This document shows positions 1-64,000 of a DNA stretch of 64,000 bases, one piece after another. Numbering within the stretch: position 1 is the first letter of the stretch; each line of letters begins with the position of its first letter. Location: positions 37,884 to 101,883 of the forward strand of contig NZ_SJFN01000012.1 of assembly GCF_004328075.1 (NCBI RefSeq). The letters run 5' to 3'. A model generated the notes under the pieces. The model searched no databases and had not been told where the DNA came from. It saw only the letters and a program-made list of their open reading frames with translations. The DNA is from Siculibacillus lacustris (GTDB taxonomy: Bacteria; Pseudomonadota; Alphaproteobacteria; Rhizobiales; Ancalomicrobiaceae). Made by a program: the position numbers and the translations under genes.

Positions 1-35
1 GGAGGGGGGGCCGGGCGTGGGGCGAGGGCGAGGGC

Positions 36-85
36 GAGGGCGGGGGTAGGGGGCGAGGGAGAGGGCGGGGGTAGGGGGCGAGGGA
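36..85. repeat. Exact 25-bp G-rich tandem repeat, two copies
   Basis: Bases 36-60 and 61-85 are identical 25-mers built of G-runs (GGGCGGGGGTAGGGGG core). Imperfect units flank them on both sides (about 20-35 and 86-98). Runs of four to five G at short spacing make G-quadruplex formation plausible on this strand. Seen directly; any function is unknown. Confidence 0.8.
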
Positions 86-530
86 GAGGGCGAGGGGGGC
101 CAAGGCGCGCCGGGCGATGGCGGGGTGCGTGCGAGCGCGGGAATGGTGGCATGTCGTGAATTGGGCACGGACTCGCCGCAAGTCCCTTCTCCCCTCGTGG
201 GAGAAGGTGCCCCGCAGGGGCGGATGAGGGGGCGCGCGCGACAGCGCGCAGGGGACGCCGATGGCCCGATCGCCCTCGCCCCAGGGTCCTCTCCCCCCTC
301 GAGGGACCTTTGCGCAATTTCCCGATTCGCTTCCCTGGAGATCGAGCTCTACCGTCGCTCCCGGCGAGCGCAGCGAGGGAAGGGAGCCCAGAACTTCGTT
401 AAGCTACTGAAAAAATTATGGATCCCCTTCCCGGCGCGTGCCGCGCCGCCGGGGATGACGGCGGTGGGTGTGCACCCTCTCGGGTATCCGTTCGAGCGGA
501 TCGAAGACCCTGGGACAGATTGTGCAAAGG

Positions 531-640
531 TCCCCTCGAGGGGGAGAGACAGAGAGGGGGGCGCGGCCTTTCCCTCACTCGCCACCATGATGGGGGCACC
601 TTCTGTCCCCCCCTCCCTGTCCCTCCCCCTCGAGGGGGGA
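531..640. repeat. Long imperfect inverted repeat, CTCGAG-centred
   Basis: The arm at about 535-561 is the reverse complement of about 607-634 with only two mismatches, leaving a spacer of about 45 bases. A further related copy at about 290-316 is inverted relative to 520-547. The pattern looks like a non-coding intergenic repeat family; no transposase or target-site duplication is visible. Confidence 0.6.
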
Positions 641-770
641 GGGGACGAAATCCGCGAGATTGGGCATGCGGCGGTGCCGCCCGGCCTCTCACCCGAGAGG
701 GGAGAAGGGACGCCCGCGGCTCCGACTCGGGTTGCGGCCGCGGCCTTCCATTCGCTCACCCCCGACGCGA

Positions 771-799
771 AACCGCCGCGGAGGAGCTCCGCGGCGGTT
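771..799 (-). terminator. Hairpin behind livK
   Basis: A perfect 12-bp stem (AACCGCCGCGGA paired with TCCGCGGCGGTT) encloses a 5-base loop. It starts 59 bases past the livK stop on the minus strand. No clear T-run follows, so it may act as a terminator or as a 3' RNA-stabilising hairpin. Confidence 0.5.
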
Positions 800-857
800 C
801 GGGATCGAGCGATGCGAGGTCCGGCGCTCGGGCGGCGGACCGGGCGAACGGCCGAGC

Positions 858-1973
858 TCAGTTCTGCTCGTAGCCGATCTTGCCGTCGGCGAGCTTCTTC
901 CAGGTGTACATCACGTAGTCGACGTCCTTGCGGTCGCCCTTGGCGTCGTAGGACAGATCGCCGAGCACCGTCTTGAAGACGAAGCCGGAGTGGATCACGT
1001 CGGCGACCTTCTTGGTGTCGAGCGTGCCGGCCTTCTCGGCGGCCTGCTTGATGATCTCGACCGCGGCGTAGGAGTAGAGGGTGTAGGCCTCCGGCTCGTA
1101 CTTCTTGGCGCGGAACTTCTCGATCACGCCCTTGGCGGCGGCGCTCTTCAGCGGATCCGGGCCGAAGGACATCAGGGTGCCGACCACGCCTTCGCCGCCG
1201 ATGGTGGCGAACTCGGCCGAGGTGATGCCGTCGCCCGAGAGCATGACGGTCTTCAGACCCTGGTCGCGCAGCTGACGGATGATCAGGCCGCCTTCGGTGT
1301 GCAGACCGCCCCACATCAGGACGTCGGCACCCGAAGCCTTGATCTTGGAGACCAGCGCCGAATAGTCCTTTTCGCCGGCGTTGACGCCTTCGTAGAGGAC
1401 TTCCTTGATGCCGGCGGTGTTCATGAAGCCCTTGGCGGCGTCGGCGAGACCCTGGCCGTAGGTGGTCTTGTCGTGGACGACGGCGATCTTCTTGCCCTTG
1501 AGGTTGGCGACCGCGTAGTCGGACCACAGCTTGCCCTGCTGGTCGTCACGACCACAGGTCCGGAAGACGTTCCACAGGCCGCGCTCGGTCAGCTTGGGGT
1601 TGGTCGCCGAGGGGGTGATCTCGACGATGCCGTTCTCGGCGTAGACTTCCGAGGCCGGGATCGAGACGCCGGAGTTGAAGTGGCCGACGACGTACTTGAC
1701 GCCGTCACCGACGAACTTGTTGGCGATCGACACGCCCTGCTTCGGGTCGGAAACGTCGTCGCCGAGCGAAATGACGATCTTCTGGCCGAGGATGCCGCCG
1801 GCGGCATTGATGTCTTCGACGGCCTGCTCGGTACCGTTCTTCAGCTGAGCGCCGAAGGCGGCGTTCGGGCCGGTGATCGGACCGGCGACGGCGATCTTGA
1901 CGTCGGCCGAAGCCACGCCGGACCAGGCGAGACCCGCGGCCAGGACCAAGCCGGACAACCACATCTTCTGCAT
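858..1973 (-). CDS. livK: Branched-chain amino acid ABC transporter, periplasmic binding protein
   Basis: A 371-residue periplasmic solute-binding protein of the LivJ/LivK (peripla_BP_6) family, delivering leucine/isoleucine/valine or related amino acids to the LivHMGF importer. Residues 1-23 form a signal peptide ending ASA-D, and the mature part begins VKIAVAGPITGPNAAFG, the usual family opening. The ATG at 1973 is preceded by AGGAGT with a 7-base spacer, so an in-frame TTG 18 bases upstream is rejected. It is the last gene of the liv group and lies 412 bases beyond DUF6867, so it probably also has its own promoter, which fits the high demand for binding protein. Exact ligand cannot be read from the sequence. 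Confidence 0.93.
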   Translation of the reverse strand: MQKMWLSGLVLAAGLAWSGVASADVKIAVAGPITGPNAAFGAQLKNGTEQAVEDINAAGGILGQKIVISLGDDVSDPKQGVSIANKFVGDGVKYVVGHFNSGVSIPASEVYAENGIVEITPSATNPKLTERGLWNVFRTCGRDDQQGKLWSDYAVANLKGKKIAVVHDKTTYGQGLADAAKGFMNTAGIKEVLYEGVNAGEKDYSALVSKIKASGADVLMWGGLHTEGGLIIRQLRDQGLKTVMLSGDGITSAEFATIGGEGVVGTLMSFGPDPLKSAAAKGVIEKFRAKKYEPEAYTLYSYAAVEIIKQAAEKAGTLDTKKVADVIHSGFVFKTVLGDLSYDAKGDRKDVDYVMYTWKKLADGKIGYEQN

Positions 1974-2385
1974 CGAACTACTCCTCATCAATCGTTCGCT
2001 CGCGAACGGTCACAGCTCTCGGCCCGGGCGGGCCGTATCCGTCGTGCCTCTCCGAGGAGGGCCCTTGCGGCCGGTCCGACCCGGGTCGGTGGCGCGGGGG
2101 GCGCGAACCTCTGCCCTCGCGGCGGGAGGCTCTTGTCACGGTGCGCGTACTTTCACCTGCTTCCGTGCCGTTGTCATCCCCTTTCTTGCGTAATAATTGA
2201 GCTCGCAAGGGGAATGCCGAGTGGAATGGCAGTTTGTCGCAGGACGGATGCACGTCAAGGCCGCGCGGCGATTCGCGACGGCGCGAGACCCACGCCGCCC
2301 GAATACCGGAGGTCCCGGACGAACGTCGAAAAACTGGAATGTCTCCACTGGCGGCGAAAGCGAAACTACCTTCGCCGCCCAACCT
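1974..2385. other. 412-base gap between livK and DUF6867 gene
   Basis: No gene is supported here. An AT-rich patch around 2188-2204 (TAATAATT), read on the minus strand, is the best candidate for a livK -10 region. No convincing -35 element or terminator was found. Confidence 0.4.
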
Positions 2386-2736
2386 TCAGAGGCGGGCCTT
2401 CCAGAACAGCGGACCGTTCGGAAGATAGAGCCAGCGGTACTTGGCGGTCATCTGGGCGACCCGCGTGAAGCGGTAGCCGATGGCGCCGATCGCCTGCACC
2501 ACCAGGGTGTCGACGATGTAGTAGTGCAGCGTCAGCAAGGTGCCGCCGAACAGCGCGAAATGGATGAAGCGCACCACCAGGCCGAGGAGCAGCAGATAGG
2601 CGACGAGCACCGGATAGGGCCGCCAGGTCGAGGCCATGGCACGGCCGGTCATCCAGGCGGCCCAGCCGCCCATGACGCAGGTGACGAGGAGGAACAACCA
2701 GATCGACGGTTCCTCGTGGACGAGACCTTGCAACAT
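2386..2736 (-). CDS. DUF6867 small membrane protein of the liv operon
   Basis: A 116-residue protein with about three hydrophobic segments (residues about 12-30, 42-70 and 75-90) and a short basic C-terminus. It matches the DUF6867 family, which in Hyphomicrobiales typically sits between livF and livK. Only 12 bases separate it from livF, so it is co-transcribed with the importer. Its role is not known; an accessory or stabilising subunit of the LivHM permease is a guess from position alone. Confidence 0.75.
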   Translation of the reverse strand: MLQGLVHEEPSIWLFLLVTCVMGGWAAWMTGRAMASTWRPYPVLVAYLLLLGLVVRFIHFALFGGTLLTLHYYIVDTLVVQAIGAIGYRFTRVAQMTAKYRWLYLPNGPLFWKARL

Positions 2737-2748
2737 GACTGTCCTCGA

Positions 2749-3474
2749 TCAGTGGGCTCCGCCCTCGAGATAGGCCGCGCGGACCTCCTCGCTGGCCAGC
2801 AGTTCCTTGCCGGTGCCGCTCATGGTGATGAGGCCGTTGACCATCACATAGCCGCGGTGGGCGAGCTTCAGGGCGTGGAAGGCGTTCTGTTCGACCAGGA
2901 ACACCGTCATGCCCTGCGAGCGGTTGAGCTCGCGGATGGCGTCGAAGATCTGCTTGACCACCAGGGGCGCGAGCCCCAGCGACGGCTCGTCGAGCAGCAG
3001 CATCTTCGGCCGCGACATCAGCGCCCGGGCGATCGCCAGCATCTGCTGTTCGCCGCCCGACAGCGTGCCGCCGCGCTGGTGGGCGCGTTCGGACAGCCGC
3101 GGGAACAGCGAGAAGACCTGATTGAGGTCCTCGTCGAAATGGGCGAACTCGTCGATCGCCGCGCCCATCTGGAGATTTTCCAGCACGGTCATGCGCGGGA
3201 AGATGCGGCGGCCCTCGGGCGACTGGGCGATCCGCATGCGGGCGATCATGTGGGTCGGCATGCGGGTGATGTCGGTGCCGGCATAGACGATGCGGCCTTC
3301 GCGGGCTTGCGGCGCGCCGAAGATGGTCATCATCAGGGTCGACTTGCCGGCGCCGTTGGCGCCGATCATGGTGACGATCTCGCCTTCGTGGACGTCGAGA
3401 TCGACGCCCTTCAGGGCGATGATGTTGCCGTAGTAGGTCTTGACCCCACGGACGGTCAGCAGGGGTTCGGTCAC
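2749..3474 (-). CDS. livF: Branched-chain amino acid ABC transporter ATPase LivF
   Basis: A 241-residue cytoplasmic ATPase, one of the two that power LivHM. It has Walker A GANGAGKST (near residue 39), signature LSGGEQQ (near 140), Walker B LLLDEPSLGL and a switch His in LVEQN context (Q-E-Q-N type, typical of LivF). The GTG start at 3474 overlaps the livG stop (GTGA), which indicates translational coupling. The open frame extends further upstream, but that part is the shadow of livG in another frame and has no homology of its own. Confidence 0.94.
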   Translation of the reverse strand: MTEPLLTVRGVKTYYGNIIALKGVDLDVHEGEIVTMIGANGAGKSTLMMTIFGAPQAREGRIVYAGTDITRMPTHMIARMRIAQSPEGRRIFPRMTVLENLQMGAAIDEFAHFDEDLNQVFSLFPRLSERAHQRGGTLSGGEQQMLAIARALMSRPKMLLLDEPSLGLAPLVVKQIFDAIRELNRSQGMTVFLVEQNAFHALKLAHRGYVMVNGLITMSGTGKELLASEEVRAAYLEGGAH

Positions 3475-4382
3475 GACGCCACCTCCGCGGTCACTTCCTC
3501 GACCTCGTCGTCGCCGACGCCGAGATAGGCGGCGACGACCTTCGGGTCGTTCTTCACGTCGGTCGGGGTGCCGTCCGAGATCTTGGTGCCGTAGTCGAGC
3601 ACCACGACGTGGTCGGAGATCTCCATCACCACCGACATGTCGTGTTCGATCAGCAGCACCGAGGTGCCGTCCTCGGCGCGGATCGAGCGGAGCAGCCTGT
3701 TCAACTCGGCGCTCTCGCGCGGGTTGAGGCCGGCGGCCGGTTCGTCGAGGCACAGCAGCACCGGTTCGGTGCACATCGCCCGGGCGATCTCCAACCGGCG
3801 CTGGTCGCCGTAGGGGAGGTCGCCGGCGGGATCGTCGGCGCGATCGGTGAGGCCGATGCGGTTCAGCCAGTGTTCGGCCTTGGCGATCGAGGCGCGCTCG
3901 GCCCGCTTGTAGGAGGCGATGCCGAGAATGCCGAGGAGCGACATGCCCGAGGCCAGCATCAGGGGATTGTGCTGGGCGACGAGCAGGTTCTCGAGCACGG
4001 TCATGCCGGAGAACAGGCGGATGTTCTGGAAGGTGCGGGCCACCTTGGCGTGGGCCGAGACCTCGAAGTCGGGCATGCGCTCGAGCAGCCACAGCGCCGA
4101 TCCGTCACGGCCGAAGCGGCGGCCGGGGGCGGTGGTGGCGTGCGGCAGGTCGGCCCAGATCGACTGAGCGCCGTGGCGCAGGGCGATGCGGCCCTCGGTC
4201 GGCTTGTAGAAGCCGGTGATGCAGTTGAACACCGTGGTCTTGCCGGCGCCGTTGGGGCCGATCAGAGCGGTGATGTCGCCTTCGCCGACGGTGAAGGAGA
4301 GATCGTTGATCGCCACGAGGCCACCGAAACGCATCGTCAGATGCTCGACCTCGAGCAGGGGGGCGGTCTGCCAGCGGGCCAT
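3471..4382 (-). CDS. livG: Branched-chain amino acid ABC transporter ATPase LivG
   Basis: A 303-residue partner ATPase of LivF. Walker A is GPNGAGKTT, the signature is LPYGDQRRLEIARAM (the LivG variant of LSGGQ), and Walker B LLCLDEPAAGLNP is followed by LLIEHDMSVVM. It is longer than the usual ~255 residues because of an insert of about 45 residues after the Walker A region (about 65-115), before the conserved VARTFQNIRLF. It overlaps livF by 4 bases and livM by 1 base. Confidence 0.94.
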   Translation of the reverse strand: MARWQTAPLLEVEHLTMRFGGLVAINDLSFTVGEGDITALIGPNGAGKTTVFNCITGFYKPTEGRIALRHGAQSIWADLPHATTAPGRRFGRDGSALWLLERMPDFEVSAHAKVARTFQNIRLFSGMTVLENLLVAQHNPLMLASGMSLLGILGIASYKRAERASIAKAEHWLNRIGLTDRADDPAGDLPYGDQRRLEIARAMCTEPVLLCLDEPAAGLNPRESAELNRLLRSIRAEDGTSVLLIEHDMSVVMEISDHVVVLDYGTKISDGTPTDVKNDPKVVAAYLGVGDDEVEEVTAEVAS

Positions 4383-5746
4383 CAGCCGTGACCCTCCGAG
4401 ACGTGGGATCCCGAGACCGACTTCGACACCTTAAGGAAGGCGGTCGGTTCGCGGGTCGAGATCAGACCGCGCGGCTTCCACAACATGATCGCCACCATCG
4501 CGGCTCCGAACAGCAGGGTGCGGTATTGGGTCGGATCGAAGTCCTGACCGAACACCATCTTGAGGAAGTCCATCTCACGCATCAGCTCGAAGCCGCCGAC
4601 CAGCGCCACCGCGGCGATGACCACGCCCCACAGCGAGCCCATGCCGCCGAGCACGACGATCGCCAGGATGTTGGCGGACTCCATGAAGGTGAAGCTCTCG
4701 GGCGAGATGAAGCCCTGGCGGGCGGCGAAGAACGACCCCGCGAAGCCGGCGAACATCGCGCCGGTGGCGAAGGCGGTGAGCTTGGTGGTGGTGGTGTTGA
4801 TGCCGAGCGAGCGGCAGGCGATCTCGTCCTCGCGCAGAGCTTCCCAGGCGCGACCGATCGGCAGATGTCGCAGCCTCACCGTCACCCAGGCGGTCAGCAG
4901 CGCCAGCGCCAGGATCAGGTAGTAGAGGAAGATGGTTCGATAGATCGGCGAGAACTCCAGCCCGAAGACCGCGGCGAAGCCCTTGTCGGTGGCATTGAAG
5001 GGAATGCCGAACAGGGTCGGGCGGGGGATGCCGGAGATGCCGGCATAGCCGTTGGAGAAGTCGACCCAGTTGATCAGGATCAGCCGGATGATCTCACCGA
5101 AGGCCAGCGTCACGATGGCCAGATAGTCGCCGCGCAGGCGCAGGACCGGGAAGCCGAGGATGATGCCCCAGAACGAGGCGAGGATGCCGGCGAGCGGCAG
5201 GAGCACCCAGAACGACAGGCCGAAGTTCTTGGCGAGCAGGGCGTAGGAATAGGCCCCGACCGCGTAGAAGGCGACGTAACCGAGATCGAGCAGGCCGGCG
5301 AGGCCGACGACGATGTTCAGACCCCAGCCGAGCATGATGTAGATCAGGATCTGGATGCCGAAGTTGTCGATCCACTTGATCGAGCCGCCGGCGCCGAGTC
5401 CGGCCAGGACGAAGATCGGATAGCAGAACAGCAGGCCGAGAAAGAACGGGGCGGCGAAGCGCTCGATCTTGAAGGGCACGCGCGCCGGGGCGACCTTCTT
5501 GATCTTGACCGCGCGGTTCCACACGAACAGCGAGAAGAACACGCGCACGCCGACGATCACGGCGATCAGGGCGGCGAGAAGGGGCCATCGCGTCTCGAGG
5601 ATCAGCTGATGGTCCATGTTCTGGACGGTGATCAGGCCGATGAAGGGCCCCAGGATCGCGGTGGCCACCAGACCGGTGACCAACGCTTCGCGCGCGATCC
5701 GGCCGTAGTCGAGCGACGGCGCGGCGGCAGAGACGGGATTCGCCAT
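4382..5746 (-). CDS. livM: Branched-chain amino acid ABC transporter permease LivM
   Basis: A 454-residue inner-membrane permease. The N-terminal ~110 residues hold two extra hydrophobic segments (DUF3382-like extension). The core beginning [22 protein letters not shown] has the alternating helices of the family and the coupling-loop motif [20 protein letters not shown] near residue 325. It forms the channel with LivH. The stop overlaps the livG start by one base and the start lies 3 bases after livH. Confidence 0.93.
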
Positions 5747-5749
5747 GGT

Positions 5750-6667
5750 TCAAACCTTCTCGACTTCGGGTTTGCCGAGGATGCCCTGGGGCATGAAGAT
5801 CAGCACGATCACCAGGATCGAGAAGGCGGCGACGTCCTTGTAGTCGATGGTGAAGTAGGCCGACCAGAAGACCTCGATGAGGCCGATCAGCAGCCCGCCG
5901 ATGACCGCGCCGGGCAGCGATCCGATGCCGCCGAGCACCGCCGCGGTGAAGGCCTTCACGCCGGGGGTGAAGCCGTCGGAGAAGCTCACCACGCCGTAGT
6001 AGACCATGTACATGACACCGGCGACCGCGGCGAGCGCGGCGCCCATCACGAAGGTCAGCGAAATGGTGCGGTCGACGTCGATGCCGAGCAGCGAAGCCAT
6101 CTTGCGGTCCTGCTCGCAGGCGCGCTGAGCACGACCGAGCGACGTCTTCTGGACGAGGTACCAGAAGCCGAACAGCAGCACCGCGGTGACCGCCCAGATC
6201 ATGATCTGCTTGTAGGAGATCGTGACGTCGTAGGTGTCGGACTTCACCAGGGTGATGACGTCGCGCAGCATCGGCGTGACCGGCTTGTTGCGGGGGCCCT
6301 GGGCGACCTGCACGAAGTTCGACAGGAAGATCGACATGCCGATCGCCGAAATCAGCGGCGCGAGCCGGAACGATCCGCGCAGCGGTCGATAGGCGATCCG
6401 TTCGATCGCCCAGTTCCAGATCGAGGTCAGCACCATCGCCGAGACCAGGCAGATCATCAGCACGACGGCGATCGAGCCGATGCCGAGCCAGGTGGTCAGG
6501 AGCAGGAAGGTGATGACGGCGATGAACGCCGACACCATGAACACGTCGCCGTGGGCGAAATTGACCATCCCGATGATGCCGAACACCATCGTATAGCCGA
6601 TGGCGATCAGGCCGTAGATCGAGCCCAGGGTGATGCCGTTGATGAGCTGTTGAAGGAATACTTCCAT
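5750..6667 (-). CDS. livH: Branched-chain amino acid ABC transporter permease LivH
   Basis: A 305-residue inner-membrane permease and first gene of the liv operon. It begins MEVFLQQLINGITLGSIYGL, the canonical LivH opening, so the ATG at 6667 is chosen and the 52 upstream in-frame codons are left out. The coupling loop QKTSLGRAQRACEQDRKMAS appears mid-protein. The 438 bases upstream separate it from the divergent flavin reductase gene and must hold the operon promoter. Confidence 0.93.
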   Translation of the reverse strand: MEVFLQQLINGITLGSIYGLIAIGYTMVFGIIGMVNFAHGDVFMVSAFIAVITFLLLTTWLGIGSIAVVLMICLVSAMVLTSIWNWAIERIAYRPLRGSFRLAPLISAIGMSIFLSNFVQVAQGPRNKPVTPMLRDVITLVKSDTYDVTISYKQIMIWAVTAVLLFGFWYLVQKTSLGRAQRACEQDRKMASLLGIDVDRTISLTFVMGAALAAVAGVMYMVYYGVVSFSDGFTPGVKAFTAAVLGGIGSLPGAVIGGLLIGLIEVFWSAYFTIDYKDVAAFSILVIVLIFMPQGILGKPEVEKV

Positions 6668-7105
6668 CAGGGCACGAATGCTCCCAGTCGAGAACGGTGA
6701 AGCGCGGGTGCAGCCGAGCGAAGCCGAGGTAGGCGGCCCGTTCGGCGATGACCCCGGCGGTGACGCGATCACGAGATCTCGCGATTTTCGCCGGGTCGAC
6801 GGATGCACCTTAGGACGAGACAATTCCCGTCGTCAAACCCCTTCGGCAAAAGTGATTTCTTCCCCACAGACCATTGAAGAGAGAAGGATTTGCCGCACGA
6901 CTGTGCAGCCCCGACGCGACCTTGGGCAATGCGCGCGCGATCCGGGCGCTCGACGCCCGAACTCGGCCTGTTTTTCGTGCGATCTTCGGAGGCTCTGCCG
7001 ATCCGACATGCGGCGTAGGTAGGAATTTCTATATGCGGACATGATATGTCGCAGTCGCATATGCGGCGTCGCAGGTGGCGACGGCGGAGACGAGGACGTT
7101 CCAAC
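6668..7105. promoter_or_regulatory. Divergent regulatory region, livH / flavin reductase
   Basis: This 438-base gene-free region must contain outward promoters for the liv operon (minus) and the flavin reductase (plus). The only strong sequence signal is the dyad at 7036-7052, listed separately. AT-richer patches at about 6830-6900 could hold the liv promoter; no clear -35/-10 pair could be fixed. Confidence 0.4.
7036..7052. promoter_or_regulatory. GACAT-GAT-ATGTC dyad, candidate operator
   Basis: A perfect 5-bp inverted repeat with a 3-base spacer, GACAT GAT ATGTC at 7038-7050, is flanked by GC on both sides. It sits 56-70 bases before the flavin reductase start. A GCATATGC palindrome follows at 7057-7064. 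The placement suits a repressor site for the flavin reductase gene, but the regulator is unknown. Confidence 0.4.
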
Positions 7106-7666
7106 ATGACCATTCGAAGCGAGGGACGGCGGATGCGACGGCCGATCGAGGCGGCGATGCCGCCGGTGCTGCCGGTGTCGGCCGAGACCTTCCGCGAGGC
7201 GATGAGCCGGATCGCCGCCGCCGTGCACGTGGTGACCACCGACGGCGTGGCCGGCCTCGCCGGTGCCACCATGACCGCGGTGACCTCGGTGTCGGACGCA
7301 CCGCCGACCATCCTGGTGTGCCTCAACCGCAGCGGCCGGACCAGCGCCGTGTTGCAGGCCAACGGGGTGTTCTGCGTCAACACGCTGGCGGCCGGCGACG
7401 AGGCGCTGGCCGGGGTATTCGCGGGGCTCGGTGGCCTCGATCCCGCCGAACGGTTCGCCACCGCGACCTGGACGACCGGCGCGAGCGGCGCGCCGATCCT
7501 GGTCGGGGTGCGCTCGGCGCTCGACTGCCGGGTGTCGCAGGTCGCCGAGGTCGGCTCGCACACGGTGATCTTCGGCGAGGTCGTGGCGGTGGCGGTGGCC
7601 GAACGCCGGCCGGCGCTGCTCTATCTCGATCGCGCCTATCGCACCCTGGCGCCGGCCGAAGGCTGA
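7106..7666 (+). CDS. Flavin reductase (RutF/HpaC-type, FMN-binding split barrel)
   Basis: A 186-residue cytoplasmic protein of the flavin reductase-like family, which uses NAD(P)H to reduce FMN or FAD, usually for a two-component monooxygenase. Diagnostic stretches are FREAMSRIAAAVHVVTT near the start, GATMTAVTSVSDAPPTILVCLN for flavin binding, and a C-terminal LLYLDRAYRTL. The ATG at 7106 is preferred because AGGA lies about 9 bases upstream and the more upstream codons encode an arginine-rich run. No monooxygenase gene is adjacent, so the partner is unknown; calling it RutF itself would be over-reading. Confidence 0.85.
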   Translation: MTIRSEGRRMRRPIEAAMPPVLPVSAETFREAMSRIAAAVHVVTTDGVAGLAGATMTAVTSVSDAPPTILVCLNRSGRTSAVLQANGVFCVNTLAAGDEALAGVFAGLGGLDPAERFATATWTTGASGAPILVGVRSALDCRVSQVAEVGSHTVIFGEVVAVAVAERRPALLYLDRAYRTLAPAEG

Positions 7667-7685
7667 CGGCGGGATCTGCGGCCGG

Positions 7686-8162
7686 TCAGTCGATCCAGGT
7701 CATGCCGATGGCGGCCTGGGCCAGCGCGAGGTCGAGATAGGCGAAGCGGCCGAGGGCGATGATCAGGGCGATCCGATCGTCCGGCGCGATTTCCGGGGCG
7801 TCGCCGATCTCGCGGGCGAGATCCAGATGGAACCACTCGGCGGCGACCAGCAGGACCTTCGGCGGCAGACGCGATTCGATCGCGCGGCGGCCGATGTTCT
7901 CCGCATAATCGGTCCAGACGCCCGCGAAATCGGCGTCGAGCAGCTGTTTCCAATGGGCGACTCGGATCGCCCGCAGGCTCACGGCGCGGTCGCCTTCGAG
8001 CGGCGGCAGTCCGAGGTCGAGCGTGCGGAGATGCGCGAAATAGCGATCGACGAGCCCGTCGATCCGGGTCTCCAGCAACGGGCGATGGGTGCGGACCCGG
8101 GCGATGGTGTCCTCGTCGAGGCCCATCGTCCGCATGTAGGTCGAGACGATCGTTTCGGTCAT
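7686..8162 (-). CDS. Stand-alone protoglobin-fold protein without the proximal histidine
   Basis: A 158-residue protein matching the protoglobin / globin-coupled-sensor domain: RPLLETRIDGLVDRYFAHL, then HWKQLLDADFAGVWTDYAENIG and a C-terminal helical part. In heme-binding members the segment after the conserved IG carries the proximal heme His (IGxxHxxIGLxP); here it reads IGRRAIESRLPP, so Ala94 stands at that position. There is no attached output domain. It may bind no heme, or use another ligand. AGAGGA precedes the ATG at 8162. It converges with the flavin reductase, 20 bases away. Confidence 0.7.
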   Translation of the reverse strand: MTETIVSTYMRTMGLDEDTIARVRTHRPLLETRIDGLVDRYFAHLRTLDLGLPPLEGDRAVSLRAIRVAHWKQLLDADFAGVWTDYAENIGRRAIESRLPPKVLLVAAEWFHLDLAREIGDAPEIAPDDRIALIIALGRFAYLDLALAQAAIGMTWID

Positions 8163-8293
8163 GTCCTCTGGTCCAAATTCGAAGTCGAATCCTCGCCACC
8201 CGCCCTCACATGGGGCGTGGCGGGTGTCGATGCAACCCTCGGTCGGGAATGGTCTCGGCAGAGCTGTGCGGCGGGGCCGCGAAGTCCGCCGAC

Positions 8294-9880
8294 TCAGGCG
8301 ACGGTGAAGGTGCCCATCATGCCGCCGTCCTCGTGTTCGAGGAGGTGGCAATGATAGACGAAGGGCGCGGCCTGATCGGCGCGACTAGCGAAGGTCACCA
8401 GCAGTTCGGCGCTGTTTTCGACCAGCACCGTGTCCTTGGCGCCGGTGTTCCAGGCCTTGGGGCGGCCGCCGTCCTCGCCGAGGACGCGGAAGTGGGCGCC
8501 GTGGACGTGGAACGGGTGGGCCATCTCCGGCGAGACGATTTCCCAGACCTCGACGGCGCCGAAATCGACCTTTTCGTCGATGCGGCCGGGATCGAAGACT
8601 TGGCCGTTGATGGTGACGCGCGGCGCCACCGGGGCGAGCGGGGCGATCGAGCGGGCGACCGGCGCGCCGGAAATCATCGCGGCGTGGTCCATGCCGGCAT
8701 GAACCATCGCCGCATGGGGGTCGACGCCGGGTTCGACCCGCAGTTCGAACCGCCGCCGCTTGAGGCCGGCGGTGGTGCGCGGCAGGGCGGGCAGGGCGGC
8801 GAGCGTGGCGGGGACCGTGTGGTGCGGGGCGGCGTCGGCGACCGCGTCGAAGGCGACGAGGCGGGCCGGCGCGGCGAGCACGTCGGGGACCGTCATGATC
8901 CGCGCGCCGGAGCGATGTTCGTGGTCGTCGGGACCGGTCATCAGAGCGGTGCCACCCTCGGCGAAGTCGACCAGAATCTCCGCCCGCTCACCCGGCGCCA
9001 GCGCCATGTAGGTGAGATCGACGGGGGCCCCGAGCAGGCCGGCATCGGTGGCGATCAGGCGGAAGGTGCGCTGGTCTTCGAGGAACAGGCGGAAGGTGCG
9101 CGAGCCGGAGGCGTTGACGAGGCGCAGGCGGACGAGGCGCTGCGGCACGCGGGCGACGGCGTCGGCGATGCCGTTGACGATCATCGTGGCGCCGTGGAAA
9201 CCGTGTTCGAGGACGGCGGTGGTTTTCTCATAGAGGGGGCGGCCGTCGGGGTCGAAGGTACGGTCCTGGAGGACCAGCGGCAGGTCGTCGACGCCCCAGG
9301 TCGCGGGCAGGGCGCGGGCGACGGCGTCGTTGGGGTCTTCGACCAGGAGCAGGCCGGCGAGCCCGTCGTGGACGTCCTCGGCGGTGCGGCCGTGGACATG
9401 GGCGTGGTACCACAGGGTTGCCGCCGGTTGGTCGACCGCGAGGCGGGCGGTCCAATCGCCGCCCGGCGCGACACCGCCGTGGCTGCCACCGTCGAAGCGG
9501 CCTTCGACCAACAATCCGTGCCAGTGGACGTTGGTCGGCCGATCGAGGCGGTTGACCAGACGCACCTTGGGCGCGGTGCCGCGGCGCAGGCGCAGGGCGG
9601 GGCCCATGTAGGTGCCGCCGTAGCCGATCACGGCGACCGGCTTGTCCTTCAGGAAGGCATGGGTGGCCGGCTCGGCGACGAGATCGAAGGTGTCGCCGTC
9701 GCGCAGATCGATCAGCTTGGGATAGGTCAGCGGCGTGCCGGCGACCGTAGGGGCGGCCTTGCGGGCCGGCTCGTGCTTCTTCCGCTTGGCCGCGAAGGCC
9801 GGCGCGGCGAGGCCGCCGAGCCCGATGGCCGTGGCCAGGAGCAGGGTACGGCGGGAGAGACGAGTCGACGGTTCGTTCAT
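8294..9880 (-). CDS. Tat-exported multicopper oxidase (CueO/FtsP-like)
   Basis: A 528-residue periplasmic laccase-like oxidase. The N-terminus has a twin-arginine signal (SRRTLLLATAIGLGG, residues about 9-31). All four copper-binding motifs are present: HWHG, YHAHVHG, HPFHVHG and the C-terminal HCHLLEHEDGGMMG, which gives the type 1, 2 and 3 sites. A His/Met-rich segment (HAAMVHAGMDHAAMISG) sits before the third cupredoxin domain, reminiscent of the substrate-copper region of CueO. Copper tolerance or another periplasmic oxidation are both possible. The start at 9880 fits the Tat signal; the longer open frame upstream is a shadow. Confidence 0.88.
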   Translation of the reverse strand: MNEPSTRLSRRTLLLATAIGLGGLAAPAFAAKRKKHEPARKAAPTVAGTPLTYPKLIDLRDGDTFDLVAEPATHAFLKDKPVAVIGYGGTYMGPALRLRRGTAPKVRLVNRLDRPTNVHWHGLLVEGRFDGGSHGGVAPGGDWTARLAVDQPAATLWYHAHVHGRTAEDVHDGLAGLLLVEDPNDAVARALPATWGVDDLPLVLQDRTFDPDGRPLYEKTTAVLEHGFHGATMIVNGIADAVARVPQRLVRLRLVNASGSRTFRLFLEDQRTFRLIATDAGLLGAPVDLTYMALAPGERAEILVDFAEGGTALMTGPDDHEHRSGARIMTVPDVLAAPARLVAFDAVADAAPHHTVPATLAALPALPRTTAGLKRRRFELRVEPGVDPHAAMVHAGMDHAAMISGAPVARSIAPLAPVAPRVTINGQVFDPGRIDEKVDFGAVEVWEIVSPEMAHPFHVHGAHFRVLGEDGGRPKAWNTGAKDTVLVENSAELLVTFASRADQAAPFVYHCHLLEHEDGGMMGTFTVA

Positions 9881-10029
9881 GTATCGCGGTTCCGGACGGG
9901 TGCTGCGGGCCGAATCGATGGGCGCCGCGGGATGGGGCACGCGGGCGAGCCCGCGTTGCATCGGCTGCCGATGGGGCGATTTCGAGGCGGGGCCCCAACC
10001 GTCTCGCGGGACGGGTCGGGCGCGCCCGT

Positions 10030-11379
10030 TCAGAAGTAGCGCAGCCAGATGTAGAGATGACTGATGGCGATGCTGACGATCATCAGCGGCAGACCGAACT
10101 TCAGGTAACGCAGGAAGGTGATCATGTAGCCCTGCTTGGCGGCGATACCGGCGACCACCAGATTGGCACTGGCGCCGATCAGCGTGCCGTTGCCCCCGAG
10201 ACAGGCGCCGGCCGACAGCGACCACCACAGGACCTCGGTGTGTTCGGGCGTGCCGAGCTGCGGCGCCATCGCCTGGAGCAGCGGAATCATCGTCGCGACA
10301 TAGGGGATGTTGTCGATGATCGCCGACAGGAAGGCGCTGCCCCACAGCACCGCCATGGTGGTGGCGAGCAGGTTGCCGCCGGTCGCCTCGAGCAGGCGAT
10401 GGGCGAGGGCGTCGATCAACCCGACCTTGACCAGCCCGTGGACCACCACGAACAGGCCGACGAAGAACAGCAGCGTCACCCATTCGGCCTCGGCGACGGC
10501 GCTCTGGACCTTGTGGTGTTGCTCCTCGCTGGTGTGGCTCCAGGTCTCGAGCAGCAGCAGCAGCACGGCACCGGCCATGGCGATGCTCGCCACCTCGAGA
10601 CCGGTGGCGTGGTGGAGAGCGAAACCGGCGATCACCACCGCCAGCACGCCGAGGCAGTTGACCAGCAGGCGGCGGTCCTGGAGCGCGTCGGCGGGATGCA
10701 TGGCCATCACCGCGGCGCGGGCCTCGGGCGTGGCGACCAGGTCCCTGCGCCAGACCAGCACCAGGAGGCCGACGGTCACCACATGGATGACGGTGATGAC
10801 CGGGGTCAGGTGCCAGATGAAGGCATTGAAGCCGAGGCCGGTGGCCGAACCGATCATGATGTTGGGCGGGTCGCCGACCAGCGTCGCGGTGCCGCCGATG
10901 TTGGAGGCGAAGATCGCGCCGATCAGATAGGGCCAAGGGTCGATCTTCAACATCGAGGTCAGCGACAGGGTCACCGGGGCGATCAGCAGGACGGTGGTGA
11001 CGTTGTCGAGGAAGGCCGAGCAGACCGCGGTGATCGTCGACAGCATGATCAGCAGGGCGATCGGCTCGGCGGCGACCAGTTGCGCCGCCTTCAGCGCCAT
11101 GTACTGGAAGAGCCCGGTCTCCTTGGTGACGGTGACGATCACCATCATGCCGAGCAGCAGGCCGATGGTGTTGAAGTCGATCGCCGCGACGGCTTCGGAT
11201 TGGGACAGGAGGCCGGTCAGCACCAGGACGCCGGCGCCGGCCAGAGCGACCAGGGCGCGATTGACGCGTTCGGTGAGGATCACGGCGTAGGTCACCAGAA
11301 ACACGCCGGTGGCCACGGGCAGAACGGGCAGTCCGAGCACGGTGGCAGCGGTCACGGCGTCGGCAGGCGAAGCGATCAT
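10030..11379 (-). CDS. ArsB/NhaD-family ion transporter
   Basis: A 449-residue inner-membrane protein with about 11-12 hydrophobic helices, of the ArsB/NhaD (ion transporter superfamily) type. Two inverted halves carry the characteristic FLDNVTTVLLIAPVTL and IIDNIPYVATMIPLL helices, plus GGTATLVGDPPN and GGNGTLIGASAN re-entrant loops. Family members exchange Na+ for H+ or export arsenite. No ars genes lie nearby, so Na+/H+ antiport is slightly favoured. The ATG at 11379 follows a GGGGGGA ribosome-binding site. Confidence 0.85.
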   Translation of the reverse strand: MIASPADAVTAATVLGLPVLPVATGVFLVTYAVILTERVNRALVALAGAGVLVLTGLLSQSEAVAAIDFNTIGLLLGMMVIVTVTKETGLFQYMALKAAQLVAAEPIALLIMLSTITAVCSAFLDNVTTVLLIAPVTLSLTSMLKIDPWPYLIGAIFASNIGGTATLVGDPPNIMIGSATGLGFNAFIWHLTPVITVIHVVTVGLLVLVWRRDLVATPEARAAVMAMHPADALQDRRLLVNCLGVLAVVIAGFALHHATGLEVASIAMAGAVLLLLLETWSHTSEEQHHKVQSAVAEAEWVTLLFFVGLFVVVHGLVKVGLIDALAHRLLEATGGNLLATTMAVLWGSAFLSAIIDNIPYVATMIPLLQAMAPQLGTPEHTEVLWWSLSAGACLGGNGTLIGASANLVVAGIAAKQGYMITFLRYLKFGLPLMIVSIAISHLYIWLRYF

Positions 11380-11530
11380 CGGCGGTCCCCCCGGTCCCGT
11401 CGCCCGATCGACACGTCCGGTTTCCGAACGGAGACCAGACTGCACGGCGAGCGGCCCGAGTCAGACTTCAATCGATACGAGAGGTCAAGTCCCGCCGATC
11501 GTCGCGCATCGCAGGGCCCCCGACGCAGAA

Positions 11531-11552
11531 GAGGCGGCCCGAAGGCCGCCTC
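11531..11552 (-). terminator. groESL terminator hairpin
   Basis: A perfect 9-bp stem (GAGGCGGCC / GGCCGCCTC) with a 4-base loop, which on the minus strand is TTCG, a stable tetraloop. It lies 27 bases after the groEL stop and is followed by TTCTG. Confidence 0.75.
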
Positions 11553-11578
11553 TCCATGTCTCTCTTTCCGATCTTCGA

Positions 11579-13556
<1,978 letters not shown>

Positions 13557-13728
13557 GGACTTCTCCTCGAGACTATCCGAAGGGGATGGCGGGGCCCCGA
13601 GGGGACCCGCGCCCGGCCTTCGGCGCGACCGCCGGCGACACGAAGCCGCCAGGGCCGGACGCGTCCGGTGCCGGTGACGCTCACTTGGGCGATCTCTCCG
13701 CGGTGATCAAGGGGGCGGCGTGAAAAAT

Positions 13729-13755
13729 CTGGCACTCGTCGACAGCGAGTGCCAA
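13729..13755 (-). promoter_or_regulatory. CIRCE operator (HrcA-binding) of groESL
   Basis: The inverted repeat TGGCACTC-N9-GAGTGCCA matches the CIRCE consensus (TTAGCACTC-N9-GAGTGCTAA) in 8 bp per arm, with A-to-G changes at the outer positions. HrcA binds CIRCE and represses groESL until heat stress. A loosely -35-like CTGACA (minus strand, about 13784-13789) lies upstream of it. Confidence 0.93.
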
Positions 13756-13909
13756 CAATGGTGAACAGGCCGCACGGGCCGGGCTGTCAGCAGTCTCCGG
13801 GATCGGCTGCCAAGCCCTTGAAAGGGAACCACAAAGGCGGCTCCGATCTTGCATGGGGAGTGGCGTCGGCGCGCGGGGCGTCGACCGTGCCCGAGAGGAG
13901 ATGTCACCC

Positions 13910-14191
13910 ATGCCGAATCGCGTGATCGACGACGCCTTCCGCCGTCAGCTCGACGGCTTCTCGCTCACCACCGCCCACATCCTTTATCGGATGCCCGATC
14001 GGCCGGTCTTTCTACAGAGTTTCCTGTGGCAGCACTACGACGTCGCGCCGGAGTTTCCCGAGCTGCGGCGCTTCCTGGAGTTCTGGGATCGGGAGATCGA
14101 GGGCCCGATCCACTCGGTCGAAGTTGCCCACGCCAAGCTGATCGGCCCGGCAGAATGGCGCCGGGTCGACGGGGTCCTGGTGCTGCATTGA
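13910..14191 (+). CDS. usg: Usg family protein
   Basis: A 93-residue protein of the Usg family, named after the gene upstream of trpF in Caulobacter. Family-defining stretches are LTTAHILYRMPDRPVFLQSF and FLWQHYDVAPEFPELRRFLEFWDREIEGP (residues about 17-61). The ATG at 13910 lies 10 bases after GAGAGGAG; an ATG at 13901 would be too close to that site. Biochemical role unknown. No trp gene is adjacent here. Confidence 0.85.
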   Translation: MPNRVIDDAFRRQLDGFSLTTAHILYRMPDRPVFLQSFLWQHYDVAPEFPELRRFLEFWDREIEGPIHSVEVAHAKLIGPAEWRRVDGVLVLH

Positions 14192-14252
14192 GCAGGCGTC
14201 CCGCCCGATCCGATGGCGCGCGCGATCGGATCGGCGCGGGGGCGACGGGCGA

Positions 14253-15002
14253 TCAGGATTCGCGCGGCCCGTAGGGCGGGCGCGGAATGTCCTGATGGGC
14301 CTTGCGCAGGGCCGCCGACCAGCGTTCGCGCAGGTCGTGGAAATAGGGCTCGCCCGCCTCGATGCGATGGCTGGCCTCGGCGCCGAGGCCGTCGCGACGG
14401 ACCACCGCGAAGTCGATCGGCATGCCGACCCCGAGATTGGAGCGCATGGTGCTGTCCATCGAGATCAGCCCGAGCTTCAGCGCGTCGTGCAGATCGTAGT
14501 CGTATTTGACGGCGCGATCGAGGATCGGCTTGCCGTATTTGTGCTCGCCGATCTGCAGATAGGGCGTGTCGGCGGTGGCCTCGATGAAGTTGCCGGCGGC
14601 ATAGACCATGAACAGGCGCAGGCGCCCGCCCTTGATCTGGCCGCCGAGCAGCATGGAGACGTCGAAGGTGAGGTTCTTCTTCTCCAGCATCGGGCCGTCG
14701 AGGCGGTAGACCTCGCGGATCGCCCGGCCGACCAGCTGCGCCGAGCGGAACATCGACGGCTGGTTCCAGATCGTGTCGGTCTCGCCGGTCTCGGGGTTCT
14801 CGATGCCTTCGGTGACCAGGGACACCACCGACTGGGAGATCGCCAGATTGCCGGCGGTGGCCAGCGTCAACACGCGGTCGCCGGGCTTTTCGAAGACGTT
14901 GAGCTTGCGGAAGGTGGCGATGTTGTCGAGCCCGGCGTTGGTGCGGGTGTCGGCGATCATCACCAGTCCGTCGCGGACCAGAATTCCCACACAATAGGTC
15001 AT
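14253..15002 (-). CDS. Anbu, proteasome-type peptidase (ancestral beta subunit)
   Basis: A 249-residue N-terminal-nucleophile hydrolase of the Anbu / HslV-like family. The protein starts MTYCVGILVRDGLVMIADTR; removal of Met would expose Thr as the catalytic nucleophile. The Lys in FRKLNVF and the Asp of ADTRTNAG complete the expected site. Anbu oligomerises into an open helical ring. It belongs with the three upstream minus-strand genes (transglutaminase-like, alpha-E, ATP-grasp), the set known to travel with Anbu and suggested to make and cut a small peptide or peptide tag. The ATG at 15002 is preceded by GGGGGGAA. A plus-strand small gene separates it from the other three, so it may be transcribed on its own. 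Confidence 0.9.
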   Translation of the reverse strand: MTYCVGILVRDGLVMIADTRTNAGLDNIATFRKLNVFEKPGDRVLTLATAGNLAISQSVVSLVTEGIENPETGETDTIWNQPSMFRSAQLVGRAIREVYRLDGPMLEKKNLTFDVSMLLGGQIKGGRLRLFMVYAAGNFIEATADTPYLQIGEHKYGKPILDRAVKYDYDLHDALKLGLISMDSTMRSNLGVGMPIDFAVVRRDGLGAEASHRIEAGEPYFHDLRERWSAALRKAHQDIPRPPYGPRES

Positions 15003-15163
15003 CGTTCCCCCCGGAACACGGCCGACCGCCGAGCATGGGCCCGACCCGGACCGGCCGGCCCTCGTTTCTCGCCGGACCATAGGGATGCGGCGGGCGGCAT
15101 GCAACCGCGGGCCTCCGCGACCGCATCCGACGGCCCTCGGGGCGCTCGCGCGGCGGCGACGGT

Positions 15164-15250
15164 GTGCAGGCGGTGCGTTTCAAAGGTCCCGGCGCCGCGA
15201 TGACGGTGCCGGCGGCGGATCGGCGTGGCGTCGAAGGCGTCGGCGGACCG
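15164..15250 (-). pseudogene. Relic of a second transglutaminase-like gene (C-terminus only)
   Basis: Read on the minus strand from 15250, one frame gives SADAFDATPIRRRHRHRGAG then TFETHRLHT. This lines up with the C-terminal end of the intact transglutaminase-like protein (LDALDATPIRGVRSHRGAET then CETRITL), sharing DATPIR, HRGA and ET at the same spacing. The rest of the gene is absent. It suggests the set once had two transglutaminase genes in tandem and lost most of one. Short, so chance or repeat-driven similarity cannot be fully excluded. Confidence 0.5.
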
Positions 15251-15283
15251 GACGACGGTCGCGCGGCCGCGCCCGTCGTCCGG
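15248..15283. repeat. 36-bp near-perfect palindrome
   Basis: CCGGACGACGG at 15248 is mirrored by CCGTCGTCCGG ending at 15283, and the centre GCGCGGCCGCGC is itself a palindrome, with only two unpaired bases (TC). It can form a very stable hairpin in either strand. It sits in the divergent gap upstream of Anbu, right at the 5' border of the transglutaminase relic. Confidence 0.75.
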
Positions 15284-15567
15284 TTGCCGGCGGAGGAGCC
15301 GAATCCCGGCGAAATCGGCCGGTGGTAGCCCTTTCCCCTGGGTAGATTCCGATTCTCCCGCGTCTGCGGGCGACAGCCTATGGATGTCGGGTCGGGGCTT
15401 CGCCCGCGTGCGACGGGGCGACGACTCGGTATGGGTTCGACCGATCGCTTCGGATCGAAGCCACAGGGAAACTCGCGGAACCCGTCGCGTCGATCGGACG
15501 TTTCGGCCCGATCGGACCGGGCTCCAGGAACAGGCGCGTCGAACGGCGCGAACCCGGAGGCATCAAA

Positions 15568-15747
15568 ATGGAATATCGAATCGCGCGGATAGAATTCGAA
15601 GACCAGGGTGATCGGTCGGACTTCCTGGTGGCCCGTCTCAACGAATTTGCCAAGGACGGCTGGCGGGTCGCGAGCATCGACCTCACGCCGCATCCGTCGT
15701 TCTCGGCGAAGAGCCTTCCCGTCTTGCTCGAGCGGACGCCGAAGTGA
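15568..15747 (+). CDS. Small DUF4177-like protein
   Basis: A 59-residue protein beginning MEYRIARIEFEDQGD. The later stretch LNEFAKDGWRVASIDLTPHP resembles the DUF4177 pattern (…LNxxgxxGWxvvs…). It has a good GGAGG site 7 bases before ATG and a hairpin after its stop. It lies on the plus strand, opposite to the Anbu set on both sides. Function unknown; real coding is supported by the ribosome-binding site, codon usage and family-like pattern. Confidence 0.6.
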   Translation: MEYRIARIEFEDQGDRSDFLVARLNEFAKDGWRVASIDLTPHPSFSAKSLPVLLERTPK

Positions 15748-15771
15748 TCCCGGACGCATGAAACTCGGGGC

Positions 15772-15800
15772 CCGGACGCCGAACGAAATCGGCGTTCCGG
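15772..15800. terminator. Hairpin between converging genes
   Basis: CCGG-ACGCCGA, a 6-base loop (ACGAAA), then TCGGCGT-T-CCGG forms an 11-bp stem with one bulge, followed by TCCTCTC. It lies 24 bases after the DUF4177-like stop and 24 bases beyond the transglutaminase stop on the other strand, so it could serve both. Confidence 0.6.
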
Positions 15801-15824
15801 TCCTCTCGCCGTTTCGGCGCCTGC

Positions 15825-16637
15825 TCAGACGGCGGCGATCTCGCGCAGGGTGATGCGGGTTTCGCAGGTCTCGGCGCCGCGATGGCTGCGCACGCCGCGA
15901 ATCGGCGTGGCGTCGAGGGCGTCGAGGCCGACCGCGAGGCGGACCCAGGCATCGGTCGGGCAGCTGTTCTCGACGGCGTCGAAACCGACCCAGCCGAGGC
16001 CGGGGCCGAGATGGGCCTCGATCCACAGATGCGGGGCGCCGGCGACCGTCTCGTCGCCGCGGTAGACGTAGCCGACGACCACCCGGGTGGCGATGTCGAG
16101 GGCACGGGCCGCGGCCGCGAACAGATGGGCGAGGTCGCGGGCGGTGGCGCTGCCGGCCGCGAGGGTCTCGGCGGGACGGCGCTCCGGCGCTTCGGGATCG
16201 ATGGCGATGCGCTCGTGCAGCGCGCCCATCAGGGCATGGAGTTCGGCGATCCGGTCGGGGCCGGCCGACACCGCGGTGTCGAAGGCGAAGTCGCGCACCG
16301 GGGTCTCGATCGCGGTGCGGTCGGTGCAGCGGCCATAGGCCGACAACGGCAGGCGATCGCGGGTGTGGCGCAGCACGCCCGAGGTGTCGAGGGTGGCGAC
16401 GCGGCCGGAGGCGACGATCGACAGTTCGTCGATCGGGCCGTCGATCGAGAAGGTGTGGGTGAGATTGCCGAAGGCGTCCTCGACCGGCACCAGCCGGCAG
16501 TCCTGCGACACGTCGATGCGCCAGCTCTGGACGAGCTGGGCGTCGGTGTTGCGCGGCGTCAGGCGCAGCGTCTGGATGGCGCGGGTGGCCGGATGCTCGA
16601 AGCGGTAGACCGTTTCGTGGATGATGGCGAAACGCAT
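15825..16637 (-). CDS. Transglutaminase-like protein of the Anbu set, catalytic Cys missing
   Basis: A 270-residue cytoplasmic protein: an N-terminal beta domain (MRFAIIHETVYRFEHPATRAIQTLRLTPR, the Bact_transglu_N type) and a transglutaminase core. Active relatives read G-V-C-Q-D-x-A-H around the nucleophile; here residues 164-171 read ATARDLAH, so Ala166 replaces Cys. The other triad members, His203 (PHLWIEAH) and Asp220 (GWVGFDA), remain. It is therefore probably not a working cysteine peptidase, though it may still bind its substrate. It lies 72 bases behind the alpha-E gene in the Anbu operon. Confidence 0.85.
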   Translation of the reverse strand: MRFAIIHETVYRFEHPATRAIQTLRLTPRNTDAQLVQSWRIDVSQDCRLVPVEDAFGNLTHTFSIDGPIDELSIVASGRVATLDTSGVLRHTRDRLPLSAYGRCTDRTAIETPVRDFAFDTAVSAGPDRIAELHALMGALHERIAIDPEAPERRPAETLAAGSATARDLAHLFAAAARALDIATRVVVGYVYRGDETVAGAPHLWIEAHLGPGLGWVGFDAVENSCPTDAWVRLAVGLDALDATPIRGVRSHRGAETCETRITLREIAAV

Positions 16638-16709
16638 GGGGCGGTCTCGTGTGGGCTGTGCCGAAGTCGGGGGAGGCGCCGTCGCCGGCGGAGCGGGCCC
16701 GGTCGAGCG

Positions 16710-17654
16710 TCAGAGCAGATACTGATCGGTGATCAGGCTGGTCAGGCGGATGTTCTCCTCGACGAAGGTGCTCAGGAACTCGTGCAGGCCGCCGGCGATC
16801 ACCGTGTCGATGTCGGTCGACTCGAGATTGGTGAAGGCGGTGCGGGCGGCGCGCTGGGCGGCGCCCTGGCGGCCGTAGATCTGAGCGATCTGGTCGAGAT
16901 AGCGGGTCAGGTTCTCGTAGCACGAGGCCAGCGAGCGCGGCATCTGCGGATTGAGGATCATCAGGTCGGCGACCAGCCAGGGCTTGAGGCTCTGGCGGTA
17001 GACCCAGTGATAGGAGGTCTGGGCGGAGACGGCGCGCAGGATCGCCGACCACTGGAAGTAGTCGAGGCTGCCGCCGACCGCCGCTTCGGGGGGCAGCAGC
17101 ACGTGATACTTGACGTCGAGCAGGCGGGCGGTGGCGTCGGCGCGCTCGATGTAGACGCCGAGGCGCGAGAACCAATAGGCGTCGTTGCGGAGCATGGTGC
17201 GGTAGGCCGAGCCGTCGAAGGCCAGCGAGGTGCGCTTGACGAAGCGCAGGAAGTCGGAGAGCCGGCCGAGGTCGAGCTCGCCGAGGCCATAGCCCTTGAG
17301 TTCGAGCCAGGCGGTGTTGATCGTCTCCCACATCTCGGCGGTCAGCGCGGTGCGCACCGCGCGGGCGTTGAAGCGGGCGATCTCCAGGCAGTTCTTGATC
17401 GACGAGGGATTGGCCGGCGAGAAGGCGAGGAAGTCGACGGCGCTCTCGGCGGTCGCCTCTTCGCCGTAGACCTCGGTGAACAGCTCAAGGCAGCCGGTGG
17501 CGGCCAGCGCCGATTCCCATTCGTTGCCGGTGGCGCCGTAGCTGCTCGGCAGGGCGGCCAAGCGGTGGGCGGCGTCGATGATCCGGGCGGTGTTCTCGGC
17601 GCGCTCGACGTAGCGAGAGAGCCAGAACAGACTGTCGGCGGTGCGGCTGAGCAT
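16710..17654 (-). CDS. Alpha-E domain protein (DUF403)
   Basis: A 314-residue all-helical protein of the alpha-E family, opening MLSRTADSLFWLSRYVERAEN, the family signature. The second conserved block is FSRLGVYIERADATARLLDVKY. The family is nearly always encoded beside a circularly permuted ATP-grasp protein and a transglutaminase, and is thought to be part of a peptide-synthesis or tagging system; its biochemical activity is not established. The start at 17654 leaves 47 bases to the ATP-grasp gene upstream. Confidence 0.92.
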   Translation of the reverse strand: MLSRTADSLFWLSRYVERAENTARIIDAAHRLAALPSSYGATGNEWESALAATGCLELFTEVYGEEATAESAVDFLAFSPANPSSIKNCLEIARFNARAVRTALTAEMWETINTAWLELKGYGLGELDLGRLSDFLRFVKRTSLAFDGSAYRTMLRNDAYWFSRLGVYIERADATARLLDVKYHVLLPPEAAVGGSLDYFQWSAILRAVSAQTSYHWVYRQSLKPWLVADLMILNPQMPRSLASCYENLTRYLDQIAQIYGRQGAAQRAARTAFTNLESTDIDTVIAGGLHEFLSTFVEENIRLTSLITDQYLL

Positions 17655-17701
17655 GGGCGTCGTCCTGGGATGGCGCGGGCGGGCGCGCTCCGTCGTGGAT
17701 A

Positions 17702-19183
17702 TCAGGCGCGGGGGGCGGACTGCTGCTGCTGTTGCTGTTGCGACTGCTGGGCGAAGGTGCGGGCGACGTCGACGATCCAGGTGTCCTTGGTGCCGCCGCC
17801 CTGGCTCGAATTGACCACCAGCGAGCCGGATTCGAGGGCGACGCGGGTCAGTCCGCCGGGGACGATGCGCACGCCGTCGGCGCCGGTCAGCACATAGGGC
17901 CGGAGATCGACGTGGCGCGGGGCGACGCCTTCGTCGACGAAGGTCGGGCAAGTCGACAGCGCCAGGGTCGGCTGGGCGATGAACTTCTCCGGGTGGGCCT
18001 TGAGCTTGGCGCGGAAGGTCTCGATCTTGGCCTTGTCGGCCTTGGGGCCGACCAGCATGCCGTAGCCGCCGGAGCCGTCGACCTCCTTGACCACCAGTTC
18101 GGGCAGGTGGTCGAGGACGTATTTCAGGGCGTCCGGCTCGCGGCAGCGATGGGTCGGGACGTTCGACAGGATCGCGTCCTTGCCGGTGTAGAAGCGGATG
18201 ATCTCCGGCATGTAGGAATAGACCGCCTTGTCGTCGGCGACGCCGGTGCCGACGGCATTGGCCAGCGTGACGTTGCCGGCGCGGTAGGCGGCCATCAATC
18301 CGGGCACGCCGAGCACCGAATCCGGGCGGAAGGCGAGGGGGTCGATGAAGTCGTCGTCGAGGCGGCGATAGATCACGTCGACGCGCTTCGGCCCTTCGGT
18401 GGTGCGCATGTAGACGATGTTCTCGCGCACATAGAGATCCGAGCCCTCGACCAGCTCGGCGCCGAGCTTGTCGGCGAGGAACGAGTGCTCGTAATAGGCG
18501 GAATTGAACGGGCCGGGGGTCAGGAGCCCGACGGTCGGATCGGCGGCGGCGGTGCGCGGGGCCATCGACTTCAGGGTGGCGAGCAGGTCGTCGGCGTAGT
18601 TCTCGACCGGGGCGATGCGGTGGCGGGCGCAGAGTTCCGGGAACAGCCGCAGCATCACCTCACGGTTCTCCAACATGTAGGAGACGCCGGAGGGGGTGCG
18701 GGCATTGTCCTCGAGGACGTAGAAGGTGTCGGCGTCGACGCGGACGATGTCGATGCCGGCGATCGACACCCAGATGTCGTGGGGCAGGGTGATGCCCTGC
18801 ATTTCCGGTCGGTAGCAGGGATTGCGGTAGATCAGGTCCTCCGGAACGATGCCGGCCTTGACGATCTCGCCTTTGGAATAGACGTCCTTCAAGAACATGT
18901 TGAGCGCGGTGACGCGCTGGCGCAGGCCGGCGGCGAGGCGTTCCCATTCGAGGTTGGTGATGATCCGCGGCACGATGTCGAAGGGGATCAGGCGTTCCTC
19001 GCCCTCGGCGTCGCCATAGACCGCGAAGGTGATGCCGATGCGGCGGAACAGGAGTTCGGCCTCGTGGCGGCGCTGGCGCAACAACTCGACGGGTGTGTCG
19101 CGCAGCCAGGTCTCGACGATCTCGTAGCCCTGTCGGCACTCGCCGCCGAAGCCGGTCATCTCGTCGAAGGCCGTGGTCGTCAT
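17702..19183 (-). CDS. Circularly permuted type-2 ATP-grasp protein with polyglutamine tail
   Basis: A 493-residue protein of the DUF404/DUF407 ATP-grasp family, predicted to ligate a carboxylate to an amine. Typical family stretches are VLEDNARTPSGVSYMLENRE, LLTPGPFNSAYYEHSFLADK and VVKEVDGSGGYGMLVGP (nucleotide-binding part), and DLRPYVLTG near the C-terminus. The last ~15 residues are a Gln-rich tail (QQSQQQQQQQSAPRA) coded by CAG/CAA repeats, a likely slippage tract absent from the conserved core. It is the first gene of the minus-strand Anbu operon. Confidence 0.92.
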   Translation of the reverse strand: MTTTAFDEMTGFGGECRQGYEIVETWLRDTPVELLRQRRHEAELLFRRIGITFAVYGDAEGEERLIPFDIVPRIITNLEWERLAAGLRQRVTALNMFLKDVYSKGEIVKAGIVPEDLIYRNPCYRPEMQGITLPHDIWVSIAGIDIVRVDADTFYVLEDNARTPSGVSYMLENREVMLRLFPELCARHRIAPVENYADDLLATLKSMAPRTAAADPTVGLLTPGPFNSAYYEHSFLADKLGAELVEGSDLYVRENIVYMRTTEGPKRVDVIYRRLDDDFIDPLAFRPDSVLGVPGLMAAYRAGNVTLANAVGTGVADDKAVYSYMPEIIRFYTGKDAILSNVPTHRCREPDALKYVLDHLPELVVKEVDGSGGYGMLVGPKADKAKIETFRAKLKAHPEKFIAQPTLALSTCPTFVDEGVAPRHVDLRPYVLTGADGVRIVPGGLTRVALESGSLVVNSSQGGGTKDTWIVDVARTFAQQSQQQQQQQSAPRA

Positions 19184-19632
19184 CGCTCGCCTCTCCCTCG
19201 CACGGCACGTCGAGCGCGTGCTTCGAGGATCATCTTCGACCCGGAAAATCTCGCGCGCAAGCGACTTCGGCGGTCAGGAAAATGGGAAAAACGGCTGATT
19301 TTGCTCAGGGTTCCGGCGGATTGCCCAAGGTTTGGGCAGGATTTCGGGCGCGGTCCGAGCGCGCGCCGGCGGGGCGCTCGCGGTGGCCGCGGGCGGCGCG
19401 GGCGGGGAGATCCGGCGCGGCGATTCCCGTCGTCCGGCGCCGTGCGGAAATCGCGTATGAGGGGATATTTCGAATCCCTACCGGCCGTGGGGCTTTCAGA
19501 ACGAGTCTGCGTTCTGACCCTCATATTCGCGTAACGACCTGCGTGGACGTCGTCATCGTTCACGATGGGAGATTCGCAAAACGATTTCGCATCCGGTCGG
19601 CCTTCCCGACGAATGACTGACGGAGCATCAAA
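19184..19632. promoter_or_regulatory. Divergent region upstream of the Anbu operon, with a dyad
   Basis: In this 449-base gap no gene is supported. It contains a perfect inverted repeat TGCCCAA-GGT-TTGGGCA at 19322-19338, 139 bases ahead of the ATP-grasp start, a plausible operator for the Anbu operon. Low-GC patches near 19255-19310 may contain the promoter. The plus-strand small gene follows at 19633. Confidence 0.45.
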
Positions 19633-19932
19633 ATGCCCATGCCGATGGTCTTCCGGAACTTCGCCGGTGCGTTCCACCAGGATGTGGTCGAGTTTCACGG
19701 CACGTTCGAAGCCGCGGTCGATGCGGTCGTCGACGAAGTTCCGGTCGGCGACTGTCGAGAACTGGCGGACTTCATCGACACACTGTTGACGAGCGGGCCG
19801 GACGTCTGTGAGCGCGTGTGGGAGGAATCGCCGACCAGTGTGCTGTTCTCGCATGCCGAAGGCTTGATGCTGATGCTCGCCGATTGTCGCGATCGGTTGC
19901 GCGCTCGGGCAGATCGAGGGCCGCGACCATGA
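19633..19932 (+). CDS. Small CDI-immunity-like protein (CdiI_2 type), copy A
   Basis: A 99-residue protein with the pattern FAGAFHQDVVEFHGTFEAAVDAVV, then ELADFIDTLL and LFSHAEGLMLMLADCRDRL. This resembles small immunity proteins of contact-dependent growth inhibition (CdiI_2), which neutralise a partner toxin in the cytoplasm. No cdiA/cdiB or toxin gene is in the window, so if the call is right it is an orphan immunity gene. ATG is preceded by GGAG 8 bases upstream. Distant relative of the two following genes; family call is tentative. Confidence 0.5.
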   Translation: MPMPMVFRNFAGAFHQDVVEFHGTFEAAVDAVVDEVPVGDCRELADFIDTLLTSGPDVCERVWEESPTSVLFSHAEGLMLMLADCRDRLRARADRGPRP

Positions 19933-20097
19933 GGACTCTCGATCCGTTCGAAACGGCGAGCGGCGGCATGCCGGGGTGAGGGTCTGCACCCACCGGTTGC
20001 GCGAGTCCGCCGTCGCCCTCACACATGATCCCGGACGGTTGCGGGGATTCCGCATCCACACCGCCTGCCCGACGAACTTCGACCGAAGGAGGACTCC

Positions 20098-20409
20098 ATG
20101 AAAATTCCTCCCTACTTTCAACGAGCCTCCGAAGGCTTCTATCAGGGGGCCCTCGAGTACGGTGGCCACACGGTCGAGGACTGTGTCGGCTTCGGCGTCG
20201 GATCGGTCCCTCAGAGCCAATGTCCGACGCTGCTCGAATGGCTGGACTTCCTGATCGCCTCGCCGCCCGAGGTGGTCGCCGAAGCGTGGTCGTCGCTGCG
20301 CTGCGAGTACGATTGGGAGGATCCGGAGTTCATCCGCGACATCCTGCGCCAGATGCGGGAGCTATGCGCCCACCGTGTCGCCACCGGCGGCGGCGGCATG
20401 CCGGGGTGA
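20098..20409 (+). CDS. Small CDI-immunity-like protein, tandem copy B1
   Basis: A 103-residue protein: MKIPPYFQRASEGFYQGALE, then LLEWLDFLIASPPEVVAEAW and CEYDWEDPEFIRDILRQMREL, ending GGGGMPG. The layout (aromatic N-terminal start, central helix, acidic C-terminal helix) resembles CdiI_2 immunity proteins. AAGGAGGACTCC precedes the ATG. It differs from copy B2 at 13 of 103 positions, of which 10 lie after residue 60. Function inferred only by resemblance. Confidence 0.5.
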   Translation: MKIPPYFQRASEGFYQGALEYGGHTVEDCVGFGVGSVPQSQCPTLLEWLDFLIASPPEVVAEAWSSLRCEYDWEDPEFIRDILRQMRELCAHRVATGGGGMPG

Positions 20410-20527
20410 GGGCCTGCACTCTCCGGTTGCGCGGATCCGCCGTCGTCCTCATACACGACCCCGGACGGTTGCGGGGATTCCGCATCCACACCGCCTGCCC
20501 GACGAACTTCGACCGAAGGAGGACTCC

Positions 20528-20839
20528 ATGAAAATTCCTCCCTACTTTCAACGAGCCTCCGAAGGCTTCTATCAAGGAGCCCTCGAGTACGGGGGCCACA
20601 CGGTCGAGGATTGTGTCGGCTTCGGCGTCGGAATGGTCCTCCAGAGTCAATGTCCGGCGCTGCTCGAATGGCTGGACTTCCTGATCGCCTCGCCGCCCGA
20701 GGTCGTCTACGACGCATGGTGGTCGCTGCGCTGCGAATACAAATGGGTGGAACCGGAGTACATCCGCGAGATCCTGTGCCAGATGCGGGAGATCTGTGCC
20801 CACCGTGTCGCCACCGGCGGCGGCGGCATGCCGGGGTGA
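20528..20839 (+). CDS. Small CDI-immunity-like protein, tandem copy B2
   Basis: A 103-residue duplicate of copy B1 with the same leader, ribosome-binding site and N-terminal 35 residues. Substitutions are non-conservative around residues 61-95: A-to-Y, S-to-W, D-to-K and E-to-V relative to B1, giving VVYDAWWSL and CEYKWVEPEYIREILCQMREI. Most changes in the first third are silent. This pattern fits diversification of a binding face, as known in immunity proteins, but could also follow gene conversion of the 5' half. Confidence 0.5.
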   Translation: MKIPPYFQRASEGFYQGALEYGGHTVEDCVGFGVGMVLQSQCPALLEWLDFLIASPPEVVYDAWWSLRCEYKWVEPEYIREILCQMREICAHRVATGGGGMPG

Positions 20840-21166
20840 GGGCCTGCACTCTCCGGTTGCGCGGATCCGCCGTCGTCCGGTGACCTCGGGTCCTTCGAAA
20901 CCGCGGGAACGGTCCAATCCCGATGTGGCGGACACGCCGGCGGCCGGTCGCGCCGCGGATCATCTGGGAGATGTTCGTCGCGGTCCGGCGGAGCGTGGTC
21001 GAACGGCTCGCGAGCCTGCCGCGCGCGCGGGTGCGCCCCGACGGCTGAGACCCCGCGCGGCCGGCGCGATCGCCGGACCGGGCCGGGCGTGCGCTCATGG
21101 GCTTGTCCGGACGGCTGCCGCAGTGGTAGCTGAATGTGCACAAGCATTCACCGAGAGGAAACCACC
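20840..21166. other. Gap before the cupin gene
   Basis: It begins with the broken third copy of the tandem-repeat leader (to about 20878). The rest is very GC-rich and shows no supported gene. An open frame of 41 codons from 20924 lacks a ribosome-binding site and family resemblance. The cupin promoter should lie in the last 100 bases. Confidence 0.4.
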
Positions 21167-21595
21167 ATGAACAAGCTGCTGATCTTCGCCCTCGTCGCGG
21201 GAACCCTCGGCTGGGCGGGCGCCGTCCAGGCCGAACAACTGTTCCTCAAGGACACCTTGAAGACCTGGGATCGCGAGAAGGCCGGCGGCGGCGAGGGCAC
21301 GCTGGCCGGCAAGTTCTCCTTCACCCGCAACGACACCAAGAAGGAAGAGGCGATCAAGGAGATCGGCTGGATGACCTTGAAGCCCGGCGCGTCGGTCGGC
21401 CTGCACAAGCACGACGCCAACGAAGACGCCTACATCATCATCTCCGGCGAAGGCATCTTCACCGACACCGCCGGCAAGGAGAGCCCGGTCAAGGCCGGCG
21501 ACATCACCATCGCCCGCAAGGGCGAGTCCCATGCGCTGAAGAACGCCGGCAGCGAACCGCTGGTGTTCCTGGACGTCATCGCCGCGCAGCAGTGA
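21167..21595 (+). CDS. Exported cupin-domain protein
   Basis: A 142-residue protein with a signal peptide (MNKLLIFALVAGTLGWAGAVQA, cleavage before EQ) and a single cupin barrel: motif 1 GLHKHDANEDAYIIISGEG (two His and Glu as metal ligands) and motif 2 with GDITIARKGESHALKN (third His). Probably a periplasmic metal-binding sugar- or small-molecule-binding protein; the substrate is unknown. A GAGAGGAAAC site precedes the ATG. It stands alone, ended by a strong hairpin. Confidence 0.8.
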   Translation: MNKLLIFALVAGTLGWAGAVQAEQLFLKDTLKTWDREKAGGGEGTLAGKFSFTRNDTKKEEAIKEIGWMTLKPGASVGLHKHDANEDAYIIISGEGIFTDTAGKESPVKAGDITIARKGESHALKNAGSEPLVFLDVIAAQQ

Positions 21596-21660
21596 CGCGA
21601 CCGGGACGCGCCGCGACCATCGGTCGGGCGATGCTTTCGACCCCGGCCCGGAACGCGAAA

Positions 21661-21684
21661 GGGCGGCCCCGTACGGGACCGCCC
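21661..21684. terminator. Bidirectional terminator, cupin / chemoreceptor
   Basis: GGGCGG-C-CCCGTACGGG-A-CCGCCC forms a nearly perfect hairpin (one C/A mismatch, palindromic centre), followed by TCTTCT. It lies 66 bases after the cupin stop and 30 bases after the chemoreceptor stop on the other strand. Confidence 0.75.
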
Positions 21685-21713
21685 TCTTCTGATCTGCGCG
21701 AGGATCGGTGCGC

Positions 21714-23819
21714 TCAGGCGGCGCGGATGGTCGCCAGGAAGCCGACCACCTTGGTGTGGAGATCGGCGGCGTGACCGGCCACTTCGCCCGACACGTCGAG
21801 CACGCGGCGGGCGCCGTCGCCGGTGCGTCCGGCGGCCTGGGCGACGTCGGCGATGATCGAAGTCACACCGTCGGCGCCGACCGAGGCCTGGGTGACGCTG
21901 GTGACGATCTCGTTGGTCGCCTGGCCCTGTTGGTCGACGGTCGCGGCGATCTGTTCGGCGGAGGCGTTGATCTCCTGGACGGTGGTCGCGACGCCGCCGA
22001 TCGCCGTCACCGCGCGGTCGGTGGTCGCCTGGATGGCGGCGACCTGCTGGCCGATCTCGGTGGTCGCCCGCGACGTCTGCGTGGCGAGTTCCTTGACCTC
22101 GGCCGCGACCACCGCGAAGCCGCGGCCCGCTTCGCCGGCCCGCGCCGCCTCGATGGTGGCGTTGAGGGCGAGGAGGTTGGTCTGGCCGGCGATGTCGGAG
22201 ATCAGGTCGACGATGGCGTTGATCCGCGAGGCGGCGGTCTCGAGTTCGCCGATGATCTCGGCGGCGGAGCGCGCCGCTTCGACCGCCGAGCGGGCGCGCC
22301 CGACCGAATGTTCGACCTGACGGCCGATCTCCTGGACCGAGGTGCCGAGTTCCTCCGCCGCGCCGGCGACCGCCGCGACGTTGGTCGAGGCCTGTTCGGC
22401 GGCGGCGGCGACCGAGGTCGACTGGGCGAGAGTGGCGGTGGCCGAATCGCTCATCGCCCGCGCCGTGGACTGCATCTCGTCGGCCGACGACGACAGGGTG
22501 GTCACCGCGGCGCCGACCGCCCGTTCGAGATCGTCGGCGAGCGACAGCATGGTCTGGCGACGGCGCACCTCGGCCTGCTGCTGCAGATCGTGGGTGGCGG
22601 CCTCGAGTTCCTTGTTGCGCGCCAGGCTCTCCTTGAAGACCTGGACGGCGCGGGCCATCTCGCCGATCTCGTCGCCGCGCTCGAGCGACGGGACGATCGC
22701 TGCTTCGTCGCCCTCGGCGAGGCGGCGCATGGTCTCGTTCATGCGCTGGAGCGGACGGCTGATGCGGCGCTGGACCACGACGATGCCGCCGGCGACCAGC
22801 AGCAGCGAGGCGGCGAGCGCGGCGATCGACAGGGCGAAGGCGCCGCGCGCCTCGGCGACGACCTGTTCGGCGCGCAGCACCATCTGGTCGAGGGCGACGT
22901 TGGCGAGATCGACGACCAGGCCGGCGCGGGCGGTGTCGCGCGGCTGCAGGTCCTTGATGTCGATGCCGGCCGGCTGGCCGGTGGCCAGCGCCTCGAACAG
23001 GCGCACCGTATCGGCCCACGCCGGTCCGGAGAAGTTGCCCTCGTCGGCCTTGCGGAAGGCGGCGCGGACCACGTCGGCGACACCGTCGGCGGACGCCGCC
23101 TCCTTGACCACGGTCCAGGCGCCGAGGGCGCGGCCGCGATCCTCGAAGGCCGCCGCGGCCTCGGTCGGCGTCCAGGCCCGACCGGCGGCGACGGTGAACT
23201 GGGCGCGACCCTGCGTGACGCCGTATTGGACGCGGGTCGCCCAAGCGGCGCGCTTGATCGCCAGATACTGGTCGACGGTCTTGTCGGTGTTGCCGGCCGA
23301 GGCGTCGACCGCATCGGTGGTGGCGGTCAGGGCATCGAAGAAGGCCTGATAGGTCGCCAGTTCGGTCTGTTGCGCCTGCGGATTGCGGGAGGCCTTGGGG
23401 GTGCGGGCCTCGCGGTCAAACTCGGGCTGGAGGCGGACCATCGCCGCCTGGGCGTCGCGCAGACGCGGCAGGGTGGCGAGCGGACCGGGCAGGGCGGCGG
23501 CTTCGATCTGGGCGATCACCTCGCGATAGCCGCCTTCGATGGTCTTGCGATAGTCGGCGATCTTGGCGAGCTGGGCCCCGTCGGCGGCGGCTTCGCCGGA
23601 CAGGGCCGAGCCGAGGGCGCCGCGCTCGAGGCGGGTGGTGAGCAGGGTCGACAGGAGAATCCGGCTCGACCGGCTCGACGACAGAATCGCCTCAGCCGCC
23701 GATTGGCGTTTGATCGAACCCTTGAGGTCGATCCCGCCGTAAGTAAATACCACGAGACCCATGGCGCCCAGGAAGAGTCCGAGGACCCATTTGATCGAGA
23801 GTGTGCGCAGGATAGCCAT
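21714..23819 (-). CDS. Methyl-accepting chemotaxis protein
   Basis: A 701-residue transmembrane chemoreceptor. TM1 is at about residues 9-29; a periplasmic sensor of about 290 residues resembles the nitrate/nitrite-sensing (NIT) helical type; TM2 is at about 328-350; then HAMP ([21 protein letters not shown]), a coiled-coil adaptation region and the signalling hairpin with [25 protein letters not shown] (CheA/CheW contact). Ligand unknown. It stands alone, with no che genes near. About 150 bases separate it from radC. Confidence 0.92.
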
Positions 23820-23968
23820 TTATCACCCGGATACGAAGCCACGTTACATGGCTGCACCATCGGAGAGCCCGATTAAGGTCGAGTGAACGCAACTATCCTT
23901 TGTGCTAGATTACGTTACGTCATGTTCATCTGCCGAAGCGCGCCGCGTCGGCGCCGCTCCGGCCGGGG

Positions 23969-24685
23969 TCACAGCAGCTTCAGGCCCTTGAAGCTGGCGT
24001 GGCCTTCGCGGCCGATGACGATGTGGTCGTGCACCGAGATGCCCAGCGACTTGGCGATGTCGACGATCTGGCGGGTCATCTGGATGTCGGCGGTCGACGG
24101 CGTCGGGTCCCCGGACGGGTGGTTGTGCACCAGGATGATGGCGCTGGCCGACAGTTCCAGCGCCCGTTTGACGATCTCGCGCGGGTAGACCGGCGTGTGG
24201 TCGACGGTGCCGGTCTGCTGGACCTCGTCGGAGATCAGGCCGTTGCGCTTGTCGAGGAACAGGATGCGGAACTGCTCGCGGGTCTCGAAGGCCATCGCCG
24301 AGCGGCAGTAGTCGATCACCTGGGACCACGACGACAGCACTGTCTTCTTGGCGACCTCGCCCTTGGCCATGCGCAAGCCGGCGGCGCGCACCAGCTTCAG
24401 GTCGGTGGCCACCGCCTCGCCGATCCCGGGGATCTCGCGCAGCCGCTGTTCCGGTGCGCCGAGCACCTCGGCGAAGGAGCCGAAGCGGGCGATCAGGGTC
24501 TTGGCGAGGGATTTGACGTCGCGCCGCGGGATCGAACGGAACAGCACCAGTTCGAGCAACTCGTAGTCGGGCAGGGCATCGCCGCCGGCGTCGCGGAAGC
24601 GCGCCTTGAGGCGCTCGCGGTGGCCCAGCCAATGGGCGTCGCCGGACGGAGGTGTGACGGCCGGCACCTCGTCGAATCCGCTCAT
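23969..24685 (-). CDS. radC: RadC family protein (JAB/MPN metalloenzyme fold)
   Basis: A 238-residue protein: an N-terminal helix-hairpin-helix part (YELLELVLF, then [12 protein letters not shown] around residues 80-95) and a C-terminal JAMM domain with H187-N-H189-P and D200 ([15 protein letters not shown]), the zinc ligands. Named for a supposed DNA repair role that was later withdrawn; the true activity is unclear. It lies 43 bases behind map in the same direction, an arrangement (map-radC, with sfsA upstream) common in alphaproteobacteria. Confidence 0.92.
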
Positions 24686-24728
24686 GCGGTCCGCCTCCCC
24701 GATTCCCCCGCTCGCCCCTCGGCCATTG

Positions 24729-25571
24729 TCAGATGCGATAGGGGGGCTTGTGAAGACCCTTCGGCGACAGCGTGAAGATCTCGCAGCCGGTCTCGGTGAC
24801 GCCGACCATGTGCTCGAACTGGGCCGACAGCGAGCGGTCGCGGGTGACCGCGGTCCAGCCGTCGGCGAGCACCTTCACGTGGGGGCGGCCGAGGTTGACC
24901 ATCGGCTCGATGGTGAAGACCATGCCGGGCCTGAGCTCGACGCCTTCGCCGGGAATGCCGTAGTGCAGGATGTTGGGCGTGTCGTGGAACAGCCGGCCGA
25001 TGCCGTGGCCGCAGAAGTCGCGCACCACCGAGCAGCGCTCGGCCTCCACGAAGGTCTGGATGGCATAGCCGATGTCGCCGGTGGTGGCGCCGGGCTTCAC
25101 CGCGGCGATGCCGAGCATCAGGCTCTCGTACGTCACGTCGATCAGCCGCTCGGCGGCGCGCTTGACCTCGCCGATCGGGTACATGCGCGAGGAATCGCCG
25201 TGCCAGCCGTCGACCACGAAGGTCACGTCGATGTTGACGATGTCGCCGTCGCGCATCGGCTTGTCGTTGGGGATGCCGTGGCAGACCACGTGGTTGAGCG
25301 AGGTGCAGACGCTCTTGCCGTAGCCGCGGTAGTTCAGGGTCGCCGGCAGGGCGCCGCGATCGAGGGCGAAGCGATAGACGAAGTCGTCGATGGCCTCGGT
25401 GGTGACCCCGGGGCGGGCGAGCTCGGTCACCGCGTCGAGGCATTCGGCGGCGAAGCGGCCGGCGCGCCGCAACCCTTCGAAGGCATCCGCCCCATAGAGA
25501 CGGATGGCTCCGGTGTTCTTCAGCGGAGCGGTGGCGGCATCGACGTAGGTGACCATGTCGGCGTGTTTCAC
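24729..25571 (-). CDS. map: Methionine aminopeptidase, type I
   Basis: A 280-residue metalloprotease that removes the initiator Met from nascent proteins. The five metal ligands are visible: Asp115 (NIDVT), Asp126 (HGDSSRM), His189 (CGHGIG), Glu222 (TIEPM) and Glu253 (QFEHM), plus the His of VVCHGIPN. Length is standard for alphaproteobacteria. A second ATG five codons in (25556) is a possible alternative start. Confidence 0.97.
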
Positions 25572-25700
25572 CCTGTGGCTCTCGATCGTGCGGGGGGATC
25601 CCGGCGCGTCTCGGAACGGAACTGCGGCGCGGCGGCGGCGTTCGGCCGAGCGGTGCCCGGCGCAATATAGTGCGGCGAGGTCGCCGGGGCAAAGGCGGCG

Positions 25701-26411
25701 TCAGCCGAGCCCGTCGATCGGGATCTCCCGCTCGACCACGATGGTCTCCTCGGTGATCCGCGTCGCCCAGGCGATCGCCTCGACGCCGGCGGCGCGGGCC
25801 GCCGCGAAGGCCAGCGCATAGGCCGGGTCGATGTCGGCGGCGAGGCGGAAGCGGGCGCAGTCCGAGCGATCGACCAGATAGACCATCACCGCCCGGTCGC
25901 CGGCCGCGACCCGGGCGGAGAGTTCGACGAGGTGCTTGGCGCCGCGGGTGGTGCGCGCGTCGGGGAATTCGGCGACGCCCGGCACACGGCTCAGGGTGAC
26001 GTTCTTGACCTCGACCCAGGCGCGACCGCGGATCGGATCCTTGAGCAGCAGGTCGACGCGGGAATTGACGCCGTAGGCGACCTCGCGGCGCAAGGTCGCC
26101 CAGCCGGCGAGCGTCGGGATGGCGCCTTGCGCGATCGCCTCGGCGACCACGGCGTTGGGCAGGCCGGTGTCGATGCACACCCAGGCGCCGTCGACGTCCT
26201 CGAGGATCCAGCTCCAGGCGAGTTTGCGCTTGGGGTCGGGGGAGCGCCACAGCAGGACGCGGGCGCCGGGGCGGGCGAGCCCCATCATCGAGCCGGAATT
26301 GGCGCAATGGGCGGTGACCGTCTCGCCGCTCGCGTCGAGCACGACGTCGGCGAGGAAGCGCTTGTAGCGGCGGAGGAGGCGGCCGGCGACCAGGGGCTGG
26401 GGCAGGCGCAT
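25701..26411 (-). CDS. sfsA: SfsA family DNA/RNA nuclease-like protein
   Basis: A 236-residue SfsA-family protein (sugar fermentation stimulation protein A): an N-terminal OB-fold part (VAGRLLRRYKRFLADVVL, then HCANSGSMMGLARPGA) and a C-terminal restriction-endonuclease-like core with E-V-K-N (WVEVKNVTLS), FPDARTTRGAKHL and Asp in NSRVDLLL. Proposed to act on nucleic acid. The ATG at 26411 overlaps the stop of the upstream glycosyltransferase gene by one base. Confidence 0.92.
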   Translation of the reverse strand: MRLPQPLVAGRLLRRYKRFLADVVLDASGETVTAHCANSGSMMGLARPGARVLLWRSPDPKRKLAWSWILEDVDGAWVCIDTGLPNAVVAEAIAQGAIPTLAGWATLRREVAYGVNSRVDLLLKDPIRGRAWVEVKNVTLSRVPGVAEFPDARTTRGAKHLVELSARVAAGDRAVMVYLVDRSDCARFRLAADIDPAYALAFAAARAAGVEAIAWATRITEETIVVEREIPIDGLG

Positions 26412-28003
26412 CAGTCGCGGTCCTTCGCCGGGCGCTGCGGATAGGGCAGGGGATAGGGCGCGCGCAGATGCCGGCCGATGGCGACGCGGGCTTCGAACAG
26501 CACGGTCGAGCCGAGCGTCACCGGGATCGGCGGCAGTTCCTCGACATGGTCGAACAGCGGTGCGACCTCGGCGAGGCCGCGCTCGAAGCGACGCGGGCGG
26601 CCGATCAGCACCACGTCGCGGCCGAGATGAGCGGCGGGGTCGGCGAGGAAGGCGAAGCCGCGCGGATCGGCGTCGAAGACCATGACGGTGGCGCGCGAGC
26701 CGAGCGCCGCGCCGATCCGCGCCGCCTCGATCCAGCGGAAGGCGACGACCACCGGGCGGTCGGCAGGATCGGCGGCGGCGGTCGCCGGCACCAGACCGCG
26801 GGCGGCGAGCGCCTCGGGCAGACCGCGCCAGGTGAAGGATTCCTCGAGGAAGCCGCCGAGGCGAAGGCGGGCGATGGTCTCGGCCGAGGGCGGAGCGAAG
26901 CGGAGGCCGGCGATCAGCGCCGCGGCCAGCGCCAGAATCGTCGCGGCGGCGATCGCGAAGGCGCGGGCCGGGCGGGCGAAGCGGTGCTCGTTTTCGGCGA
27001 TGGCGCGGCCGAGCAGCGGCAGCAGGAACAGCCAACCGGGCATCTGCCAATGGGGTAGACCGTCGCCGCCGAAGGCCGGGATCAGCGTGAACAGCACGAT
27101 CGACGGCGCCGCCACGGCGGTGAGGAAGGCGGCGGGGCCGGCGCGGTCGCGGTCGCGGCGCAGGGCCGCCCAGGTCGCGGCTGCGGCGGCGATCAGGGTC
27201 CAGGGGCCGAGATAGGCGGCCTGGCCGAGCACGGCGCGCAAGGGGCCGAGGAGCGACCACCCGCGGCCACCGCCGCGCGCGGATTGGAACAGGAACGACA
27301 CCCAGCCGTTCTCGGCGTTCCAGATCAGCGCCGGCGAAGCGACCGCGACGGCGAGGGCCACGCCCGCCCAGGGCGCCCAGGTCGCCAGCCGCCGGCGATG
27401 GGGGGTGGCGACGAGGAAGGCCAGCGCGCCGAGGGCGAACAGCGCGGCATGGTATTTCGACAGGCCGGCGAGGCCGAGGCCGATCCCGGCGGCGAGCCAC
27501 AGCAGCGCCATGCGGCGCGGATCGGGATCGCGGAACAGGATCTCGACCAGGATCCGGGCGGTCAGCGCCAGGGCCAGCACCAGCGGTCCGTCGGGGACCA
27601 GCCAGGATCCGGCCGAGACCAGGAAGAACGGCGCCACGGTCAGCGCCAGCAGCGCCCAGAGGGCGGCGCGCGCGCCCCACAGGACGCGGGTGAGGTCGTG
27701 GAGCAGCCAAGAGGTGGCGGTGAAGGCGAGGACGAAGGGCAGCCGCAGGAAAGCCACCGGCACCTCGGGGCCGAACAGCGGCGCGGCCAGCGCCTGCATG
27801 CCGGCGACCCACCAGAAGGCCATCGGCGGATGGTCGAACCACGACAGTTGCCACCGGCCCGAGACCGCCATGGCATAGGCCTCGTCGAGGCCGGGATCGA
27901 GCAGCAGAGCCAGCCCGAGGCGTGCGACGAACCCGGCCACGAGCAGCGCCACCGCCCCGCGGAGGGCGTCGGCATCGTCGCGGGGCGTCTCGGATACGGG
28001 CAT
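26411..28003 (-). CDS. GT39/ArnT-type membrane glycosyltransferase
   Basis: A 530-residue inner-membrane protein with about 11-12 helices. Right after the first helix it has DEAYAMAVSGRWQLSWFDHPPM, the Asp-Glu / HPP signature of dolichyl- or undecaprenyl-phosphate-sugar transferases (PMT_2). Such enzymes move a lipid-linked sugar to lipid A, protein or another periplasmic acceptor. The ATG at 28003 follows GAGG; an upstream in-frame start would add 29 residues of low complexity. It overlaps sfsA by one base. Confidence 0.8.
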   Translation of the reverse strand: MPVSETPRDDADALRGAVALLVAGFVARLGLALLLDPGLDEAYAMAVSGRWQLSWFDHPPMAFWWVAGMQALAAPLFGPEVPVAFLRLPFVLAFTATSWLLHDLTRVLWGARAALWALLALTVAPFFLVSAGSWLVPDGPLVLALALTARILVEILFRDPDPRRMALLWLAAGIGLGLAGLSKYHAALFALGALAFLVATPHRRRLATWAPWAGVALAVAVASPALIWNAENGWVSFLFQSARGGGRGWSLLGPLRAVLGQAAYLGPWTLIAAAAATWAALRRDRDRAGPAAFLTAVAAPSIVLFTLIPAFGGDGLPHWQMPGWLFLLPLLGRAIAENEHRFARPARAFAIAAATILALAAALIAGLRFAPPSAETIARLRLGGFLEESFTWRGLPEALAARGLVPATAAADPADRPVVVAFRWIEAARIGAALGSRATVMVFDADPRGFAFLADPAAHLGRDVVLIGRPRRFERGLAEVAPLFDHVEELPPIPVTLGSTVLFEARVAIGRHLRAPYPLPYPQRPAKDRD

Positions 28004-28230
28004 CGCGGCCTCGGCAAGGGGGTCCGGGGCGCCTTCATAAGGCGCGACGGGCGGCGTGGCCAGAGGCGACCGTCGGCAAGGTTTCGTCAACCCTGTGGCC
28101 CGACTTCATCGAAAGTTCATCCCCCAGATCCCTGCGAAAGTCTAACTGTAATTCCTGCGTGCGAACATCGCGTCAACCGGGCAGAAATCGACGAGTTTCC
28201 GCATTGCGAGCGTCGGGGGGAGTGCGATCC

Positions 28231-30057
28231 ATGTTGTTGTTGTCGAAGGACGCGGCGGGCGTCGGAGACGAAGCGGCCGGCGACGTCGTCCAGATGCCGC
28301 CGATCGCCGCCGAACACGCGGTGTCGCTGGCCAAGCTGGTGATCGAACACGCCCTGCAGCCGATCGTCGAAGTCCACACCGGTCGGGTCTATGGCCACGA
28401 AGCGCTGATGCGCGGCCACGACCGGCTCGGGCTCGCCCACCCCTGGGACCTGCTCGACCTGGCGGCGGAGGGCGGCGAGATCGTCCGCCTGGAGCGCATG
28501 CTGCACGCCCGGGCGCTGGCCCGCTTCACCCAGGTCGAAGCGGTCGGCGCCAAGCTGTTCGTGAACCTCGATGCGCGGGCGGTGACGCCGAAGCTGGAGA
28601 TCCTCGACGGTCTGGCGGACGCGGTGGGACGCGCCGGCGTGTCGCCGTCGTCGGTGGTGGTCGAGCTGTCCGAGCGCGCCGACCATTTCGCCAATGCGGC
28701 GTTTCCGGAGTTCCTGCGCCGTCTCAAGTCCACGGGCATGCGGGTGGCGATCGACGACTTCGGCACCGGCTTCGCCGAGCTGCGGCTGCTGTGCGATCAC
28801 GGCATCGACTATGTGAAGATCGACGGCCACTTCCTGCGCGGGATGGCGACCAGCCAGAGAAAGCTGTTGTTCGTCAGTACGATGAGCGATCTCGCGCATG
28901 TCCTCGGGGTGCGGGTGATCGCCGAGGGCATCGAGACCGAGGCCGACTACATCGCCTGCCGCGAGGCGGGCTGCGATCTGGTCCAGGGCTATTTCGTGGC
29001 GCGGCCGCAGACCGAGATCGGCGATCTCCTGTCGACCTATGCCCATGTGGTGTCGGTGCAGTCGCGCCATCGCCGCGGGCGGCGCTCCGACGGGCTGCTG
29101 ATCCGTTCGGAACTGACCGTGCTGCCGACCGTCGCCGACGGCTCGACGCTGGAGCAGGTGTTCGAGCTGTTCCGCTGCCATCCGGCCGAGAGCTTCTTTC
29201 CGGTGGTCGACGCCGGCGGGGTGCCGCGCGGCATCGTCCACGAGCGCGACCTGAAGCGGCACATCTACAACCCCTTCGGTCGCGATCTCCTGCGCAACAA
29301 GGGCTTCGGCCACTCGGTCGCGTCCTTCGTGCAGCCCTGCCCGATCGCCGACGTGGAATCGGAGGCGTCGCGGCTGTTCGACATCTTCACTCATTCGGCC
29401 GGCGCCGACGGGGTGATCGTCACCGAGAACCAGCGCTATCTCGGCGTGCTCAGCACCGCGGCGCTGGTCAAGATCATGAGCGAAAAGCAGCTGCGCCAGG
29501 CGCGCGACCAGAACCCCCTGACCGAACTGCCCGGCAATCTGTCGATCGCCGATCACGTCGCGACCACCGCGCTCGACGGCGACGCGCAACGGCTGTTCTG
29601 CTATTTCGACTTCGACGACTTCAAGCCGTTCAACGATCGCTACGGCTTTCGCCGCGGCGACGAGGCGATCACCACCTTCGCCAACTGCCTGCGGCGCGAA
29701 TTCGTCGGCACCGAAGTGTTCCTCGGCCACATCGGCGGCGACGACTTCTTCGCCGGCTTCATCGGCGCGGCGGCGGACGAGGCGGTGGGGCGGATCGAAC
29801 GTCTGCTCGGCGAATTCCGCCGCGAGGTGGCGTCGCTCTACCCCGAACAGGAGCGGCGCGACGGCGGCATCGTCGGGCGAGACCGCGACGGGCGGTTGCG
29901 GAACTACCCGCTGATGCGCTGCAGTGCGGCGGTGCTGACCCTGGAACCGGGTACGGTCACCGCCGAACTCGATCGCATCGGCCTGATGATCGCCGACCTG
30001 AAGAGCGAAGCGAAACGTTCGGTGAGCGGCCTGGTGGTGCGTCGCTTCGAGGACTGA
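28231..30057 (+). CDS. EAL-CBS-GGDEF protein (cyclic di-GMP turnover)
   Basis: A 608-residue cytoplasmic protein with no transmembrane segment. Residues about 30-270 form an EAL phosphodiesterase domain with the expected catalytic set (E57 in EAL, N112, E145, D175-D176 in DDFGTG, K196, E232, Q252). Residues about 285-425 are a paired CBS domain (sensory, adenosine-nucleotide binding). Residues about 440-600 are a GGDEF domain whose motif reads GGDDF (502-506), with no RxxD inhibitory site. The phosphodiesterase half therefore looks active and the cyclase half doubtful. A GGGGGGAG site precedes the ATG. Confidence 0.9.
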   Translation: MLLLSKDAAGVGDEAAGDVVQMPPIAAEHAVSLAKLVIEHALQPIVEVHTGRVYGHEALMRGHDRLGLAHPWDLLDLAAEGGEIVRLERMLHARALARFTQVEAVGAKLFVNLDARAVTPKLEILDGLADAVGRAGVSPSSVVVELSERADHFANAAFPEFLRRLKSTGMRVAIDDFGTGFAELRLLCDHGIDYVKIDGHFLRGMATSQRKLLFVSTMSDLAHVLGVRVIAEGIETEADYIACREAGCDLVQGYFVARPQTEIGDLLSTYAHVVSVQSRHRRGRRSDGLLIRSELTVLPTVADGSTLEQVFELFRCHPAESFFPVVDAGGVPRGIVHERDLKRHIYNPFGRDLLRNKGFGHSVASFVQPCPIADVESEASRLFDIFTHSAGADGVIVTENQRYLGVLSTAALVKIMSEKQLRQARDQNPLTELPGNLSIADHVATTALDGDAQRLFCYFDFDDFKPFNDRYGFRRGDEAITTFANCLRREFVGTEVFLGHIGGDDFFAGFIGAAADEAVGRIERLLGEFRREVASLYPEQERRDGGIVGRDRDGRLRNYPLMRCSAAVLTLEPGTVTAELDRIGLMIADLKSEAKRSVSGLVVRRFED

Positions 30058-30060
30058 CCC

Positions 30061-30399
30061 TCAGCGCTCGACCGGCAGGCCGTGGGCGCGCCAGGCGCCG
30101 ATGCCGCCGCCGACATGGGCGCCGTGGGGCAGGCCGAGCGAACGGGCGAGCTCGATCGCCTTGGCCGAGCGGCCGCCGGCGAGGCAGTAGAACACCACCG
30201 GCTTGTCGGTCGGAATCGCCGCGACGGTGGTGGCGAGACTCGACAGCGGCGCGTGATGGGCGCCGGGGACGTGGCCTTCGGCCCACTCATGGGCCTCGCG
30301 CACGTCGACCAGCAGAATCTCGCCGGCGACCGCCCGGCGATGGGCCTCCGGCGGCGTCAGGGTCTCGATCGGGGCGGCGGATTTTCCGAAACCGAACAT
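30061..30399 (-). CDS. Rhodanese-domain protein
   Basis: A 112-residue single-domain rhodanese (sulfurtransferase). The active-site loop is C-L-A-G-G-R-S with the persulfide Cys in VVFYCLAGGRS, and VDVREAHEWAEGHVPGAHHAPL is the usual structural motif. Probably moves sulfane sulfur in the cytoplasm. It converges with the EAL-CBS-GGDEF gene, 3 bases apart. An AT-rich stretch at 30421-30448 just upstream is the likely promoter. Confidence 0.9.
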   Translation of the reverse strand: MFGFGKSAAPIETLTPPEAHRRAVAGEILLVDVREAHEWAEGHVPGAHHAPLSSLATTVAAIPTDKPVVFYCLAGGRSAKAIELARSLGLPHGAHVGGGIGAWRAHGLPVER

Positions 30400-30505
30400 G
30401 CACGTCTCTCCCGTCGCGCGACATATGAATAATTTCTAATATATACATAGGGCGCTCGCGGGCATCCCGCAAGTCCGCCGGCACCGATGAACCCGATCGC
30501 GGCGC

Positions 30506-31399
30506 TCAGGGCGCGCGGAAATCGAGAGTGACGGCCATCGCGAAGCGCCGGGTCTCGCCGGGGGCGAGCGTCACGCTGCCGGGCTTGTCGCCGATCTCGC
30601 CGGCGAAACCGACCGGGTCGGCATGGCCCTGCCAGGGTTCGATGCACAGGAAGCCGGCGCCGGGCTTCGACCACAGGCCGAGCTGCGGCATGCCCTCGAA
30701 GTCGACGATCAGGCGGGCGCCGGTTTCGCCGCTCCAGATCACCCGGCGGCTCGCCAGCGCATCGAAGATCAGGGCGTCGTCGGCGAACAGCGCGTCGTCG
30801 ATCGGCAAGGTGTCGCCGATCACCGGCGAGGGCAGGGCCTCGGGGCGGAGCAGACCGGCGGCATCGAGACGGCGGACCGGTGCCGGCTCCGGCGACTCGA
30901 AAGTCAGGGTGTGGGCGGCGCGCGGGCCGGCATAGGGCAGCGGCCAGTGGAAGGCCGGGTGGAAGCCGAAGGCCACCGGCATGTCTTCGTCGCCGGTGTT
31001 GGAGACCTCGGCGGTGGTGGTGAGCGTCCGGCCGGCCACCGCATGGGTGACGTCGAGGCGGAATTCGAAGGGCCACACCGCGCGGGTGGCGCCGCTCGCC
31101 TCGAGGCGCAAGGTGGTGTGGGCGGTGCCGCGCTCGACCACCTCGAAGACGGAGGTGCGGGCGAAGCCATGGCGCGGCAGGGCGTAGGTCCGGCCGCGAT
31201 GGCGGAAGACGCCGCCGGCGAGTGATCCGACGATCGGGAACAGGAGCGGCGCGCGGCCGCTCCAGAAGGTGGGGTCGCCGTTCCACAGGTAGGCGTTGCC
31301 GACCGCGTCGTCGAGCCAGGTCAGTTCGGCGCCGAGCAGAGCGACATCGGCGGACAGTTCGTCGGAGAGCAGCGTGACGGTCTGGGAAGAGCGAGACAT
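30506..31399 (-). CDS. Aldose 1-epimerase family protein (LacX-like)
   Basis: A 297-residue mutarotase-fold protein. Family marks: AYLWNGDPTFWSGRAPLLFP, the catalytic-type His in GFHPAFHWPL and Glu in LCIEPWQGHAD. It interconverts alpha and beta anomers of a sugar, or binds one; the LacX group has uncertain substrates. The ATG at 31399 begins MSRSSQTVTLLSDEL; upstream in-frame codons are not homologous. Confidence 0.88.
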   Translation of the reverse strand: MSRSSQTVTLLSDELSADVALLGAELTWLDDAVGNAYLWNGDPTFWSGRAPLLFPIVGSLAGGVFRHRGRTYALPRHGFARTSVFEVVERGTAHTTLRLEASGATRAVWPFEFRLDVTHAVAGRTLTTTAEVSNTGDEDMPVAFGFHPAFHWPLPYAGPRAAHTLTFESPEPAPVRRLDAAGLLRPEALPSPVIGDTLPIDDALFADDALIFDALASRRVIWSGETGARLIVDFEGMPQLGLWSKPGAGFLCIEPWQGHADPVGFAGEIGDKPGSVTLAPGETRRFAMAVTLDFRAP

Positions 31400-31562
31400 G
31401 GCGGATCTCCGGTTGTCGCGCGCGGGCACCCCGCGAGCAAGCCGTGCCGCGGACCTCGCGTCAAGTCGCGAGATCGTCGAGGTCGCATTCGTCCGGAGGC
31501 CGATTCGGGAACGGCGGCCCACCCGACGGGCCGCCGCGGTGACGGCAGGACGCCGACGACCG

Positions 31563-31724
31563 TCACTTCATGTTGGCGGCGAGATTCTGGAAGGTCAGGT
31601 TGAGGTTGGTGCCGAGCAGGCCGGCGCCGCCGATGATGCCGACAGCGACCAGCGAGGCGATCAGTCCATATTCGATCGCGGTGGCGCCGGAGTCGTCGCG
31701 GAAGAGGCGGATCAACAGAGTCAT
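31563..31724 (-). CDS. flp: Flp family type IVb pilin
   Basis: A 53-residue prepilin. After a short basic leader (MTLLIRLFRDDSG) comes the processing site G-A, then ATAIEYGLIASLVAVGIIGG, with Glu at +5 and Tyr at +6 as in Flp pilins; the rest is one hydrophobic helix and a short polar tail. AGGAGG lies upstream of the ATG. No tad/cpa assembly genes are in the window, so export depends on a locus elsewhere. Confidence 0.93.
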   Translation of the reverse strand: MTLLIRLFRDDSGATAIEYGLIASLVAVGIIGGAGLLGTNLNLTFQNLAANMK

Positions 31725-31904
31725 GACTGCAAATTCCTCCTGGAAAGCGACGGTCGACTTCGCGGAAGTCGCCGTCAGGTTGCATCTGGAGGATTGCGCC
31801 ATCGTCTTGACGAAGAGTGAAATTCCGGAGCGCAATGCATCCGGAAGTGGTGGAAATTCGCGGTCGCTCGGCGGATCCCCCGCGTGCGCCGGCGATCGCT
31901 CGAT

Positions 31905-32756
31905 TCAGCCGGCCGGCTTGCCGGCGGCCAGCGCGACATAGGCCTTGCGGGTGCCGGGCGGCACCGCGCCGCGCTGCTCGAGCAGCAGGATCAGGCGCAG
32001 GGCGAGGTCGATCGAGGCGTAGCAGTGGTGGGCGATGGTCGCCAGATGCTTCAGCTGATCGTCGGAGAGGCCTTCGGGGTGGGCGAAATCGCGGACATAG
32101 ACGAGATCGGCCTCGAGCAACTGGTTGAGCGGCCGGCGCGGGTCGCCGCCGATCACGCAAGGGGCGATCGGCCACAGTTTGACGCCGGCAAAACAGTGCG
32201 GGACGAAGCCCTGGGCGCGCAGTTCGACGTCGATCTCGCCGATCGCCGGTTGACCCTGGTAGAGGGTCATGAACGACACCTCGGTCTGGATCGCCACGGC
32301 TTCGGCGAGCTTGCGGCGGCCGGAGCGGAAGACGTCGAGTTCGCCGCCCTGGATGTCGATCTTGAGAAAATCGAGGTGCTCGATCTCGTCGATGTCGTCG
32401 AGGCGGCGGGTGGCGATCTCGACCCGTTCGATCACTTCCGACAGGGGTTTCAACACGTCGAACAGCGCGAAGGCGGCGGGATCGGGCTCGTAGAGGCTGG
32501 TCAGGCCCGAGGCGCGGCAGATCTTCAGCTCGTGGGTGCCGCCGTCGCCGACCGCGTGCGGCAGGTAGCGCTCGTGCGGCCCCTTGGCGGCGAGGAGGGC
32601 GGCGAGCGCTTCGGGTTGCGGCTCGAAGCCGGTGACCCGGCACAATCCGGCGGCGAGCATCGGCTTGTAGGGCGGATCGCCGTCGATCGGGTTGGCGCCG
32701 ATGTCGACGATCTCGGTCGTGCGCGCGAGGCGCAACAGGTCGCGGACATTGCTCAT
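31905..32756 (-). CDS. FkbM family SAM-dependent methyltransferase
   Basis: A 283-residue protein with a class I methyltransferase core: IVDIGANPIDGDPPYKPML (motif I), GFEPQPEALAAL (motif II), LDDIDEIEHLDFLKIDIQGGE (the FkbM D-x-x-x-x-x-x-LKIDxQGxE signature), then a C-terminal extension of about 90 residues. Typically O-methylates sugars or other small substrates. Target unknown; no adjacent polysaccharide cluster. Confidence 0.85.
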   Translation of the reverse strand: MSNVRDLLRLARTTEIVDIGANPIDGDPPYKPMLAAGLCRVTGFEPQPEALAALLAAKGPHERYLPHAVGDGGTHELKICRASGLTSLYEPDPAAFALFDVLKPLSEVIERVEIATRRLDDIDEIEHLDFLKIDIQGGELDVFRSGRRKLAEAVAIQTEVSFMTLYQGQPAIGEIDVELRAQGFVPHCFAGVKLWPIAPCVIGGDPRRPLNQLLEADLVYVRDFAHPEGLSDDQLKHLATIAHHCYASIDLALRLILLLEQRGAVPPGTRKAYVALAAGKPAG

Positions 32757-32974
32757 GGCGTCGATTCTCGGCTCCCGGGATCGCCGGCGACCTTGCCCGA
32801 GTCGACGACGCCGCGCAAACCGGCCGGCGGACGCAACCCTGCGGCGAACCGTCGTCTATCGTCCGAACGCGATCGCCCCTCCTGTGGGACGACATCCGCC
32901 GGTTGCACCGCGAGTCCCGGGACCCGAGGCGCGGCTTCGGCCAGCGGAATCGACCACCGCCGAGAGGAAACGTC

Positions 32975-33433
32975 ATGAAGCGCGTCGCAGTCTCCGTCGC
33001 CGTGGTCGTTCTCTCGGCGTCGGCGGGGTGGGCCGACGACGTCGTGCTGCCGCAACAGAAGCCGGGTCTGTGGGAAGTCCGCTCGACCACCCCCTCGATC
33101 CGGACCGAGCGCTGGGCGACCCCGGAATTCCGATCCACCTACCGATATTGCCGTTCGCCCGCCGGCCGGCCGGCCGAGATGTCCAAGGAGATGTCGGATG
33201 CGGTCGCCAAGCTCGGATCCTGTTCCACCGCGACGGTGACGCGCAGCGGCACTGACTATGTCACGACGGCCGACTGCCGGACGCCCCGGGAGCTCTTCCA
33301 GAGTCGTGCGGTCTACAGCGGCGATTTTCGGTCGCAGCTGACCATCCGAAGCTACCATGTGACCGACGGCAAGACCGTCCTGGTGAACGTCGAGACGGAG
33401 CGGCGCATCGGGGAGTGCCCGGCGACGAAGTGA
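32975..33433 (+). CDS. Exported DUF3617-type protein
   Basis: A 152-residue protein with a signal peptide (MKRVAVSVAVVVLSASAGWA) and the P-G-L-W-E opening of the DUF3617 family (QQKPGLWEVRSTTPS), four Cys residues (CRSP, GSCS, DCRT, GECP) that may form periplasmic disulphides. Function unknown. GAGAGGAAAC precedes the ATG. Confidence 0.7.
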   Translation: MKRVAVSVAVVVLSASAGWADDVVLPQQKPGLWEVRSTTPSIRTERWATPEFRSTYRYCRSPAGRPAEMSKEMSDAVAKLGSCSTATVTRSGTDYVTTADCRTPRELFQSRAVYSGDFRSQLTIRSYHVTDGKTVLVNVETERRIGECPATK

Positions 33434-33476
33434 CGGGCCGGCCGGTCGGGGCCTCGGCGGGGCCGATGCGTCCGCC

Positions 33477-34841
33477 TCAGCCGCCGGGCGGGCCGAGGAT
33501 CGCGCGGGCGGCGCGTTCGCCGCTGCGGTGAGCGCCGTGGACGGTGGCGTGCCAGGGGAAGTCGGTGTGTTCGCCGGCCAGGACCAGGCGGCCGTCGATC
33601 GGTGCCGCCAGGGCGGCATAATGCTTCGGCGTGGTCCCGACTTTCGGCAGCGAATAGGCGCCGAGCGCGAAGGGATCGCGCGACCAGGCGGTGGCGACGA
33701 TGCCGCGCGGCGCCGGGAGCCCGGGGCCGAACATGTCGGCGAGCACCGCGACGACGTCTGCCCCGACGTTCGACGCGGTCATGGCGTCGGCCTTGCGGGC
33801 ATAGGGGCCGGTGGCGAAGCCGACCAGAACCGGCGCCCCGGACACCGCCGACAGATCGAGGAACGACGCCCAGCGCCCCCGTTCGGCGTCGACATGGCCG
33901 TGGAAATGGTTGCCCTCCGGCCAGAACCGCCGGTCGAAGGCGAGCGCCGCCTTGGTCACGGTGCCGACGCCGATCGCCTCGACGGCGGCCTGTACCGCCT
34001 GCGGCAGGGCCGGGGCGAAGGTCACGCCGCCGGCCTTCAGCACCCCGAGCGGCAAGGTGCAGACCACCGCGTCGGCCTCGAAGCGTTCGTCGGCGGTGGT
34101 CACCGTCACGCCGTCGGCGCGGCGCTCGATACGCGTGACGATCCGGTTCAGGCGCAGATCGAGGCCGCGCGCCAGCGGCGCCAGGATCGCGTCGTAGCCG
34201 TCGGGCAGCAGCACTTCGGGGCCGGACAGGGCCTGATCCTCGTCGAACCAATAGGCCGAGGCGTCCTCGATCGCCGCGCCGAGGTCGTCCTCGGTCTTGG
34301 TGGTGACCGTCCAGGCGTTGACCGGATCGTCGAGGAAGGTCGGATCGCGAGCGCGGATCGCCTCGGCCAGCGAAACGTCCTCGCTCTCGTCGAGCTCGCC
34401 GTCGATGGCCGCGAGCAGCGCGTCCCAGCGGTCCTCGGCGCGGTCGAGTTCGGCCTCGGGGATCGGCCGCCCGCCGGGGCGGTGGACGGTGCGGCGGTCG
34501 TCGTCGGTGCGGACCAAGCGGGCGCCGACGCTGCGGGCGAGATCGGCGATGGGGTTGCGATCGATGCCGTGGATCCAGGCGGCGCCGCGCTCGATCGGGA
34601 CCCCGAGGCTGCGGTCGGTGGCGAGGCGGCCGCCGATGCGGTCGCGGGCCTCGAGCACCACCACGGAGCAGCCGCCGTCGACGAGGCGGCGGGCGGCGGT
34701 CAGGCCTGCGACCCCGGCGCCGACGACGATCACCCGGCGCAGTACCGGCGCGGCGCTTGCGGCGCGTGGCCGCAGGAGCGGCGGCAGGCCGAGGAGCGCG
34801 GCGGCGGCGAGGAGGGCGCGGCGGGTCGGGTCACGCGACAT
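33477..34841 (-). CDS. Flavin amine oxidase family protein, Tat-like signal
   Basis: A 454-residue FAD-dependent oxidase. The N-terminal TRRALLAAAALLGLPPLL resembles a twin-arginine signal. The FAD site is VIVVGAGVAGLTAARRL, followed by VLEARDRIGGRLATD (typical of amine oxidases), with VCTLPLGVLK, and a C-terminal LVLAGEHTDFPWHATVHGAHRSGERAA. Polyamine or monoamine oxidation in the periplasm is likely. The 11-base overlap with the diguanylate cyclase gene upstream suggests one transcript. Confidence 0.88.
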   Translation of the reverse strand: MSRDPTRRALLAAAALLGLPPLLRPRAASAAPVLRRVIVVGAGVAGLTAARRLVDGGCSVVVLEARDRIGGRLATDRSLGVPIERGAAWIHGIDRNPIADLARSVGARLVRTDDDRRTVHRPGGRPIPEAELDRAEDRWDALLAAIDGELDESEDVSLAEAIRARDPTFLDDPVNAWTVTTKTEDDLGAAIEDASAYWFDEDQALSGPEVLLPDGYDAILAPLARGLDLRLNRIVTRIERRADGVTVTTADERFEADAVVCTLPLGVLKAGGVTFAPALPQAVQAAVEAIGVGTVTKAALAFDRRFWPEGNHFHGHVDAERGRWASFLDLSAVSGAPVLVGFATGPYARKADAMTASNVGADVVAVLADMFGPGLPAPRGIVATAWSRDPFALGAYSLPKVGTTPKHYAALAAPIDGRLVLAGEHTDFPWHATVHGAHRSGERAARAILGPPGG

Positions 34842-36342
34842 GGGTCGCCCTTTCCGTCGGTGCGAGATCCGCGTCGGGCGCGTCGATCGTGACGGGGGCC
34901 GGATCGGGCCCTTCGTGGGCGAAGACCGCGCAGCCGCGACCCCGGGCCTTGGCGCGGTAGAGCGCGGCATCGGCGGCGTCGGCGATGGCGTCCGGCGACA
35001 GGCCGGGCCCATCGGCCAGGGCGATCCCGAGGCTGACGCCGACGTCGGTCGTGGCGCCGCCGTCCAGGGCGATCGGCGCCCGCACCCGGGCGACGATCTC
35101 GCCGGCGAGGATCGCCAGCCGCGGCCGGTCGTGCCAGGCGGTGACCAGCACCACGAATTCGTCGCCGCCGATGCGCCCGACCAGCCCGGCCGGGCCGACC
35201 GCCGCGCGCAGCCGTGCGGCGACCTCCCGGATCACCGTGTCGCCGGCGGCATGGCCCCAGGTGTCGTTGACCGCCTTGAAGCGGTCGAGGTCGCAGGCGA
35301 TCCAGGCGAAGGGCGCCGCGGGCAGGCGCGCCGCCGCCTCGGCGAGGCGTTCCTCGATCTCCAGGCGATTGGCGAGGCCGCTGAGGGCGTCGATGCGGGC
35401 GATCCGGCGATTGTGCGCCTCGCTCGCCTCGAGGCGGCGCGACAGGCCGCCGATGTGACGCACCAGGAGCCCGCCGACCCCGCTCAGGATCACCGCGGCG
35501 GCGGCGATCAGCGGCACGATCAGCGCCCAGATGCGATCGCCGGGAGTGTCGGCGCGCCAGGCGAAGCCGCCGAGCGGGCGTCCGTCGAGGGCCAGGACCG
35601 GTCGCAGCGTGGCGGCGCTCGCACGCTCCGGGCCGAAGCCGAGATCGGTGAAGCCGAGTTCGGCGCCGAGTTCGGCGACCACCTCGGCGTCGATCGGCCG
35701 GGCCGAGATCAGGATCACCGGCGGACCGTCGGCGAGGGTGGTGTCGCCGTCGTCCTCGGGCACGATCGCCATGGCGCTGGCCAGCGCCGGCGTGCCGTCG
35801 ACCACCACGAAGCCGGACGTGGCGAGTTCGGCGACCCGGGCGGAGGGCAGGTGGGTCTGGCGGAAACCGCCGTCGACGGCGATGCGATGGCTCATGAAGC
35901 GCTCGACGGCGCGGGCGCGCAGCAGGGCGAGGTCGCCGTCGAGGGGCGGGCGGGGGCTCGGAAAGGCCACCGATTCACCGCGCGCCGACGCCAGGACGGT
36001 GCCGTCGGCGCCGACCACGACATTGACGGCAAAGGAGAAATCGGACCACAGCGGATCGAAGAACTCGTCGCGCAGCCAGCGCCGATCGAGTTTGCGCACG
36101 ACGTTGGCGACCGAGCGGTCCCAGCGGGCGAGCGACAGCTGGTCGCGGGCCATCAGGCGGAAGCGGCCGGACAGCACGTTCTCGAACAGGGCGCGCTCGC
36201 TCGCCACCGCCTGGGCGTCGGCCTCGGCCGAGGCGATCCGCCCGACGTGGACCAGGGCGCCGGTCGCCAGGACGATCAGCACCGTGGTCGCCAGGGCGAC
36301 GAGGCCGGACAGATCGAAGAGCCGTACACGTCGAATCGCCAT
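34831..36342 (-). CDS. Diguanylate cyclase with CHASE4-type sensor
   Basis: A 503-residue inner-membrane protein. TM1 is at about residues 13-33, a periplasmic CHASE4-like region at about 40-265 (DQLSLARWDRSVAN block), TM2 at about 272-294, then a GGDEF domain with DALSGLANRLEIEERL, CDLDRFKAVNDTWGHAAGD and an intact GGDEF at 392-396. It should make cyclic di-GMP; there is no RxxD product-inhibition site before the motif. Its end overlaps the amine oxidase start by 11 bases. Confidence 0.9.
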   Translation of the reverse strand: MAIRRVRLFDLSGLVALATTVLIVLATGALVHVGRIASAEADAQAVASERALFENVLSGRFRLMARDQLSLARWDRSVANVVRKLDRRWLRDEFFDPLWSDFSFAVNVVVGADGTVLASARGESVAFPSPRPPLDGDLALLRARAVERFMSHRIAVDGGFRQTHLPSARVAELATSGFVVVDGTPALASAMAIVPEDDGDTTLADGPPVILISARPIDAEVVAELGAELGFTDLGFGPERASAATLRPVLALDGRPLGGFAWRADTPGDRIWALIVPLIAAAAVILSGVGGLLVRHIGGLSRRLEASEAHNRRIARIDALSGLANRLEIEERLAEAAARLPAAPFAWIACDLDRFKAVNDTWGHAAGDTVIREVAARLRAAVGPAGLVGRIGGDEFVVLVTAWHDRPRLAILAGEIVARVRAPIALDGGATTDVGVSLGIALADGPGLSPDAIADAADAALYRAKARGRGCAVFAHEGPDPAPVTIDAPDADLAPTERATHVA

Positions 36343-36513
36343 CGGGCCTCGCCTCGCCGCACCGACCTCGCGCGGCCGGACCTCGGGACCACCATGCCGC
36401 AGACCGAGAAACATTCGGTAAATCGGCGGATTTCAGCGCCTCGGCTCCGGCTGCGACGTCGATTCCGCCGGGCCGTCGCCCGGTCTTCGGTCATTCGCGC
36501 GCCGGAGCGCGGT

Positions 36514-37605
36514 TCAGGACGAACGGATCTTGAGCGTCGAGGCGCTCGCCAGGAGAGCCACGAGCTCGGCTTGGCGCGAGACTCCGGTCTTGTGGAAGAC
36601 CCGCTTGAGATGACTGCGGGCGGTCTCCCGGCTCATGCCCGCAGCTTGCGAGATCTCTTCGAGCGTCGCGCCGCCGTGGATGCCGGCGGCGATCACCGCT
36701 TCGGTCGGCGTCAGATCGTAGAGGCCCTTGAGCAGCGTCGGGTCGCCGCCGGCGCGGGCGTCGAGCACCGACAGGACCAGGATCGTGCGGGCGTCGTCGA
36801 AGACGTCGTGGGCCGAGCGCCGGACCGGCAGGAGATGGAGAACCGCCACGGGCTTGCCATGGGCATCGCGCAGCGGAATCGACCGCGGTTCGCCGTCGCC
36901 TGCGCCGAGGGTGGCGAGGAACAGGGCGTTGGCCGAGCGATCGGCGAGCGCCACCCGGTCTCCGGGGCCGATCTGCAGCAGCGCCCGGTGGGGGCGGAAG
37001 GCGTCGTTCAGGGCGATCAGGCGGCCGCCCGATCCGAGCAGCGCGGCGGCGATGCCCGAGGCGGCGAAAGTGTCGAGCGAAGCGCGATGACGGCCTTCGC
37101 CGGCGCGGCCGGCGAGCAGGGCGGCGCGGGCGAGATGCGGGCGCAGGCGATCCAACAGGTCGAGGGTCGGGCGATCCCATGGGCCCTGGGCCCGGGTGCG
37201 CTCGAAATGGAAGATGGTCACCGCGGAATCCGGGCTCTCGATCATCGTCGCGGTCGCCCAGCCGATGCCGCGCGGATGGTAGAAGTCGCGATAGACCGGA
37301 AGCGTGCCCAGGATCTCGGCGGGCCAGAAGTCCAGTTCGTGGACGAAACCGGCGCGTTTCGACCGCAGGAGGGCGGTGCGGCGCGGGTCCTGCTCGGTCC
37401 AGCCCTGTTCGAAATAGTCGGTCATGATCGCGCGGGCGCGGGCGCAGCCGACCCAGGCCTGTTCGCCCTGGCGGACGGTGACGAGAAGGCCGAATTCGGC
37501 GTTGAGGACGGCTCGGAGGTGCTCGAACAGGGCGCTCCAGAGTTCCGGAACGGCGCCGGCTTCATAGATGCGGCCGATCAGATCGTCGAATACGAGGTCG
37601 ATCAT
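36514..37605 (-). CDS. LuxR-type transcriptional regulator
   Basis: A 363-residue protein with a C-terminal LuxR/GerE helix-turn-helix (LTPTEAVIAAGIHGGATLEEISQAAG, then SRETARSHLKRVFHKTGVSRQAEL, residues about 302-352). The N-terminal ~280 residues are a PAS/GAF-like sensory part without a recognisable ligand motif. The ATG at 37605 is preferred over a TTG 15 bases upstream. Single gene; targets unknown. Confidence 0.82.
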   Translation of the reverse strand: MIDLVFDDLIGRIYEAGAVPELWSALFEHLRAVLNAEFGLLVTVRQGEQAWVGCARARAIMTDYFEQGWTEQDPRRTALLRSKRAGFVHELDFWPAEILGTLPVYRDFYHPRGIGWATATMIESPDSAVTIFHFERTRAQGPWDRPTLDLLDRLRPHLARAALLAGRAGEGRHRASLDTFAASGIAAALLGSGGRLIALNDAFRPHRALLQIGPGDRVALADRSANALFLATLGAGDGEPRSIPLRDAHGKPVAVLHLLPVRRSAHDVFDDARTILVLSVLDARAGGDPTLLKGLYDLTPTEAVIAAGIHGGATLEEISQAAGMSRETARSHLKRVFHKTGVSRQAELVALLASASTLKIRSS

Positions 37606-37995
37606 GCGGGGACCCGGCAAATTTCGAGATACACAACGCGAGTTAGAAAAACCAAAACCATCAATTCATGATCGCATGAGATTCCTGGATCTGCTGTTCT
37701 GACGATCAGTGGTGCGAGTATAGGTGGCCGACCGACCTGTATGCAATTGCACTTTTCCCCGACGCGCCCTCGGAACGGGGGCTGGTGGGCTCGGTGCGGG
37801 AGTCGTGGCGGGGGGGGCGGGCGCGGCGACCGGGCGAGGGGGGATCTCCGCGCAACGCGACATCGGGCATCGTCGCCCTTGACAGGGCTCCCGACCGGCT
37901 CCTATCGTCACGCCAGATCCGAAGCGGCCCCGATCACTCCCGAAACCTCCTTTCGATGACGTGTCCGGCGAGCGGCTTTTGTTCGGTGCAAAATA

Positions 37996-38009
37996 TGTAA
38001 ACGTTTACA
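37996..38009. promoter_or_regulatory. LacI-family operator O1
   Basis: TGTAAACGTTTACA is a perfect 14-bp palindrome with the central CG typical of LacI/GalR sites. It lies 66 bases before the lacI-type start codon. Confidence 0.85.
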
Positions 38010-38047
38010 ATGCGAATGGTGGTCGAGTTTTCGCTCCGATTTGTCTA

Positions 38048-38061
38048 TGTAAACGTTTAAT
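38048..38061. promoter_or_regulatory. LacI-family operator O2
   Basis: TGTAAACGTTTAAT keeps the TAAACGTTTA palindrome core of O1 (38050-38059). It ends 13 bases before the start codon, so a bound repressor would block initiation. Its centre is 52 bp from that of O1. Confidence 0.8.
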
Positions 38062-38074
38062 AAGGTCGACGGTC

Positions 38075-39109
38075 ATGACCCTTCGCCCCGAGAGACCCGC
38101 GACGATCCGCCAGGTGGCCGAGCGCGTCGGTACGTCGATCGCCACCGTCTCCTATGTCCTCAACGGCAAGGACCGGGCGATGCGCAAGGAGCTGCGCGAG
38201 GCGGTGTGGACGGCGGCGCGCGACCTCGGCTACGTCGGCAACGCCGCGGCGCGGGCGCTGAAGGGCATGCAGCGCGGGCTGATCGCCGTGCTGGTCCCGC
38301 AGTTCGGCAACAACTTCTTCACCCGCATCTGCGTCGAGGTGGAGGCGGTGATGCGCGACGCCGGCTCGGTGGTGATCACCGGCAACAGCGACGAGGATCC
38401 GGCCCAGGAGCGCAGCATCCTCGAGCGGCTGATCGCCCAGCAGATCGACGGTTGCATCATCGCCCCGGCCCTGTCGCGACCCGAAAACCTGGAGCTGCTC
38501 GCCCGTCACGGCGTGCCGACGGTGATCCTCGAGCGCTCGATCGGCGCCGACATTCCGTCGACCGATTTCGTCGGCCACGACAACTTCGGCGCCGGCCTGC
38601 TCGCGACCCGGCAGTTGATCGCCGCCGGCCATCGCCGCATCGCCTATGCCGGCTGGAATTCGCCGATCGCCAACATCCACGATCGCATCGAGGGTTATCG
38701 CGCCGCGCTGGCCGAGGTCGACGTGGTGCCCGATCCCGCCTGGGTGCTGATCGACGACCTCACCCTCGCCGGCGGCCGCCAGGTCGGCGAGCGCCTCGCC
38801 GGGCTCGACGTCACCGCCCTGGTGATCGGCCACCATCACGAACTGGCCAAGGGCATCCTCGGCGAGCTCGGCCGCCAGGGCCGGCGCTGGCCGGAGGATC
38901 TGTCGATCGTGCTGATCGGCACGCCGGAATGGCGCGATCTGGTGCGGCCGTCGCTCGCCTGCATCGAGCGCCCCGAGGGCGAGATGGGCAGGCGCGCCGC
39001 CGAACTGCTGTTGAAGAAGGTCGAGACGCCCGCTCACGTGGCGCCGGCCCTGCTCCTCGCCAACACCTTCCTGCCGGGCGGATCGATCGCGCCGCCCCGC
39101 GTGCCATGA
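38075..39109 (+). CDS. LacI-family transcriptional regulator
   Basis: A 344-residue repressor: N-terminal helix-turn-helix and hinge (ATIRQVAERVGTSIATVSYVLNG, residues about 8-30, then AARALKGMQ) and a periplasmic-binding-type effector domain (GLIAVLVPQFGNNFFTRI onwards). The start at 38075 lies just after operator O2, so it likely represses itself and the operon that follows (oxidoreductase 13 bases after its stop, then the TctCBA transporter). Effector unknown, presumably the transported sugar acid or polyol. Confidence 0.92.
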   Translation: MTLRPERPATIRQVAERVGTSIATVSYVLNGKDRAMRKELREAVWTAARDLGYVGNAAARALKGMQRGLIAVLVPQFGNNFFTRICVEVEAVMRDAGSVVITGNSDEDPAQERSILERLIAQQIDGCIIAPALSRPENLELLARHGVPTVILERSIGADIPSTDFVGHDNFGAGLLATRQLIAAGHRRIAYAGWNSPIANIHDRIEGYRAALAEVDVVPDPAWVLIDDLTLAGGRQVGERLAGLDVTALVIGHHHELAKGILGELGRQGRRWPEDLSIVLIGTPEWRDLVRPSLACIERPEGEMGRRAAELLLKKVETPAHVAPALLLANTFLPGGSIAPPRVP

Positions 39110-39122
39110 GGATGGGAACCGC

Positions 39123-40295
39123 ATGATGCAGAAAGTCACCGTGGGGCTGGTCGGTGCGGGCTTCGTCGCCGAACTCCACATGCACGCCTACGCCCGGGTC
39201 TACGGGCTCGAGGTCGAGGTCAAGGCGGTGGCCGCCCGCGGCGACGCGGTCGAGGACTTCGCCCGCCGCTTCGGCATTCCCCACACCACCCGCGATTGGC
39301 GCAGCCTGCTCGACGATCCGGAGATCGACGTCATCGATCTGTGCACGCCGCCGGCGCTGCACGTCGAGATGGTCGTCGCGGTGATGCGGGCCGGCAAGCA
39401 CGTGATCTGCGAGAAGCCGTTCTCCGGCTATTTCGGCCGCCCGGGCGACGCCACGCCGATCGGGCGCGCGGTGCCCAAGGCGGTGATGTACGAGCGGGTG
39501 ATGGCGGAGATGGAGACGGCGCGGGCGGCGATCCGCGAGACCGGCCGGCTGTTCTGCTACGCCGAGGACTGGGTCTATGCCCCGGCGGTGGTCAAGACCG
39601 CCGAGATCCTCACCGCCACCCGCGACAAGATCCTGTTCATGAAGGGCGAGGAGAGCCATTCGGGCTCGCATGCGGCCCATGCCGCGCGCTGGGACATGAC
39701 CGGCGGCGGCGCGCTGATCCGCCAGGGCTGCCATCCGTTGTCCGCCACGCTGCACCTCAAGCAGGTCGAGGCGGCGGCGCGCGGCGAGACCATCGGGATC
39801 GCCAGCGTGGTCTGCGACACCGGTCAACTCACCCCTCTGCCCGGCTCGCCCGATCGCGGCCATCTCCACGCCACGCCCGAAGACGTCGAGGACTGGGGCG
39901 TGCTGACCACCACCTTCACCGACGGCACCAAGAGCACGGTGTTCGCCGGCGACATGATCCTCGGCGGGGTGCGCAATCTGGTCGAGACCTTCACCACCGG
40001 CGGCGCGCTCCTCGCCAACATCGCGCCCAACGACCATCTCGTCAGCTACCAGACCGACGAGGCCAAGCTCGCCGGCGTCTACATCACCGAGAAGGTCGAT
40101 CGCAAGACCGGCTGGCAGTTCGTCTGCCTCGAGGAGGAGTGGACGCGCGGCTATCGCCAGGAAATCCAGGACTTCATGGAATGCGTGGCGACCGGCCGGC
40201 AGCCGCTCGCCGGGCTCGATCTGGCCTTCGACACCATCCGCGTCCACTACGCCGGCTACTGGTCGGCCGAGGAGGGACGACGCGTCGCGCTGTGA
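39123..40295 (+). CDS. Gfo/Idh/MocA family oxidoreductase
   Basis: A 390-residue NAD(P)-dependent dehydrogenase. The Rossmann opening is VTVGLVGAGFVAELHMHAY, then IDLCTPPALHVEMVVAVMRAGKHVICEKPF with the EKP motif whose Lys is catalytic; the C-terminal domain carries the substrate site (GGGALIRQGCHPLSATLHL). The family oxidises sugars, inositols or their acids. Second gene of the LacI-controlled operon. An insert around residues 105-140 (GYFGRPGDATPIGRAVPKAV) is unusual for the family. Confidence 0.9.
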   Translation: MMQKVTVGLVGAGFVAELHMHAYARVYGLEVEVKAVAARGDAVEDFARRFGIPHTTRDWRSLLDDPEIDVIDLCTPPALHVEMVVAVMRAGKHVICEKPFSGYFGRPGDATPIGRAVPKAVMYERVMAEMETARAAIRETGRLFCYAEDWVYAPAVVKTAEILTATRDKILFMKGEESHSGSHAAHAARWDMTGGGALIRQGCHPLSATLHLKQVEAAARGETIGIASVVCDTGQLTPLPGSPDRGHLHATPEDVEDWGVLTTTFTDGTKSTVFAGDMILGGVRNLVETFTTGGALLANIAPNDHLVSYQTDEAKLAGVYITEKVDRKTGWQFVCLEEEWTRGYRQEIQDFMECVATGRQPLAGLDLAFDTIRVHYAGYWSAEEGRRVAL

Positions 40296-40346
40296 ACCGT
40301 CCCGCCACGGGCCGGCACCAAGAACACCACGTCAGGGAGACGAAAC

Positions 40347-41393
40347 ATGAAACACCTCACGCATGTCTCTGGAAGTGCAGCCGAGTTCACCCGCCGTGCG
40401 GTTCTCGCCGCGACCCTCCTCGCGGTGGTTCCGTGGGCCGGTGGGCCGGCTGCCGCCGCCGACTGGAAGCCGACCCGGCCGATCAATCTGATCGTGCCGT
40501 GGGCGGCCGGCGGTGCCACCGACCAGGTGCTGCGGGTGGTCGCCTCCGAGCTCGAGAAGTCGCTCGGCCAGACCATCGTGGTGATCAACCAGCCTGGCGC
40601 CTCCGGGGCGATCGGCACCAAGAGCGCGCTCGACGCGGCGCGCGACGGCTATGTGTGGACCGGCGGCGCGGTGCAGGATCTCGGCACCTACGAGACGCTC
40701 GGCTCGGTCAAGACCCGGGTCGCCGACTGGAACCTGTTCCTGTGCGTCGCCAACGTGCCGGTGCTGTCGGTGCCGGCCAAGTCGGAGGCCAAGTCCGCGG
40801 CCGAGCTGATCGCCGCGATGAAGGCCAAGCCCGGCGCGGTGAAGGTGTCGACCGCCGGTCTGACCTCGTCCGGCCATGCCGCGATGGACACCATCGCCGC
40901 CGCCGCCGGGGTCACCTATCGCCACGTCGCCTATGACGGCGGCAATCCGGCGGTGGTCGCGGCGACCGCCGGCGAGGTCGATGCCACCACCCAGCTCGCC
41001 AGCGAGCAGGCCGACCTGATCCGCGGCAAGATGATCCGCCCGCTCGCCGCGGTCGGCGACAAGCCGCTCGATCTCGAAGGCTTCGGCCGCATCCCGGCGC
41101 TGAGCGACACGTTGCCCGGCTTCAAGGCGCCGCTGTCCTACTACGGCATCTTCGTGCCCAAGGGCGTGCCGGCCGAGGTGACCGAGACCCTGACCCGGCT
41201 GTGGGCCGAGCAGATCGCCAAGAGCGAGGCGCTCCAGGCCTTCGCCCAGAAGCGCGGCGCGCTGTTCGCGCCGTCGACCGGCGAGGCGGCCCAGGCCGTG
41301 GCCTTCCCGGCGGTCCAGGCCAATGCCTGGTCGCTGTTCGACAGCGGCAAGGCCAAGGTGTCGCCCGACACCGTCGGCATTCCGCGGCCCTGA
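40347..41393 (+). CDS. Tripartite tricarboxylate transporter substrate-binding protein (TctC/Bug)
   Basis: A 348-residue periplasmic protein. A long, Tat-like signal (FTRRAVLAATLLAVVPWAGG, cleavage near AAA-D at about 39) precedes the Bug-family body: RPINLIVPWAAGGATDQVLR, the TctC consensus, and INQPGASGAIGTKSAL. It binds an organic acid or related anion for TctAB. Its operon partner is a Gfo/Idh oxidoreductase, so a sugar acid is a fair guess. Confidence 0.9.
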   Translation: MKHLTHVSGSAAEFTRRAVLAATLLAVVPWAGGPAAAADWKPTRPINLIVPWAAGGATDQVLRVVASELEKSLGQTIVVINQPGASGAIGTKSALDAARDGYVWTGGAVQDLGTYETLGSVKTRVADWNLFLCVANVPVLSVPAKSEAKSAAELIAAMKAKPGAVKVSTAGLTSSGHAAMDTIAAAAGVTYRHVAYDGGNPAVVAATAGEVDATTQLASEQADLIRGKMIRPLAAVGDKPLDLEGFGRIPALSDTLPGFKAPLSYYGIFVPKGVPAEVTETLTRLWAEQIAKSEALQAFAQKRGALFAPSTGEAAQAVAFPAVQANAWSLFDSGKAKVSPDTVGIPRP

Positions 41394-41490
41394 GGGTCGC
41401 TCGGAGAGCGGGGCGCGGCTCGCGCTTCCGCTCCCCTCGGCCGGCGGCCGTGGCCGCCGGTCCCGCGCAGACGTCGAAAGGATCGCCGCC

Positions 41491-42045
41491 ATGACCGAAG
41501 TCCCCGATGCCGCGGCCGTCGCGCCGCCGGCGGAGACGCCGCATCGCTCGCCGCATGCCGACCTGTGGGGCGGCGTCGCCTGGATGGGGCTCGCCGTCGC
41601 CATCCTGGTCGCCTCGATCCGGATGGATCGCCTCGCCGATCAGGACATCAACCCCTACACCATCCCCGGCCTGCTGCCGGGGCTGTTGTCGATCCTGATG
41701 CTGTTCTTCGGGTCGATGCTGGCGCTGCGCGGCCTCCTCGCCGGGGGCTTGCGCCAACGCTTCGCGGCGGCGGGGAGGGAAGCCATCGCGCCCGGCCGCA
41801 CGCTGCTGGTGATCGGCCTGTGCGCCGCCTTCGACGTGGGGCTGGTCGGTCGCGGTCTGCCGTTCTGGGCCGCCGCGGCGATCTTCGTGACGGTCGCCGT
41901 GCTGGCGCTGGAGCGGAGCGGGGAGGGACGGATCGGCCGTCGACCGACCCCTGCCGCGATGCTGAAGGCCGCGGTCATCGGGCTCGCCACCGGCGGGGCG
42001 GTGACGGCGCTGTTCCAAGAGGTCTTCCTCGTCCATCTCCCCTGA
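41491..42045 (+). CDS. Tripartite tricarboxylate transporter small permease (TctB)
   Basis: A 184-residue inner-membrane protein with four predicted helices (about residues 27-47, 58-80, 100-135 and 155-175) and the TctB-type YTIPGLLPGLLSILMLFFG block. Start ATG at 41491 has GAAAGGA upstream. It lies between tctC and tctA, as usual, 23 bases before tctA. Confidence 0.85.
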   Translation: MTEVPDAAAVAPPAETPHRSPHADLWGGVAWMGLAVAILVASIRMDRLADQDINPYTIPGLLPGLLSILMLFFGSMLALRGLLAGGLRQRFAAAGREAIAPGRTLLVIGLCAAFDVGLVGRGLPFWAAAAIFVTVAVLALERSGEGRIGRRPTPAAMLKAAVIGLATGGAVTALFQEVFLVHLP

Positions 42046-42068
42046 ATGCGCCCGCGCGGAGACCCGCC

Positions 42069-43604
42069 ATGCTCACCGGACTCGCCCAACTCGGCCACGC
42101 CTATCTGAGCTTCCTCAACCCGCTGTCGATCCTGTTCGGATTGGGCGGCGCCCTGGTCGGCATCATCGTCGGCTGTCTGCCCGGCCTGTCGGCGACGCTG
42201 TGCATCGCGCTCTTGACGACGATGACCATCAAGCTGCCGGCCAACGACGCGATCCTGATCCTGGTGTGCTCCTATGTCGGTACGCTCTACGGCGGTTCGC
42301 GCACCGCGATCCTGCTCAACATTCCCGGCACCGCGGCCAATGCCGCCTCCTGCGCCGACGGCCACGCCCTGGCGCTGCGCGGCGAGGCGGGACGGGCGAT
42401 CGGCATCGCCACCTCGGGGGCCTTCACCTCGACGCTGATCGGCGTGCTGTGTCTGGCGGCCTTCACCCCGGTGCTCGGCAACGTGGCGCTGTCGTTCGGC
42501 TCGTTCGAGTTCTTCTGGCTGGCGCTGTTCGGCGTCACCATGTCGGGCACCCTGGTCGGCGACGATCCGCTCAAAGGTTGGCTGATGGGCCTGCTCGGCC
42601 TGTTCGTCGCGCAGATCGGTCAGGACGGGCTCTATGCCCACGACCGTTTCACCTTCGAGTGGGACCAGTTGTCCGGCGGCATCGCCCTGATCCCGGCGCT
42701 GGTCGGGGCCTTCGGTTTCGCCGAGATCCTCACCACGCTCGCCCGGCCGAAGGAACCGAAGCTGGTCGAGCTCAAGGATTCGGTGCTGCCGCGCTTCCGC
42801 GAAGTGGTCGAGCACTGGCCGACGGTGGTGCGCTCCGGCCTGATCGGGGTGTTCACCGGCCTGATGCCGGGGGTCGGCGAGGACGCCGGCGCGTGGATGT
42901 CCTATGCCGCGGCCAAGGCGGTGAGCAAGAAGCCGGAGGAGTTCGGCAAGGGCTCGATCGACGGGTTGATGGCGGCGGAGACCGGCGACATGGCGTCGAT
43001 CCCCGGGCACATCATCCCCTGCCTGGCGCTCGGCATCCCCGGCTCGGCGCCGTCGGCGGTGCTGATGGCGGCGATGATCCTGCACGGCATCCAGCCGGGG
43101 CCGATGATGATGATCGAGCACCCCGAATTCGTCTACGACGTGGTGGCGATGACCACGCTGGCGATGTTCTCGATCCTGGTGTTCGGCCTGTTCCTGGTCA
43201 AACCGCTGCTCCTGGTGCTGCGGGTCAAGCGCACCATCCTGATGCCGATCATCTTCGTGCTGTGCACCATCGGCGCCTTCGCCACGGCGTCGCGGCTGTT
43301 CGACGTCTACGCCATGTTGGTGATCGGCATCGTCGCCTTCTTCCTGCGCGGCAAGGGCTACCAGATGGCGCCCTTCGTGCTCGGACTGGTGCTCGGCGGG
43401 ATCCTCGACAAGAACCTGCGGCGCGGTCTGGTGCTCTCCGACGGGGCGATCGAGCCGTTCTTCACCCGGCCGATCTCGATGGTGCTGGCGGCCGCGACGA
43501 TCTTCACGCTGCTGCTCTACGTCCCGGCCTTCAAGGCGGGGCTGCGGGCGCTCGGCCGGCCGGTCCGCCGCCTGCTGAGCCGCCGCCCCGTCGCGGACGG
43601 CTGA
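42069..43604 (+). CDS. Tripartite tricarboxylate transporter large permease (TctA)
   Basis: A 511-residue inner-membrane transporter with about 12 helices. Family motifs are GIIVGCLPGLSATLCIALL, YVGTLYGGSRTAILLNIPGTAAN and PLALGIPGSAPSAVLMAAM-type GIPGSAPSAV. Na+- or H+-driven import of the ligand delivered by TctC. Start ATG at 42069 is followed by the standard N-terminus MLTGLAQLGHAYL. Last gene of the operon. Confidence 0.93.
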   Translation: MLTGLAQLGHAYLSFLNPLSILFGLGGALVGIIVGCLPGLSATLCIALLTTMTIKLPANDAILILVCSYVGTLYGGSRTAILLNIPGTAANAASCADGHALALRGEAGRAIGIATSGAFTSTLIGVLCLAAFTPVLGNVALSFGSFEFFWLALFGVTMSGTLVGDDPLKGWLMGLLGLFVAQIGQDGLYAHDRFTFEWDQLSGGIALIPALVGAFGFAEILTTLARPKEPKLVELKDSVLPRFREVVEHWPTVVRSGLIGVFTGLMPGVGEDAGAWMSYAAAKAVSKKPEEFGKGSIDGLMAAETGDMASIPGHIIPCLALGIPGSAPSAVLMAAMILHGIQPGPMMMIEHPEFVYDVVAMTTLAMFSILVFGLFLVKPLLLVLRVKRTILMPIIFVLCTIGAFATASRLFDVYAMLVIGIVAFFLRGKGYQMAPFVLGLVLGGILDKNLRRGLVLSDGAIEPFFTRPISMVLAAATIFTLLLYVPAFKAGLRALGRPVRRLLSRRPVADG

Positions 43605-43793
43605 GCGCGGGAGGCCGAGGGATTCGGCCTGAATTGGGTCGGGGGAGGCCCGCCCGAACCGATCCGATGTGCCGGGGGAAGGCGCGCCCGAGAACATCTG
43701 GTCCCAGGTCCCGACCGGCTCCGACCGGGCCTTCGGGCGGATCTACCGCCGCCACGCCGGCATCGGCCCGCCGACCACCTTGTGCGGGCGGGC

Positions 43794-44696
43794 TCAGGCG
43801 ATCGCGGTCGGCACGCCCGTCGGCGCCAGGTTCATCTCGGCGGCGATCCAGTCGAGCAGCAGGGCCAGCGTCGGGCCGTCGCCGCGGGTCGGGTCCCAGA
43901 TCCCGACCAGCGGCGTGCCGAGGGCGACGATCTCGGGAAAGGGCATGATCAGGCGGTCGTGGTGGACGTCGGTGGCCAGCCACGGCGGGCCGACGATCAC
44001 CCCCTGATCGGCGAGCGCGGCTTCGATCGCCAGATAGAAATGCGGCAGCGAGCGGAGGGTCGGCGGCGCCGGCACGCGGGCGGCCGACGTCCAGGCCTCG
44101 ACTTCGCCGATGCGGGTGCGGGCGATCAGCAAGGTCTCGCCGGCGAGGGCGGCGAGCCCGCCGGCGACGAGGCGCGCGGCGCGGCCCGGCGCCGCGAGCA
44201 GCGTCAGGCGTTCGCGCCCGAGCACCCGGCCGGCGAAGCCGGGCGGCACCGCGCCGCCGCGGCGGATCGCCAGATCGAACGGCAATTGCCGCCAGTCGTC
44301 GGTGGAATGGACCGCATGGACCCGGATCTGGCGCCCGCCGATCGCGGTCTGGGCGGCGAGCACCCGCGGCACCAGCCAGTGCATGGCGAGGCTGGCGTTG
44401 GCGGTCACCGTCAGCACGCCGCGGCCGCGCGCCGTGGTGACGTCGTCGCAGGCGCGGCGCAGCAGGCCGATCGCCGCCCCGACCGCCGCCGCGAGGTCCT
44501 GCGCCGCCTCGGTCGGCACCAGCCGATGGCCGGGCTCGAACAGCGCGACGCCGAGATCGCGGGCGAGCTGCGACAGGTGTTTGCTCAGCGCCCCGGGAGT
44601 GACGCCGAGGTCTTCCGCGGCGCGCACCACGTTGCCCTGGCGCACGACCGCCTCGAGGGCGCGCAGCGATCGGAAGGAGGGAAGTTCTCGCGTCAT
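43794..44696 (-). CDS. LysR-family regulator divergent from the phnA operon
   Basis: A 300-residue LysR-type protein of the GcvA-like group: N-terminal helix-turn-helix (FRSLRALEAVVRQGNVVRAAEDLGVTPGALSKHL, residues about 7-41, here cited in outline) and a substrate-binding domain. It is divergent from phosphonoacetate hydrolase across 163 bases, the classic LysR arrangement, so it probably controls that operon in response to the imported compound. It converges with tctA. Confidence 0.88.
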   Translation of the reverse strand: MTRELPSFRSLRALEAVVRQGNVVRAAEDLGVTPGALSKHLSQLARDLGVALFEPGHRLVPTEAAQDLAAAVGAAIGLLRRACDDVTTARGRGVLTVTANASLAMHWLVPRVLAAQTAIGGRQIRVHAVHSTDDWRQLPFDLAIRRGGAVPPGFAGRVLGRERLTLLAAPGRAARLVAGGLAALAGETLLIARTRIGEVEAWTSAARVPAPPTLRSLPHFYLAIEAALADQGVIVGPPWLATDVHHDRLIMPFPEIVALGTPLVGIWDPTRGDGPTLALLLDWIAAEMNLAPTGVPTAIA

Positions 44697-44859
44697 GTCG
44701 TTTGTGCCGAAAACTCACATATGACGTATTTAATATCGTTTTTCTTCGCGATCAAGAGCGAATATGATCCGTGTATGAAGTAAACCAAAATAAAGCGCGA
44801 GATCATAGAGCCTGAACGTATCAGTCTCGTGACACGTCGTGCGGTTCGGAGTTCGACGC
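44697..44859. promoter_or_regulatory. LysR / phnA divergent promoter region
   Basis: A markedly AT-rich 163-base region. TTCGC-N8-GCGAA at 44745-44762 is an inverted repeat that could be the LysR site, and ACATATGACGT with following TTTAATAT (44717-44736) could hold the minus-strand promoter. The -10/-35 elements cannot be fixed with confidence. Confidence 0.4.
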
Positions 44860-46122
44860 ATGACGGCGACGATCGAAGTCAATGGCCGCGGTTATCGAAT
44901 ACCGCAGCGACCGGTGGTGGTGATCTGTTTCGACGGCTTCGACCCGTCCTATCTCGCCGACGCCGCACCGCGCGGCCTGATGCCGCGCCTCGTGCGTATG
45001 ATGGCCGGGGGCTTTGCCGCCACGGCGACGTCGGCGATGCCGAGCTTCACCAATCCCAACAACGTGTCGATCGTCTGCGGCGCGCCGCCGCGGGTCCACG
45101 GCATCTCCGGCAATTACTGGTTCGACCGCGAGACCGGCCGCGACGTGATGATGACCGACGCCGGGCCGATCGCCGCGCCGACCATTCTCGCCGGCCTCGG
45201 CGAGGCCGGGGTGGCGGTGGCGGCGGTGACCGCCAAGGACAAGCTGCGTCGGGTGCTCGGCCTGGGGCTCGCCGGCGCGGGGCGCTCCGGCATCGCCTTC
45301 TCGGCGGAATGCGCCGACACCGCGACGGTCGGCGAGCACGGTCTCACCGCCGCCGAGGCGCTCGGCGGGCGGGCGCTGCCCGATCCCTATTCGGCCGAGT
45401 TGTCGCTGTTCGTGCTCGATGCGGGGATCGATCTGGTGGCGCGCGGCCGCGCTCGGGTCGCCTATCTGTCGCTGTCGGACTACGTCCAGCACGCCCATGC
45501 GCCGGGAGCGCCGGAGGCCGACGCCTTTCTCGCCGCGGTCGATGCCCGGATCGGGCGGCTGCTCGATCTCGGCGCGGTGGTCGGAGTCACCGCCGATCAC
45601 GGCATGACCGATCTGGCGCTCGCCGACGGTCGGCCGAACGTCGTCTATCTCGGCGATCTGCTCGACGCCCGGTTCGGGGTGGGCCACGCCCGGGTGATCT
45701 GCCCGATCACCGATCCCTTCGTGCGCCACCACGGCGCGCTCGGCGGCTTCGTGCGCATCCACCTTGCCGCGGGTGCCGACGTCGAAGCGGTCCGCGACCA
45801 TGTCGCCGGGCTGCCGGGGGTGTGGATGGCGCTCACCCGCGAGGAGGCCTGCCGCCGCTTCGATCTGCCGATGGCGCGCGAAGGCGACGTCGCGGTGGTG
45901 GCGGTCAAGGGCGTGGCGCTCGGCATGCACCGCGGCGATCACCGTCTCGATGATCTCGCCGGGGCGCGATTGCGCTCGCACGGCGGCCTCGCCGAGACGC
46001 CGGTGCCCTTCGTCCTGTCGCATCCGCCGGCGCCCGAGCCGCGCCGCGCCGGTCCGCTCGCCAACTGGGACGTCTTCGACTTCGCCCTCAACTGTCCCGC
46101 CGCCGGGGAGATCGCATCGTGA
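44860..46122 (+). CDS. phnA: Phosphonoacetate hydrolase (PhnA)
   Basis: A 420-residue zinc enzyme of the alkaline phosphatase superfamily that splits phosphonoacetate into acetate and phosphate. Metal and nucleophile residues fit PhnA: D25 (CFDGFD), nucleophile T64 (MPSFTNPNNVS), D207 and H211 (DYVQHAHAPG), D246-H247 (TADHGM) and a further His in VRHHGALGGF. TAKDK at 124-128 gives the two Lys that contact the substrate in known PhnA. HGISGNYWFDRETG is a family hallmark. Start ATG 44860, GGAG 10 bases before. It overlaps the next gene by 4 bases. Confidence 0.92.
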   Translation: MTATIEVNGRGYRIPQRPVVVICFDGFDPSYLADAAPRGLMPRLVRMMAGGFAATATSAMPSFTNPNNVSIVCGAPPRVHGISGNYWFDRETGRDVMMTDAGPIAAPTILAGLGEAGVAVAAVTAKDKLRRVLGLGLAGAGRSGIAFSAECADTATVGEHGLTAAEALGGRALPDPYSAELSLFVLDAGIDLVARGRARVAYLSLSDYVQHAHAPGAPEADAFLAAVDARIGRLLDLGAVVGVTADHGMTDLALADGRPNVVYLGDLLDARFGVGHARVICPITDPFVRHHGALGGFVRIHLAAGADVEAVRDHVAGLPGVWMALTREEACRRFDLPMAREGDVAVVAVKGVALGMHRGDHRLDDLAGARLRSHGGLAETPVPFVLSHPPAPEPRRAGPLANWDVFDFALNCPAAGEIAS

Positions 46123-47417
46123 CCGCACCTCGGGCTCGCCGCGCCGTGATCGTCATCCTCGACGGGCTGCGGCGCGACTTCGTCGACGATCGGTCGACGC
46201 CGCATCTCGCCGCGTTGCGCCGCCGCGCCACGTGGTTCGCCAGCCATCGCGGGGTGTTTCCCTCGGTCACCCGGGTGTCGGCGGCGTCGATCGCCACCGG
46301 CTGCCGGCCGTCCGGCCACGGACTCGCCGGCAATGCGGTGGCGCTGGTCGAGGACGGACGGCTGGCGGTCCACGACGTCGGCCCGCCGGAGTTCGTCGAC
46401 ACCAAGCGCCGCCTGACCGGCCGTGTCCTCGACCGGCCGACGCTGGCCGAACGGCTCGGGCCCCATGGCGGCGCGGTGGCGATCTCAAACGTCTCGCCGG
46501 GGGCGGCCTACATGCTCGACCCCGACGGCTTCGGTTCGGTCTACCACCGCGCCGGCTCCTACGGTCCCGGCCGGGTGGCGATCGACGGCGCCGAGGCGCT
46601 GGCGATCACCGGCGACGGGGCGGGCGATGCCGCGGCCACCGAGCGCTTCATCGACGAGGTGCTGAAGAGCCGCCGGCCGTCCCTCGCGACGCTGTGGCTG
46701 TGCGAGCCCGACAAGACCCAGCACGGCAGCGGGCTCGGCGGGGCGACCCATCGCGCGGCGCTCGCCGCCGCCGATGCGCTGGCCGGCCGGGTGATCGCGG
46801 CGGTCGCCGCGCTGCGGGCGGCGGGCGAAGAGATCCTGCTGGTGGTCGGCTCCGACCATGGACACGAGACGGTCGACGAGGTCGTCGACGTCGAAGCCGA
46901 ACTGATCGCCGCCGGGCTGAAGGACGGGGCCGACTCGTCCGACGTGGTGGTGGCGCCGAACGGCACGGCGGCGCTGATCTACGTCGATCCGGCGTTCGCG
47001 ACACGCCGGCCGGCGATCGGGCGCTTCCTCGCCGGGCGCCCCTGGGCGGGGCGGGTGATCGAACCGCAGAGCTTCGCCGAATTCGGCATCGCGGAGGCCG
47101 GCCATCTCGCCTTCGCGGTGTCGCTGGCGCAGAGCGACGTGCCCAACGCCGCCGGCGTGCCGGGCCGGTCGCGGGCGGTGAAACCGCTCGCCGGCAAGTC
47201 CGATCGGCTCGGCGTCGGTCAGCACGGCGGCCTCGGCACCCATGAGCAATCACCGTTTCTGATCGTCGACGGGGCGGGCTTCGCGCCCGGCGCCACCGTC
47301 GACGCGCCGACGTCGATCGTCGACATCGCGCCGACGATTCTCAGCCATCTCGGCCTGTCTCCCGACGGAATGGACGGACGTCCGCTCCAGACCGTCCCAG
47401 CTTCGAGGATCTCGTGA
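46119..47417 (+). CDS. Alkaline-phosphatase-superfamily phosphodiesterase / nucleotide pyrophosphatase-type hydrolase
   Basis: A 432-residue metal hydrolase of the type I phosphodiesterase group: D15 (VIVILDGLRRDF), nucleophile T51 (FPSVTRVSAASIATG), CEPDKTQHG, SDHGHETVDE (Asp-His pair), and a final GLGTHEQSPFLIV His. No signal peptide, so it acts in the cytoplasm, on something already imported. The GTG start overlaps the phnA stop (GTGA). Coupled to phnA, it probably removes an ester or other group from a phosphonate before PhnA acts; a phosphonate monoesterase role is a hypothesis, not shown. Confidence 0.8.
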   Translation: MTAPRARRAVIVILDGLRRDFVDDRSTPHLAALRRRATWFASHRGVFPSVTRVSAASIATGCRPSGHGLAGNAVALVEDGRLAVHDVGPPEFVDTKRRLTGRVLDRPTLAERLGPHGGAVAISNVSPGAAYMLDPDGFGSVYHRAGSYGPGRVAIDGAEALAITGDGAGDAAATERFIDEVLKSRRPSLATLWLCEPDKTQHGSGLGGATHRAALAAADALAGRVIAAVAALRAAGEEILLVVGSDHGHETVDEVVDVEAELIAAGLKDGADSSDVVVAPNGTAALIYVDPAFATRRPAIGRFLAGRPWAGRVIEPQSFAEFGIAEAGHLAFAVSLAQSDVPNAAGVPGRSRAVKPLAGKSDRLGVGQHGGLGTHEQSPFLIVDGAGFAPGATVDAPTSIVDIAPTILSHLGLSPDGMDGRPLQTVPASRIS

Positions 47418-48964
47418 TGCCCCGTTCGTCCTTGTCCCTCAGCCGCCGCGGGCTGCTCGCCTCCGCCGCCGGTCTCGGCGTCGCCGCGCTCGCCGGCCGC
47501 AGCGGCTTCGCCGCGACCCCGACGGCCGGCGGCGTGCTGCGCTATGCCACCCTCGGCCTCGACACCTCCGATCCGCATCGCCACACCGGCTCGATCGCCG
47601 TGCAGCAGTGCTACGTCGAGGCGCTGACCTCGATCGCCGCCGACGGATCGGTCGAGCCGTTCCTGGCCGAGCGCTTCACGGTGTCGCCCGACGGGCGCAA
47701 TTACCGCTTCGAGCTGCGGCCCGGCGTGACCTTCCACAACGGCGATCCGCTGACCGCGGCCGACGTCGTCGCCAACATCGAGCGAGTGAAGAGCAAGGTG
47801 AAGGGTGGGTGGTTGGCGTCCGCGATGAAGCTCGTCGACGGTGCCGCCGCCGACGGGCCGAACGTGGTGACGCTGAGTCTTTCCAAGCCCTACGCGCCGC
47901 TTCTCAACCTGTTCTCCGAACTGTGGATCCTGTCGCCGAAGTCGGACGGCTGGGCCGAGACGATCAAGACGCCGATCGGCACCGGTCCCTTCACCTTCGG
48001 CACCTGGGTGCCCAAGGTGAAGCTCACCGCCCCGGCCTATCGCAATTATTGGCGCAGCGGCGAGCCGCATCTTTCGGCGATCGAATTCGATCTCGGCGAC
48101 GGCACCGACAAGGCCCTGGCGCTCCGGGCCGGCGATCTGCATGTCGCCAACGTCGAGCGCGACACGGTCGAGGCGCTGGTCGCCTCCGGCAAGGTCGACA
48201 TCAAGGCGCTGAAGGACACCGCCTGGTTCTCGATCGCCTTCAACAACCGCAAGCCGCGCCCGCCCTTCGACGATCCGCGGGTGCGCAGCGCCATCGCGCT
48301 GGCGGTCGACAAGGCGGCGATCATGAAGTTCGTCGGCGGTGCCGAGGGGGTGGTCACCAATCAGTTGGTGGCGCCCGGCAACGTCTATTTCGACCAGGCC
48401 CTGCACGACGCCGATCCCTTCGCCAAGCCCGATCTCGCCAAGGCCAAGGCGCTGCTGGCGGAGGCCCGGGTCAAGCCGGAGGACCACACCATCGAGTTCG
48501 TCTCGTGGGTCGGGCCCTATCCGCAGATCGTCGTGCAAATGGTCCGCAAGCTCGGCTTCAAGGTCAACCACGTGGCGCTCGACGACATCGGCGCGCAGAA
48601 GCGGCTCGGCCAATACGACTGGGACATGAACGCCATGTCGTCGGGGCCGCGCGCCGACCTGTTCCTGCGCTGGGTGCGGCTGATGACCGACGGCCCGAAC
48701 CCGGTGCTGTGGGGCGGCATCCAGGACGCCGAGCTCGACCGGACGATCACCGCGGCGGTCGAAGAGCCCGATCTCGCCCGGCGCAAGGCGATCTATCTCG
48801 ATGCCACCCGGCGGGTCGCCGAGAAAGTCTATTTCGTGGTGCTCGGCCATGCACCGGACCTCGTCGCGGTCGCCAAGACGGTGCAGGGCTACGAGCCCGG
48901 CTTCACCTGGGCCTGCCATTGGGCGAGCGGCGGGGTGGCGCGCGCCGCCCTGGTCGCGGCATGA
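47417..48964 (+). CDS. Dipeptide/oligopeptide-type ABC transporter binding protein (SBP family 5)
   Basis: A 515-residue periplasmic binding protein of the DppA/OppA family. It has a Tat signal (LSRRGLLASAAGLGVAALAG, cleavage near residue 32), then GGVLRYATLGLDTSDPHRHT and YRFELRPGVTFHNGDPLTAADVV, the family consensus. The ATG at 47417 shares its first base with the stop of the preceding gene. Such proteins bind peptides, but also nickel, opines and glycosides; here the neighbours point to a phosphonate conjugate. Confidence 0.88.
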   Translation: MPRSSLSLSRRGLLASAAGLGVAALAGRSGFAATPTAGGVLRYATLGLDTSDPHRHTGSIAVQQCYVEALTSIAADGSVEPFLAERFTVSPDGRNYRFELRPGVTFHNGDPLTAADVVANIERVKSKVKGGWLASAMKLVDGAAADGPNVVTLSLSKPYAPLLNLFSELWILSPKSDGWAETIKTPIGTGPFTFGTWVPKVKLTAPAYRNYWRSGEPHLSAIEFDLGDGTDKALALRAGDLHVANVERDTVEALVASGKVDIKALKDTAWFSIAFNNRKPRPPFDDPRVRSAIALAVDKAAIMKFVGGAEGVVTNQLVAPGNVYFDQALHDADPFAKPDLAKAKALLAEARVKPEDHTIEFVSWVGPYPQIVVQMVRKLGFKVNHVALDDIGAQKRLGQYDWDMNAMSSGPRADLFLRWVRLMTDGPNPVLWGGIQDAELDRTITAAVEEPDLARRKAIYLDATRRVAEKVYFVVLGHAPDLVAVAKTVQGYEPGFTWACHWASGGVARAALVAA

Positions 48965-49860
48965 GCCCGGCGGGGACGATGGCGTCGGGGGGCGGGCGCC
49001 GGATGGCGCCCGGCACGGCGGCGGCGCTGGTCGTGGTCGGCGCGATCGTCCTCGGGGCGGTCGCGGCGCCCTGGCTCACCGACCTGTCGCCGCTCGACCA
49101 GGATCTCGGCGGGCTCAACCGCGGGCCGTCGGCGGAACACCTGCTCGGCACCGACGTGCTCGGCCGCGACATCCTCGCCCGCCTGCTGTGGGGGGCGCGG
49201 ACCACGCTGATGGTCGGTACCCTCGGGACGTTGCTCGCCTTCGCGCTCGGTGCCGGGGTCGGGCTCGCGGCGATCGTCTTCGGACGGCTCACCGAGACGC
49301 TGTGGTTCGCGGTGATCGACCTCGTCCGCGCTCTGCCGGCGACCCTGCTCGGGGTGCTGCTGATCGTCGCGCTGGGCAGCGGCATGGCGCCGGTGGTGAT
49401 CGCCCTCGGCCTCTCCTACGCGCCGCTGGTGGCGCTGGTGGTGCGCACGGCGCACGCCCGCGAGGCGGCGCGCGACTATGTCGCCGCCGCGGCGAGTTTC
49501 GGCGGCGGCCGGCTGCACGTCCTCGTCCACCACATCCTGCCCAATCTCGCCGGCACCCTGGTGACCCAAGCCGCGATCGTGCTGCCGCGCTGCATCGTCA
49601 CGGAATCGGTCCTGAGCTTCCTCGGCCTCGGGTCGTCGCCCGACGAGCCGACCTGGGGGCGGATGATCGCCGACGCCAGCCGCTTCATCGAGAAGGCGCC
49701 GCACGCCATCCTGGCGCCGATCGTCGCGCTGGTGGTGCTGACCACCGCGCTGTCGATCCTCGGCGGGCGGCTGCGGCGGGCGCTCGATCCGACCCGCGCC
49801 GCGGTCGCGCCGGCGGAACCCTCCGCAGCGATCCTCGCCGGCGAAGGAGCCCTGTCATGA
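48961..49860 (+). CDS. DppC-type ABC permease
   Basis: A 299-residue inner-membrane permease. It has the DppC opening with a helix at about 18-40, the HLLGTDVLGRDILARLLWGARTTLMVG motif in outline (HLLGTDVLGRD, residues about 61-71), and the EAA coupling loop AREAARDYVAAAASFGGG near residue 165. The start overlaps the binding protein stop by 4 bases (ATGA). Confidence 0.9.
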   Translation: MSPAGTMASGGGRRMAPGTAAALVVVGAIVLGAVAAPWLTDLSPLDQDLGGLNRGPSAEHLLGTDVLGRDILARLLWGARTTLMVGTLGTLLAFALGAGVGLAAIVFGRLTETLWFAVIDLVRALPATLLGVLLIVALGSGMAPVVIALGLSYAPLVALVVRTAHAREAARDYVAAAASFGGGRLHVLVHHILPNLAGTLVTQAAIVLPRCIVTESVLSFLGLGSSPDEPTWGRMIADASRFIEKAPHAILAPIVALVVLTTALSILGGRLRRALDPTRAAVAPAEPSAAILAGEGALS

Positions 49861-50768
49861 GACGTCTCCTGCCGGTCGTCACGGCGCTCGCCGCCGGTCT
49901 CGCGCGGGCGCTCGCCATCGTCGCGGTGGCCTTCTTCCTGTGCCGGGTGATGCCGGGCGACGTGGTCGACGTGCTCGGCCTCGAAGGCGGGCTGACCGAC
50001 GCCCAACAGGCCGAGTTGCGCGCCGCCCTCGGCCTCGATCGGCCGGTGATCGCGCAGTTCGTCGATTGGGGCGCCCAGGCGCTCGGCGGCGACTTCGGCC
50101 GCTCGGTGCGGTTCGACCGCCCCGTCGCCGAGATGCTGGTCCATGCCGCGCCGGTCACCCTCGAACTGGCGCTCGGCAGTTTCGGGGTCGGCATCGGTCT
50201 CGCCTTCGGCCTGGCGATCGCCGCGACCAGCCTGCGCTCGCGGGTCCTCGACGCGGTGATCGACGCCCTCAACGTGTGGTCGATCGCGGTGCCGACCTTC
50301 TGCGCCGGGGTGGTCGGGATCATCGTGTTCTCGCTGTGGCTCGGCTGGCTGCCGGTGATCGGCAGTCTGGTGCTGCCGATCCTGATCATCGGCCTCGACA
50401 ATGCCGGGCAGATCGTCAAGCTGGTGCGTGAGGATCTCGCCGAGGCGGTGATGCTGCCGCATGTGCGCACCGCCCGTGCCAAGGGCCTGTCGCCCTGGCG
50501 GATCGCGCTCGTCCACGTTCTGCCGGTCGCCGCGCCGATCGCCCTGGTGCTGTCCGGGCTGGTGCTGTCGGGCCTCGTCGCCGGCACGCTGACCATGGAG
50601 ATCCTGTTCGGCCTGCCCGGCATCGGCAGCCTGATGCTCAACGCCGTGCACGGTCGCGATCTGCCGGTGGTGCTCGCCGCGGTGACCGTCGTCGCCGTGG
50701 CGCTGGTGGCGATCAACACGCTGGTCGATGCGCTGCATCGGCTGATCGATCCGAGGGTGACCCGATGA
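49857..50768 (+). CDS. DppB-type ABC permease
   Basis: A 303-residue inner-membrane permease paired with the DppC-type protein. It has the DppB features VVAFFLCRVMPGD near the N-terminus, LGLDRPVIAQFVDW, and the coupling loop LPHVRTARAKGLSPWRIAL-VHVLP near residue 200. Order C-then-B is reversed compared with the usual dppBC. Start and stop both overlap neighbours by 4 bases. Confidence 0.9.
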   Translation: MRRLLPVVTALAAGLARALAIVAVAFFLCRVMPGDVVDVLGLEGGLTDAQQAELRAALGLDRPVIAQFVDWGAQALGGDFGRSVRFDRPVAEMLVHAAPVTLELALGSFGVGIGLAFGLAIAATSLRSRVLDAVIDALNVWSIAVPTFCAGVVGIIVFSLWLGWLPVIGSLVLPILIIGLDNAGQIVKLVREDLAEAVMLPHVRTARAKGLSPWRIALVHVLPVAAPIALVLSGLVLSGLVAGTLTMEILFGLPGIGSLMLNAVHGRDLPVVLAAVTVVAVALVAINTLVDALHRLIDPRVTR

Positions 50769-52465
50769 CCGCGACCACCGAGCTGCGAGACGCGCCGATC
50801 GACGCCGCCGGCCACCGGGCGCCGTCGGCCGCGGCGAGCGACCGGACGCCCGGCGATCCGCGCGCCGTACCGGTGCTCGAGGTGCACGATCTCGGCATCC
50901 GCACGGGGGGGCGCGACCTCGTCGCCGGCGTGACCTTCTCGATCGGCGCCGGGCGGACGCTGGCGCTGATCGGCCAATCGGGCTCGGGCAAATCGATGAC
51001 CGCGGCGGCGATCATGGGGCTGTTGCCGCCCGACGTCACGGTCTCGGCGGAGACCCGCATCGAGCTCGACGGTCGCCGCCTGCCGCACGCCGACGACGGC
51101 GCGATGCGGGCCTTCCGCGGCACGGCGCTGGCCATGGTGTTCCAGGACCCGATGAGCTGCCTCAATCCGTTCATGACGGTCGGGGCGCAGATCGAGGAGG
51201 CGCTGTGGCGGCGCGGCGTCGTCGATCCGGTGGTCCGACGGGAGCGCTCGCTGGCGCTGATGGCGGCGGTCGAACTGCCGACGCCGGAGAGCTTGCGCCG
51301 GCGCCTGCCGCACGAGCTGTCGGGTGGCCAGCAGCAGCGCATCATGCTGGCCATGGCGCTCGCCGCCGAACCGCGGCTGCTGATCGCCGACGAGCCGACC
51401 AGTGCGTTGGACGCCAGCGTCCAGGCCGAGATTCTCGCCCTGCTGGCGCGGCTGCAGGCGCGCTTCGGCATGGCGATCCTGTTCATCACCCACGATCTCG
51501 CCGCCGCGCGCCGCCTCGGTCACGAGATCATGGTGATGCGCCACGGCCGGGTGGTCGATTTCGGCGCACCGCGCACGATCTTCACCACCCCGCGCCACCC
51601 GCACACCCGGGCGCTGGTCGCGGTCCGCGAGATGCTCGAACGGCCGCCGGCGCCGCGCCGGAGCGCGGGGACGCCCGTCCTGGAGATCGCGGGCGTCGGC
51701 TTCGACTATCCGCCGCGCCGCTTCCTCGATCGGCCGTCGCCGGCGCTGCGCGAGGTGTCGTTGACGCTCACCGCCGGGCGGTCGCTCGGGGTGATCGGCG
51801 AATCCGGGTCGGGCAAGAGCACGCTGGCGGCGATCGTCGCCGGGCTCAAAACGCCGATTTCCGGCGACGTCCGGCTGTTCGGCACCTCGCTCGCCGCCCA
51901 TCGCTTCGCGCTGCCGCGGGCGCTGCGGCGCCGGGTGCAGATCGTCTTCCAGAACCCGCACGGGGCGCTCAACCCGCGTCACACCATCGCCACGGCGATG
52001 CGTGAGCCGCTCGACCTCCTCCACATCGGTCCGCGCCGCGCGCGGCCGGAGCGGGTGGCCGAAGCGCTCGGCTGGGTCGGCCTCGATCCGGACCTGCGCC
52101 TGCGCCATCCGCATGCGCTGTCCGGCGGTCAGCGCCAGCGGGTGGCGATCGCCCGGGCGCTGCTCAGCGAGCCGGATCTCCTGGTGTGCGACGAGGTGGT
52201 CTCGGCGCTCGACGCGACGGTCGGCGCCGAGATCCTCGATCTGCTGCGCCGGCTCCAGGCGGAGCGGGGCTTCGCGCTGATGTTCGTCGGCCACGATCTC
52301 GAGGTGGTGCGGTGGATCGCCGACGAGATCGCGGTGCTCGCCGACGGCCGTCTGGTCGAGCACGGGCCCGCCGACCGGGTGCTCGTCGCGCCGGCGAGCG
52401 TGGCGGCGCGACGGCTGGTCGAGGCGGGTCGGCGCGCCGATCAGCCGTCCGATCCGGCGAAGTGA
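50765..52465 (+). CDS. Fused DppD-DppF ABC ATPase
   Basis: A 566-residue protein holding two complete ATPase domains. The first (residues about 38-290) has Walker A GQSGSGKSM, signature LSGGQQQR and Walker B LLIADEPTSALD. The second (about 300-545) has GESGSGKST, LSGGQRQR and LLVCDEVVSALD (Glu followed by Val, rather than DEPxSALD). It powers the DppBC-type pair. Its last 25 bases overlap, on the opposite strand, the truncated LysR gene. Confidence 0.92.
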   Translation: MTATTELRDAPIDAAGHRAPSAAASDRTPGDPRAVPVLEVHDLGIRTGGRDLVAGVTFSIGAGRTLALIGQSGSGKSMTAAAIMGLLPPDVTVSAETRIELDGRRLPHADDGAMRAFRGTALAMVFQDPMSCLNPFMTVGAQIEEALWRRGVVDPVVRRERSLALMAAVELPTPESLRRRLPHELSGGQQQRIMLAMALAAEPRLLIADEPTSALDASVQAEILALLARLQARFGMAILFITHDLAAARRLGHEIMVMRHGRVVDFGAPRTIFTTPRHPHTRALVAVREMLERPPAPRRSAGTPVLEIAGVGFDYPPRRFLDRPSPALREVSLTLTAGRSLGVIGESGSGKSTLAAIVAGLKTPISGDVRLFGTSLAAHRFALPRALRRRVQIVFQNPHGALNPRHTIATAMREPLDLLHIGPRRARPERVAEALGWVGLDPDLRLRHPHALSGGQRQRVAIARALLSEPDLLVCDEVVSALDATVGAEILDLLRRLQAERGFALMFVGHDLEVVRWIADEIAVLADGRLVEHGPADRVLVAPASVAARRLVEAGRRADQPSDPAK

Positions 52466-52680
52466 CTCCGCGCCAGGGCGATGAATTCGCGCACCGATCC
52501 GATCGCAGCGATCGCCTCGGTGGTCACCAGATATTCGGTGGCGCGCAGGGCGGCGCCGGTGATCGGTAAGGCGCGCAGGCGCGGGTCGTGGCCGAGCTCG
52601 TGGTCGAGCACGTAGCCGAGGCCGAGGCCGGCGGCCACCGCCTCCTTCATCGCCTCGCGGCTCTCCAGGGTCAGGCAACG
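52441..52680 (-). pseudogene. Truncated LysR-type regulator (C-terminal ~80 residues)
   Basis: The minus-strand frame reads CLTLESREAM, then KEAVAAGLGLGYVLDHELGH and GSVREFIALARSHFAG before its stop. This is the C-terminal end of a LysR substrate-binding domain. The helix-turn-helix and most of the effector domain are missing: homology stops at about 52671-52682, where the plus-strand binding-protein fragment begins. Its original partner genes were probably the AEP transporter genes to the right. Confidence 0.75.
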
Positions 52681-53015
52681 GCGAGGTCGCCATCGGCCTG
52701 TCCTTCGACACCACCTGCCACCAGATCAAGACCTCCGGCAAACCGGTCGAGGTGGTCTACGGCCGCATCACCCCGAACGTCTCGGAAGGCGGCGGTCTGG
52801 TCGCCGGCGGACCCAACCCCAAGGAAGGCAAGCTGTTCCTCGACTTCATGGCGAGCGAGGAGGCGGCGAAGGTGCTCGGCGGGCTGGTCGGCGCCACCGC
52901 CGTGCCGGGTTTCGGTCTGGTCGATCTGACCCGGATCAGCCTGTGGCAGATGCGCCGGCCGGTCGACATGGCCGCCTTCCGCCGCGACTTTTCCGCTCGC
53001 TTCACCCAGAACTGA
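52671..53015 (+). pseudogene. Truncated AEP/iron-type ABC substrate-binding protein (C-terminal ~114 residues)
   Basis: The frame begins SGNGEVAIGLSFDTTCHQIK and continues through LFLDFMASEEAAKVLGGLVG to the stop. It matches the C-terminal third of the binding proteins of 2-aminoethylphosphonate (PhnS/AepX-like) and iron(III) importers. Signal peptide and N-terminal lobe are absent, and no start codon precedes the homology. Its 3' neighbour, 1 base on, is the matching ATPase, as in intact operons. Confidence 0.75.
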
Positions 53016-53016
53016 G

Positions 53017-55365
53017 ATGCACGCACCGCTCGCCACCTGCTCGGACGGCCGCAGTCTCGGCGCCGTCCGACCGCATCTCGAGATCCGCAACGCGGTCCGC
53101 CGCTTCGGCGCCACGACCGCCGTCGACGACGTGTCGCTGGAACTGGCGCGCGGCGAATTCGTCACGCTGCTCGGCGATTCCGGCTGCGGCAAGATCACGC
53201 TGCTGCGCATCGTCGCCGGCTTCACCGCACCGGACGCCGGCACGGTGGTCTGCGCCGGCACCGACGTCACGCGGCTGGCCCCGGCCGAGCGGCGGATGGG
53301 TTTCGTGTTCCAGTCCCATGCGCTGTTTCCGACCAAGACGGTCGCCCAGAACAGCGGCTTCTCGCCGACCATCGCCCGGCGGCCGCGACGCGAGATCGAA
53401 GACCGGGTGCGGGCGCCGGCGGCGCTGGTCGAGATCGAGCCGCTGCTCGGCCGTTTCCCCCACGAACTCTCCGGCGGTCAGCAACAGCGGGTGGCGCTCG
53501 CCCGCGCGCTCGCCGGCAATCCGGAAGTTCTGCTGCTCGACGAGCCGATGTCGGCGCTCGACGCGCGGATCCGGGCGCGGCTGCGCCAGGAGATCCGGGC
53601 TCTGGTCGGTCGTCTCGGGCTGACCACGCTCTACGTCACCCACGACCAGGAGGAGGCGCTGGCGTTGTCCTACCGGGTGGCGGTGATGCGGGCGGGGCGG
53701 ATCGAACAGATCGGCACGCCGCGGCAGATCTATCATCACCCGGCCTCGCGCTTCGTCGCCGAATTCGTCGGCACCGCCAACCTGACGCTCGCCGCCCTGT
53801 CGGTGGTCTTCACCGTCGCCGCGGCGCTCGGCCTCGCCTATGCCGTCGACTGCGGCGGCGTCCGGCGTCCGGCGCTGGTGCGCTCGGTGGTCCTGATGCC
53901 CCTGGTGGCGCCGCCGGTGCTGATCGCCGCCGCCACGGTGATGCTGTTCGGCCGGCGCGGTCTCGTGACTCACGGGTTGCTCGACCACGGCCTCGGCCTG
54001 ATCGACGCCGACGAGACCAACATCTACGGCCTGTTCGGGGTGGTCTTCGCCCAGGTCCTGTCCTTCCTGCCGGCGGCCTTCATCGTCCTCGACAACGTGT
54101 TGCGGCGCCAGAACGGCCGTGTCGACGAGGCCGCCGCCGGCCTCGGCGCCGATCGACGGCAGATCGTCGGGGGCGTGACGCTGCCGCTCGCCTGGCCGGG
54201 GATCCAGCGGGCGATCGTGCTGGTGTTCATCATGAGCCTCACCGACTTCGGCAATCCGTTGATCCTCGGCCGCGACACGCCGGTCCTCGCCGGGGTGGTC
54301 TATGACGAGATCACCGCCTTCCAGAACGTGCCGCTGGCCGCGGCGCTGTGCGTCTGGTTGATCGTGCCGGCGCTGGGGTCGCACCTCCTGCTCGAGCGGA
54401 TCGGCGGCCGGCGCCGCTATGCCAGCCTCGAGGCGGCGGGCGCTTCCGAACTGGCCCTGCCGAGATCCTGGCGGATCGGCCTCGGCGCGCTCGCCGGCGT
54501 CGTCGCGGCGCTGGTGCTGACCATCTACGGCACCATGGTGCTCGGCGCCTTCGTCCGGGTGTGGGGGGTCGACTGGAGCCCGACGCTCGGCCATTTCGGG
54601 GGAAGCGGGGTCGACGTCGGCCTGCCCGGGACCGGTTACGGCAGTTCCGACCGCGGTCTCGCCACGGTCTGGGACAGCGTGGTGGTCGCCGGCATCGCCG
54701 GGCCGATCGGCGGGCTCCTCGGCGTGGTCGTCGCCCATGTGGTCGAACGCATCCGGCCGCCGGGCGGCGAACTGATCGCCTTCCTGGCGCTGGTCCCGGC
54801 GATCCTGCCCGGCATCGTCTTCGGCGTCGGCTACATCATCGCCTTCGAGCATTTCGGCGTGGTGCCGGACGCGGTGGTGCTCGGCAAGGCGCTGGGCGGC
54901 GGATTGTTGCCGATCGCCGCGGTGATCGCCGATCGGCGGATGGACGTCGCGCCGGATCTGAACCTCGGCCACTACACCCACGAGAAGAACCCGCTGACCA
55001 CCCGCGTCGCGCTGGAGACGCTGCGGGTGATCGCGCGCGACGGTCTGGTCGAGCGTGCCGCCCGGCGCGGTCGACGGGCGCGCGCGCTGATCGACGCGCG
55101 CGCCGGGGCGGGCGGGCCGATCCGCGGGGTCCGCGGGCTCGGCCTCTTGTTGGCGGTGGAGCTCGATGAGGCGGCGTTTCCGGCGGATCGGCGATCACCG
55201 GCGCAGCGCGTGGTCGAGGCCTGTTTTCGGCACGGTCTGTCGACGACCACCAAGGGCGCGACGGCGATCGGCTTCTCGCCGCCGCTGATCATCGGCGAAG
55301 ACGAAATCGCCGATGCGGTGGCGCGTCTGTTCGCCGCCGCCGTCGGGGCGAGCCGGGGGGTGTGA
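53017..55365 (+). pseudogene. Chimeric ORF: AEP-type ATPase + permease fragment + class-III aminotransferase fragment
   Basis: One open frame of 782 codons joins three unrelated proteins. Residues 1-254 are a PhnT/PotA-type ATPase (signature LSGGQQQR, Walker B LLLDEPMSALD), but Walker A reads GDSGCGKIT: Ile60 sits where Ser/Thr is required. It breaks off at FVGTANL. Residues about 255-607 are the middle of a large AEP/Fbp-type permease, without its N- and C-terminal ends. Residues about 608-782 are the C-terminal part of a class-III PLP aminotransferase (FGVVPDAVVLGKALGGGLLP with the PLP Lys, GHYTHEKNPLTTRVALETL), resembling the PbfA group that acts on hydroxylated AEP. Junctions lie near 53783 and 54845. 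A working fusion is very unlikely. Confidence 0.8.
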
Positions 55366-55453
55366 GGCGCCCTGCCGCGAGGGCGGGCGGGTCACTGCGG
55401 CGTCGCGAACCGAGGCGCCGGCGATCGAGCACGGATCTCGGAGGGTGACGTCG

Positions 55454-56272
55454 TCACTGCGATCTCTCTTTCCTCGTGATGCGGGCGAACAGCTCCTCCA
55501 TCGAGGACGGCGGCTGCACGTCGAACACCGCTTCCAGCACCTCGCCCAACGCCGCGGGCGTCGACAGATCGCGTTCGGCGATGATTTCGCCATCGCGCGC
55601 CTCGACGACATATCGATTGTTGATCAGCTTGTGCCGTTGTTCCGCGCCGAGCCGCTCCATGATCAGCACATGTAGGAAAGGCGCCTTGGGGCTGGTCGAG
55701 GTGTACCAGTTTCCGAGTTCGTAATCCGACGGCAGCTGGGGTTCGAGATCGAAGACATACATCGTGCGCCATCCGCCCGGTCGGCGCGCCGCGAGTGTGT
55801 AGAGCCCTTCGGTTTGCGTCAGCAGAAACGTACCCATCCGCGTCCGTTGCTCGACGCCCGTCGTCAAGCGGAGAGGCGCGTCCATCAGGCAGGCGCCGAA
55901 GCCGACATCGGCGAGATAGGTCCCTTCGGGGACATCGATCTTCAGCAGCATATGGTCGCGCGGCCCGAGCGGACTGTCGGGCGGTGACAGCCAGCGGACG
56001 CGCGCGCCGAGGCCGGTCACCGCGAAGCCGATCCGTTCGAGGACGGCCTTGAACAAGGCGTTCTGCTCGAAGCAATAGCCGCCGCGCCGGCTCTGGACGA
56101 GCTTGGCCTCCAGCGACGGCAGATCGAGCAGGACGGGACGGCCCAGCAACGGGTCCACCCCTTCGAAGGGAATTGCGTCGACATGAGCGCCGTGAAGCGC
56201 CGTCAGTGTCGTGAGGTCGCTGTTCGACGATCCCTTGAAGCCGATCCGATCGAAATCTCGGCCGATGTCCAT
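55454..56272 (-). CDS. nat: Arylamine N-acetyltransferase
   Basis: A 272-residue cytoplasmic enzyme that moves acetyl from acetyl-CoA to arylamines or hydrazines. The catalytic triad is complete: Cys67 (RRGGYCFEQN), His107 (PRDHMLL) and Asp122 (LADVGFG). The ATG at 56272 follows GGAGG at good spacing; an upstream in-frame TTG/ATG would add 14 residues and overlap the cytochrome gene. Usual length. Confidence 0.95.
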   Translation of the reverse strand: MDIGRDFDRIGFKGSSNSDLTTLTALHGAHVDAIPFEGVDPLLGRPVLLDLPSLEAKLVQSRRGGYCFEQNALFKAVLERIGFAVTGLGARVRWLSPPDSPLGPRDHMLLKIDVPEGTYLADVGFGACLMDAPLRLTTGVEQRTRMGTFLLTQTEGLYTLAARRPGGWRTMYVFDLEPQLPSDYELGNWYTSTSPKAPFLHVLIMERLGAEQRHKLINNRYVVEARDGEIIAERDLSTPAALGEVLEAVFDVQPPSSMEELFARITRKERSQ

Positions 56273-56300
56273 ATGCGCCTCCACGTTCTCTGGTCGCCGA

Positions 56301-56759
56301 TCATCTTCCATCAACGGTGATGCGATAGGTTTGGTGACAGGCGATACAGTTGTGCATCGTCTCGGCGAGCGCCTTGTTGATCTGCATGGCCGGCGCGCGT
56401 GCGGTCGCCTCGTCGGCGATCTGATCGAATCCGGTCCGCATGGATGCGATCATCGCTTTCCAGGCGTCGCTTTCCTTGGCGGCCAAGGTCGGCGGTCGGA
56501 CGAGCGTGGTCGTCGCCTTGCGGCCGCGTGCCGCCGCCACACGCGCGACCTGATCCAGATCGCCCGAGCCGAGCCCCTCTTCGATCTCCGCCACGGCGGT
56601 CAAGAAGGATCGCATCTGAGTGAGGACGAAGATTCTCTCCGTTTCCGTCCGTTCGGTCGGCGCGCGGGTATCCGGCGAGTCGTCGGCACGGCTCGGACAT
56701 GAAAGTCCACCGAGCAGGAGAAATTGGGCGATCACGATCGATGCGAGGTGATGGCGCAT
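56301..56759 (-). CDS. Small exported c-type cytochrome (class II-like)
   Basis: A 152-residue periplasmic protein with a signal peptide (MRHHLASIVIAQFLLLGGLS, cleavage near residue 25), a helical body and one heme site C138-I-A-C141-H142 near the C-terminus, the position found in cytochrome c'/class II proteins. Could shuttle electrons or bind a gaseous ligand. Followed after 28 bases by nat. Confidence 0.82.
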   Translation of the reverse strand: MRHHLASIVIAQFLLLGGLSCPSRADDSPDTRAPTERTETERIFVLTQMRSFLTAVAEIEEGLGSGDLDQVARVAAARGRKATTTLVRPPTLAAKESDAWKAMIASMRTGFDQIADEATARAPAMQINKALAETMHNCIACHQTYRITVDGR

Positions 56760-56812
56760 GGGGAAACTCTCCGGTTTTCGGCGCGCGGGCCGTTCTCGTA
56801 GGGATGGAAAGT

Positions 56813-58132
56813 TCAGGCGCCGAGGGCTCGCCGATCGGCAACCTGATCGGATCGATCGGCGTCGGCGCTCGTCGCCAGGGCTTCGAGGTCGGCAATCAGC
56901 GAACTCGCGCGCGCCTCCGCGGCGACGGCATCGCCCAGCGTTCCGGCGGCCCTGCGGAATTCCGGCTCGGTGAGGAGACGGGCGAGCGCGGCGCGGATCT
57001 CTTCGGTGGGGGCCGTCCGCGCGACCGCCAGGCCTGCGCCGCGCTCCACGATCCGCGCGGCGTTGTCGGCCTGATCGCGGCCATGGGGGATGACGAGCAT
57101 CGGCAGCCGATGGACGAGCGTGGCCATGACCGTCCCGTGGCCGCCGTGGGTCACGACGAGCGCGGCATCCTTCAGAACCTGCAGATGCGGAGCGCTGCGA
57201 ACCACGGCCGTGTTCTCGGCGGGCACCAATGCATCGGGTTCGATCGGACCACCCAGCGTCACGAGAAGGCGGACCGGCAGCGACGACGCGGCGTCGATCA
57301 CCCGTTGCAGGACGCCGGCATGGTTCTGAAAGCTAGTGGAGAAGCCGACGACCACGAGCGGACGCGCGTCGTCTTTCTCCCAAGGCGAATGCCAGGTCTC
57401 GGCCCAGAGGGGATCGCCGAGGAGCGGGCCGGCGTAGCGCATGTTCGGCCGCAGCACCGCCTCCGCGAAATCGAAGGCCTCGGCGGTGCCGAGCCAGTGA
57501 ACCGCGGCGGCATTCCATTGATCCGCCAAATGGTCGAGCGGCGCCAGACCGAACGATGCGCGTGCCGCGTTCAACGCCGGCAGAGCCGAATCGAAAACCG
57601 CATCGGTCTCCGCTCGCAAGGTCTCATGGACCGTCCGCTCCTCTTCGGTGCGCGCCGTGCCGAGGCCGGAGCCGAAGGGCGGGATCCCAGGCAGCGGAAA
57701 GAAGCTGATCATCGTACCGAGAAGCGCAAGTCTCTGGCCGATGGCTTCCGCGCCGAGTATCGGGCCGAGCAGCATGTCGAACGCGACGAGGAGATCGGCC
57801 GGTTCGCGCCGCAATTCGTCGATCGTATCCTCGGCATAAGCCTGCGCCGTGCCGGCCAGGAAACCGGCCACCATGCCGATGCCTTGCCTGTCGCTCACGC
57901 TCCAGTCGGGCGGATCGCCCTGCGGTGCGCGGTCGGTGCGGTTGGGCGCGCGACGCCAGGGCACGAACCGTGCGCCGACGGCTTCGGCATCGGGGCGGTT
58001 CACGCCGTCGCTCATGACGCGCACCGCGTGTCCCGCCGCGACGAGCCGACGGACGACCGGCATGACCGGCGAAACATTGCCGCCGAGGTGGGCCGTCGCG
58101 AACAGGAAATTCAATGGCTCTGGCTCGGTCAT
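56813..58132 (-). CDS. GT1-family glycosyltransferase (UGT/MGT type)
   Basis: A 439-residue GT-B glycosyltransferase. N-terminal FLFATAHLGGNVSPVMPVVRRL is the acceptor side; the C-terminal donor site reads VTHGGHGTVMATLVHRLPML then PHGRDQADNAARI, the HGGxGT…D-Q motif of nucleotide-sugar transferases acting on small molecules (macrolides, flavonoids, lipids). The start overlaps a TetR-like relic by ATGA. Confidence 0.85.
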   Translation of the reverse strand: MTEPEPLNFLFATAHLGGNVSPVMPVVRRLVAAGHAVRVMSDGVNRPDAEAVGARFVPWRRAPNRTDRAPQGDPPDWSVSDRQGIGMVAGFLAGTAQAYAEDTIDELRREPADLLVAFDMLLGPILGAEAIGQRLALLGTMISFFPLPGIPPFGSGLGTARTEEERTVHETLRAETDAVFDSALPALNAARASFGLAPLDHLADQWNAAAVHWLGTAEAFDFAEAVLRPNMRYAGPLLGDPLWAETWHSPWEKDDARPLVVVGFSTSFQNHAGVLQRVIDAASSLPVRLLVTLGGPIEPDALVPAENTAVVRSAPHLQVLKDAALVVTHGGHGTVMATLVHRLPMLVIPHGRDQADNAARIVERGAGLAVARTAPTEEIRAALARLLTEPEFRRAAGTLGDAVAAEARASSLIADLEALATSADADRSDQVADRRALGA

Positions 58133-58392
58133 GGCGAAGTGCCCCCATTGGACGAGATCAGCGAGGCTTGGGCGAGAACCGCGTCGACGAGCATCTGGAC
58201 GATCCGTGCCGCTTCGGCGCGCGATCGCTGCAGGTCCTGCCGCGCGAGCTTCCAGACATGGACGTCGGTTGCCGCGACGAGCGCGTCGAGCGTTCGCACG
58301 CGGTCCGAGGTCGATCGTCGTCCTGCCTGGAGCCTGTTCCGATCAGGCCGAAACAGCCCGATCGACGAGACTTCGTTCCGACGGAAACCGCT
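58129..58392 (-). pseudogene. TetR-like C-terminal relic
   Basis: Between the stop of the next gene (58393) and the glycosyltransferase start, the minus strand has an 87-codon open frame ending DALVAATDVHVWKLARQDLQ-RSRAEAARIVQMLVDAVLAQA in outline. The VAATDVxVWKLxRxD pattern is that of the C-terminus of many TetR regulators. The DNA-binding part is missing. Its TGA overlaps the glycosyltransferase ATG (ATGA), the usual coupling of a regulator with its target. A GTG at 58299 could allow a 56-residue product. Family call is tentative. Confidence 0.4.
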
Positions 58393-58683
58393 CTAGAGCC
58401 CGGTTGCCTCGAAGCCGGCCCGCAGATCCTCCGCTGTCATGCAGGGCGACAGCGTGACCTTGCAGCCCAGATCGAAAAACGGCTCTGCAATCACCACGCT
58501 CAGGCTCGGTTCCTTCATGTCGAAGACATAGAGGCCCGACCGCAGGCCGTTGTCGGTCGTGTAGTAGGCCGCCTCCGGCTTGAATTTCTCGATGAACGCG
58601 CCGATCGCCTTTTGCAGGGCGCCGGACTTGATCGCTTCGCTTCCGTCGTGCGCATCCAGATGAGTTCGCAGCATCATTCGCAT
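58393..58683 (-). CDS. Small DUF3303-like protein
   Basis: A 96-residue protein: MRMMLRTHLDAHDGSEAIKS, then IGAFIEKFKPEAAYYTTDNG, YVFDMKEPSLSVVIAEPFF and MTAEDLRAGF. The layout (ferredoxin-like alpha/beta) matches short proteins found in actinobacteria and Rhizobiales, often left as hypothetical. AGGAGG lies 9 bases before the ATG. Role unknown. Confidence 0.65.
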   Translation of the reverse strand: MRMMLRTHLDAHDGSEAIKSGALQKAIGAFIEKFKPEAAYYTTDNGLRSGLYVFDMKEPSLSVVIAEPFFDLGCKVTLSPCMTAEDLRAGFEATGL

Positions 58684-58847
58684 TGTCCTGCCCTCCTGGG
58701 TCATGACTCGGAAAAGAGAAGTTCGGCCATGAGCCGGTGCGGAAGCCTGCGCCGATCCGCTTCGCAGCGTCGCGTGTGCTGTCGCGTGCCAAGTCGCGAG
58801 CGCGCCCGACCCGATGAGCACGAACCCGTCGGCGCGACGGAGTCGCG

Positions 58848-59321
58848 TCAGAGCGGCTTCGCGGTGTGCGACACCACGAGCCAACGACCGTCCTGTTTCC
58901 GAAGCACGTCGGTCTCGACGAAATCGGCCTCTCGCGCCTCCTGCGACTTGAAGCGCAGGCCGACGTGAACGATCCCGACCGCGTGGGCGATGGTGTCCGT
59001 CACGGTAATGTAGGGACCATCGGTCTGCTTGATGTCCACCCCGCTCAGGATCGTGAACACGGCCTCCCAGCGGCCTCTGACGGCGTCCCAGCCGACCGCA
59101 ACCGTCTTGTCGCCGGGATTGACCAGCGTGACATCGGCTCCGTGCGACCAGACCTTTGCAATGGCGCCGACGTCGCGCGCGTGGATGGCCGCCTGACTCG
59201 CGTCGATGGCGGCCTTCACGTCCGCTTCCTGGGCCCCGACGTCGGACGGCCACGCGAGCGAGAGCAGGGCTGCGACAGACAAAGTGGCAGCAGCAACACG
59301 GTTGCGACCGGTCGTCTTCAT
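58848..59321 (-). CDS. Exported SnoaL/NTF2-like protein
   Basis: A 157-residue protein with a signal peptide (to about residue 30, VGA-Q) and one NTF2-like domain (DVKAAIDASQAAIHARDVGA, then KVWSHGADVTLVNPGD, WEAVFTILSG and DGRWLVVSHTA). Such domains bind small hydrophobic molecules or act as isomerases; no catalytic residues can be fixed. GGAGGA precedes the ATG. Divergent from the winged-helix gene. Confidence 0.75.
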   Translation of the reverse strand: MKTTGRNRVAAATLSVAALLSLAWPSDVGAQEADVKAAIDASQAAIHARDVGAIAKVWSHGADVTLVNPGDKTVAVGWDAVRGRWEAVFTILSGVDIKQTDGPYITVTDTIAHAVGIVHVGLRFKSQEAREADFVETDVLRKQDGRWLVVSHTAKPL

Positions 59322-59458
59322 GGGGTCCTCCTCCCAAATCCCGAATAGTCTCGATCGGGAAATAACAGGTCACCAGGAGGGGCGGTCGAAAAACATTGCG
59401 CCTATCGATCGTCCTCCGTAAAATCCCTCAAACGGGCGTATATCGGGGGGGGACGACG

Positions 59459-60379
59459 TTGGAACAAGCGGAGATCGAACGTCTCGTCGGCGGGCCACCG
59501 CGTCTTTCCTTGGCGGAGATCGGCGATCATCCGCGCATTTCCGAGGCACGTGAGGTCTTTCTCGACCGGTTACTAGGTCTATATAGCGGAGATCCTCATA
59601 CGGTCAGGCTTCTGATCGAATCCGGGCGGTTTCTCGTCTATCACATAGCCGGCGTCCTCGATGCGGGCGTCGACCCGGCCCGTCGCGAGACCTGGCTCAC
59701 GATCACGCGGCTCAAACAGGAAATGAGCCGCTTCGGCCTGGCGAGCGACCGCCACATCGACGGTCTGATCGCACGGCTGTGCTCGACCGGCTTCCTGGAT
59801 CTGAAGCCCGCCGAACAGGACCGCCGCGTGCGCATCCTGAAGCCGACGGAAAAGCTGAAGGCGCACGACCGCGATTGGCTCGCCGCCCATGTTGCGCCGC
59901 TCGCCGTGCTCTATCCTGAGCACGACTATCGATCCGTCATGGATCGGGATCCGCAGTTTCACAGCCTCTATCGTCGGATCAGCATCGGCGTTCTGCCGCT
60001 CGCGGCTTCGCTGTTGCTGTCGCTCCCCGATACCATGCTGTTCTTCAATCACGCCGCCGGCGCCGTGGTACAGGCGGAACTGCTGCGGGCCGCCATGAGG
60101 GCACCGGACCATCCCGCCGCTGCCGTGCCTTACGCCGATGTGGGCAAGCGATTCGGCGTCTCCCTCACGCACGTCCGCCAATTGCTGATCGCGGCCGAGG
60201 CGGCGAGCCTCGTCCGGCTTCACGCCCGCGGTGGCCGCCGTGTCGAGATCCTGCCCCGGCAATGGGCGAGCTACGATCGCGGCATGGCGGTCGGCATGTA
60301 TCTGCACGACCTGGTGTATGTCGCGACCGAGCGGGCGTCACGTGGCGCCGGTGCGGGGCAGCCGACGGTCGTGCGATAG
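59459..60379 (+). CDS. Winged-helix regulator-like protein
   Basis: A 306-residue protein. It has two possible DNA-binding winged helices: one at about 92-130 (RLKQEMSRFGLASDRHIDGLIARLCSTGFL, cited in outline, followed by RRVRILKPTEKL as wing) and one at about 230-270 (VGKRFGVSLTHVRQLLIAAEAASL, then HARGGRRVEILP). No ATG is available; TTG at 59459 follows GGGGGGGA at 7-8 bases and is taken as start. Divergent from the SnoaL-like gene, which it may control. Confidence 0.65.
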   Translation: MEQAEIERLVGGPPRLSLAEIGDHPRISEAREVFLDRLLGLYSGDPHTVRLLIESGRFLVYHIAGVLDAGVDPARRETWLTITRLKQEMSRFGLASDRHIDGLIARLCSTGFLDLKPAEQDRRVRILKPTEKLKAHDRDWLAAHVAPLAVLYPEHDYRSVMDRDPQFHSLYRRISIGVLPLAASLLLSLPDTMLFFNHAAGAVVQAELLRAAMRAPDHPAAAVPYADVGKRFGVSLTHVRQLLIAAEAASLVRLHARGGRRVEILPRQWASYDRGMAVGMYLHDLVYVATERASRGAGAGQPTVVR

Positions 60380-60510
60380 TCCCGATCGAAGACATCGTTC
60401 CGATATGGTCGCGGGTTTGTCTGCGCATCGTGGAAGATCGGCGCGCCATCCGACGCGAAGTCCGCCCGGCGGGCCGCGTGTCGATGTGACCCGTGCCGCC
60501 GCCGAGACGA

Positions 60511-61053
60511 TCAGGGCGCGGTCAGGAAGGGCAGGGCGCGATCGCGGTCGGACAGGGCTGCGACGGGCCGCGGCCAGGCGATGGCGAGGCGCGGGTCGAG
60601 CGGATTGACCCCGGTTTCGGCCGCCGGCGTGTGGGGCTGGTCGTGCAGATAGACGAGGCCGCAGTCGTCGGTGAGGGTCTGGAAGCCGTGGGCGCAGCCC
60701 TGGGGTATCAGCAGCGAGCGATCGCCGTCCTCGGCGAGCTCGACGCCGACCCATTGGAACCGGGTCGGCGAGTCGGGCCTCAGGTCCACCGCGACGTCGA
60801 AGATCTCACCGCGCAGGCAGGAGACCAGCTTGGTCTCGCTCCACGGTGCGCGTTGCAGGTGCATGCCGCGCACCGTGCCGGCGGCGCGGGTGACGGAATG
60901 ATTGATCTGGCTGAGGACCGTCGGCCCGCCGAAGGCGGCGAATTCGTCGCGGCAGAACAGGCGAGCGAACGACCCGCGGGCATCGGCGAGGCGCAGGCGC
61001 TCGACGATCCGCACCCCGGCGATGCGGGTCTCGACGATGGTGAAGCGGGTCAT
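60511..61053 (-). CDS. dTDP-4-dehydrorhamnose 3,5-epimerase family protein (RfbC-like)
   Basis: A 180-residue cupin-fold sugar epimerase. Catalytic-type residues: His in GTVRGMHLQ, Tyr in GLVYLHD, substrate-binding QINHSVT and the IPQGCAHGFQTL turn. It epimerises a 4-keto-6-deoxy sugar nucleotide at C3/C5. With the upstream CDP-glucose 4,6-dehydratase, its substrate here is likely a CDP- rather than dTDP-sugar. Last gene of the cluster, 34 bases after the GT2 gene. Confidence 0.9.
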   Translation of the reverse strand: MTRFTIVETRIAGVRIVERLRLADARGSFARLFCRDEFAAFGGPTVLSQINHSVTRAAGTVRGMHLQRAPWSETKLVSCLRGEIFDVAVDLRPDSPTRFQWVGVELAEDGDRSLLIPQGCAHGFQTLTDDCGLVYLHDQPHTPAAETGVNPLDPRLAIAWPRPVAALSDRDRALPFLTAP

Positions 61054-61087
61054 GATCTCCTCCCTGTCGCCGCCGCGGGGCGGGGCC

Positions 61088-61957
61088 TCACGTCCGGCGT
61101 CGCCGCTTCAGCCGCCGCGTCCAGGCGAAGCGCAGCGCGGTGATCGGCCAGGCGAGGCGGAAGGCGAGGCGCTCGAGCCGGCTGCCGGCGCCCGCGAACT
61201 GCTCGTACATCGTCGCCTCGGCCAAGGTGGTGCGCACCGGCGGCGTGGCGCTGCGGGGGACGGGCGGGCGGTCGCGCTTGTAGAGGCGGCTCGGGCCGGC
61301 GCAGTCGATCGCACGGGTGGCGAGGCATTCGTGCAGCATCATCACGTCGCCGGGGGCGCCGAAGGTCATGAAGGCGTGCAGGGCTTCGGCGCGCAGCGCC
61401 TCGCGCGGGAACAGGCCGTAGATCGGATTGGCCTTGCCGAGGTAGCCCGGCTCGGTGGCGTAGACGAAGCGCCGCCACCACACCGGCCCGGTGAAGCGGA
61501 TCGGATGGCCGTTGGCGTGATGTTTCATCGGCGCGCCGTCCCAGGTGACCATCTGCAGATGGCCGAAGGCGATCGCCCCGGTCCGCCGCACGTGGCGGAC
61601 CATCGTCCCGAGCCAGTCCGCGTCGAGCCAGTCGTCGTGCGCCGCCCAGCGGAACAGCGGCGCCCGGGCCTTCTCCCATACGAACAGGAAGTTCGGGAGC
61701 GCGCCGATGTTGGCGTCCTGGCGGAAATAGCGGATCCGCGGGTCGGCGGCGGCGAAGGCCCGGCACAGCGCTTCGGTGCCGTCGGTCGAGGCATTGTCCG
61801 AGACGATCAGCTCGAAGTCGGGAAAATCCTGGGCGAGGATCGATCGCAGCGCCTGCTCGAGATGCGGCCCGCCGTTGTAGACCGGCATGCCGATGCTGAC
61901 CGCCGGGGCGGCGGGCGGTTCGGAGGTGGCGGCGTCGGGTCGTGTCGCCTCGGTCAT
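61088..61957 (-). CDS. Family 2 glycosyltransferase
   Basis: A 289-residue GT-A glycosyltransferase: VSIGMPVYNGGPHLEQALRS, DNASTDGTEA, and the metal/nucleotide motif in FRWAAHDDWLDADWL (DDD-like). It adds a sugar to a growing polysaccharide, likely the sugar made by the neighbouring genes. The start overlaps the methyltransferase stop by 4 bases (ATGA). Confidence 0.9.
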   Translation of the reverse strand: MTEATRPDAATSEPPAAPAVSIGMPVYNGGPHLEQALRSILAQDFPDFELIVSDNASTDGTEALCRAFAAADPRIRYFRQDANIGALPNFLFVWEKARAPLFRWAAHDDWLDADWLGTMVRHVRRTGAIAFGHLQMVTWDGAPMKHHANGHPIRFTGPVWWRRFVYATEPGYLGKANPIYGLFPREALRAEALHAFMTFGAPGDVMMLHECLATRAIDCAGPSRLYKRDRPPVPRSATPPVRTTLAEATMYEQFAGAGSRLERLAFRLAWPITALRFAWTRRLKRRRRT

Positions 61958-63207
61958 GCCCGCGCGTCCGTCTCGAACACCGTCAGGGTGGGCACGGCGA
62001 CGACGAAGCGGCCGCCCCAGTCGGCGACGGTGGCGTTGGAGCGGCGGATCTCGTCGGCGAGGTTCCACGGCAGGATGACGATCCGGTCCGGGCGCGCCAC
62101 CGCGAGATGCTCGGGGGCGAGGACCGGGATGTGGCTGCCCGGGGTCAGCTTGCCCTGTTTGACCGGGTTGCGGTCGACGACGAAGGCGACGTCGGCGGCG
62201 GTGGCGCCGCAGACGCTCAAGAAGGTGTTGCCCTTGGCCGCCGCGCCATAGGCCGCGACCGTCAGGCCGCGGCGCTTGGCATCGTCGAGGAAGGTGCGGA
62301 AGGCCGCGGCGACCGCGGCGATCTTGCCGTCGAACTGCGCGTAGGTCGCCGGATCGGCGAGACCGAAGGCGATCTCGGCGTCGCGCAGGCGCCGAAACCG
62401 GTCGTCGACCGGGCGCGCACCGCCGGCGTGCTGGACGAAGACGCGCACCGATCCGCCGTGGGTCGGCAGTTCCTCGACGTCGAAGATCGCCAAGCCCGCG
62501 CCGGCGAGGATCCGCTCGACCGCCAGCATGGAGAGGTAGGAATAGTGCTCGTGGTAGATCGTGTCGAACTGCAGGCCCTCGATCAGCCGCAGGAGATGAG
62601 GAAACTCGAAGGTCGCGACGCCCGTGGGAGCGAGCAGCGTGGCGAAGCCGGCGACGAAGTCGGCGATGTCGGGGACATGGGCGAGCACGTTGTTGGCGGC
62701 GATCAGATCGGCGCGCCGGCCTTCGGCGACCAGATCGGCGGCGGTCGTCTGCCCGAAGAAACGGACCAGCGTCGGCACGCCCTTGGCTTCGGCGATCGCC
62801 GCGGCATTGGCGGCCGGCTCGATGCCGAGCACCGGGATCTGCCGCTCGACGAAATACTGCAGGAGATAGCCGTCGTTCGAGGCGATCTCGACCACCAGGG
62901 AGCGCTCATCGAGGCCGAAGCGGTCGATCATCGCTTCGGTATAGGCCTTGGCATGGGCGAGCCAGCTCGACGAATAGGACGAGAGATAGGCGTAGTCGCC
63001 GGTGAAGATGCTCTCGGCCGGCACCGTCTCGGTGGTCTGGACCAGGAGACAGACGTCGCAGACCATCACCTTCAGCGGGAAGATCGGCTCGGCGGCGATC
63101 CGCGCCGGGTCGTCGGCGGGCAGGAAGGCGTTGGACAGCGGCGTCCGGCCGAGGTCGGCGAAGACGGTTTCGAGCGGGCGGGAACAGTGGCGGCAGAGGA
63201 CGGTCAT
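61954..63207 (-). CDS. NDP-hexose C-methyltransferase-type protein
   Basis: A 417-residue SAM-dependent methyltransferase with three parts: an N-terminal zinc-binding segment with four Cys (CRHC, then CDVC, residues about 5-50), a Rossmann SAM core (VVEIASNDGYLLQYF), and a C-terminal methyltransferase_14 domain (AYGAAAKGNTFL). This layout is typical of sugar 3-C-methyltransferases such as TcaB9/EryBIII. Start ATG at 63207 begins MTVLCRHC. It indicates a methyl-branched sugar. Confidence 0.9.
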   Translation of the reverse strand: MTVLCRHCSRPLETVFADLGRTPLSNAFLPADDPARIAAEPIFPLKVMVCDVCLLVQTTETVPAESIFTGDYAYLSSYSSSWLAHAKAYTEAMIDRFGLDERSLVVEIASNDGYLLQYFVERQIPVLGIEPAANAAAIAEAKGVPTLVRFFGQTTAADLVAEGRRADLIAANNVLAHVPDIADFVAGFATLLAPTGVATFEFPHLLRLIEGLQFDTIYHEHYSYLSMLAVERILAGAGLAIFDVEELPTHGGSVRVFVQHAGGARPVDDRFRRLRDAEIAFGLADPATYAQFDGKIAAVAAAFRTFLDDAKRRGLTVAAYGAAAKGNTFLSVCGATAADVAFVVDRNPVKQGKLTPGSHIPVLAPEHLAVARPDRIVILPWNLADEIRRSNATVADWGGRFVVAVPTLTVFETDARA

Positions 63208-63211
63208 CGGC

Positions 63212-64000
63212 TCACGGCCCTTCCATGAAGGCATCGATCTGGGCGCGCGTGACGGCGAGCGGCGGCCGTCCGGCGCGCCAGTCGGCGTACCACGCGGCCG
63301 TGCGCTCGACGATCGCCGGCGCGTCGAGGCGCGGCCGCCAGCCGAGCGTGGTCACGGCCAGGGCGGGGTCGAGGTGGAGGCGGTTCATCTCGCGGGGCTG
63401 GTCTTCGGCCGACACGTGGTCCCAGGCCGGGGCGAGGCCGAGCGCCGCCTGGACCGCCGAGGCGAGGCGGCCGACCGGCATCGGCGCCTCGTCGGCGAGC
63501 GGGCCGAAATTGAGCGCGCCGACCGTCGTCCGGCCGGCCGCCAGCGCCTCGACATAGAGGAAATAGCCGGCGAGGCAGTCGAGCACGTGCTGCCAGGGGC
63601 GGGTCGCCTGCGGATTGCGGATCGCCAAGTCGCGGCCGGCCAACGCGGCGCGGACCACGTCGGGGACCAGCCGGTCGGCGGAGAAGTCGCCGCCGCCGAG
63701 CACGTTGCCGCCGCGCGCGGTGGCGATCCGCGCATCGTGGCCGGCGAACAGCGAAGCGCGATAGGCGGCGACGACGTGTTCGGCCGCCGCCTTCGACGCC
63801 GAATAGGGGTCGTGGCCGCCGAGCCGGTCGTCCTCGCGGAAGGTCCGGCCGGATTCGTCGTTGTGGTAGACCTTGTCGGTGGTGACGATCAGGGCGACTG
63901 CGACCGAAGGCACCTGCCGCACCGCGTCGAGCAGGTGGACGGTGCCCATGACGTTGACCTCGAAGGTCTCGGTCGGCCGCTCGAAACTGCGTCGGACCAG
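63212..64000 (-). CDS. rfbG: CDP-glucose 4,6-dehydratase (partial, runs off window)
   Basis: The C-terminal 262 residues of a short-chain-dehydrogenase-fold sugar dehydratase; the frame stays open to the last base, so the N-terminus with its NAD-binding glycine motif is outside. Visible: LVRRSFERPTETFEVNVMGT, VTTDKVYHNDE, the catalytic YSASK, and GGNVLGGGDFSADRLVPD, which is typical of the CDP-glucose enzyme. It makes CDP-4-keto-6-deoxyglucose. It lies 4 bases before the methyltransferase. Confidence 0.9.
   Translation of the reverse strand: MVRRSFERPTETFEVNVMGTVHLLDAVRQVPSVAVALIVTTDKVYHNDESGRTFREDDRLGGHDPYSASKAAAEHVVAAYRASLFAGHDARIATARGGNVLGGGDFSADRLVPDVVRAALAGRDLAIRNPQATRPWQHVLDCLAGYFLYVEALAAGRTTVGALNFGPLADEAPMPVGRLASAVQAALGLAPAWDHVSAEDQPREMNRLHLDPALAVTTLGWRPRLDAPAIVERTAAWYADWRAGRPPLAVTRAQIDAFMEGP

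Follow-up and report, generated by a model that had tools for sequence, protein, structure and literature searches.

A decayed copy of a transglutaminase gene end beside Anbu in Siculibacillus lacustris, probably the scar of an insertion

The window, by which we mean the whole stretch of 64,000 nucleotides of Siculibacillus lacustris DNA that was analyzed, carries on its minus strand a gene for Anbu, a proteasome-like Ntn-hydrolase (14253-15002; 249 aa; Pfam PF00227, E 2.6e-7). Adjoining it on the same strand are an intact transglutaminase-like gene, TG (15825-16637; 270 aa; PF08379 and PF01841), a gene for an alpha-E protein (16710-17654; PF04168, E 1.7e-94), and a gene for a circularly permuted ATP-grasp protein (17702-19183; PF14403 and PF04174). 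In gene content, order and strand, this locus corresponds to the four-gene Anbu operon (ATP-grasp, alpha-E, transglutaminase, Anbu) reported in PMC5666114 and PMC6376114, as far as the available portions of those papers describe it; as a group, the available portions of PMC5666114, PMC6376114 and PMC10318531 credit the operon to Iyer 2009. Against the operon as published in those portions, the window differs in two ways. A hairpin, a small antisense ORF and a relic of the TG end lie between TG and Anbu, and the TG of the window lacks the catalytic Cys. An alignment places Ala166 at the Cys site, with His203 and Asp220 kept, and thus the intact TG does not have the Cys, His and Asp together that mark an active transglutaminase.

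The spacer between TG and Anbu in the window is 822 bases long. The nearest named relatives that we found are Pinisolibacter aquiterrae (Pinisolibacter belongs to the Ancalomicrobiaceae, Hyphomicrobiales) and a Siculibacillus MAG, and the Anbu protein of the window is 86-91% identical to those of six loci from the sister genera g3 and g4. The genus of the window is represented by one genome, and the boundaries given below for the relic and the insert rest on that single sequence. Beyond the ATP-grasp gene, there are two near-identical small tandem genes at 20098-20409 and 20528-20839 (285 of 312 bases equal, protein MKIPPYFQRASEGFYQGALEYGG...) and a further small gene at 19633-19932; neither the gene at 20098 nor that at 19633 has a PHROGs match.

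A preliminary description of this DNA, made from the letters alone, had noticed what looked like the C-terminal end of a transglutaminase in a minus-strand frame within the spacer. That observation is confirmed, and the frame was named correctly: the relic, at 15140-15250 on the minus strand, is a copy, now decayed, of the final ~36 codons of TG and matches the TG end at 15825-15935, on the same strand. In this frame, the relic reads SADAFDATPIRRRHRHRGAGTFETH... where the intact TG reads GLDALDATPIRGVRSHRGAETCETR.... The comparison that had been proposed, 15160-15250 with 15850-15935, was made as a local alignment of 15020-15600 against the TG region; it pairs 15137-15250 with 15814-15934 at a score of 87, above every one of 500 dinucleotide shuffles (mean 28.8, sd 3.4, maximum 46). 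The similarity thus spans about 15137-15250, slightly more than had first been marked, and extends ~11 bases beyond the TG stop codon. A search of the genome with 15140-15824 as query gave 73.4 bits (E 2.8e-13) for the TG end. Once the self match, the other copy of the small ORF and the self-complementary hairpin are set aside, the best remaining place has 42.8 bits (E 4.5e-4). In frame, the relic and the organism's own TG agree at 56 of 72 bases (24 codons); the frame is then lost, and the relic has neither a stop codon nor any catalytic residue. The G+C content of 0.775 and the recurrence elsewhere in the genome of short words, for example that encoding SADAFD, might invite the suspicion of chance similarity in G+C-rich DNA, but a score 15 standard deviations above the shuffles, a genome-wide E of 2.8e-13 and the expected place and strand leave virtually nothing of it. 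The alignment and the genome search thus support derivation of the relic from a TG sequence.

How the relic has changed, and relative to what, can be read from the 16 differences between it and TG in those 24 codons. By codon position they are spread 6/6/4, with no third-position excess, and when polarized with six sister TGs, 13 of the 16 fall on the relic branch, two on the intact TG, and one is unclear. Both the even spread and the one-sided change argue that the relic has been free of coding constraint while the intact TG has remained constrained. The relic matches five sister-genus TGs at 40-44 of 72 bases, where its own TG matches the same five at 51-57 of 72. At the 15 sites where its own TG does not have the majority base of the six sisters, the relic has the state of its own TG at 12 and the sister state at one; four sites have a base in its own TG that is unlike all six sisters, and the relic shares that base at two of them. 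Because the relic groups with its own TG in this site comparison, the copy most likely arose within the lineage of the window. It is not recent, since its own change (13/72) is comparable to half of what separates the genera at third positions (0.30-0.35, both lineages together).

The position of the relic is also informative. Its end lies ~137 bases from the Anbu ATG, and in five sister-genus loci the distance from the TG stop to the Anbu ATG is 121-148 bases. Within this interval there is a promoter-like motif for Anbu at 15076-15104 on the minus strand, consisting of TTGCAT (15104-15099), 17 bases, and TATGGT (15081-15076). Ten of the 15 family loci, belonging to g1, g3, g4 and g6, have the pattern TTGC-N17-TATGGT upstream of the Anbu start codon (eight exact, two with one mismatch), and it is absent from five loci of g2, g5 and g7 and from six loci of other families; it was scored in the very sequences from which it had been derived, so its shuffle counts do not amount to an independent test. 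The motif suggests that Anbu may be transcribed from its own promoter in part of the family. Given the matching distance and the shared motif, the relic appears to occupy the ancestral place of the TG end, adjoining the same flank as in the sister genera, and the new stretch is 15251-15824.

Bordering the outer edge of the relic, the insert opens with a strong hairpin (15247-15284; 12-bp stem and four inner pairs), detected both by folding energy and as a self match on the opposite strand, with -42 kcal/mol and z-scores of -3.1 on the plus strand and -4.2 on the minus strand. The TG similarity of the relic stops where this hairpin starts. The left part of the insert (15285-15570) is followed by a small ORF of 58 aa on the plus strand, antisense to the operon (15571-15747), and by a right part (15748-15824) in which a modest hairpin (CGGACGCCGAACGAAATCGGCGTTCCG) of unremarkable stability (z -1.1 and -1.4) lies between the small ORF and the TG end. 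Neither the left nor the right part has similarity above shuffle level to TG, to the Anbu-side spacer or to the alpha-E end. A palindromic intergenic stretch, GATCGG...TTTCGGCC...GATCGG, occurs at 15476-15542 and again at 58311-58380 in the opposite orientation within the window; a genome-wide search with this pattern allowing one mismatch found one place, 58346-58365 of the window, and missed the copy at 15476 itself, which makes it a weak argument against a repeat dispersed through the genome.

The small ORF, the only ORF of the insert to be searched singly (the others overlap it or the flanking genes), has a G+C content of 0.61, compared with 0.72 for TG, and a paralogue in the same genome (G000:C28:22323-22487, 67% identity). 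It has no match in any of the other 14 family genomes searched, and matches were found in only four of 297 genomes of the order, its own included, one of the four being weak (E 0.008). The ORF thus represents a patchy family of 58-aa proteins, with homologues in G160 and G206, two genomes from a different family within the order. We considered whether it might be phage or plasmid cargo and rejected this, as it has no PHROGs family and no match among plasmids; it has no Pfam match either. No transposase, integrase or short target repeats were found in the insert. Restriction of the insert to one lineage is indicated by the absence of the small ORF from the 14 other family genomes and by the 121-148-base spacers at the five sister-genus loci.

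The preliminary description, which took the relic as the remains of a second, perhaps catalytically active, transglutaminase that had been deleted, proposed a search for relatives with two adjacent transglutaminase genes. None were found. At E <= 1e-40, which is how TGs of this subfamily were counted, a single TG is present in every one of 15 family genomes; more distant TG-like sequences do exist, the genome of the window having three of them (E 1e-12 to 1e-5). The 59 other loci with a TG each gave a single TG hit within a stretch of at most 4.5 kb. A single TG and the same spacer in relatives would, by the same description, speak against a lost gene; the relatives do have a single TG, and the Anbu side of the spacer agrees in length and motif, but the relic is in no relative examined. 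No convincing TG fragment was found in the spacers of 56 other Anbu loci (three of the 59 were left out, L064 having no spacer value and L095 and L105 having spacers of less than 20 bases). Two TG-like spacer matches were set aside: that of L075, which scored 33 where 100 shuffles reached at most 29 (z 3.8), was taken as chance among 57 loci, and that of L099, with a score of 26 against a shuffle maximum of 25 (z 3.2), as chance-level.

Other insertions appear to have occurred at this junction in relatives. In G009, of the sister genus g4, TG and Anbu stand at two contig ends (contig C18 for locus L064 and C11 for L065) with matching inverted repeats starting TGTTGATTTCCGCGGAG. These repeats seem to break TG among its last codons. 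CTCGGTC is present at both edges, and the TG end that was cut off lies next to Anbu. The assembly breaks inside the element, so that the joining of the two contigs is our inference; the arrangement seems to be what an insertion sequence would produce, the element itself being unassembled. In G010 and G014, of g6 (L062 and L063), TG and Anbu are 2.6-2.7 kb apart, with a different gene antisense between them and no relic. In G010, this gene encodes a methyl-accepting chemotaxis protein (chemotaxis receptor) according to Pfam; its counterpart in G014 resembles it, but is in two pieces. Both loci keep the promoter-like motif with one mismatch. From these three cases, a displaced TG end is possible with no second TG gene, and the TG-Anbu junction, upstream of the putative Anbu promoter, tolerates insertions.

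Considering all of this, we favor, with a probability of roughly 0.6, the interpretation that the relic is the scar of an insertion of ~570 bases at the TG end, accompanied by a duplication of that end of which the Anbu-side copy has decayed. The ancestral order would have been ATP-grasp, alpha-E, TG, a spacer of ~120-150 bases with the Anbu promoter, and Anbu. In the lineage of the window, ~570 bases comprising the hairpin, the small antisense ORF and their flanks would have entered the 3' end of TG, leaving ~110-125 bases of that end present twice, one copy completing the intact TG and the other displaced on the Anbu side, where, outside any gene, it would have been free to decay. Expression of Anbu could have continued because the insert landed upstream of its own putative promoter. 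A whole second TG would be unnecessary, and the relic matches the 3' end of TG only.

Part of the difficulty with the insertion scar is that it leaves the duplication itself unexplained, since a target duplication of ~110 bases far exceeds those usual for transposons. That insertion and duplication were one event, by whatever mechanism, is something we infer; they could be two separate events, and the insertions in G010 and G014, which left no relic, count against a single one. The window resembles islands and insertion sequences seated in the 3' ends of genes, in that the gene end is complete on one side and displaced on the other with foreign-looking DNA between, and it differs from them in having no integrase or transposase seen in the insert and in a ~110-base duplicate standing at 78% identity. 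It likewise resembles the pseudogene fragments that follow local tandem duplication, the relic being a partial and unconstrained copy beside its parent. Unlike ordinary fragments of this sort, it is separated from its parent by an insert absent from all relatives examined.

This last resemblance raises the possibility that a whole Cys-less TG was duplicated in tandem and that the Anbu-proximal copy, as a pseudogene, lost all but its 3' end, the rest being deleted or replaced by the segment with the small ORF. Such a history would also give a relic homologous to its own TG, decayed without constraint, and placed beside Anbu where the older copy would be, and if the deletion had been clean the locus would look just as it does. 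However, we consider it rather unlikely. The remaining ~700 bases of TG have left nothing recognizable in the left part of the insert, although sequence at 78% identity would be easily seen: past the C-terminal end, the core included, similarity is at shuffle level (score 23 for the rest of the spacer, and 23 both left and right of the small ORF; shuffle mean 23.4 for the left part). Neither the Anbu-side spacer nor the alpha-E end recurs in the insert, and the 15 family genomes uniformly have a single TG of this kind.

A horizontal replacement, in which the intact TG and the small ORF were acquired together and the relic is the 3' end of the resident TG, fits the geometry, with the relic at the ancestral place. 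A resident remnant, though, should not be far closer to the present TG (56 of 72 bases) than to the sister-genus TGs (40-44 of 72 at five loci), and for this reason we rejected this history as very improbable.

As for the deletion of an active transglutaminase that left the Cys-less one behind, the presence of a TG fragment next to a TG without Cys is what first suggested it, and that the relic is TG sequence still stands. The relic, however, covers only the last ~36 codons and has no catalytic region, and any former activity therefore cannot be read from it. All six loci of g3 and g4 are Cys-less, as are all seven of the clade formed by the window and these genera (g1, g3 and g4), and the relic is further from the Cys-bearing TGs of g2, g5 and g7 (32-37 of 72 bases, four loci) than from its own TG, with which it groups. 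With the whole clade Cys-less and the relic closest to its own TG, loss of the Cys most likely preceded the copying of the relic, and a copy made later would have been Cys-less too. The residues at the Cys site vary within the clade (A, V, T or P), making separate losses conceivable, but with single TGs, the older loss of Cys and no trace of a core, an active second gene is hardly credible. The relic is real, its origin appears to be ordinary, and a deleted active transglutaminase is not supported.

Loss of the catalytic Cys extends well beyond this clade. We surveyed 65 loci, consisting of 22 and a further three from earlier genome searches and 40 picked by hand, one per genus, among the matches listed (four of these come, as longer stretches, from genomes sampled before); six of the 65 were set aside for want of a TG in the stretch, which with the window leaves 60. 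Anbu is found in 190 of 297 genomes of the order, and as the survey drew on the stronger matches, genera with weaker Anbu matches are under-sampled. Among the 60 Anbu-linked TGs, the Cys is kept in 39 and absent from 21, the alignment of the Cys site in L028 being unsure because of an insertion. The replacements are P in six, A in five, V in four, S in three, and T, K and G in one each. The His is lost as well in four of the 21 Cys-less TGs and in none of the 39 with Cys, and the Asp is kept in all 60. Six changes of Cys state are needed on the Anbu tree, which is weakly supported (21 of 56 inner branches are open, and the starred branches force only one change), so the Cys has apparently been lost several times in Anbu-operon TGs. 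At Anbu identities of 0.75-0.80, the mean identity of the TGs is 0.467 for Cys-less pairs (n = 43), 0.663 for Cys-bearing pairs (n = 10) and 0.474 for mixed pairs (n = 33), pairs not being independent of one another; at 0.90-0.95 the order is reversed, with 0.726 (nine pairs) against 0.695 (two pairs). In the literature searched, which included the available portions of PMC5666114, PMC6376114 and PMC10318531 and did not extend to Iyer 2009, we found no report of Cys loss in an Anbu-operon TG.

For this organism, then, the Cys-less TG is most likely not a leftover from the loss of an active partner, and that argument about the system falls away. Lack of the Cys most likely predates the relic and is no rarity among the Anbu operons sampled in the order, and the question consequently becomes what role is played by a conserved, apparently non-catalytic TG beside Anbu. 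One answer, which we regard as evenly poised, is that repeated loss of the Cys in the Hyphomicrobiales with retention of the gene reflects a non-catalytic binding or scaffold subunit for Anbu, in which case the operon may have no need of transglutaminase chemistry.
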